Source: Rhodospirillaceae bacterium (GTDB lineage: Bacteria > Pseudomonadota > Alphaproteobacteria > SMXQ01). From it: 32,769 nucleotides of DNA. The DNA lies in the NCBI GenBank assembly GCA_947474495.1, contig CANJIM010000033.1, positions 1 through 32,769 on the forward strand, given 5' to 3'. Below, piece after piece: positions 1 to 32,769 of this stretch. The position numbers and the translations under genes are program-made. The notes under the pieces are model-generated. The model was not told the DNA's origin. It saw nothing but the letters and a program-made list of their open reading frames with translations, and did not search any database. The stretch's first letter is position 1; each line of letters opens with the position of its first letter.

Positions 1-140
1 ATCGCAGCGCAGCCTTCGTTGGGGCGGCGCTATCGATTGATCTGCCCCATGACGTGACCTTCAAGCTGAACGGCGAAGCTGTATTCGGCGACGGCATGAC
101 GTCCTTCGACGGATTGGCGATGTTCAGCGCCAAGTTCTGA
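1..140 (+). CDS. C-terminal end of an outer-membrane beta-barrel (autotransporter-type) protein, partial
   Basis: Only the last 45 codons are present, read in the frame starting at base 3, with the 5' end outside the window. The peptide alternates hydrophobic and polar residues (for example FVGAALSID and VTFKLNGEAVFG) and ends in SAKF followed by TGA. A terminal aromatic residue, usually Phe, is the known signal for insertion of beta-barrels by the BAM complex. The pattern fits the last beta-strands of an autotransporter barrel or a related porin. The passenger and the rest of the barrel cannot be seen, so the exact family is inference. Confidence 0.5.
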   Translation, partial: RSAAFVGAALSIDLPHDVTFKLNGEAVFGDGMTSFDGLAMFSAKF

Positions 141-141
141 A

Positions 142-162
142 GCGGCCTCTCTTTTCGGCCGC
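142..162 (+). terminator. weak hairpin just after the barrel gene
   Basis: GCGGCC and GGCCGC form a 6 bp GC stem around a 9-base loop, starting two bases after the stop codon. There is no T-run after it, so it is at best a weak terminator or an mRNA 3' end. Confidence 0.3.
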
Positions 163-636
163 CAACCTAGCTTCAGTGTTGTTAGCGATTAATTTTATGT
201 ATGAATTTCAAGTAGATATAAGTTAACTTCTTTTTCGTGATCGGCACGCCATCTTCGCCCAAGCGCGAATCGCTTTCATCACCACGTTTCACTAATCGCG
301 CCGCCCCTATTTTGTGCAGCGCGCGCAGTGGCCAATTCCCCCTAAGTCATTGACGGAATTTCGCTCTCAGCATAGCCTTCGGCCAGTTAGCCTGCATAAG
401 ACGGGCAACTAAGTCGGGGAGTTATCGCGGGGTTGGACGCAACCAGACTCGCGAGAGAGAAACGGGATCGCGCGGCTAGCTGCTGATCTTCTCGTCATTC
501 GTGCCGTGCTTCGCCAGCGCCGCCGATCTCGGCGCCACGACAGCCGACGAATACCTCCCCCACGGATTATCGGACGGTCGGCTCGCATAGCTTGGCCTCT
601 ATAGAGATGGCCTCATTTTTTGTTCGTGGGAGCAGC
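163..636. other. gene-poor intergenic region upstream of the ABC operon
   Basis: I see no intact gene here. Bases 175-240 are clearly richer in A and T than the surroundings and contain the 10 bp palindrome AAGTTAACTT (220-229). A TTGACG hexamer at 350-355 could be a -35 element, but the hexamer 17 bases downstream (TAGCCT) is a poor -10 match. The promoter of the importer operon must lie in this region or upstream of it. Bases 480-590 contain an orphan signal-peptide-like reading frame, listed separately. Confidence 0.5.
480..590 (+). pseudogene. possible remnant of an exported protein N-terminus
   Basis: This frame reads a hydrophobic stretch (LLIFSSFVPCFASA) followed by ADLGATTADEYLPH and stops at TAG 588-590. 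It looks like a secretion signal with an ASA|AD cleavage site and a short mature start. It is preceded directly by an in-frame TAG (477-479) and has no ATG, GTG or TTG start, only CTG. It may be the decayed 5' end of an outer-membrane or periplasmic protein gene, or chance in GC-rich DNA. Confidence 0.2.
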
Positions 637-1788
637 ATGGTTCGCTTGCAGAATATCAAGAAGTACTTCCAGACCGACTGGGGTCAGGTCGCGGCGATCA
701 ACGACGTCTCGCTGACGATCGAGCCTGGCACCCTGGTCACGCTGCTCGGCCCCTCGGGCTGCGGCAAGACGACGACGCTGCGCTGCATCGCCGGTTTGGA
801 AAAGCCCCATGAAGGCATCATCAAGATCGGCAACGAGACCGTGTTCTCGAGCGCTGAGGGCATTGCCCTGCCGGTCTATCGCCGCCGCATCGGCATGGTC
901 TTTCAGAGCTACGCGATCTGGCCGCACATGACGGTCGCCGAAAACGTCGCCTTTCCGCTCGATGGTACCGGCCTGAAGAAAAGCGAAGTCAACCGTCGCG
1001 TCGAGAACGCCCTCGATCTGGTCGGCCTCGCCGAATATGCCAAGCGTCCGGCGCCACAGCTGTCCGGCGGCCAACAGCAACGCGTCGCCTTGGCGCGCGC
1101 CCTGGTGGCCGAGCCTGAAGTGCTGTTGCTTGACGAGCCGCTGTGCAACCTCGACGCCAAGCTGCGCGTCAGCATGCGCTCGGAAATCCGCGCGCTGCAG
1201 CAGCGTCTCGGTATCACCACCGTCTACGTCACCCACGATCAGCAAGAAGCACTGGCCATCTCCGATCTGGTGGTGGTGATGTCGAAGGGCCGCATCGTCG
1301 AGATGGGCACGCCGGCCGAGCTGTATGAACGGCCGAAGGCCCGCTTCACGGCGGAGTTCATCGGCACCGCCAATGTGCTGCCGGTCGAAGGCGCCTTGCG
1401 CAAGACCAGCGCCGGCCATTGGCAGGCGACCTCGCCGGTCGGCCCGATCGACGTGATGAACAATGCGGCGGAAAACTCCAGCGGCACGCCGCTGGTGATG
1501 ATCCGTCCCGAACATATCCAAGTGTCGGCGACTCCCTTCGCGGAAGCCGGCAACAGCTGGTCGGCCAAGCTGCAGAGTGTCACTTATCTCGGCAATTTCA
1601 CCGAGTGCCAGCTCAACCTCGCCGGCCATGAAGTGACGGCGCAGTTGCCCGGCATTGCCGCGCTCAAGGTGGGCCAGGACGTGATGCTGCGCTTGCCGCC
1701 GGATAAATGCGCCATTGTGCGCGACGACGACCATGGCTCGGCGGTGACTCCGAGCCGTGCGGCTCAGCCTATGGCGGCCGCTGTCTGA
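637..1788 (+). CDS. ABC importer ATP-binding protein (Fe3+/polyamine/phosphonate-type family)
   Basis: This 383-residue cytoplasmic ATPase should power the importer encoded by the next genes. It has a Walker A motif GPSGCGKT (residues 38-45), a Q-loop Gln90, the signature LSGGQ (142-146), Walker B LLLDEP (163-168) and the switch His200. The roughly 130-residue C-terminal extension is expected to fold as a TOBE domain, as in the MalK/FbpC/PotA group. The start is set at ATG 637 because GGGAG lies five bases upstream and the family N-terminus begins at VRLQNIKKYF; an upstream in-frame ATG at 592 would add 15 unrelated residues. The D-loop reads CNLDAKL where SNLDAKL is usual. The family handles ferric iron, polyamines or phosphonates; the substrate is not decided by the ATPase. 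Confidence 0.93.
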   Translation: MVRLQNIKKYFQTDWGQVAAINDVSLTIEPGTLVTLLGPSGCGKTTTLRCIAGLEKPHEGIIKIGNETVFSSAEGIALPVYRRRIGMVFQSYAIWPHMTVAENVAFPLDGTGLKKSEVNRRVENALDLVGLAEYAKRPAPQLSGGQQQRVALARALVAEPEVLLLDEPLCNLDAKLRVSMRSEIRALQQRLGITTVYVTHDQQEALAISDLVVVMSKGRIVEMGTPAELYERPKARFTAEFIGTANVLPVEGALRKTSAGHWQATSPVGPIDVMNNAAENSSGTPLVMIRPEHIQVSATPFAEAGNSWSAKLQSVTYLGNFTECQLNLAGHEVTAQLPGIAALKVGQDVMLRLPPDKCAIVRDDDHGSAVTPSRAAQPMAAAV

Positions 1789-1871
1789 CGGAAAGATGAC
1801 GATCCGTCGCGACGGCGGAGTGAATAGCGTATCGCGAATGTTAAAAAACAAATGATGCAGGAGGCTTTTTT

Positions 1872-2963
1872 ATGAACGGATTTACGACGCTCTCGCCGCG
1901 CAAGACGCGCGGCTTCATCGGCGCGGTGGCGGCGATGGTGATGTCGGCGGCGACGATCGGCGCGGTGCAGGCGCAGGATCTTGGCCCCGCCGGGCAGACC
2001 GGCGCGACCGCCGAGCTGGTGGCCGCGGCCAAGAAGGAAGGCGCGCTGACCTTCTACGGCACGGCGCAGCAAGACGCCTACGACACGATCTGGGCCGAGT
2101 TCATGAAGGACTATCCGCAGATTAAGGTATCGGCGACGCGCGTGCGCACCGCCAACTTCCTTGAGCGCGTCCTGCTTGAATACAAGAGCGGCGACAACAA
2201 GGCCGACGTGGTCCATGCCACCAGCGAACTTGCCGAGCTGGAAGAAGCCGGCGCGATCGAGCCCTACTTGGGCGTCGATAAGGCGCAGCAGGAGCGCTAC
2301 CGCTTCCCGGCGCCGAAGAACATGCCCGGCCTCGTCACCGACGCGCTGCTGGTCAAGTTCGTCGACTACAACACCAACATGCTGAAGCCGAGCGAACTGC
2401 CGAAGACCTGGGACGACCTGCTCGATCCGAAGTGGAAGGGCAAGCTCGCGCTCGACATCGAAGGCTACGAATGGTTCGCCGCCATGTGGCAGACCATGGG
2501 CCCGGAAAAGGCCGACAAGTTCATGAAGGGCCTGGCCCAGAACGTCGTGCTGCGCGAAGGCGCGACGCAGATCATGGAATTGATGGTCGCCGGCGAATTC
2601 CCGATCTCGGTCGAAGCTTATGGCCATCGCATCGCCGACTTCCAGAAGCAGGGCGCGCCGGTGGACGTGGTGAAGCCGGTGTTTCAGCCGGTGACGGTCA
2701 TCCCGTCCTATTACGGCTCGATCAAGACGGCGAAGCACCCGAACGCCGCCAAGCTGGCGCTGCATTGGCTGGCGTCGGATCGCGGTCAGGCGGCTCAGGC
2801 GAAAGCCGGCCGCGTGCCCGTGCTCAAGACCGGCGTCGAACACCCGGTGCTGAAGTGGCTCGACGAAGGCAATCCGCAGACCTTCGTGATCCAGCCGAAG
2901 GGCATCGACTACACGGAAGTCGCGAAGCAGTTCAACAGCTACTTCGTGCGCAACAAGAAGTAA
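1872..2963 (+). CDS. periplasmic ABC substrate-binding protein (family 1, Fe3+-type fold)
   Basis: This 363-residue exported protein captures the ligand for the importer. It has a Sec signal peptide with a hydrophobic core (GAVAAMVMSAATIGA) and a predicted cut after VQA (residue 34). The mature start (ELVAAAKKEGALTFYGTAQ) is the opening typical of ferric-iron and 2-aminoethylphosphonate binding proteins, and the WDDLLDPKWKGKLALD stretch is also characteristic of that group. A clear ribosome site, GCAGGAGG, lies upstream of the ATG. The gene follows the ATPase after 83 bp. The conserved tyrosine pair of true ferric-binding proteins is not obvious to me (VIPSYYGSI is the nearest tyrosine-rich site), so an organic ligand is equally possible. 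The hydrolase that follows makes an organic ligand more attractive. Confidence 0.9.
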   Translation: MNGFTTLSPRKTRGFIGAVAAMVMSAATIGAVQAQDLGPAGQTGATAELVAAAKKEGALTFYGTAQQDAYDTIWAEFMKDYPQIKVSATRVRTANFLERVLLEYKSGDNKADVVHATSELAELEEAGAIEPYLGVDKAQQERYRFPAPKNMPGLVTDALLVKFVDYNTNMLKPSELPKTWDDLLDPKWKGKLALDIEGYEWFAAMWQTMGPEKADKFMKGLAQNVVLREGATQIMELMVAGEFPISVEAYGHRIADFQKQGAPVDVVKPVFQPVTVIPSYYGSIKTAKHPNAAKLALHWLASDRGQAAQAKAGRVPVLKTGVEHPVLKWLDEGNPQTFVIQPKGIDYTEVAKQFNSYFVRNKK

Positions 2964-2980
2964 CGCCTGCCTGAATCGCG

Positions 2981-3010
2981 CGAGGCCCATTGCATCTGCG
3001 ATGGGCCTCG
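2981..3010 (+). terminator. intra-operon hairpin after the binding-protein gene
   Basis: CGAGGCCCAT (2981-2990) pairs perfectly with ATGGGCCTCG (3001-3010) around a 10-base loop. There is no T-run, so full termination is unlikely. Its position, 17 bases after the binding-protein stop, matches the well-known hairpins that protect binding-protein mRNA and lower expression of the downstream transporter genes. Confidence 0.6.
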
Positions 3011-3049
3011 TGTCGTTCAAACGGGCGTAGAGGGGCGTGGGGTAAGGGG

Positions 3050-4201
3050 ATGAAGTTGGAGAAATTCGAGCGGCCTTATGGCGACGTGCGCGACATCATG
3101 CTCGCGCGCGCCAAGCACGGCCGCAATCCGCTCGACAATGTCGACTACGAGACCGCGCGGGCGATCCTCGAGCGGTTGACCTCGACCGAGCGCGACGCCT
3201 GGGCGGCTGCCTTCAGCGCCGCCGCCGCGCCCTATGAGGCCAAGGCGCGCGATGCGGCCGGGCGCGGCGATGCGCGCGCCGCCGCCGCCAATTGGAAACT
3301 CGCCTACGGCTTTCTCCGGGCGGCGCGCTATCCGGCGCCCAATTCGGCGGGCAAGAAGCTCGCCTACAAGAAATCGCAAAACGCCTACCGCGCGCTGGAG
3401 GCCTATGCCGCCTCGCCGCTGCAGCTCGTCGTCATCCCCTTCCAGGGCAAGCCGGGCGAGGGGACGGAGATCGTCGCCTATCTGCGCCTGCCGAAAACAG
3501 GAACCGCGCCTTATCCGGTGGTGATGATCTGGGGCGGCATCGATTCCTTCAAGGAAGAGCGCCGCGTCGAGCGCTATCTCAAGGCCGGCATGGCAACGCT
3601 GTCGATCGACATGCCGGGCGTCGGCGAAGCGCCGCTCGCCGGCTCCGAGGATGCCGAGCGCATGTGGGACCCGATCTTCGACTGGATCGCCGCCAAGCCG
3701 GCGCTCGACGCCACGCGCGTCGCCGTCGTCGGCTGCAGCACCGGCGGCTATTGGGCGACCAAGCTCGCCCACACGCACAAACATCGCCTCGCCGCCGCCA
3801 TCAATCACGGCGGCCCGGCGCATTTCGCCTTTACCGAAGAATGGATCCACGAGGCGGCGCACGGCGAATATCCGTTCGATCTGGCCGAGACGCTGGCCTG
3901 CGCTTTCGGCCGTGCCAGCTTCGAGGAGTGGGTGGCCTACGCGCCCAAGCTCTCGCTGCTCGACATGGGCCTGCTCGACAAGCCCTGTGCGCCACTGCTC
4001 TGTGTCAATGGCGTCGACGATTCGGTGTTTCCCATCCGCGATCATTATCTGCTGCTGCAGCACGGCAACGCGAAATCGGCGCGCTTTTTCCCCGGCGGCC
4101 ATATGGGCCACGGCGACGGCTGGGACGTCACCGATACGCTGGTGGGTTGGCTTGCCGGCCATCTGCTGCCGGCGGCAGCGCGCGACAAGGTGCAGGCATG
4201 A
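3050..4201 (+). CDS. alpha/beta hydrolase with N-terminal helical domain (FrsA/DUF1100-like)
   Basis: This 383-residue soluble enzyme probably cleaves an ester or a C-C bond by a Ser-His-Asp triad. The nucleophile is Ser230 in GCSTGG (228-233), the acid is Asp323 or Asp324 in NGVDDSVFP, and the base is His351 or His354 in GGHMGHG. A likely oxyanion region is WGGIDSFKEE (161-170). The first ~120 residues are helical and cap-like, as in FrsA-type esterases and 2,6-dihydroxypseudooxynicotine hydrolase. ATG 3050 is preferred over the upstream ATG at 2990 because it has AAGGGG just upstream and avoids reading through the hairpin. The gene sits between the binding-protein and permease genes of one importer, all on the same strand, so it may process the imported compound. 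No signal peptide is seen, so it should act in the cytoplasm. Confidence 0.85.
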   Translation: MKLEKFERPYGDVRDIMLARAKHGRNPLDNVDYETARAILERLTSTERDAWAAAFSAAAAPYEAKARDAAGRGDARAAAANWKLAYGFLRAARYPAPNSAGKKLAYKKSQNAYRALEAYAASPLQLVVIPFQGKPGEGTEIVAYLRLPKTGTAPYPVVMIWGGIDSFKEERRVERYLKAGMATLSIDMPGVGEAPLAGSEDAERMWDPIFDWIAAKPALDATRVAVVGCSTGGYWATKLAHTHKHRLAAAINHGGPAHFAFTEEWIHEAAHGEYPFDLAETLACAFGRASFEEWVAYAPKLSLLDMGLLDKPCAPLLCVNGVDDSVFPIRDHYLLLQHGNAKSARFFPGGHMGHGDGWDVTDTLVGWLAGHLLPAAARDKVQA

Positions 4202-4235
4202 GACCCGTATTTCGTAGCATAAGGACAATCAAGGC

Positions 4236-6005
4236 ATGACGGCCGAGACCCCAAGCCTGGCGACCATTCCCCCGGCGGCCCCGTTGGGCGCGCGGAGCAG
4301 GGGCGGCTTCGATTTCAGCCGCCTGACCCTGTGGGTCGTCGTCGCCTTCCTGGTCTATCAGGTGATTGTGCCGCTCGCCTTCCTGCTGTGGGGCAGCTTG
4401 AAGACAAGCCGGCCGACCGACGACGATTACCTCAGCCTCAGCCTCACGCTGGAGAACTACACGAGCGCCCTGGGCGGTCACGAGTTCTGGGAGGCGATGG
4501 GCAACACGGTTATCTACGCCACCGGCTCCACCGTGCTCTCCGCCCTCATCGGCATCGCGCTCGCCATCGTCGTGGCGCGCACCGACGCGCCGTTCCGCAG
4601 CACCATCTCGACTCTGACTTATGTGCGCATCATCATTCCCGGCCTGTTGACGGCGATCGCCTGGGTGTTCCTCGGCAGCCCGAAGATCGGCATTCTCAAC
4701 GGTATCTGGAAGAACCTGACCGGCTCGACCGAGCCGCTGTTCGACATGTACAGCATGGGCGGCATGATCATCGCCCAAGGGCTCGACACCTTCCCGCTGG
4801 TGTTCCTCACCGTCGTCGCCGCGCTCAAATCGATGGATCCGGCGCTCGAAGAGGCGGCCTTCACCTCCGGCAAGTCGCTCGTCTATACCTTCCGCCGCAT
4901 CACCATGCCGATGATCCAGCCGGCCGTGGTGGCGTCCTGCATTCTGGTGTTCATCCACAACCTCGAATCCTTCGAGGTGCCGCTGGTGCTCGGCCTGCCG
5001 ATCAAGACCTTCGTGCTCAGCACGGAAATCTTCTTCAAGACGACCTATGTGCCGTCCGATTACGGCGCGGCGGGCGCCTATGGCGTGCTGCTGCTCGTCA
5101 TCGCCCTGGCCGGCGTCTACATCTACCAACGCATGACGCGGCGCGCCTATGCCTTCGTCACCGTCTCGGGCAAGGCGTTCCGCCCGCGCATCATCGAGCT
5201 CGGCAAGTGGCGCTGGCCGGTCGGCCTCGCCTGCCTGTTCATCGTGTTCGTCGCCGTCATCATGCCGACGCTGGTGCTGGTCTGGGCCTCGTTCATGCGC
5301 TTCTTCCAGCAGCCGTCGATGCGCGCGATTGAATCCATGAGCTTCGCCAACTACCAGCTGGTGTTCAAGAACTCGACGGTGATCAGCGGCATCCAGAACA
5401 GCCTGCTGCTCGGCGTCGGCTCGGCGACCTTCGTGGTGCTGTTCGTCAGCATCATTTCCTGGATCGTCATCCGCACCAAGATCCCCGGCCGCAAGGCGCT
5501 CGATTTCCTCGCCTTCGTGCCGCAAGCGGTGCCTTCGGTGCTGTTCGGCGTGGCCATGCTGTGGCTCTACCTGGTGGTGCCGCTGCCGATCTACGGCACC
5601 CTGTGGGTGATCTTGCTCGCCTACATCACGCGCTACATGCCGCACGGCATGCGAATCGTGTCGGTCGGCATGCTGCAGTTCCACCCCGAGCTGGAAGAGG
5701 CGGCCTATGCCTGCGGCGCCTCCTGGTGGCGCATGTTCCGCAAGGTGCTGCTGCCGCTGCTGCGGCCGGTGATCGTCACCGCCTGGATCTGGACGATGAT
5801 CCACGCCTTCCGCGAGTTGGCGATCTCGGCGATCTTGTCGGGGCCGGAAACCCGCACCGTCGGCGTCGCCATCTACAGCCTATGGACGGAAGGCTCCTTC
5901 GGCCTGATCTCGGCCTTCTCGGTGCTGATCATCCTGGTGCTGATCGCGGTGTCGTTCACCGCCGAGATGATCGGCCGACGGTTTGGCGTTGCCGGCGTGA
6001 GATAG
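4236..6005 (+). CDS. ABC importer permease, two fused membrane halves (FbpB-like)
   Basis: This 589-residue inner-membrane protein forms the whole channel of the importer, since it carries two copies of the permease domain. Each half has the cytoplasmic EAA loop that docks on the ATPase: EEAAFTSG at residues 205-212 and EEAAYACG at 487-494, each followed by a basic segment and PM/PL-x2-P. About 12 hydrophobic segments are visible, starting with residues 32-52. The length and duplication match FbpB-type permeases of ferric iron and phosphonate importers, which function with one ATPase dimer and one binding protein. It lies 34 bp after the hydrolase gene and is the last gene of the operon, followed by a strong terminator. 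Confidence 0.93.
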   Translation: MTAETPSLATIPPAAPLGARSRGGFDFSRLTLWVVVAFLVYQVIVPLAFLLWGSLKTSRPTDDDYLSLSLTLENYTSALGGHEFWEAMGNTVIYATGSTVLSALIGIALAIVVARTDAPFRSTISTLTYVRIIIPGLLTAIAWVFLGSPKIGILNGIWKNLTGSTEPLFDMYSMGGMIIAQGLDTFPLVFLTVVAALKSMDPALEEAAFTSGKSLVYTFRRITMPMIQPAVVASCILVFIHNLESFEVPLVLGLPIKTFVLSTEIFFKTTYVPSDYGAAGAYGVLLLVIALAGVYIYQRMTRRAYAFVTVSGKAFRPRIIELGKWRWPVGLACLFIVFVAVIMPTLVLVWASFMRFFQQPSMRAIESMSFANYQLVFKNSTVISGIQNSLLLGVGSATFVVLFVSIISWIVIRTKIPGRKALDFLAFVPQAVPSVLFGVAMLWLYLVVPLPIYGTLWVILLAYITRYMPHGMRIVSVGMLQFHPELEEAAYACGASWWRMFRKVLLPLLRPVIVTAWIWTMIHAFRELAISAILSGPETRTVGVAIYSLWTEGSFGLISAFSVLIILVLIAVSFTAEMIGRRFGVAGVR

Positions 6006-6029
6006 CGCCGCAGACATGGAATGAAAAAA

Positions 6030-6056
6030 GGGCCGCTCGAAAGAGCGGCCCTTTTT
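6030..6056. terminator. bidirectional rho-independent terminator
   Basis: GGGCCGCTC (6030-6038) pairs with GAGCGGCCC (6043-6051) around the tetraloop GAAA, with an A-run before and TTTTT after. It lies between two convergent genes and can stop both the importer operon and the cytochrome gene. Confidence 0.93.
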
Positions 6057-6078
6057 GTTTGATCACGGCGCGCGCGGG

Positions 6079-7380
6079 TTACTTCCCCTTGCGCACGTCC
6101 TTCACCGCGCTATCCACGCCGGACCAAGCTTTCTTGTCCGTGTAGCGGGCGCGTAGGAACTTCACCAGCGCGGTCATCTCGGCTTCCGAGAGTTGCGGGC
6201 CGAGGGCCGGCATCGAGCGGCCGAGCGCGCCGGTCGGCGGGCGGATGCCGTTCCAGATGGCATGGACGACGCTGCCGGGATCGGGGGCGTGGATCGAGCT
6301 TTGCAAGGCGAGCGGCACGCTGCCGCCGTTGTTGCGATGGCACTGCGCGCAGCGCTGCTCGAACACTTTCGCCCCGGCGGCGAATTCGGCCGGCACGGCC
6401 GGCGCCTCCGGGTTGCCCCATTCGCGTTTGACGGCGGCGGCGCGGGCGGCGGTTGCGTCGATCTTCGGCGCGCCGGTGCGCAGCGTTTCGACATAAGACG
6501 CGATGGCGAAGACGTCGATCTCGTTCTGGTTTTGCAGGGCGTTGACCACCGGGGTCATCGGGCCCGCCGCCATGCCATGGTTGGCATGCCAGCCGTCCAT
6601 CAGATAGACGACCAACTCCTGCTGGGTCCACGGCATCTGCGAGTAAGCATCCTTGTTGAGCGGCGGCGCGACCCAACCTTCGGCGAGACCGCCGCCGTAA
6701 GCCGGGCTGGTTTCCGCGCCCATCAGGTTGCGCGGCGTGTGGCAGGCGCCACAATGGCCGAGGCCTTCGACCAGATAGGCGCCCTCGTTCCACTGGGCGT
6801 CGCGCGTCGGATCGGGCTTGAACGGCGACTTGTCGAGGAACAGCGCCTTCCAGACATAGAGCGTCTGGCGGATGTTGAACGGGAAGGGCAGCTCGTTCTT
6901 GTGCGGCGCCTCCTTCACCGGCTGCACGCCGGCCATCAGGTAGGCATAGATCGCGTCGACGTCTTCGACCTTCACCTTGGTGAAATGGTCGTAGGGGAAG
7001 GCCGGATAGAGATGATTGCCCTTGCGGTCGACACCCTCTTTGAGGGCGCGGCGGAAGGCCTCCTTGGACCAGCCGCCGATGCCGGTATCGACGTCGGGCG
7101 TGATGTTGGTGGTGTAGATGGTGCCGAACGGCGTCGGCAGCGGCAGGTTGCCGGCGAACGGCTCGCCGTCCTCGCGCGTGTGGCAGGCGGTGCAGTCGCC
7201 GTAATTGGCGAGCACGCGGCCGCGATCGACCAGCGCCTGGTCGAAGCTGGCGGGGTCCGGCTTGGCGATGGCGGCGATCTCCGGCTGACGCGCCAAGAGG
7301 AACAGGCCGACGACGCCGACGATGGCGAGCACCACGGCGAGACCGAGCAGAGTCCAAGCCTTGTTGCGTTTTGTTCTCAT
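6079..7380 (-). CDS. membrane-anchored triheme cytochrome c (electron acceptor of a periplasmic dehydrogenase)
   Basis: This 433-residue protein should carry electrons from the molybdenum hydroxylase encoded divergently to the respiratory chain. It has an N-terminal hydrophobic anchor (residues 8-30) without an obvious cleavage site and three covalent heme sites: CTACH (63-67), CGACH (210-214) and CAQCH (344-348). The three-domain layout is that of the cytochrome subunit of membrane alcohol/aldehyde dehydrogenases and nicotinate-dehydrogenase-type enzymes. Met residues that may be axial ligands include those in [11 protein letters not shown] and GRSMPALGP. The gene is separated from the [2Fe-2S] subunit gene by a 202 bp shared promoter region, which suggests coordinated control. 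It faces the importer operon across a bidirectional terminator. Confidence 0.92.
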
Positions 7381-7406
7381 TGGAAGATCCCCTGCTGGTC
7401 GATCGC

Positions 7407-7428
7407 GTTATATCCGCCGCGATATAAC
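7407..7428. promoter_or_regulatory. perfect inverted repeat in the divergent promoter (candidate operator / paired -10 elements)
   Basis: GTTATATC (7407-7414) and GATATAAC (7421-7428) are exact inverted copies separated by six bases. Each arm, read outward, contains TATAAC, a good -10 match, so the dyad could be a repressor site, two back-to-back -10 boxes, or both. The left arm lies 27 bases upstream of the cytochrome start codon. Confidence 0.55.
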
Positions 7429-7460
7429 CGCTACGAGTGCTGCGGTTGCGACCGCATATA

Positions 7461-7481
7461 GTCCGGTAGAATCTACCAGAC
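7461..7481. promoter_or_regulatory. 21 bp near-perfect palindrome (candidate TetR/GntR-type operator)
   Basis: The left arm GTCCGGTAGA (7461-7470) and the right arm TCTACCAGAC (7472-7481) match at 9 of 10 pairs around a central A. Length, odd symmetry and position between two divergent catabolic genes fit an operator bound by a dimeric repressor. No regulator gene of that class lies next to it. Confidence 0.55.
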
Positions 7482-7582
7482 GAGCATTATTCTTAGGGCT
7501 ATTATTGCGAGAACAGCGTGAAGCTGGCAAGCGCCGCGGGGACAGGGCCCTCGATTGCGCGCATTCGGTGAAAGGGACCGCT

Positions 7583-8044
7583 ATGGAATTTTCGCTCACC
7601 ATCAATGGCAGCGTCCAGAAAGTGGACGTCGATCCGGAGACGCCGCTCCTCTGGGTGCTGCGCGAGAACGTCGGGCTGACCGGCACGAAATACGGCTGCG
7701 GCATCGCGCGCTGCGGCGCCTGCACCATTCACGTCGACGGCCAGGCAGCGAAGGCCTGCCAATATCCGGCGTCCGCCGCGGTCGGCAAGAAGATCACCAC
7801 CATCGAAGGCCTGTCGAAAGATAGCTCGCATCCGGTCCAGGTCGCCTGGATGGAAGTCGGCGTGCCGCAATGCGGTTATTGTCAAAGTGGGCAGATCATG
7901 GCGGCCTCCGCCCTGCTCGCCAAACGCAAGAAGCCGACCGAAGCGGAGATCGAGGCGGCCATGGCCGACAACCTCTGCCGCTGCGGCACGTACTTGAAGA
8001 TCAAAGAGGCGATCAATCGCGCCGCCAAGATCGAGCAGAGCTAG
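7583..8044 (+). CDS. [2Fe-2S] subunit of a molybdenum hydroxylase (isoquinoline 1-oxidoreductase alpha-like)
   Basis: This 153-residue protein carries the two iron-sulfur clusters that pass electrons from the molybdenum cofactor. The plant-type cluster uses Cys39, Cys44, Cys47 and Cys59 ([12 protein letters not shown]), and the second uses Cys97, Cys100, Cys132 and Cys134 (CGYC and LCRCG). The length and the GxGCGxxxCGAC form are those of IorA-type small subunits in the xanthine dehydrogenase family. ATG 7583 is chosen because AAAGGGA lies about seven bases upstream and the family N-terminus begins at MEFSLTING. The partner gene starts 11 bases after the stop, so the two are co-transcribed. 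There is no signal peptide; such subunits are known to be exported folded with the Tat-tagged large subunit. Confidence 0.95.
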
Positions 8045-8055
8045 GGGAGGCTGAC

Positions 8056-10260
8056 ATGACCGAACAGACCAAGCAGATTCTGTCGCGCCGCTCGTTCATT
8101 CAAGGCGCGGCCGCCGCCGGCGGCGGATTGATGATCGGCTTCCACATGCCGCTCGCCAATGCCGCCACCATCGGCCCCAACCCGCAATCGCTGACCACCG
8201 CCGTCGGCACCGAGATCAACGCCTGGCTCGTCATCGACCGCGACAACACGGTGACGATCCGCATCCCGCACACCGAGATGGGCCAGGGCGGCATCACCTC
8301 GGTCGCGCTGCTGATCGCCGAAGAGCTGAACGTCGAATGGTCGAAGATCAAGACCGAGTTCGCCGACGCCAACCGGCATTTGCGCAACAACAAAGAATAC
8401 AAGGTGATGAGCACGCACGGCTCGCAGCTCGTGCGGTTGCAGCATCCGCATCTGATGCAGGCCGGCGCGTCGGCGCGCGAGCGCCTGAAGCAGGCGGCGG
8501 CGACCGCCTGGGGTGTCGACCGTTCGAAGGTCGAGGCCAAGCTCGGCGTGCTGACCTCGGGCAGCCACACCGGCACCTACGGCGAATTCGTCGACGCCGC
8601 CGCGACGGTGAAGCTCGACAAGGAGCCGGCGATCAACACCGACCCCACCAAATGGTGGCTGCTCGGCAAAGGCACCATGCGGCTCGACATCCCCAACAAG
8701 GTCAACGGCAGCGCGAAATATGCCATGGACACGAAAGTGCCCGGCATGGTTTACGCCGCCGTCAAGGCGAGCCCGGTGCCGTGGGGCACGCTGAAAAGCT
8801 TCGATGACAGCGCCATCAAGAAGCGGCCCGGTTATGTCGGCACGGTGCAGCTGAAAGCGGTGCCCGGCAAGCGCGGCCAGCCCGACATGCAAGACGCGAT
8901 CGCCGTGGTGTTCGACAGCTGGTATCGCGCCAAGACCGCGCTCGATCTCGTCAAGGTCGAGTGGGACTTCGGCGAGAGCGGCAAGACAAGCAGCGCCCAA
9001 TACTATGTGGAGGGTCGCAAACTGCTCGATCAGACCGGTCAGTTGACCGGCAAGGGCGATCCCCGCGCCGCCGAGATCATCGCCGCCGCCAGCAAGGTGG
9101 TGACGGCGCAGTACGAACGTCCGTTCGAGACCCATGCGCGCATGGAGCCGATCAACGCCACCGTGCATGTGCAGGCCGATCGCGTCGACGTCTGGTCGCC
9201 GACGCAGGACCAGTCTGCCGCCATCACCATCGTCGCCGAGCAGCTCGGCCGCGACGCCAAGGACATCTACGCCCACACGATGTTCCTCGGCGGCGGCTTC
9301 GGCGGCAACGGCGGCGGCGGCACCGGCGTCACCAAACAGGCGGCCGAAATCTCCAAGCAGCTCGGCAAGCCGGTGAAGGTGATCTGGAGCCGCGAGGAAG
9401 ACCTGGCGCAGGACAAGCAGCGCCCGCTGGCGCTGGCCAAGCTGACCGCATCGCTTGGTGAAGACGGCCTACCGACCGCGCTGTTCACGCGCGGCGCCTG
9501 GTTCACACAGGACGGCATCAACAACTTCGGCAGCGCCACGGCGGACTACGGCATCTCCAACATGTCGTACAACTTCCCGGTCCGCCATCACGAGCGCCAC
9601 AACGCCAAGACGCACATTCCGGGCTCGACGCATCGCGCGCCGGGCGCCAACCAGATGGGCTTCATGGCCGAGAGTTTCATCGACGAGATCGCCATCGCCG
9701 GCGGCTGGAATCCGCTCGACTGGCGCCTCAAGATGACCGAGGGGCAGGACGACTATCAGCTCGTCTTGCAGACCTTGAAGGACAAGGCCGGCTTCCGCAC
9801 TGACCTGCCGAAGGGTCAGGGCATGGGCATCGGCGTTGTCGAATCGCACGGCACCATCGCCGCGGCCTGCGCCACGGTGAACGTCAGCCGGCGCGGCCGC
9901 CTGACCATCGAGAAGCTGCTCGTCGTGCTCGACGCCGGCCATGTGATCAATCCGCATGCCGCCGCCGAGCAATGCGAAGGCTCGGTCTGCTGGGAATTGT
10001 CGCATGCCTGGATGGGCGGCCTCGAGATGGAGAACGGCCGCTTCATCAACACCAACTTCGACAGCTACAACCTGCTGCGCATCGACCAGATGCCCGAGGT
10101 CGAGACGATCTTCGCCTCGTCCGGCGGCACAAAGTGGGGCGGTCTCGGCGAGCCCGCCGGCCCGCCGGCGCCGCCGGCGGTCGCCAACGCGATCTGGTAC
10201 GCGACCGGCAAGCGCATCCGCTCGACGCCGTTCCGCCAGCATGATCTGAGCTGGACCTAA
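8056..10260 (+). CDS. molybdopterin-binding subunit of a periplasmic molybdenum hydroxylase (isoquinoline 1-oxidoreductase beta-like)
   Basis: This 734-residue subunit holds the molybdenum-cytosine-dinucleotide site and hydroxylates an N-heteroaromatic ring or an aldehyde with water as oxygen source. It starts with a Tat signal (SRRSFIQGAAAAGG, twin Arg 11-12) ending near ANA. Cofactor-binding motifs are PHTEMGQGG (71-79) and GGGFGG (from about residue 412). Glu699 in GLGEPAG matches the essential active-site glutamate of the xanthine dehydrogenase family. The start at 8056 has GGGGAGG five bases upstream. The single-chain form with a separate small [2Fe-2S] subunit and no FAD subunit is the IorAB architecture, which uses a cytochrome as acceptor, consistent with the divergent cytochrome gene. 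The substrate is not predictable: isoquinoline, nicotinate and aldehyde enzymes share this layout. Confidence 0.93.
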   Translation: MTEQTKQILSRRSFIQGAAAAGGGLMIGFHMPLANAATIGPNPQSLTTAVGTEINAWLVIDRDNTVTIRIPHTEMGQGGITSVALLIAEELNVEWSKIKTEFADANRHLRNNKEYKVMSTHGSQLVRLQHPHLMQAGASARERLKQAAATAWGVDRSKVEAKLGVLTSGSHTGTYGEFVDAAATVKLDKEPAINTDPTKWWLLGKGTMRLDIPNKVNGSAKYAMDTKVPGMVYAAVKASPVPWGTLKSFDDSAIKKRPGYVGTVQLKAVPGKRGQPDMQDAIAVVFDSWYRAKTALDLVKVEWDFGESGKTSSAQYYVEGRKLLDQTGQLTGKGDPRAAEIIAAASKVVTAQYERPFETHARMEPINATVHVQADRVDVWSPTQDQSAAITIVAEQLGRDAKDIYAHTMFLGGGFGGNGGGGTGVTKQAAEISKQLGKPVKVIWSREEDLAQDKQRPLALAKLTASLGEDGLPTALFTRGAWFTQDGINNFGSATADYGISNMSYNFPVRHHERHNAKTHIPGSTHRAPGANQMGFMAESFIDEIAIAGGWNPLDWRLKMTEGQDDYQLVLQTLKDKAGFRTDLPKGQGMGIGVVESHGTIAAACATVNVSRRGRLTIEKLLVVLDAGHVINPHAAAEQCEGSVCWELSHAWMGGLEMENGRFINTNFDSYNLLRIDQMPEVETIFASSGGTKWGGLGEPAGPPAPPAVANAIWYATGKRIRSTPFRQHDLSWT

Positions 10261-10280
10261 GCCTCAGCCGATCAAACAAA

Positions 10281-10311
10281 AAGGCCAGAACCTCGCGGTT
10301 CTGGCCTTTTT
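10281..10311. terminator. bidirectional rho-independent terminator
   Basis: AAGGCCAGAACC (10281-10292) pairs with GGTTCTGGCCTT (10297-10308) around TCGC, with As before and a T-run after. It separates the convergent molybdenum-hydroxylase and small exported protein genes. Confidence 0.93.
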
Positions 10312-10332
10312 TATTGGGCTTTTCGCCTGTGT

Positions 10333-10947
10333 CTAACGGGTCGGATAGCGCTTGTCGTCGCTGACAGTGACCGCCTTGGTCGACAGCTTGCCGTCCTTAG
10401 TGGCGACGTTCGACATCGAGACCGCAGCGCCCGGCTTGAGCAGGTCCTTGCTGCCGTCCTCAATGCGCACGATGACGGCGTCGGGCGGCACGGCGATCTC
10501 ATAGTTCTGGCCGTTGGTGGTCAGCGTCAGCTTGCCGGGGCCCTGGCCGGCGACGACCATGGTGGCCGGCGCGTTGGTCATGGTGGCGTTGCTGTCCGCA
10601 CCCCAGGCGCCGTGGCGCTCGCTGGCCCGCGTGTTGGCGGGAAAGACCACGACCTGCATCGCCTTCATGACGCCCTTGTCGTCGGGCAGCGAAGCGCCGA
10701 CGCCGACGAAGGTGCCGGGCTTGATGTCGCCGACTTTGATGGCGACCGCATGGCTGATCGTGGTGCCGCTCTCCAGCGCGACGTCGGCGGTCTTGCCGTC
10801 GTCGCTTTTGACGGTGAGCATATCGCCGGAGACTTTCGTCACTTCGCCGCGCAGACGGCCGGCCTCTTGGGCGAGGGCGGGCGTGAACGCCGCGGCCGTC
10901 ATTGCGGCGGCGGCAAAGGTTGCGGCGAGGCCGCGCACAATGGTCAT
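10333..10947 (-). CDS. exported protein of unknown function (DUF5666-like)
   Basis: This 204-residue protein has a clear Sec signal peptide (LAATFAAAAMTAAAFTPALA, cut before QEAG). The mature part seems to hold two similar beta-rich units: LRGEVTKVSGDMLTVKSDDGK with ESGTTI, and later GQGPGKLTLTTNGQN with PPDAVIVRIED. That is the look of small OB- or DUF5666-type domains, in which a value, a charge and a permeability-like loop repeat. ATG 10947 is supported by AGGGGAGAG upstream. No catalytic motif can be identified. It is flanked by two terminators, so it is a single-gene unit and not clearly linked to the oxidation genes around it. Confidence 0.75.
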   Translation of the reverse strand: MTIVRGLAATFAAAAMTAAAFTPALAQEAGRLRGEVTKVSGDMLTVKSDDGKTADVALESGTTISHAVAIKVGDIKPGTFVGVGASLPDDKGVMKAMQVVVFPANTRASERHGAWGADSNATMTNAPATMVVAGQGPGKLTLTTNGQNYEIAVPPDAVIVRIEDGSKDLLKPGAAVSMSNVATKDGKLSTKAVTVSDDKRYPTR

Positions 10948-11057
10948 GATGGTTCTCTCCCCTAACGGACGGCGGTGCCGGTCCAGGGCAGAACTTTAGC
11001 GCCGGGCCACGGGGGCGGCCAATCAACAGGCCGCGACTGCGCGGGCGCGCACAGCAA

Positions 11058-11086
11058 AACGGCCGCGCATGTGGGGCGCGGCCGTT
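11058..11086 (-). terminator. rho-independent terminator of the FAH-family gene
   Basis: AACGGCCGCGC (11058-11068) and GCGCGGCCGTT (11076-11086) form an 11 bp stem with a 7-base loop. On the minus strand the stem is followed by a short T-run, right after the stop of the fumarylacetoacetate-hydrolase-family gene. Confidence 0.8.
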
Positions 11087-11109
11087 CGCAACTGCGGTCT
11101 TCTAGCGAA

Positions 11110-11793
11110 TTAGACGATGGTCACGTTCAGGTCGGTCAGGCCGTCGATGTGGCCTTCGAGCTTGTCGCCCTTGACCACCGGCGCGACGCCTTCCGGCGTG
11201 CCCATGAAAATGATGTCGCCGGCGCCGAGCGGGATCGATTCCGAGAGATAGGAGATCGTGTCGGCGACATTCCAAATCATGTCGGCGAGATCGCTGGTCT
11301 GCTTGACGGTGCCGTTGACCTTCACCCAGATCGCGCCCTTGGTCGGGTCCTTGAACTTGGCGGCGGGGGTCAGCTCGGCGCAGGGGCCCGAATGCTCGAA
11401 GCTCTTGCCGAGCTCCCAGGGGCGCTGCAGCTTCTTCGCCGCGTTCTGCAGATCGCGGCGCGTCATGTCGAGGCCGACGGCATAGCCGAACACATGATCG
11501 AGTGCCTTGGCCGCCGGGATATTGGCGCCGCCGGACTTCAGCGCGACGACCAGTTCGATTTCATGCTGGTAGTCGGATGTCTGCGGCGGGTAGGGGATGG
11601 CGAAGCCGTTCGGCACGATGGCGTCGGTCGGCTTCATGAAGAAGAACGGCGGCTCGCGGTTCGGGTCATGGCCCATTTCGCGGGCGTGGGCGGCATAGTT
11701 GCGGCCGACGCAGTACACGCGGCGCACGGGAAATTCACCGCCGCCGACGACGGGGATGGTGGTGATGGCGGGAGCGGGGATAACGAGGCTCAT
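11110..11793 (-). CDS. fumarylacetoacetate hydrolase family enzyme (fumarylpyruvate hydrolase-like)
   Basis: This 227-residue cytoplasmic enzyme probably hydrolyses a beta-diketo acid, the last C-C cleavage of aromatic ring degradation. Metal ligands expected in the family are visible: Glu78 and Glu80 in QHEIEL and Asp109 in VGLDMTRRD. Other family blocks are CVGRNYAAHAREMG, FFMKPTDAI, and GTPEGVAPVVKGD near the end. The short form, with only the catalytic domain, matches fumarylpyruvate hydrolases and acylpyruvases (about 230 residues) rather than full fumarylacetoacetase. ATG 11793 has GGAG seven bases upstream; an upstream ATG at 11850 adds an unrelated tail. A LysR gene is transcribed divergently 172 bp away and is the likely regulator. 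Confidence 0.92.
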   Translation of the reverse strand: MSLVIPAPAITTIPVVGGGEFPVRRVYCVGRNYAAHAREMGHDPNREPPFFFMKPTDAIVPNGFAIPYPPQTSDYQHEIELVVALKSGGANIPAAKALDHVFGYAVGLDMTRRDLQNAAKKLQRPWELGKSFEHSGPCAELTPAAKFKDPTKGAIWVKVNGTVKQTSDLADMIWNVADTISYLSESIPLGAGDIIFMGTPEGVAPVVKGDKLEGHIDGLTDLNVTIV

Positions 11794-11869
11794 GGCAAAC
11801 TCCGATCGGCTGTCTTCTCTGGGAGAACAATGGCACATACCGCGCCCCATTGCGTCATGGGTTTGCGGC

Positions 11870-11892
11870 GAATAACGGAAAATCCTTTATTC
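11870..11892. promoter_or_regulatory. GAATAA-N11-TTATTC dyad, candidate LysR binding site
   Basis: GAATAA (11870-11875) and TTATTC (11887-11892) are perfect inverted copies with an 11-base spacer, in an AT-rich pocket between the FAH-family gene and the divergent LysR gene. Interrupted dyads of this size in this position are typical recognition sites of LysR-type regulators. Confidence 0.55.
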
Positions 11893-11965
11893 TCAATGAT
11901 GGATTGCCGATATATCTGCGTCTAATATGATTTCAGGCGTCTCTTATTGAGGCAGGCATATAAGC

Positions 11966-12886
11966 GTGGACCTTCGTCAATTCCGCTATTTCGTCGCCGT
12001 CGCGGAAGAGCTGCATTTCAGCCGTGCCGCCGAACGGCTGCATATCGGCCAGCCGCCGCTCAGCCTGCAGATTCAGGCCATTGAGCAAGAGCTTGGCGTC
12101 ATGCTGCTCAAGCGCAGCCGCCGCCGGGTCGAGCTGACCGAGGCGGGCCGCGTGTTCCTGGTCGAAGCGCGCGCCGCGCTGGCCCAAGCCGCCCATGCCA
12201 TCGATACGGCGAAACGGGCCGCCAGCGGCCATGTCGGCAAGCTGTCGGTCAGCTTCACCACCTCGGCGCCGCTGACCTCCGTCTTCACCCGAGCGGTGCG
12301 CGCCTATCACATGGCCTATCCGGACGTGCAGCTGCGCCTGTCGATCGCCACGTCGCAGAACACCATCGACATGCTGGCGCTCGGCAAGCTCGATGCCGGG
12401 CTGATTCGCCCTGCGGCGCAGGCTGTCATGCCGTCCGGGCTGACGGCGATCCCGGTGTTTCAGGAGCGCCTGATGCTGGTCCTGCCGGCCGATCACCCGC
12501 TCGCCGACCTCAAGGTGCCGGTGCCGATCGAGGCTCTGGCCAACGAGCGCTTCGTGCTGCGGCCGCGTGGCTCGGGCGCTGGGTTTTACGAGCAGGTGTT
12601 CCAGATCTGCGCCCAGGCCGGCTTCACGCCCAACGTGGTGCAGGACGCGGCGGAAACCACCACCACCCTGGGCCTGGTCGCCGCCGGCCTTGGCCTCACC
12701 GTGATGCCGGCCTCGGTGGCGTCGATTCAGCTGGAAAATGTCGTCTGGCGGGAATTGGCGGTCGGCGATGCCGCCGTCACGTCGCTCTTGCTTGTCTACA
12801 ACGAAGCGAGCGACAATGCCCAACAGCGCGATCACTTCATCCGCACCGTGCGCGAGATCGCCGCGCAGGTCGCAAGCGGACGTTAA
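11966..12886 (+). CDS. LysR-type transcriptional regulator
   Basis: This 306-residue regulator has the usual N-terminal winged helix (LRQFRYFVAVAEELHFSRAA, then LHIGQPPLSLQIQAIEQELG, residues 2 to about 46) and a C-terminal periplasmic-binding-like effector domain. The length is typical. It starts with GTG at 11966; the family N-terminus begins exactly there, and GAGGCAGG lies upstream. It is divergent from the FAH-family gene and probably controls that gene, and perhaps its own. The effector domain resembles the CatM/BenM aromatic-acid subgroup in general layout, but the ligand cannot be read from sequence. Confidence 0.95.
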   Translation: MDLRQFRYFVAVAEELHFSRAAERLHIGQPPLSLQIQAIEQELGVMLLKRSRRRVELTEAGRVFLVEARAALAQAAHAIDTAKRAASGHVGKLSVSFTTSAPLTSVFTRAVRAYHMAYPDVQLRLSIATSQNTIDMLALGKLDAGLIRPAAQAVMPSGLTAIPVFQERLMLVLPADHPLADLKVPVPIEALANERFVLRPRGSGAGFYEQVFQICAQAGFTPNVVQDAAETTTTLGLVAAGLGLTVMPASVASIQLENVVWRELAVGDAAVTSLLLVYNEASDNAQQRDHFIRTVREIAAQVASGR

Positions 12887-13203
12887 GTCGATCCCACTTA
12901 AAGAAACGTCTGTTCTTTAGCTTTTCGCGTTCGTACCGCGCTGCAGCGGCAGTATGAGATCGCGTCTTAGGCGCGAGCAAATCGTGACATCTCTATAAGA
13001 TTCGCCGGCGTTTTGGCGCGCTTTCGCTCGTCATATCGCCGAAGCGCGTCACCGCGCGTCTGTTATTCATCATCACGAATAAAAGACGCGGCAAAGCAAA
13101 TTGGACGCTGGCGCCGCCTGCTCTCATCCTGATGCCACTTCAACGGTGCGACGCGGGATTTTGCGAACGCACCCTATCCCCCCACACAACAACGGGTGCG
13201 AGC
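12887..13203. other. intergenic region between LysR gene and catabolic operon
   Basis: This stretch of 317 bases has no gene that I can support. It holds the TAAAGAA-N7-TTCTTTA dyad (listed separately) and a TATAAG hexamer at 12994-12999 that could be a -10 element, although no convincing -35 lies 17 bases upstream. The promoter of the aldolase-to-ferredoxin run is expected here. Confidence 0.5.
12899..12919. promoter_or_regulatory. TAAAGAA-N7-TTCTTTA dyad after the LysR gene
   Basis: TAAAGAA (12899-12905) and TTCTTTA (12913-12919) are exact inverted copies with a 7-base spacer, followed by GCTTTT. It could be an AT-rich terminator of the LysR gene or an operator for the operon that follows; an AT-only stem of this length would make a weak terminator. 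Confidence 0.4.
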
Positions 13204-14001
13204 ATGGCTCTTGCTGCGACATTGCGAAAGAAGTGGGAAGCCGGCGGCGTCGCCCTCGGCGGTTGGGCGACCATTCCCTCGGGTTTCGCCGCCGAACTGA
13301 TGTGCGTCGATGGCATCGATTATGTCTGCATCGATCAGCAACACGGTCTCGTCGATTACATCAACATGCTCGACATGCTGCGCGCCATTGAAGGCCGCGG
13401 CGTGGTGCCGATCACGCGCGTGCCGGCCAACGAGCCGTGGATGATCGGCAAAGCGCTCGATGCCGGCGTGCAGGGCGTCGTCGTGCCGATGGTCAGCACG
13501 CGCGAGGAAGCGGCCAAGGCCGTGGCCGGCTGCCGCTACTTCCCGAAGGGCGTGCGCTCCTTCGGTCCGGCGCGTGCCTCCATGGTGATGAACAGCCGCG
13601 ACGTCAAAGTCGTCGGCGACAGCGTGCTCTGCTTCGTCATGGTCGAGACGCGCCTCGGCGTCGACAACGTCGAAGAGATCGCCTCGACGCCCGGTCTCGA
13701 CGGCATCTACATCGGCCCCGCCGATCTGGCGCTCGGCCTCGGCCTGCCGCCCGAGCTCGACAAGACCGAGCCGGAGCATGTCGCTGCCGTCGATAAAATC
13801 CTCAAGGCCTGCCAGAAGCACAATGTCATTCCCGGCATTCAGTGCGGTTCCGGCAAGGCCGCCGCGAAGGCCGTCGAGAAGGGTTTCCGCCTCGTCACCT
13901 TCACCAAAGATTCTGCCGTGCTTCCTTCATTCATCGACAAAGAATTGGTTGCCGCCCGCGGTGATGCTGGCGCTCCCGTCAAAGAAAGGGGTTACACCTA
14001 A
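13204..14001 (+). CDS. HpcH/HpaI aldolase family protein
   Basis: This 265-residue class II aldolase cleaves a 4-hydroxy-2-oxo acid to pyruvate (or glyoxylate) and an aldehyde. Family landmarks are the catalytic His47 in DQQHGLVDY, Arg72 in ITRVPANEP, the metal ligands Glu148 (VETRLGVDN) and Asp174 (IGPADLALG), and GVRSFGPAR (117-124). ATG 13204 is used because the family begins at LRKKWEAGGVALGGW; the upstream ATG at 13132 would add 24 residues without similarity. The ribosome site is weak. Its stop codon overlaps the start of the next gene (TAATG), so the two are translationally coupled. It opens the catabolic run that continues to 18744. Confidence 0.92.
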   Translation: MALAATLRKKWEAGGVALGGWATIPSGFAAELMCVDGIDYVCIDQQHGLVDYINMLDMLRAIEGRGVVPITRVPANEPWMIGKALDAGVQGVVVPMVSTREEAAKAVAGCRYFPKGVRSFGPARASMVMNSRDVKVVGDSVLCFVMVETRLGVDNVEEIASTPGLDGIYIGPADLALGLGLPPELDKTEPEHVAAVDKILKACQKHNVIPGIQCGSGKAAAKAVEKGFRLVTFTKDSAVLPSFIDKELVAARGDAGAPVKERGYT

Positions 14002-15485
14002 TGGCCAAGATCGACACGAGCGCCTTCCACGACGAAGCCGCGACCCTGATCGCCAAATATGCGGCCGAGGTGAACGCCAAGCTCGATGCGGATATCTCCC
14101 GCTCGGCCAAGCGCGCACTGCTCGATTCCGTGGCCGTGTCGCTCGGCGCGCTCGCTCATCCCGCCTCGCTGATGGCGCGCCGCTATGCCGGGCTGTTCCC
14201 GATGGAAGGCCCGAATGCCTGCGTCGTGTTCGGCAGCACCAAGAAATCCTCGCCTGACATCGCCGCGCTCGCCAACGGCGTGCTGCTGCGCTGCTACGAT
14301 TACAACGACTTCTTCGTCGGCGGTTTGAACAGCGGCCATCCCAGCGACATGATGTGCGGCCTGCTCGCCGCCGCGGAATATGTCGGCGCGACGGGCGCGG
14401 AACTGCTCTCGGCCATCGCGGTCGGCTATGAAGTGACCGCCGCCTGCTTCGATGCGCTCACCACCTATCCGGGCGGTTGGGACTACACCAACCTCACCTC
14501 GATCGGCGCCTGCTGCGCCATCGCTCGCGTCATGAAGCTGGATGCCACGCAGACCCAGGAAGCCCTGGCGATGACAGTGATCCCGCATTTCGCCAGCGAC
14601 GAAATCGAATCGGGCGATCTGAACAAGCGCGGCGACTTGACCATGTGGAAGCGTTTCAACGGCTCTGATGCCGTGCGCAACGCGCTACAGGCCTGCCTGC
14701 TTGCCACCGTCGGCGTCGAAGGCGCGGTGCGTCCCTTCACCGGCAAGTACGGCTTCATCGCCAAGATGAACATGAAGGAAGATCCGTTGCCGCTGCTGCG
14801 CGAGCGCCTGCAGCTCTCGATCAAGCCGACGCGCGTCGCCGAGACCTATATGAAGCGCTGGCCGATCGGCTCGGTGGCGCAGAGCGCCATCCAGGCGGCC
14901 ATCGAGGCGCGCACCGCCATCGGCGGCGATATCTCGAAGATCAAGGCCGTGCGCATTTACGCCGAAGAAGGCGCTTACGATCACCTGGTGGCCATCCGCC
15001 TCGATCCCTACAACCCGATCTCGCGCGAGACGGCGGACCATTCTCTGCCCTACGCCGTGGCGACGGCGATCATCGACGGCTTCGTGCGCACCGACAGCTT
15101 CGACCTCGAGCGCGTGCTCGATCCGATGCGCGCCGCGTTCCTGCGCGACAAGGTCAAGGCCTTCCCGGCGCCCGAGCTTGGCACCATCAAGGGCGGCAAG
15201 CTCAAGCGCGCGCAAGACGGCTATCTGTCGCGCGTCGAGATCGAGCTCAACGATGGCACGGTCGTGCATGGCGCGGCCAAGCCGTTCCCCGGCCATCCGA
15301 AGAACCCGTTCTCGGACGACGAACTGCGCGCCAAGATCGTCGAAAACGCCGAGCCGATCATGGGCAAGGCCGCGGTCGAGAAGCTGGTGAAATACCTGCT
15401 CGCCATCGAAACCGCGACCAATGTCAAAGACCTGACCGCTTTGATGGCGTTCGAATGCAAGGATCAGGCGGTCGCCGCCGCCTGA
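14001..15485 (+). CDS. MmgE/PrpD family protein
   Basis: This 494-residue protein belongs to the MmgE/PrpD superfamily, whose known members include 2-methylcitrate dehydratase, cis-aconitate decarboxylase and iminodisuccinate epimerase. The all-helical N-terminal domain shows the RSAKRALLDSVAVSLGAL start and the NGVLLRCYDYNDFFVGG block with the family's DYND motif, followed by GGLNSGHPSD. The C-terminal domain has VAETYMKRWPIGSVAQSAI and the ADHSLPYAVATAIIDG segment. It starts on the last base of the aldolase stop (TAATG), with GAAAGGGG upstream. It probably performs a dehydration, isomerisation or hydration on a di- or tricarboxylate intermediate in the same pathway; the exact reaction is unknown. 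Confidence 0.93.
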   Translation: MAKIDTSAFHDEAATLIAKYAAEVNAKLDADISRSAKRALLDSVAVSLGALAHPASLMARRYAGLFPMEGPNACVVFGSTKKSSPDIAALANGVLLRCYDYNDFFVGGLNSGHPSDMMCGLLAAAEYVGATGAELLSAIAVGYEVTAACFDALTTYPGGWDYTNLTSIGACCAIARVMKLDATQTQEALAMTVIPHFASDEIESGDLNKRGDLTMWKRFNGSDAVRNALQACLLATVGVEGAVRPFTGKYGFIAKMNMKEDPLPLLRERLQLSIKPTRVAETYMKRWPIGSVAQSAIQAAIEARTAIGGDISKIKAVRIYAEEGAYDHLVAIRLDPYNPISRETADHSLPYAVATAIIDGFVRTDSFDLERVLDPMRAAFLRDKVKAFPAPELGTIKGGKLKRAQDGYLSRVEIELNDGTVVHGAAKPFPGHPKNPFSDDELRAKIVENAEPIMGKAAVEKLVKYLLAIETATNVKDLTALMAFECKDQAVAAA

Positions 15486-15521
15486 TCTAAGAGTTGCCGT
15501 CGCTAGAGTTGGAGAAGCCGC

Positions 15522-16805
15522 ATGGTTACCAAAGAGCAAAACGATCTATTGACGCTGACCGGTCCCGACACGCCGATGGGCAAAGCCTTTCGCCGCTACT
15601 GGATCCCAGCATTGATGTCGAGCGAGCTGCCGGAAAATGATTGTCCGCCGGTCCGCGTCTCCTTGCTTGGCGAAAAGCTCATCGCGTTTCGCGACAGCAG
15701 CGGCAAGCTTGGCCTGATCGACGAATTCTGCGCGCATCGCGGCGTCTCCCTGTGGTTCGGTCGCAACGAGCAGAACGGCATTCGCTGCCCGTACCATGGC
15801 TGGAAATACGACACGACCGGCCAATGCGTTGAATTGCCGTCCGAGCCGGTCGAAAGCGGTTTCTGCCAGAAGATCAAGCTGACCTCCTACCCGGTGGTCG
15901 AGAAGGGCAATGTGATCTGGGCCTATATGGGTCCCAAGGAGCTGATGCCCGATCCGCCGTCATTCGAATGGACCGATCTGCCGAAGGAGAACGTGTTCAT
16001 CTCCAAGCGCTGGCAGGAAACCAACTATCTGCAGGCGGTCGAGGGCGGCATCGATTCGAGCCACGTCTCGTTCCTGCATAGCGGCGAGTTGAATAACGAT
16101 CCGCTGCACCGTAATACGCAAGGCGCCAAGTTCGCCAAGTCGACCAAGACGAACTTCACGATGATCGAGTCGGATGCCGGCATGATCATCGGGGCGCAGC
16201 GCGATGCCGATCCCGGCAACCATTATTGGCGCGTCACCCAATGGATGATGCCTTGGTACACGCTGATCCCGCCCTACGGCGGCGGTCACGCGCTCAACGG
16301 CCATGCCTGGGTGCCAATGGATGACGGCAACTGCATGGCGTGGACCTTCACCTTCCATCCGCTGCGCGCGCTCACCGATTTCGAGATCGAGACGATGAAG
16401 GCGGGTGGCGGCGTGCATGTCGATCTCATCCCCGGCACGTTCCGTCCGGTGGCGAACCGCGACAACGACTACCTGATGGACCGCGCGCTACAGAAGAGCG
16501 GCCGGCATTACAGCGGCGTGCGCACGCTGGCTATCCAGGACGCCTCGGTGCAGGAAAGCATCGGTGCCATCGCCGACCGCACCAAGGAAAACCTCGTCTC
16601 GACCGACAATCCGATCATCATGGCGCGGCGCATCCTGACCAAGGCGGCTGCGGCGGCGGAAAAGGGCGGTCAATTGCCTGGGCTGACGGCCGAGAGTCAG
16701 CGGGTGCGCTCCGCATCCTTCATTTTGCCGGCCGATGGCGGCTTCAAAACCAAGGTCGTGGACGCCGTCAAGGTCCGCGAAGGGGAAGCCCATGTGGCGG
16801 TGTAA
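15522..16805 (+). CDS. Rieske non-heme iron oxygenase, alpha subunit (phthalate dioxygenase-like)
   Basis: This 427-residue enzyme inserts oxygen into an aromatic or heteroaromatic substrate, using a Rieske cluster and a mononuclear iron. Cluster ligands are Cys70, His72, Cys89 and His92 (CAHRGVSLWFG and CPYHGW, 16 residues between). The iron site shows GGIDSSHVSFLH with Asp178 as bridge and His181/His186 as ligands, and the third ligand is likely the Asp of AIQDASVQESIG. This last block and the length are those of phthalate 4,5-dioxygenase / 3-chlorobenzoate-type alpha-only oxygenases. A strong GGAGAAG ribosome site precedes ATG 15522. A dedicated reductase gene is not found in the window; a Rieske ferredoxin gene lies at 18415. 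Confidence 0.95.
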   Translation: MVTKEQNDLLTLTGPDTPMGKAFRRYWIPALMSSELPENDCPPVRVSLLGEKLIAFRDSSGKLGLIDEFCAHRGVSLWFGRNEQNGIRCPYHGWKYDTTGQCVELPSEPVESGFCQKIKLTSYPVVEKGNVIWAYMGPKELMPDPPSFEWTDLPKENVFISKRWQETNYLQAVEGGIDSSHVSFLHSGELNNDPLHRNTQGAKFAKSTKTNFTMIESDAGMIIGAQRDADPGNHYWRVTQWMMPWYTLIPPYGGGHALNGHAWVPMDDGNCMAWTFTFHPLRALTDFEIETMKAGGGVHVDLIPGTFRPVANRDNDYLMDRALQKSGRHYSGVRTLAIQDASVQESIGAIADRTKENLVSTDNPIIMARRILTKAAAAAEKGGQLPGLTAESQRVRSASFILPADGGFKTKVVDAVKVREGEAHVAV

Positions 16806-16940
16806 CCGCCACCCCCATGACCGCGCATCATGCGTTCCGGCCGTAAAACTCGTTTGTGGCCGGGGCGCAGCGCGCTCAGGCTCTGGCATGTCTTCGTACC
16901 GCCTGCGTCCCATCCGTGAACGCCAGGACTACCGCGATAA

Positions 16941-18413
16941 ATGACGATTCCCGCGCCCGATCCGATCAAATCAGCCGCGCCTTCGGACGATCCCCGTCCG
17001 GAGCACGGCTCGCTGATCGTGCCTCTGGTCGTTGCCTGCGGGTTCTTCATGGAAGGCTTCGACGGCACGGTGATCACCACGGCGCTGCCGGCCATGTCGA
17101 TTGATCTCGGCACGACGCCGGTCGAACTGAGCCTCGCCGTTACTGCCTATCTGATGAGCCTCGCGGTCTTCATCCCGATCAGCGGCTGGCTCGCCGACCG
17201 CTATGGCATGAAGGCGGTGTTCCGCGGCGCTGTCGGTTTGTTCACCTTGGCCTCCATCCTGTGCGCCGTCAGCCAGAGCCTTGAGCAACTGGTCGGCGCG
17301 CGCATCCTGCTCGGCATTGCCGGCGCGATGATGGCGCCGGTCGGACGCCTCGTCGTGCTGCGCTCCGTGCCCAAGGCCGAATTCGTCAAAGCCATGGCGC
17401 TGGTGACGACGCCGGCGCTGCTCGGTCCGCTGTTCGGTCCGCCGGTCGGCGGTTTCCTCACCACCTACGTTTCGTGGCGGTGGATCTTCATCGCCAACGT
17501 GCCGATTGGCCTCGCCGGTATTCTGGCGATCACGCTCTATATCAAGGAATACAAGCCGCCGACCCAGCATGGGCTCGATTGGCTCGGCTTCGCGCTGACG
17601 ACGGTGACCGTGTTCTGCCTGATGCTGGCCATGGAGATGGCGACCAATCAGGGGCAGGGGCTGCCGGCCGCGGTGCTGCTGGCCGGCGGGATCGGCCTTT
17701 GCGTACTCGTCTGGTTGCATTCGAGCCGGACCGATCATCCGCTGATGAAAGTGCATCTGTTCGGCATCGAGACTTTCAATCTCGCGACGATCAGCGGCTT
17801 TCTGTTTCGCGTCATCGTCGGCGCCGTGCCGTTCCTGCTGCCGGTCCTGCTGCAGATCGGCCTCGGCATGACGGCATTCAATTCGGGCCTACTGGTGTTC
17901 TCCATGGCGATCGGCCTGATCGCCCTCAAGGCGGCGGCGCCGTCGCTGCTGCGGCGCTACGGTTTCCGCCGCGTCCTGCTGGTCAACGGCACGCTTTCCA
18001 CCCTGTCGGTTTTCGCCTGCGCCTTGTTCGACTCTTCGACGCCGGTCGTCGTCATTTGCGGCATGCTGCTGTTGTTCGGCGCCTTCCGCTCGCTACAGGT
18101 ATCGGCATTGCAGTCCTTGACCTACGCCGACATGCCGCCGACCGACATGAGCGGCGCCACGAGCTTTTCCAATGGCCTTCTACAATTCGGCAACGGCGCC
18201 GGCGTGGCCCTGAGTGCCTTCCTGCTGTTTATCGTCTCCAACTGGCGCGGCGGCGATGCCGGCAGCCTAGTGACGTCGGACGTGCAATGGGCGCTGTTCG
18301 CCATCGGCGTCGTCTCGTTCCTGTCGATGCTTCCGCTATTCCGTTTGAAGCGCAACGCCGGTGAAGAATTGAGCGGCCATCAGGCCGCGCCGCCGCGGCT
18401 GGCGGGGAGCTGA
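16941..18413 (+). CDS. MFS transporter, 14-helix DHA2 (EmrB/QacA) type
   Basis: This 490-residue inner-membrane carrier moves a solute in exchange for, or together with, protons. The first helix carries DGTVITTALPAM (41-52), the DHA2 form of the family motif, and the loop after helix 2 has GWLADRYGMKAVF (82-94). The GAMMAPVGRLVVL and GPLFGPPVGGFL blocks match motif C, a feature of exporters. About 14 hydrophobic segments are visible. It stands within a catabolic run and directly abuts the ferredoxin gene, one base apart, so it may export a toxic intermediate or take up the substrate. The ribosome site is poor, and the start at 16941 is the best-supported Met for the frame. Confidence 0.92.
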   Translation: MTIPAPDPIKSAAPSDDPRPEHGSLIVPLVVACGFFMEGFDGTVITTALPAMSIDLGTTPVELSLAVTAYLMSLAVFIPISGWLADRYGMKAVFRGAVGLFTLASILCAVSQSLEQLVGARILLGIAGAMMAPVGRLVVLRSVPKAEFVKAMALVTTPALLGPLFGPPVGGFLTTYVSWRWIFIANVPIGLAGILAITLYIKEYKPPTQHGLDWLGFALTTVTVFCLMLAMEMATNQGQGLPAAVLLAGGIGLCVLVWLHSSRTDHPLMKVHLFGIETFNLATISGFLFRVIVGAVPFLLPVLLQIGLGMTAFNSGLLVFSMAIGLIALKAAAPSLLRRYGFRRVLLVNGTLSTLSVFACALFDSSTPVVVICGMLLLFGAFRSLQVSALQSLTYADMPPTDMSGATSFSNGLLQFGNGAGVALSAFLLFIVSNWRGGDAGSLVTSDVQWALFAIGVVSFLSMLPLFRLKRNAGEELSGHQAAPPRLAGS

Positions 18414-18414
18414 C

Positions 18415-18744
18415 ATGTCGCAGGAGACGAGCGCCAAGATGATGACGCGGCTATGCAGGGCCGATGAAGTGACGCCCGATACGCCGTTGCGTGTCGAGAT
18501 CGACGACGAGGCCTACGCGGTATTCCAGGCCGACGATGGCTACTTCGTTACCGCCGATCTCTGCTCGCATGGTCCGGGCTCGCTTGCCGAGGGGTTTCTG
18601 GAAGGCCATGAGATCGAGTGCCCATTCCACCAAGGTAAATTCGACATTCGCAGCGGCGCGCCGACGGCGCCGCCCTGCTTCGAGCCGGTGCGTGTTTGGC
18701 AGCCGGAAGTGGTGAACGGGGAGCTGTTCATCGCGCGCGACTGA
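18415..18744 (+). CDS. Rieske-type [2Fe-2S] ferredoxin
   Basis: This 109-residue soluble protein transfers electrons to a Rieske oxygenase. Cluster ligands are Cys50 and His52 (CSHGPGSL) and Cys69 and His72 (CPFHQGKFD), 16 residues apart, the standard spacing of biphenyl- and naphthalene-dioxygenase ferredoxins. It starts one base after the MFS stop codon, so it is co-translated with it. Its likely partner is the oxygenase alpha subunit at 15522. Alpha-only phthalate-type oxygenases usually take electrons directly from a flavin reductase, so a separate ferredoxin is somewhat unexpected here. The required ferredoxin reductase must be encoded elsewhere. Confidence 0.93.
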   Translation: MSQETSAKMMTRLCRADEVTPDTPLRVEIDDEAYAVFQADDGYFVTADLCSHGPGSLAEGFLEGHEIECPFHQGKFDIRSGAPTAPPCFEPVRVWQPEVVNGELFIARD

Positions 18745-19127
18745 TATGGCTCGATTGAGCCAGTTATTTGGCAGGGCCGTTCTTAGTATTGCGACGCTTC
18801 GAATGGTTCATTTGCTTATTTTTACGTCTGTTTAAGTGCCTTATCTGCCGTTTTTCTAGCCGTTGACTGTATTGACGCCGCGTAACCGACCATGAAGCCT
18901 ATCAATCATGGTGACGACTACATGGCTTTAAATCTGCAAGCCATGGGGGATTGCCGAGACGAGAGAGACCGGCGCGGGGGCCAAGAGGGCCCGAGCGCTG
19001 GACGGCCGGGGGAAGCCAGAATTTAACTGCCAGGATTTCGACGAGACACGACACGGATTTCGGGCACGGACCGGCTCACGAGTGCAACCAATCAGGCGAG
19101 AGATCGCCTTAGACACGAGGGTGGACC
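18745..19127. other. intergenic region before the peptide-type ABC operon
   Basis: This stretch of 383 bases has no gene that I can support. A small hairpin (18747-18762) follows the ferredoxin gene. Two TTGAC-type hexamers at 18863 and 18872 are possible -35 elements, but no good -10 follows either. Bases 18941-19020 are purine-rich (GAGAGAGACC..., GGGGGCCAAGAGGGCCC), and a GAGGGTGG ribosome site precedes ATG 19128. Confidence 0.5.
18747..18762 (+). terminator. small hairpin after the ferredoxin gene
   Basis: TGGCTC and GAGCCA pair around the tetraloop GATT, three bases after the ferredoxin stop. The downstream GTTATTT is only mildly T-rich, so this is a weak terminator candidate. Confidence 0.35.
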
Positions 19128-20663
19128 ATGAAGATTACAAGACGTTCGGCTTGTCTACTGATCGCGGGGACGATCGCCGGTGCTGCCAGCACCGCGATGC
19201 CGTACTCCGCTTACGCGCAAAGCAGCAAACAGATCATCGTTGCCGCTGACGACATCCCCAAGCAGCTCGATCCGCTGCGTTCGCAGCTGTTCGCCGGCTA
19301 CCGTGTGATGATCAACCTGTACGACACCTTGATCGCCGTCGATTACAAGGACAACGGAAAGCTTGTTCCGGGTCTTGCGACGTCGTGGAAGCGTATCGAC
19401 GACAAGACGCTTGAGCTGACTCTGCGCCCGAACGTGAAGTTCCATGACGGTTCGACGATGACCGCCGAGGACGTCGTGTTCAGCCTGAGCCAGGAGCGCA
19501 TCAACACGAAGGGCACGCCTGGCTACGGCACGGCGCAGCAATTCCTGTCGACCATCGCCGATGCCGTTGTCGTCAATCCGACGACCGTGCGCGTCATTTC
19601 GACGGTGAGCGACCCGACCCTGGAAATGCGCGTCAGCGCTTGGGGTTCACAGATCATCAGCAAGAAGGCCTTCGAAGCGGCCGGCGGCTGGGACGGCTTC
19701 GCGCTGAAGCCGGTCGGCACCGGTCCGTTCAAGCTCGCCAACCTGTCGCCCGAAGAAAACCGCCTGGTTGCCTTCGCCGACTATTGGGGCGGCAAGCCGA
19801 ACATCGATACGCTGGTCTTCCGCAGCGTCCCCGAACTGTCGGCGCGTATCGCCGGCGTGATCAGCGGCGACTTCGACATCTCGGTCGATATTCCGCCCGA
19901 TCAGTTCGCGCCGGTCAAGAATGCCAAGTTGGAGATCGTCGGCGGCACCATCCCCAGCATGCGCAACGTCAAGTTCGACACGCGCAATCCGGTCCTGGCC
20001 GACAAGCGTGTCCGTCAGGCTCTCGCCCTGGCTGTCGATCGCGAAGCGATCGTCAAGTCGCTGTGGGCCGGCATGGTCGACGTTCCGAACGGCCATCAGC
20101 TGAAGTCCTACGGCGCGCTCTATGACGCGAGCTACCCGAAGTGGGAATACAACCCGACAAAGGCCAAGCAGCTTCTCGCTGCTGCCGGCTACAAGGGCGA
20201 GACGATTCCCTACCGCATCCGTAACAATGCCTACGGTTCGGAAGTCTCGACGGCGCAGATCCTGGTTTCCATGTGGGAAGCCGTCGGCGTCAAAATCGAT
20301 CTGCAGATGAAGGAAAACTTCGGTCAGCTGCTCGAATTCCCCGGCACCGGCATGCGCAACGGCGCGGACCCGATCCTGGTGAACGACCCGCTGTTCGGCT
20401 TCTGGCGCTCGTATAACGAGTCCGAGCGTCTCGTCTGGTCGAACGAAGAGTTCTACAAGGCTGGCCACATCCTCGAGAGCGCCATGGACCTGCCGACCCG
20501 CAAGGCGGCGTTGAAGACCATGATGACGATTTTCGATGATGATCCGCCAGCCATCATCCTGCACACCTTCGGCTTCTTCTACGGCATGAATCCGAAAGTG
20601 AAATGGACTGCGTATCCGCATCCGTACATGGACTTCCGTAAGGGCAATGCGGATAAGCTCTAA
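19128..20663 (+). CDS. ABC peptide/opine-type substrate-binding protein (family 5)
   Basis: This 511-residue periplasmic protein belongs to the DppA/OppA/NikA family and captures the ligand for the importer encoded downstream. The N-terminus RRSACLLIAGTIAGAASTA is a Sec or Tat-like signal, with cleavage near AYA|QSS. The mature start (QIIVAADDIPKQLDPLRSQ) and the block LTLRPNVKFHDGSTMTAEDVVFSL are classic. The later block DKRVRQALALAVDREAIVKSLW is also diagnostic. The length is typical. Family 5 proteins bind peptides, nickel chelates, opines, sugars or small aromatic-linked amides, so the ligand is open. The gene is first of four in order: binding protein, fused ATPase, two permeases. Confidence 0.95.
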   Translation: MKITRRSACLLIAGTIAGAASTAMPYSAYAQSSKQIIVAADDIPKQLDPLRSQLFAGYRVMINLYDTLIAVDYKDNGKLVPGLATSWKRIDDKTLELTLRPNVKFHDGSTMTAEDVVFSLSQERINTKGTPGYGTAQQFLSTIADAVVVNPTTVRVISTVSDPTLEMRVSAWGSQIISKKAFEAAGGWDGFALKPVGTGPFKLANLSPEENRLVAFADYWGGKPNIDTLVFRSVPELSARIAGVISGDFDISVDIPPDQFAPVKNAKLEIVGGTIPSMRNVKFDTRNPVLADKRVRQALALAVDREAIVKSLWAGMVDVPNGHQLKSYGALYDASYPKWEYNPTKAKQLLAAAGYKGETIPYRIRNNAYGSEVSTAQILVSMWEAVGVKIDLQMKENFGQLLEFPGTGMRNGADPILVNDPLFGFWRSYNESERLVWSNEEFYKAGHILESAMDLPTRKAALKTMMTIFDDDPPAIILHTFGFFYGMNPKVKWTAYPHPYMDFRKGNADKL

Positions 20664-20710
20664 CCTGCTCGCGTGCAAATAGTCGCCTAACGATTCGAAG
20701 GAAGCGTCCC

Positions 20711-22372
20711 ATGCTTGCGCCGACCGCCACGCCCGAGAGCCCCGTTTGCATCGTCGACAGACTCACTGTCGAAGTGATCGACGGGCTTGCGCGCAAAACG
20801 GTCGTCGAGGACGTCTCCTTTGAAATCGCGAAGGGCGACTATTTCGCGCTCGTCGGCGAAAGCGGGAGCGGCAAGAGCGTCACGTGCCATACGTTGATGA
20901 ATCTCTTGCCGTTCCCGGCCGCCGTCTACGGCCGAATCATCGTCGACGGCCAAAAAGTATTGTCGTTGAAGCCGAGGGAGCTGCGCCAGTTTCGCCAGAA
21001 ATCCGTCGGCATCGTTTTTCAGGATCCCATGGCGGCGCTCAATCCGGTGCGCACCATCGGCTCCCAGATGTTCGAGACCTTGCGGATGCACCATCCGAAG
21101 GCCGGTCGCGAGGAACTGCGCGAACTGGCGCTCGCGGCGCTGCGCAGCGTGCATATCGCCCAGCCCGAAGCCCGCTTGAACGCCTATCCGCACCAGCTGT
21201 CCGGCGGCCTCAACCAACGCGTGATGATCGCCTTCGCGCTGCTCGGCAACCCGCCGCTGCTGATCGCCGACGAGCCGACCACGGCCCTCGACATGTCGGT
21301 GCAGGCGGAGATTCTCGACCTCATCGATGAAATGCGCGCCCAGCGTGGCCTCAGCGTGCTGATGGTCACCCACGATCTCGGTATCGTCGGCGACCGGGCC
21401 ACCCATATTGCCGTGATGAAATCCGGCCGCGTCGTCGAGCGCGGCGTGACGCGCGAAGTGCTCGCCGCACCAGCCGAGGAGTATACCCGCGCCCTGTTCG
21501 AAGCCGCATCGGTCAACCACGAGCTGAAGGAGCGCCCGGCGCAGTCCTACGGCGACGTTTGCCTGTCGTTCGACAAGGTCTGCAAGCAGTTCAAGACGAC
21601 CGGCGGCAAAAGCAAATCCGAGGTGGTCGTCGCTGCCGACAACGTGACCTTCTCGGTGAAGCAGGGCGAGATCGTCGCCCTGGTCGGCGAAAGCGGCAGC
21701 GGCAAGACCACGGCGGCCAAAATGGCCATGGGCTTGGTCAAGCCGGATTCCGGCCAGGTCACCGTCAACGCCGCGCGCGAGATCACCACCCAGGATGTCG
21801 GTGTGCAGATCGTCTTCCAGCACCCCAAGGATTCCCTCGATCCGCTGATGCGGGTCAAGGACCAGCTCCATGAAGTGCTGATGGTGCATGGCGAAAAGGA
21901 CCCAACGGTCCGCGCCACGCAAATCCGTGCGACGCTGCGCGACGTCGGCTTGAGCGAAGAAATTCTCGATCGCCGTCCGTCCTATCTCAGCGGCGGCGAG
22001 GCCCAGCGCGTCGTCATCGCCCGCGCCTTGCTGTTGAAGCCGCGTCTACTGATTGCCGACGAGCCGCTATCGGCCGTCGACGTTTGCCTCCAGAAGCAGA
22101 TTCTCGACTGCTTCAAGTCGCTGCGCGAAAAGCGCGGCATTGCCATTCTGCTCATCACCCATGACCTGCGCATCGTCTTCGACATCGCCGACCGCGTCGT
22201 GGTGATGAAAAGCGGGCATGTCGTCGAGGACGTCGGCGTTGCGCATTTCTCGAGCGAAGATCGCGACGCTTATACCCGTAAGCTGATCCGGGCGATCCCG
22301 GGGCGCAAGTTGCCGGCGGCTCCAGCGTCGCCGACCGTCGCCGCGCTGAATGTGTCCGGCGCCGTCGCCTAA
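20711..22372 (+). CDS. dipeptide-type ABC ATPase with two fused nucleotide-binding domains
   Basis: This 553-residue cytoplasmic protein joins the DppD-like and DppF-like ATPases in one chain, as in GsiA/YejF. The first half has Walker A GESGSGKS (49-56), signature LSGGLNQRV and Walker B LLIADEP; the second has GESGSGKT, LSGGEAQRV and LLIADEP again. It powers the two permeases encoded next. The start has AAGGAAG six bases upstream. The second half is somewhat shorter than a typical DppF, ending in a linker rich in Ala and Pro. It lies 47 bp after the binding-protein gene. Confidence 0.95.
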   Translation: MLAPTATPESPVCIVDRLTVEVIDGLARKTVVEDVSFEIAKGDYFALVGESGSGKSVTCHTLMNLLPFPAAVYGRIIVDGQKVLSLKPRELRQFRQKSVGIVFQDPMAALNPVRTIGSQMFETLRMHHPKAGREELRELALAALRSVHIAQPEARLNAYPHQLSGGLNQRVMIAFALLGNPPLLIADEPTTALDMSVQAEILDLIDEMRAQRGLSVLMVTHDLGIVGDRATHIAVMKSGRVVERGVTREVLAAPAEEYTRALFEAASVNHELKERPAQSYGDVCLSFDKVCKQFKTTGGKSKSEVVVAADNVTFSVKQGEIVALVGESGSGKTTAAKMAMGLVKPDSGQVTVNAAREITTQDVGVQIVFQHPKDSLDPLMRVKDQLHEVLMVHGEKDPTVRATQIRATLRDVGLSEEILDRRPSYLSGGEAQRVVIARALLLKPRLLIADEPLSAVDVCLQKQILDCFKSLREKRGIAILLITHDLRIVFDIADRVVVMKSGHVVEDVGVAHFSSEDRDAYTRKLIRAIPGRKLPAAPASPTVAALNVSGAVA

Positions 22373-22425
22373 CAGTTGAATATGCCTATGCGTTGGTCCG
22401 CCCGAGGGGCGGAGAGAGAGGAACG

Positions 22426-23349
22426 ATGAGACTGGCTTCAAGACTGTTGCGCGCCGTGGTGTCGCTATGGCTGATCGTGACCTTCGTGTTCCTGGCGCTG
22501 CGCCTGACCGGAGATCCGATCGTGGCGACGCTGAATCCAGACGACATGACTCGCGACATGATGGAATCCTATCGCAAGCTTTGGGGCTTCGAAGGCACCG
22601 TCGGCGAGCAGTACATGGTCTATGTCACCAACGTGCTCCGCGGCAATTTCGGAAAATCGATCCTCAACGGCCGCGACGCCTTCGAGGTTGTGCTTGAGCG
22701 TTTGCCGGCGACGTTGCAGCTGATTGGCAGCGCCGCCCTGGTCATGGTGCTGATCGGGGTGCCGGTCGGGACGCTTGCCGCGCTCAAGGCCGGCAGCAAG
22801 TGGGATGCTGCCATCATGAGCTTCTCGACGCTCGGATTCGCCATTCCCAACTTTTTCTTCGGCCTTCTGTTGATCCTGGTGTTCTCCGTGACGCTGCATT
22901 GGCTGCCGACTGGCGGCACGGGGACGATCTGGCATCTGCTGATGCCGGTCGTCACGATCGGCGTCGCCAAGGCGGCCGTCTTCACCCGCTTCGTGCGCTC
23001 TGCCATGCTCGATGCACTGAAGCTGCAATGCGTCACGTCGGCCAAGGCGCGTGGCTTGAGCGGCGCCCGCGTGCTGATCCGTCACGTGTTTCCCAACGCC
23101 CTGGTGCCGCTGGCAACCATCCTGCCGCTTCTGGTCGGCGGCATGATCAGCGCCGCGGCCGTGGTCGAGGCGGTGTTCGCCTGGCCGGGCATCGGCCGCT
23201 TGATCGTTGAATCAGTGGCGCAGCGCAATCTGGCGATCGTGCAGGTCATCATCATGCTGGTGGCGGCCGTGATGATTGTCACCAATCTTCTGGTCGATCT
23301 GATTTACAGCTGGCTCGATCCGCGGGCCGCCGCCGCGGCGGCGAATTGA
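22426..23349 (+). CDS. ABC dipeptide-type permease, DppB-like
   Basis: This 307-residue inner-membrane permease forms half of the importer channel. It has the RLTGDPIVATLNPDD loop after the first helix, typical of DppB proteins, and the ARGLSGARVLIRHVFPNALVPL cytoplasmic EAA-like loop. Six hydrophobic segments are visible. ATG 22426 is preferred over the upstream TTG at 22393 because AGAGAGGA lies just ahead of it and the family starts with a short basic tail (RLASRLLRAV). The gene follows the ATPase gene by 53 bp and is followed closely by its partner. Confidence 0.94.
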   Translation: MRLASRLLRAVVSLWLIVTFVFLALRLTGDPIVATLNPDDMTRDMMESYRKLWGFEGTVGEQYMVYVTNVLRGNFGKSILNGRDAFEVVLERLPATLQLIGSAALVMVLIGVPVGTLAALKAGSKWDAAIMSFSTLGFAIPNFFFGLLLILVFSVTLHWLPTGGTGTIWHLLMPVVTIGVAKAAVFTRFVRSAMLDALKLQCVTSAKARGLSGARVLIRHVFPNALVPLATILPLLVGGMISAAAVVEAVFAWPGIGRLIVESVAQRNLAIVQVIIMLVAAVMIVTNLLVDLIYSWLDPRAAAAAAN

Positions 23350-23369
23350 GCGACGTGGGGAGACAATCG

Positions 23370-24221
23370 ATGTACGCGGTAATGACGGCCGGTTGGCGCG
23401 CGACGAAGAAGATGCCGCTCAGCGTCAAGATTGCGCTCGTTTGGCTGCTGCTCTGCCTGAGCCTGGTCGGCTTCGCCGCCTGGCTGCCGATTCCCGAGAA
23501 GAACACCCTCAACCTGATGGCCCGTCTGCTCCCGCCGGTCGGCTGGGGTGGCGGCTTAGATCATCTGCTCGGCACTGACGAATTGGGCCGCGACATTCTC
23601 GCCCGCCTGATTTCCTCGATGCGCACCAGCCTCTTGCTGGCGCTCTGCGCCACGATGATTTCCGCGGCACTGGGAACCACGCTCGGCATCCTGGCGGCGC
23701 ATTTCGGCGGTTGGGTCGATGAATTGGTGGTCGGCGCCATCGACGCCCAGGCCTCATTGCCCTTCATCATCGTGACGCTGACGATCACGGCCTTCTTCGG
23801 CAGCAGCCTGATGCTTTTCCTCATCATCCTCGGCCTCTACGGCTGGGAGCGCTTCGCACGCCTGTCGCGCGCCATGACGCTGGCTTCACGCGGGCGCGGC
23901 TATGTGCTCGCCATGCAGACGCTGGGCTTCTCCTGGTGGCGGATCTATCTGCGCCATGTGTTGCCGAATATCGCCAGTGCCCTGCTGGTCACGGCGACGA
24001 TCAATTTTCCCGAGACCATCCTGTTGGAAACGTCGCTCAGCTTCCTCGGCCTCGGCATCCAGCCGCCCAACACCAGCCTCGGCAACATGGTCGGCTTCGG
24101 CCGCAACTATTTGCTGACCGGCTGGTGGATGTGCGTGGTGCCCGGCGTGACGATTTTCCTCTGCACGCTCGCGGTTAGCGTCATCGGCGATTGGGCACGC
24201 AGCGTGATCTCGCGGCACTAA
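23370..24221 (+). CDS. ABC dipeptide-type permease, DppC-like
   Basis: This 283-residue inner-membrane permease is the second half of the channel. The family block LGTDELGRDILARLI follows the first periplasmic loop, and the cytoplasmic docking loop is SRGRGYVLAMQTLGFSWWRIYLRHVLPN. The C-terminal LETSLSFLGLGIQPPNTSLGNMV is characteristic of DppC. ATG 23370 is chosen because GGGGAGA lies six bases upstream; TTG 23346 would overlap the previous stop. It ends the operon. No terminator with a T-run faces this direction; the hairpin at 24229 may still serve. Confidence 0.94.
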   Translation: MYAVMTAGWRATKKMPLSVKIALVWLLLCLSLVGFAAWLPIPEKNTLNLMARLLPPVGWGGGLDHLLGTDELGRDILARLISSMRTSLLLALCATMISAALGTTLGILAAHFGGWVDELVVGAIDAQASLPFIIVTLTITAFFGSSLMLFLIILGLYGWERFARLSRAMTLASRGRGYVLAMQTLGFSWWRIYLRHVLPNIASALLVTATINFPETILLETSLSFLGLGIQPPNTSLGNMVGFGRNYLLTGWWMCVVPGVTIFLCTLAVSVIGDWARSVISRH

Positions 24222-24228
24222 ACGAAAA

Positions 24229-24251
24229 CGGCCCAGCCTGGGGCTGGGCCG
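24229..24251 (-). terminator. rho-independent terminator of the amidohydrolase operon
   Basis: CGGCCCAGCC (24229-24238) pairs with GGCTGGGCCG (24242-24251) around three bases. On the minus strand TTTT follows the stem, so it mainly serves the minus-strand operon; the stem may also slow transcription from the permease operon. Confidence 0.8.
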
Positions 24252-24272
24252 CTTCGCGGACGACTTAAGGGT

Positions 24273-24623
24273 TTATCGGCCGGTGTAGCTTTGCCACATG
24301 CCGAGTTCGAATACCTGGAGATTGCCGACCTTCAACAGGGCGCTGGCGATCACCATGATGTCCGTAGCGCTGCAGGCCTGGATATTCGGCTTGAGCGGCG
24401 GAAATTTGTGACCGGCTTCGATCTTGGCGGCGTAGAGCGTCACGAGCGAAGCGAGGAGCGTCTGTAGAGCTTCATTGGAAAGGCCGTCTTCGCCTTTCGC
24501 CAGCAATGCATCGAGGCTAGCGGCCATGCGCAGTGCGGTTTCCGAGATTTCCGAAGCGGCTTCCGGCTCGGACTGCATTGCGGCCATGTCTTTGGCTGCG
24601 TCTTGTGCGGATACTGCGTTCAT
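24273..24623 (-). CDS. small protein of unknown function, last gene of the amidohydrolase operon
   Basis: I do not recognise a family for this 116-residue protein. It has no signal peptide or membrane helix. It starts with an acidic, Met/Ala-rich stretch (NAVSAQDAAKDMAAMQSEPEAASE), continues with helices (ALRMAASLDALLA, ALQTLLASLVTLYAAKIEAG), and has a conserved-looking core (FPPLKPNIQACSATDIMVIASALLKVGNLQVFELGMWQSY). One Cys (QACSATD) is present. ATG 24623 has a very strong AAGGAGG site five bases upstream, lying over the end of the amidohydrolase gene, which argues for tight co-expression. It may be a partner or regulator of the amidohydrolase/Rieske pair; this is inference. Confidence 0.8.
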   Translation of the reverse strand: MNAVSAQDAAKDMAAMQSEPEAASEISETALRMAASLDALLAKGEDGLSNEALQTLLASLVTLYAAKIEAGHKFPPLKPNIQACSATDIMVIASALLKVGNLQVFELGMWQSYTGR

Positions 24624-24636
24624 GTCGTCCTCCTTC

Positions 24637-25875
24637 TCAAGCCCGCTTGAGGGCGGGGTGGATGTCGGGGATTTCCTTGACGATTTTCTTGGTGTCGAGG
24701 TTGAACAGCCGGGCCGCATTGCCGCCGAGGATGTTGCGCTTCGCCTGCTCGTTCAGGAACGGCAAGTCGTAAATCACGCTCGGCAGATCGAAGTCCCAGT
24801 GCGGATAGTCGGACGACCAGACCAACTGGGTGTCGGCCTTCAGCATCTTGAAGGTCGCCTCGAGGATCGACTTGTCCTCGGGCATCTCCATCGGCTGGGT
24901 GGCATAGAACATTTCCCGCATGTATTCGCTCGGCTTGCGCTTGAGCTGCGGGCATTCGGATGTGCGCATCATGTAGCTGTGGTCGAGGCGCTGCATCATC
25001 GCGTAAGCCCAGGTCAGGCCGCTTTCGATCCAGATGACCTTGAGCTTGGGGAAGCGTTCGCAGATGCCGTTGGTCACCCAGTTGGCCATATGGATCATGT
25101 TGAACCACATGAATCCGAGGGCGTGCACCGAGATGAAGCGGTTGGTCATCGACAGGGCCTGGTCGCTCCAGTTGTAGGCAGCGTGGAACGACAGCGGCAG
25201 GCCCATCTCCTCCAACAGCGCGTAGGTCTTCATGTAGGCGTTGTCATGGACCGGCTTGTAGCGCGGCGAGGTGACCATGAAGCCGCAGACGCCCTTCTTG
25301 CCGCCGAATTCCTTGACCGTCTGGTAGGCGGCCTCGGGATCGTTGAACGGAATGTAAAGCATCGAGACGAGGCGCGGCTCGGCAGCGAGCACGCGCTCGC
25401 ACAGCCAGCGGTTATAGGCGTTGCACAGCGCGACTTCGACATGTGGCTGCGGATGCAGGCCGAGAAACAGCATCGGCGTCGGGAACAGGCAGGCGTAATC
25501 GACGCCCATCGCGTTCATCCAGCGCTTGGTCATGGTGATGTCGCGATGCTCGGCGTCCGTCGTCTTCTCGATTTTACGCAGACGCTGGCGCGTGATGCGG
25601 CCGTTGATGTCCTGGTAGCCGACCTGCGAGTTGAGCAGGGTGGAGCGGCCCGGACGCTCGACCGATTCCAGCGCCGCGCGCTTGATCACCGGATCTTCGA
25701 TGTAGCTGAACACGTCCTTGTAGGACTCGTTCTCGTAATGGTGCGAGTCGACGTCGACGATCAGAAAGTCCTTGTAGTTCCGGGCATGCGCCTGCTCGGC
25801 GGCATGATGCAGGAACTTATCGGTCTGAAACTCGTCGAAGGTCAGCTTGCGGACGTCTTGATTCGGCACTTCCAT
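24637..25875 (-). CDS. metal-dependent amidohydrolase family protein (amidohydrolase_2, ACMSD-like)
   Basis: This 412-residue enzyme has the TIM-barrel amidohydrolase_2 pattern of decarboxylases and hydrolases such as ACMSD and gamma-resorcylate decarboxylase. The first metal site is DVDSHHYEN (Asp43, His45, Glu48), the HxxE form rather than HxH. His231 (LSFHAAYN) and His251 are candidate second ligands, and Asp356 in WSSDYPHWD is the conserved late Asp. KVIWIESGLTW (279-289) is another family block. ATG 25875 has GAGGGG upstream. It is preceded by a Rieske protein gene 15 bp away and followed by the small unknown gene, so all three form one operon. Decarboxylation or hydrolysis of an aromatic or unsaturated acid is likely. 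Confidence 0.92.
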   Translation of the reverse strand: MEVPNQDVRKLTFDEFQTDKFLHHAAEQAHARNYKDFLIVDVDSHHYENESYKDVFSYIEDPVIKRAALESVERPGRSTLLNSQVGYQDINGRITRQRLRKIEKTTDAEHRDITMTKRWMNAMGVDYACLFPTPMLFLGLHPQPHVEVALCNAYNRWLCERVLAAEPRLVSMLYIPFNDPEAAYQTVKEFGGKKGVCGFMVTSPRYKPVHDNAYMKTYALLEEMGLPLSFHAAYNWSDQALSMTNRFISVHALGFMWFNMIHMANWVTNGICERFPKLKVIWIESGLTWAYAMMQRLDHSYMMRTSECPQLKRKPSEYMREMFYATQPMEMPEDKSILEATFKMLKADTQLVWSSDYPHWDFDLPSVIYDLPFLNEQAKRNILGGNAARLFNLDTKKIVKEIPDIHPALKRA

Positions 25876-25890
25876 GATGATGACCCCTCG

Positions 25891-26256
25891 TTAGGTAACG
25901 ACGAAGATGTCGTCCTGGCGCAGGACGACGGGAAACTTCTTGAGCTTGTATTTCTTGTCGCCGACGTTCTCGCCGGTCTTGAGGTCGTATTCCCACCCGT
26001 GCCACGGGCAGACGAAATGCATCGTGTCGGTGAAGCGCGAGCCGTGCCACTGCTTCTTCTCGTCGACGATCTCTTCAACCTTCGGGATGATGATGCCTTC
26101 GCAGGCGGGGCCGCCGGTATGGGCGCAATAATTGCTGTAGCCGTAATACTCGCCGCCGGAAAAGAACACGCCGATCTCGCGGCCGTCCTCGGTCCGGACA
26201 ATCTGCCGGTCGCCGTCTTTCATCGCGGCGACCTTGGAAACAAACACTTCTGCCAT
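25891..26256 (-). CDS. Rieske [2Fe-2S] protein with extended cluster spacing
   Basis: This 121-residue soluble protein has both Rieske half-motifs: Cys44/His46 in NYCAHTGGPACEG and Cys83/His86 in FVCPWHGWEYD. The gap between His46 and Cys83 is 36 residues, about twice the 15-17 of usual Rieske ferredoxins and oxygenases, with the insert (about 53-80) rich in charged residues. The segment FPVVLRQDDIFV closes the domain as in ferredoxins. ATG 26256 is supported by AAAGGAG eight bases upstream. It is the first gene of the amidohydrolase operon and divergent from the MmyB-type regulator. It may donate electrons to an oxygenase, or act with the amidohydrolase; no oxygenase catalytic domain is present. 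Confidence 0.92.
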   Translation of the reverse strand: MAEVFVSKVAAMKDGDRQIVRTEDGREIGVFFSGGEYYGYSNYCAHTGGPACEGIIIPKVEEIVDEKKQWHGSRFTDTMHFVCPWHGWEYDLKTGENVGDKKYKLKKFPVVLRQDDIFVVT

Positions 26257-26344
26257 GGCAAATACTCCTTTCGCGCAGCCGCCAGACGGCGGTGGAGAGG
26301 GAGTATTGCGGGTGGCAGGCGCCGACCGCGATACTAGTTCTTGT

Positions 26345-26365
26345 CCTATTAGTGCTGCCAATAGG
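26345..26365. promoter_or_regulatory. CCTATT-N9-AATAGG dyad between divergent genes, candidate operator
   Basis: CCTATT (26345-26350) and AATAGG (26360-26365) are exact inverted copies separated by nine bases, 7 bases before the regulator start and 89 bases before the operon start on the other strand. The right arm merges into the regulator's own ribosome site (AGGTGA), so binding there could block it directly. Confidence 0.6.
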
Positions 26366-26371
26366 TGACCT

Positions 26372-27250
26372 ATGCCGCAACCGCATCTGATCCGTAACCG
26401 CCTGGGATTGTCGGAGTTTCTCCGTGCCCGCCGAGAGCAATTGCAGCCGGGAGACTTCGGTCTGCCGACCGTCGGGCGGCGCCATACCAAGGGCCTGCGG
26501 CGCGAGGAAGTGGCGGCTTTGGCCGGTATCGGTCTCACCTGGTACACCTGGTTCGAACAGGGCCGCGACATCAAGGTATCGGCGGCTTTTCTCGACAATC
26601 TGTCGCGCGCGCTGCGGCTCAATCCGACCGAACGCAGCTACCTGTTTTTCCTCGCCGGCCATCACAGTTCGGAACGCGAGGCGATCGACAGCTTGAGCGT
26701 CGCGCCGAGCCTGCGCCGACTGATCGACGGGCTGGGGCCGCGCCCCGCCTATCTCAAGAACATGCGCTGGGACGTGCTGGCCTGGAACGAGGCGGCGCGT
26801 TTCGTGTTCGGCGATTTTTCGGACGCGCCGCCGGAGCGGCGCAATATCGTCTGGCTCACCTTTACCGAGTCGCGCTTTCGCGACAGCATGGCCGACTGGG
26901 ATATCGACGCCCGCCGCCTCATTGCGCGGTTTCGGGCCGACTATTCCAAAGTGTCGAGTGACAGCGTGTTGCGCCAGATGCTGGCAAAGCTCGATGCCGA
27001 ATCGGCGGATTTCCGCCGCCTCTGGCACGCGCATGACGTTTACGAGAAGGGCGACGGCGTGCGCCTGGTGACGGTCCCCGGCGTCGGGGTCGTCGATTTC
27101 GACTACACCATTTGCAAGATTGGCGAGGCGGATCAGATCAAGGCGGTGATCTATGTGCCCAATCCGGACGGTGTCAACGGCGCGCGCTTCATCGACATTT
27201 GCGGTGCGGCCCTCGGGGCGGGCGAGCGCAAGCGTCAGGCCGTGAGTTGA
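26372..27250 (+). CDS. MmyB-type helix-turn-helix regulator
   Basis: This 292-residue regulator has an XRE-type HTH in residues 12-82 with the diagnostic sequence RRHTKGLRREEVAALAGIGLTWYTWFEQGRD and an LDNLSRALRLNPTERSYLFFLAG helix. The rest is a PAS-like ligand-binding domain (MmyB-LBD) with NMRWDVLAWNEAARFVFGDF and NIVWLTFTESRFRDSM. In known members the C-terminal domain may bind fatty-acid-like ligands. The gene is divergent from the Rieske/amidohydrolase operon, with a dyad covering its own start region, so it probably controls that operon and itself. The start has AGGTGA only a few bases upstream. Confidence 0.95.
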   Translation: MPQPHLIRNRLGLSEFLRARREQLQPGDFGLPTVGRRHTKGLRREEVAALAGIGLTWYTWFEQGRDIKVSAAFLDNLSRALRLNPTERSYLFFLAGHHSSEREAIDSLSVAPSLRRLIDGLGPRPAYLKNMRWDVLAWNEAARFVFGDFSDAPPERRNIVWLTFTESRFRDSMADWDIDARRLIARFRADYSKVSSDSVLRQMLAKLDAESADFRRLWHAHDVYEKGDGVRLVTVPGVGVVDFDYTICKIGEADQIKAVIYVPNPDGVNGARFIDICGAALGAGERKRQAVS

Positions 27251-27413
27251 AGATTCGGCAAATGGATCGCCTCTGTTATTTTCCCGGCGAATAAGTGCCG
27301 GCCTAACTATGTATTGGACTTATCTACCCCCGCGCTTATCACTCAAAACTGCGCCTCGTCGTCTTCGGTGCAGTCATCGCGTCGTCAATCAAGTCAGGTA
27401 GTCTCCGTCGATC

Positions 27414-28385
27414 ATGGCGTCATCATCCAAACCCATCGTTCTCGCGACCCGCAAATTGCCGCAGCCCGTCGAGGAGCGCCTGTCCGGTGCCTATCAGGCG
27501 ATTCTCAATCCGGACGACCGGCAATTGCCGATCGACGAGTTATTGCGCATCGCCGAGGGCGTCGATGGCATCCTCTGCACCTTGACCGACAAGATGACGC
27601 CGCCGGTGATCGCCGCTTTGCCGGCGCGCGTGAAAATTCTCGCAACATTCTCGGTCGGCTACGATCACATCGACATTCCGGCGGCCAAGGCGCGTGGGCT
27701 CTGCGTCACCAACACGCCGGGCGCGCTGACCGATGCGACGGCCGAGATCGCCTTCCTGCTGCTGCTCGGCGCCGCGCGGCGCGCCTATGAAGGCGAAACG
27801 ATGCTGCGCAGCGGGCAATGGACGGGCTGGGCGCCGACCCAGCTGATGGGCCGCCAGCTGCATGGCAAGCGCCTTGGCATCGCCGGCATGGGTCGCATCG
27901 GTCAGGCGGTCGCCAAGCGCGGCCTCGCCTTCGGCATGACCATCCATTATCACGGCCGCCGCGCCGTCGATCTGCCGGCCGATCTGCCGGCGACCTTCCA
28001 TGCCGACGACGCGGACTTCCTCGCCCAGTGCGACTACCTGTCGATTCACATGGCCTCAACGCCGGAAACGCGCCATTGGCTCAATGCGCGGCGTGTCGGC
28101 TTGTTGCCGCAGGGCGCCATCGTGGTGAACACCGCGCGCGGCGATCTGGTGCATGACGAGGCGCTGATCGAGGGTCTGACCAACGGCCATCTCGGCGCGG
28201 CGGGGCTCGATGTCTTCGCCGGCGAGCCGAATATCGATAAACGCTATTTGCCGATTCCCAACGCCATGCTGCTGCCGCATCTCGGCAGCGCCACGGTGCA
28301 GACGCGCTGCGCCATGGGGTTCCGGGCGCTCGACAATCTCGACGCCTTCTTCGCCGGACAAACGCCGGGGGACAAGCTTGCCTGA
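27414..28385 (+). CDS. D-2-hydroxyacid dehydrogenase (glyoxylate/hydroxypyruvate reductase-like)
   Basis: This 323-residue NAD(P)-dependent enzyme reduces glyoxylate or hydroxypyruvate to glycolate or D-glycerate, or oxidises the reverse way. The Rossmann motif is GMGRIG (158-163); catalytic residues are Arg242 (NTARGDLV), Glu271 (DVFAGEPN) and His289 (LPHLGSATVQTR). NVT-type blocks LATFSVGYDHIDIPAAKARG and VTNTPGALTDATAEIAFLLLL are family hallmarks. The length is typical. The ribosome site is weak (AGGTAG). Its end overlaps the start of the glycerate kinase gene, so the product D-glycerate can be phosphorylated directly. The basic residue after the Rossmann motif (GRR, 181-183) suggests NADPH preference, which is inference. 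Confidence 0.93.
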   Translation: MASSSKPIVLATRKLPQPVEERLSGAYQAILNPDDRQLPIDELLRIAEGVDGILCTLTDKMTPPVIAALPARVKILATFSVGYDHIDIPAAKARGLCVTNTPGALTDATAEIAFLLLLGAARRAYEGETMLRSGQWTGWAPTQLMGRQLHGKRLGIAGMGRIGQAVAKRGLAFGMTIHYHGRRAVDLPADLPATFHADDADFLAQCDYLSIHMASTPETRHWLNARRVGLLPQGAIVVNTARGDLVHDEALIEGLTNGHLGAAGLDVFAGEPNIDKRYLPIPNAMLLPHLGSATVQTRCAMGFRALDNLDAFFAGQTPGDKLA

Positions 28386-29703
28386 GCTTCTCGCCCCGCA
28401 AACGTCGGCGACGCTCGATGCCTGCGGCCTGCTGCGGGACAGCTTCGCGGCTGCCGTCGCGGCGGCTGATCCTTTGAAAATCGTTGCGGCGGCGTTGCCG
28501 GCGCCGCCCAAGGGCCGCACGTTGGTCGTCGGCGCCGGCAAGGCGGTGGCGGCCATGGCCAAGGCGGTCGAGGCGGCCTGGCCTGCGTCCGCGCCCCTGG
28601 AGGGCATCGTCATCACCCGTTACGGCCATGGCTATGCCGGGGCGGAGGCTCTATCGCGCGTGCGCGTCGTCGAGGCCGGCCATCCCGTTCCGGACGAAGC
28701 GGGCGAGGCGGCGGCGCGTGAGATTGTCGCCGCCGTGCAGACGCTCGGGCCGGATGATCTGTTGCTCGCCTTGTTCTCCGGCGGCGGCTCCAGCCTGTTC
28801 TCGCTGCCGACGCCGCCGATCACCATGGAAGCCTTGAAGGCGACGACCTCCGAACTGCTCAAATGCGGCGCGGCGATCCAGGAGATCAACACGGTCCGCA
28901 AGCATCTCTCCTTGGTGCAGGGCGGCCGTCTGGCGCTGATGTGCCAAGCGCCGATTGAGACGATCCTGATTTCCGACGTCGTCGGCGATGAGCCGACCCA
29001 TATCGCCAGCGGCCCGACAGTGGCCGATCCGACGAGCTATCAGGACGCGCTCGACATCCTCGAACGTTATGACTGCGTGGTGCCGCTCAGCGTCCATGCG
29101 CTGCTTGAAGCCGGCGCGGATGGCAGTCTGGATGAAACGCCCAAGCCGGGCACGGCGGCCTTTGCCAAAGCCCATAGCCAGATCGTCGCCACGGCCCACA
29201 AGAGCCTGGAGGCCGCCGCGAAGCTGTTCACCGACGCCGGCATCACGCCGCTCATTCTTGGTGATTCCGTCACCGGCGAAGCGCGCGAGGTGGCGAAAGC
29301 CCATGCCGCCATGGTGCGCGAAGTGGCGGCCGGCCATTTCAGTCCGTTCCGTCCGCCGGTCGCTTTGATCTCCGGCGGCGAATGCACGGTGACGGTGAAG
29401 AACCCGCAGGGGCGCGGCGGCCGCTGCTCGGAATATCTGCTGTCGCTCGCCATCGAATTGGGCGAGACCTGCGGCGTGCATGCGCTCGCCGCCGACACCG
29501 ACGGCATCGACGGCTCAGAGGACAATGCCGGCGCGCTGCTGACGCCCGGCACCCTGGCGAAGGCGCAAGAGGCTGGTTTGCGCGCCGACCAATGCCTGGC
29601 GGCGAACGACGCCTACAGCTTTTTTGCCGCGACGGAAGGGTTAATCCTAACGGGACCTACTCGAACAAACGTCAATGATTTCAGAGTGATATTGGTTCTC
29701 TGA
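28378..29703 (+). CDS. glycerate 2-kinase (DUF4147 / GckA-TtuD family)
   Basis: This 441-residue kinase phosphorylates D-glycerate to 2-phosphoglycerate. Family blocks are GRTLVVGAGKAVAAMAKAVE, VVEAGHPVPDEAG, LLALFSGGGSSLFSLPTPPI, INTVRKHLSLVQGGRLA, LISDVVGDEPTHIASGPTVAD and, near the end, ISGGECTVTVKNPQGRGGRCSEYLL with ADTDGIDGSEDNAGALL and TGPTRTNVNDFRVIL. The only start in frame near the family N-terminus is TTG at 28378, with GGGGGA six bases ahead, overlapping the dehydrogenase stop by 8 bases. Rarer start and overlap suggest translational coupling. Older annotations of this family call it hydroxypyruvate reductase, but the kinase role is biochemically established for GckA. Confidence 0.93.
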   Translation: MPELLAPQTSATLDACGLLRDSFAAAVAAADPLKIVAAALPAPPKGRTLVVGAGKAVAAMAKAVEAAWPASAPLEGIVITRYGHGYAGAEALSRVRVVEAGHPVPDEAGEAAAREIVAAVQTLGPDDLLLALFSGGGSSLFSLPTPPITMEALKATTSELLKCGAAIQEINTVRKHLSLVQGGRLALMCQAPIETILISDVVGDEPTHIASGPTVADPTSYQDALDILERYDCVVPLSVHALLEAGADGSLDETPKPGTAAFAKAHSQIVATAHKSLEAAAKLFTDAGITPLILGDSVTGEAREVAKAHAAMVREVAAGHFSPFRPPVALISGGECTVTVKNPQGRGGRCSEYLLSLAIELGETCGVHALAADTDGIDGSEDNAGALLTPGTLAKAQEAGLRADQCLAANDAYSFFAATEGLILTGPTRTNVNDFRVILVL

Positions 29704-29719
29704 CAGCACTCTATAAGGT

Positions 29720-29743
29720 CGTATGTTCAATAGAGAACATACG
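29720..29743. promoter_or_regulatory. 9 bp perfect dyad between glycerate kinase and histidine kinase genes
   Basis: CGTATGTTC (29720-29728) pairs exactly with GAACATACG (29735-29743) around six bases. It lies 16 bases after the kinase stop and about 70 before the histidine kinase start. No T-run follows on the plus strand, so it is a weaker terminator than an operator candidate. Confidence 0.5.
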
Positions 29744-29810
29744 GGGCAATGGGAATTGAGTAGCGTGGCGACATCTTCGCGCAGGGGCCCTGCGCTGACA
29801 TGGGTGTCCG

Positions 29811-30944
29811 ATGCCAACTCTCAGCGAGCAACCTGACGCCGAAACCATCGCCCCTTTCGTAAACGATGCGAATAATTGCGTCGAGCGAGCGAAGATCAGC
29901 GTCTACAACATTCTCGATAGTTTGCCGGCCGACAGCTTCGATCACATCACGGAGATGGCGGCGGATATTTTCGATGCGCCGATCGCCGCGATCAGGGTCG
30001 CCGAATCCGACCGGATTTGGTGCCGACCGCCTGAGATCATGAACGTCAACGGCCATGGCATGTTGCCGAGTTTTTCGGGCTTCATGCGCTCGTCGGTCGA
30101 AAGTTGGCGGTTGGCCGGCCAAAAGAGCGACCGCTCGCTGACCATGCCGCTCGTCGCCGTCGAATTCGGTCTGCGATTCTATGTCAGCGCACCGCTCAAC
30201 ACGCGCGAAGGAAATATGATCGGCGCGCTCTGCGTGATCGACCGCGAACCGCGCCGGGTCGACGATCGCCAAATCCGCCATCTCAAGTCGCTGGCCGAAA
30301 TCGTGATGGATCAGATTGACGCCCGGCTGGCAGCTCTGCGCGCCACCGCGCAAGCGGATATTCTCTCGAGCGAAACCGATCACCGGGTGATGAACAGTCT
30401 GCAGTTCGTGTCGGGGCTGCTCAATATGCAAAGCCGGTCTGTGCGCACGACGGAAGCCGCCGCGCAACTCACACTCGCGGCCAACCGGGTGGCGGCCGTG
30501 GCGCGCGTGCACCGGCATTTTTCTCTTCACGAAGGCGCGCAGCGCGCACCCGTCCTGGCTTATTTGCAACGCTTGTGCGGGGAGCTATCGACCATCCTCG
30601 ACATTCCGATCCGAGTCACCGGCTCTGAAGCGAGCATCCCCTCAAGCCAGATTTTGGCGCTCGGCTTTTGCGTCAATGAATTCGTCAGCAACGCGAAAAA
30701 ATACGGCGCGCCACCCATTACCGTCCGCTTCCTAAAAGGCAAAGATGGCCACTACCAGATTTGCGTCACCGATGAGGGTGAGGGTTTGCCGGAAGGCTTT
30801 GTTCTGGGCCAGCAGGGTCGCAGCGACAGTCTCGGGATGAAAGTGGTGTCCGCGCTCGTCACCCAATTGTCGGGAAAATTGGAGGCGGGCCCGAATTCTG
30901 CCGGGCGGGGCGCTTGTTTCAATGTCACCTTTCCCCCGGCTTGA
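29811..30944 (+). CDS. sensor histidine kinase, GAF + HisKA_2 type
   Basis: This 377-residue cytoplasmic kinase has an N-terminal GAF-like sensor (about residues 25-170; LRFYVSAPLNTREGNMIGALCVID is typical) and a HisKA_2 dimerisation/phosphotransfer domain beginning ETDHRVMNSLQFVSGLLNMQ, with His191 as the phospho-acceptor. The ATPase domain shows the N-box NEFVSNAKKYG, DEGEGLPEGF and DSLGMKVVSAL. There are no membrane helices, so it senses an internal signal or receives it from a partner. HisKA_2 kinases of Alphaproteobacteria often feed the general stress or light response. No response-regulator gene is adjacent. The ribosome site is not clear, so the start (29811) is less certain than the frame. 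Confidence 0.93.
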   Translation: MPTLSEQPDAETIAPFVNDANNCVERAKISVYNILDSLPADSFDHITEMAADIFDAPIAAIRVAESDRIWCRPPEIMNVNGHGMLPSFSGFMRSSVESWRLAGQKSDRSLTMPLVAVEFGLRFYVSAPLNTREGNMIGALCVIDREPRRVDDRQIRHLKSLAEIVMDQIDARLAALRATAQADILSSETDHRVMNSLQFVSGLLNMQSRSVRTTEAAAQLTLAANRVAAVARVHRHFSLHEGAQRAPVLAYLQRLCGELSTILDIPIRVTGSEASIPSSQILALGFCVNEFVSNAKKYGAPPITVRFLKGKDGHYQICVTDEGEGLPEGFVLGQQGRSDSLGMKVVSALVTQLSGKLEAGPNSAGRGACFNVTFPPA

Positions 30945-31044
30945 GAGATTTCTTGCGCAGCTGTGATGTCGATTGTTCCGGCCAAGCGGAATGCAAGACG
31001 ATGACAGATTCATCTCATCTGGCGATTTCCGATAGAGAGCCGAT

Positions 31045-31761
31045 ATGAAGAAAAAAGCAGTGCCTGCCAAAGCGCCGGCGAAAAAGGCCAAGCATGCGAA
31101 GAAGGCCAAGCGGGCACATAAAGCGACGATCTTCGATCCCACGGTCTTTCTCGCCACCGTCAAGCCCGGCCGCGCGACGACCGCTCATCGCAAAAACGAC
31201 GTGATTTTCTCGCAGGGCGCTCCGGCCGATGCGGTGTTCTACGTCCAGAAGGGCAAAATCAAGATCGTCGTCGCTTCCAAGCAGGGCAAGGAGGCGGTGG
31301 TCGGCATTCTCGGCAGCGGCGAGTTTTTTGGCGAAGGCTGCCTGATCGGTCAACCGTTACGCCTGGCGACGGCCAAGGCGATGGGTGAAAGCGAGGTCAT
31401 TCGCGTCGATAAAACAGAAATGACGCGGGTGCTGCACGCCGAGCCGAAGTTTGCGCAAATGTTCATGACGCATCTGCTGATCAGGAACACCCGCATCGAA
31501 GAGGATCTCGTCGATCAACTGTTCAATTCGAGCGAGAAACGCCTGGCGCGGACGTTGCTGATGCTGGCGAATTTCGGCAAGGAAGGCAAACCGCAGGCCG
31601 TCACCACCATGATCAGTCAGGAAACTCTGGCCGAAATTATCGGCACGACGCGGCCGCGCGTCAGCTATTTCATGAACAAGTTTCGCAAGCTCGGCTTCAT
31701 CGACTACAACGGCCACTTGGAAGTGCACAGCTCGCTGCTCAGCGTCCTGCTCGCCGATTAG
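31045..31761 (+). CDS. Crp/Fnr-family regulator with a lysine/alanine-rich N-terminal tail
   Basis: This 238-residue regulator has a cyclic-nucleotide-type beta-roll (about residues 45-135; GAPADAVFYVQKGKIKIVV and GSGEFFGEGCLIGQP) and a C-terminal winged helix (ISQETLAEIIGTTRPRVSYFMNKFRKLGFI). There are no cysteines suited for an Fnr iron-sulfur cluster at the N-terminus. The first 27 residues contain 11 Lys, 1 Arg, 2 His and 9 Ala (KKKAVPAKAPAKKAKHAKK...), like a histone H1 tail, in front of a normal Crp/Fnr body. Such tails bind nucleic acid without sequence specificity. The gene follows the histidine kinase after 100 bp. The start ATG 31045 has GAGAG upstream; no alternative downstream Met keeps the domain start intact. 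Confidence 0.93.
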   Translation: MKKKAVPAKAPAKKAKHAKKAKRAHKATIFDPTVFLATVKPGRATTAHRKNDVIFSQGAPADAVFYVQKGKIKIVVASKQGKEAVVGILGSGEFFGEGCLIGQPLRLATAKAMGESEVIRVDKTEMTRVLHAEPKFAQMFMTHLLIRNTRIEEDLVDQLFNSSEKRLARTLLMLANFGKEGKPQAVTTMISQETLAEIIGTTRPRVSYFMNKFRKLGFIDYNGHLEVHSSLLSVLLAD

Positions 31762-31769
31762 CGCGAACT

Positions 31770-31783
31770 GCCGTTAAGACGGC
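31770..31783. terminator. short hairpin between convergent genes
   Basis: GCCGT and ACGGC pair around TAAG, just past the Crp/Fnr stop and overlapping the stop of the opposite gene. The stem is only 5 bp and no long T-run follows, so support is weak. Confidence 0.3.
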
Positions 31784-32769
31784 TTGTCCTTCTTCAGAAC
31801 CACCCCGTCATATTCGCGGCTGTCGACCATCGCTTGCACGACGACTGGGCCGTCGGCGGCGAAGGCCTTGACCAGCGCCTTGCGCAATTCCACAGGGTCG
31901 CTCGCCGTCATCACCGGCACACCGAACAGGTTGTCGCCGCCGATACTGCCCTTGGCGCGCACCGGCGTGCCGTAAATCGGATTGCCCTTCTTCTGCTGCT
32001 TGATGCGGATGAGGGCGAGATCGTTGTCGGTCAGCACGATCACGACGATTTTCAAGTTGTAGCGCACGGCGGTGGCGAGCTCGCCGACCGTCATCAGAAA
32101 GCCGCCGTCGCCGACCACGGCGCAAACGGTCTGCTTGGGCGCGCAGAGCTTGGCGGCGATCGCTGCGGGGATGCCGAAGCCCATGGTCGACCAGCCGTTG
32201 GTCATGATCTGCAGACCGGGCGCCGGCGTCGGCCATAGCTGGCCGATCAGATGGGTATGGGCGCCGACATCGCAGGTCATGATGCCGTCCTTGGGCAACA
32301 CCTCGCGCAGCACCTTCAGCGCGCCCTTGGGGCCGAAGCCCTGGTTGGACGGCTGCAGCTTGGCGAACATGGCAGCACGGCGGCTGGCGAGCGCCGTCAT
32401 ATCCCAGGCGCGCTTGGCCGCCGGCAGCTTGGCGAGCGCCGCCAGCGAATGCCGAATGTCGCCGACGGCATCGACCGCCAGCTTGTAGCTCTTGCGGTCG
32501 ATATCGGCCGGTTCGATGTCGAGGCTGACGAGCGGGGCGCTCTTCGGCATCCAGGACTCGTAATTGAATTCCACCGGGTCGTAGCCGATGCCGACGATGA
32601 GATCGGCATGCTGATGCGTTTCGCCCACCATGTCGCTAAGCGCGTGGAACAGCACGCCGGCATAAGAGCGGTCGTCCTCGGCGAGCATACCCTTGGCCAT
32701 TGGCGTGAGCAGCACGGGAATGTCGTGCTTGTGGGCCAGCGCCTTGATTTCCTTGGCGAGGCCGGCCTG
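31774..32769 (-). CDS. thiamine-diphosphate-dependent enzyme (acetolactate-synthase-like), 5' end outside window
   Basis: The visible 331 residues are the middle and C-terminal domains of a TPP enzyme of the acetolactate synthase / glyoxylate carboligase / benzoylformate decarboxylase superfamily; the reading frame stays open to the right edge. The cofactor motif begins GDGGFLMTVGELATAVRYNL and continues to VLTDNDLALIRIKQQ, the usual GDG-x25-ND pattern. The middle domain segment ADLIVGIGYDPVEFNYESW is the FAD/nucleotide-like domain of this family. The catalytic Glu near residue 50 is not in the window, so the reaction cannot be assigned. Internal GTG 32715 should not be used as a start. It converges with the Crp/Fnr gene, only 12 bases apart. 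Confidence 0.92.
   Translation of the reverse strand, partial: QAGLAKEIKALAHKHDIPVLLTPMAKGMLAEDDRSYAGVLFHALSDMVGETHQHADLIVGIGYDPVEFNYESWMPKSAPLVSLDIEPADIDRKSYKLAVDAVGDIRHSLAALAKLPAAKRAWDMTALASRRAAMFAKLQPSNQGFGPKGALKVLREVLPKDGIMTCDVGAHTHLIGQLWPTPAPGLQIMTNGWSTMGFGIPAAIAAKLCAPKQTVCAVVGDGGFLMTVGELATAVRYNLKIVVIVLTDNDLALIRIKQQKKGNPIYGTPVRAKGSIGGDNLFGVPVMTASDPVELRKALVKAFAADGPVVVQAMVDSREYDGVVLKKDKPS

Follow-up and report, generated by a model that had tools for sequence, protein, structure and literature searches.

A predicted ModE-type Mo-box in the divergent intergenic region of an alphaproteobacterial molybdenum hydroxylase locus

The window analysed here, a stretch of 32,769 nucleotides from a Rhodospirillaceae bacterium, carries a molybdenum hydroxylase locus with two divergent arms. 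On the minus strand, positions 6079-7380 encode a 433-aa c-type cytochrome (Pfam Cytochrom_C, E=2e-20), likely the electron acceptor subunit. On the plus strand, positions 7583-8044 encode the 153-aa [2Fe-2S] subunit of a xanthine-oxidase-family enzyme (Pfam Fer2_2, E=9e-29, and Fer2), followed by the 734-aa molybdopterin-binding large subunit (8056-10260; Pfam MoCoBD_1/MoCoBD_2), which bears a Tat signal (TIGR01409). The gap from the cytochrome ATG at 7380 to the [2Fe-2S] start codon at 7583 spans 202 bp (7381-7582), as an earlier sequence-only reading had stated. That reading was also right that no regulator gene touches the gap: the nearest one encodes a LysR-type protein on the plus strand (11966-12886; Pfam LysR_substrate, E=2e-41, and HTH_1), 4.4 kb downstream and divergent from a minus-strand FAH-family hydrolase gene (11110-11850). 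Just past the large subunit gene, on the opposite strand, lies a 204-aa ORF (10333-10947) with no NCBIfam match beyond a weak one (ExtJ, E=6e-7, below the cut-off). Further along, in a stretch that is otherwise syntenic, the congener lacks a Rieske oxygenase gene (LigXa-like, 15522-16805); blastn blocks between the two end at 15486 and restart at 16813. A scan of 7200-7800 against all Rfam families, including any molybdenum-cofactor riboswitch model, gave nothing up to E=1, and a terminator scan found none.

Both inverted repeats previously described in the gap are present. Dyad 1 (7407-7428) consists of exact 8+8 arms, GTTATATC/GATATAAC, around a 6-base spacer, and contains TATAAC on both strands; dyad 2 (7461-7481, GTCCGGTAGAATCTACCAGAC) is a 21-bp palindrome matching at 9 of 10 pairs. 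In 2000 dinucleotide-preserving shuffles of the 202-bp gap, a perfect 8+8 dyad (spacer 0-12) appeared in 5.6%, a 9/10 dyad (spacer 0-8) in 6.7%, and both together in 2.8%. Either dyad is only mildly unusual and symmetry alone is weak evidence; the significance of dyad 1 comes from the identity of its sequence.

Taken with its flanks (7406-7429, CGTTATATccgccgcgATATAACC), dyad 1 reads CGTTATAT-N8-ATATAACC, agreeing with 13 of the 14 specified bases of CGnTATAT-N8-ATATAnCG at the correct spacing. This core is a pattern independent of dyad 1, drawn from the E. coli-type ModE consensus, ATCGNTATATA-N6-TATATANCGAT, as given in PMC545781, citing Studholme and Pau (2003). When the 3.0-Mb genome was searched with the core at up to 1 mismatch, only three sites were found, all of them in front of molybdenum genes: one without mismatches on contig C15 (position 22356), before a [2Fe-2S]/MoCo hydroxylase; one with 1 mismatch on contig C21 (position 1935), 20 bp before modA; and dyad 1 itself, with 1 mismatch, 25 bp before the cytochrome start codon. 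The motif statistics rest on control-pattern counts in genome searches (36 for the control at up to 3 mismatches), and by our estimate from the scaled control about 0.15 such sites are expected per genome and about 1e-5 for the window gap. Dyad 1 used as the query led to two close matches, C15:25127 with 1 mismatch and C21:1936 with 2. The former stands 11 bp before xdhC, which is followed by mocA-like, [2Fe-2S] and molybdopterin-binding genes, and the latter 20 bp before the modA of modABC, after which a ModE-like gene follows on the opposite strand. The xdhC-mocA-[2Fe-2S]-MoCo cluster on C15 holds two Mo-boxes (L148:5357-5380 and 8127-8150), one before xdhC and the other in the intergenic space preceding the [2Fe-2S] gene.

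The same motif recurs at molybdenum genes elsewhere in the class. In the congener (G001) it occurs twice before modA, once before xdhC, where the 22-bp site is identical to that of the window's genome, and, with 2 mismatches, before the second hydroxylase. In G391, whose locus L036 holds the closest non-congener ortholog, sites lie beside modB/modC and before xdhC. Across 289 alphaproteobacterial genomes the core was matched exactly 22 times, versus 3 for the reversed control. Among 18 exact-match loci checked in genomes other than the window's and its congener's, 12 adjoin modA, modB or modE, and one further locus (L190) precedes an ORF that resembles MoaA, as judged by eye. In the congener, the upstream modA Mo-box forms the middle of a much longer near-perfect inverted repeat (L178:1120-1190, contig C143). 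By eye, the arms of this repeat measure ~23 nt (CAGCAAGCGGCCAAGCGTnATAT), far more than ModE requires, and it may represent a hairpin or a mobile palindrome.

The ModE-like gene of the window's genome (C21:4638-4889) adjoins modABC on another contig than the window. Its 146-aa product matches TIGR00637 (E=1.4e-24, at 87 bits below the curated cut-off of 98.5) and PDB 2ijl (E=4e-29), and its only domain matches are HTH_1/ModE_repress. A full-length ModE of the E. coli type combines a winged-helix with C-terminal TOBE/Mop domains; the domain search detected no molybdate-binding TOBE/Mop domain in this protein, and it is therefore named here a short ModE-like repressor. DNA-binding-only ModE proteins are noted in PMC545781, with their sensing mechanism described as unclear. 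This genome thus has the motif with its spacing, a cognate gene for the regulator, and further copies of the motif before modA and before a second hydroxylase/maturation cluster. Dyad 1 is very probably a ModE-type Mo-box, a grading that does not extend to the sign of regulation, and would be an element of a familiar type with a new target. Together, the Mo-box match, the ModE-like gene and the recurrence of the motif at molybdenum genes point to a ModE encoded elsewhere as its probable regulator, in keeping with the earlier proposal that dyad 1 is a regulator site controlled from elsewhere.

The picture at the window locus itself is different. The divergent gene arrangement is kept in G001, the only congener, and in L036, L037 and L038, which represent three less closely related species, but none of the four carries the dyad 1 site in its orthologous gap. 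Positions 7406-7429 share 12 of 24 bases with the congener, with indels, whereas a 71-bp block of the intergenic region (7471-7541) is identical at 66 of 71 positions; in the three genes, 15-20% of the fourfold sites differ. Parts of this block are recognisable in L036 and L037. A search of the gap as DNA against 385 genomes of the class recovered, beyond short chance matches, only the congener. Of the genomes compared, none but the window's has the site at this locus, and the use of dyad 1 here therefore appears to be lineage-specific, the site having been either gained in this lineage or lost elsewhere. The sequence-only reading had set conservation in close relatives beforehand as a refuting test, and neither dyad is conserved at the window locus; the dyad 1 motif is nevertheless kept at its other targets.

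The absence of the site from the four relatives lowers confidence in its function at this locus, and favours the view that dyad 1 is a chance likeness to a Mo-box, or a decayed non-functional site, that does not regulate the locus. The frequency of perfect 8+8 dyads in the shuffled gaps (5.6%) speaks in the same direction. This explanation is nonetheless unlikely, given that dyad 1 is one of only three genomic matches at up to 1 mismatch, all before molybdenum genes, and that about 0.15 were expected per genome and about 1e-5 for the gap.

A genome-wide search had been proposed for both motifs. In it the dyad 2 core, GGTAGANTCTACC, is not enriched, with 16 matches versus 32 for the control at up to 2 mismatches. 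A second regulator, such as the LysR-type protein encoded at 11966-12886, could have its operator here, as the palindrome (9/10) borders the conserved block that carries the promoter, the LysR gene lies inside the stretch syntenic with the congener, and a 1-mismatch copy of the core occurs in one other intergenic region (C30:35641-35653; L146:1501-1513). The latter copy precedes a solute-binding-protein-like gene. However, besides the lack of enrichment, no pair with the LysR signature T-N11-A is found in 7461-7481, and in the congener the left arm is kept at only 6 of 10 positions and pairing falls to 7/10, while the right arm, which belongs to the 71-bp block, is identical at 11 of 11. The second operator envisaged by the sequence-only reading is thus quite improbable, and dyad 2 most likely owes its symmetry to chance, lying as it does on the border of that block.

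The candidate promoter of the cytochrome gene that is conserved sits in that block and not in the dyads. It is a minus-strand sigma-70-type promoter, TTGCCA-18-AATAAT (7530-7501), the best-scoring in the gap (12.1), and its counterpart is the top minus-strand candidate at the same position in G001, L036 and L037. No conserved promoter toward the [2Fe-2S] gene was found when the gap was compared with its relatives; TATTAT (7500-7505) is a candidate -10 only in that direction. A sigma-54 reading of the conserved TGGCAAG (7525-7531) was considered, rpoN being present in the genome, and was not adopted: its -12 bases, GCGG, misfit TTGC in both the window and G001, and the minus-strand promoter that is conserved has TGGCAA as its -35. 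That dyad 1 is instead a bidirectional promoter, with symmetric TATAAC elements as the -10 of both genes, is very unlikely: TATAAC does occur on both strands, and the upstream Mo-box arm overlies a plausible -10 at modA (TTGGCG-17-TATCCT) and xdhC (TTGGAT-17-TATATT), but at the window locus the best -35 partners score only 7.1 and 5.6 against the 12.1 of the sole conserved candidate, and no relative with the divergent arrangement has the dyad.

In the reading that we prefer, the short ModE-like protein encoded beside modABC very probably binds dyad 1, and this binding would make both divergent arms, the cytochrome gene and the [2Fe-2S]/molybdopterin hydroxylase genes, molybdate-responsive. Against this reading count the missing site in the four relatives, the sub-threshold TIGR00637 score of the ModE-like protein and its lack of a detectable TOBE/Mop domain, and the want of a good -35 placed 17 bp before the Mo-box arm, a spacing that modA and xdhC do show. 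Binding, its sign and its importance at this locus are inferred from sequence. Repression toward the cytochrome gene when molybdate is plentiful has about an even chance, and is favoured because the distance of 25 bp to the cytochrome start resembles the 20 bp at modA and the 11 bp at xdhC. Alternatively, counted from a plausible [2Fe-2S] start near 7512, the site lies near -95 and could from there activate the enzyme genes, a possibility on the unlikely side. Under the preferred reading, a molybdenum-using enzyme would probably be tied to molybdenum supply. More tentatively, and with odds that we place somewhat below even, a ModE-like repressor without a molybdate-binding domain may have captured the divergent promoter of an exported molybdenum hydroxylase and its cytochrome in the window lineage only, via a newly arisen Mo-box in the leader of the cytochrome gene. 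If so, the capture would adjust both the electron-acceptor supply and the enzyme to molybdenum. The preferred reading gives an anonymous palindrome a role that can be tested, connecting a molybdenum hydroxylase with the molybdenum supply of an alphaproteobacterium that is known here from its genome only, and it yields a small, checkable set of predicted targets (modABC, xdhC-mocA and two hydroxylases) for a short ModE lacking the usual metal-binding domain.

Compared with the E. coli-type ModE site, as described in PMC545781, dyad 1 has the core sequence, symmetry and spacing in common, and the window's genome likewise has sites before modABC and molybdoenzyme genes. In contrast, the outer ATC/GAT is not conserved, the predicted target is a divergent cytochrome and [2Fe-2S]-MoCo hydroxylase pair, and the site is lineage-specific at this locus. 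In Rhodobacter capsulatus, Mo-boxes are bound by MopA/MopB (PMC6925177); these alphaproteobacterial ModE-like repressors acting at Mo-boxes, including one at a mod operon, offer a second parallel; the regulator of the window's genome differs from MopA/MopB in being short, with a DNA-binding domain only, and its predicted targets differ as well. Its closest solved relative, PDB 2ijl, is likewise short, at 135 aa.
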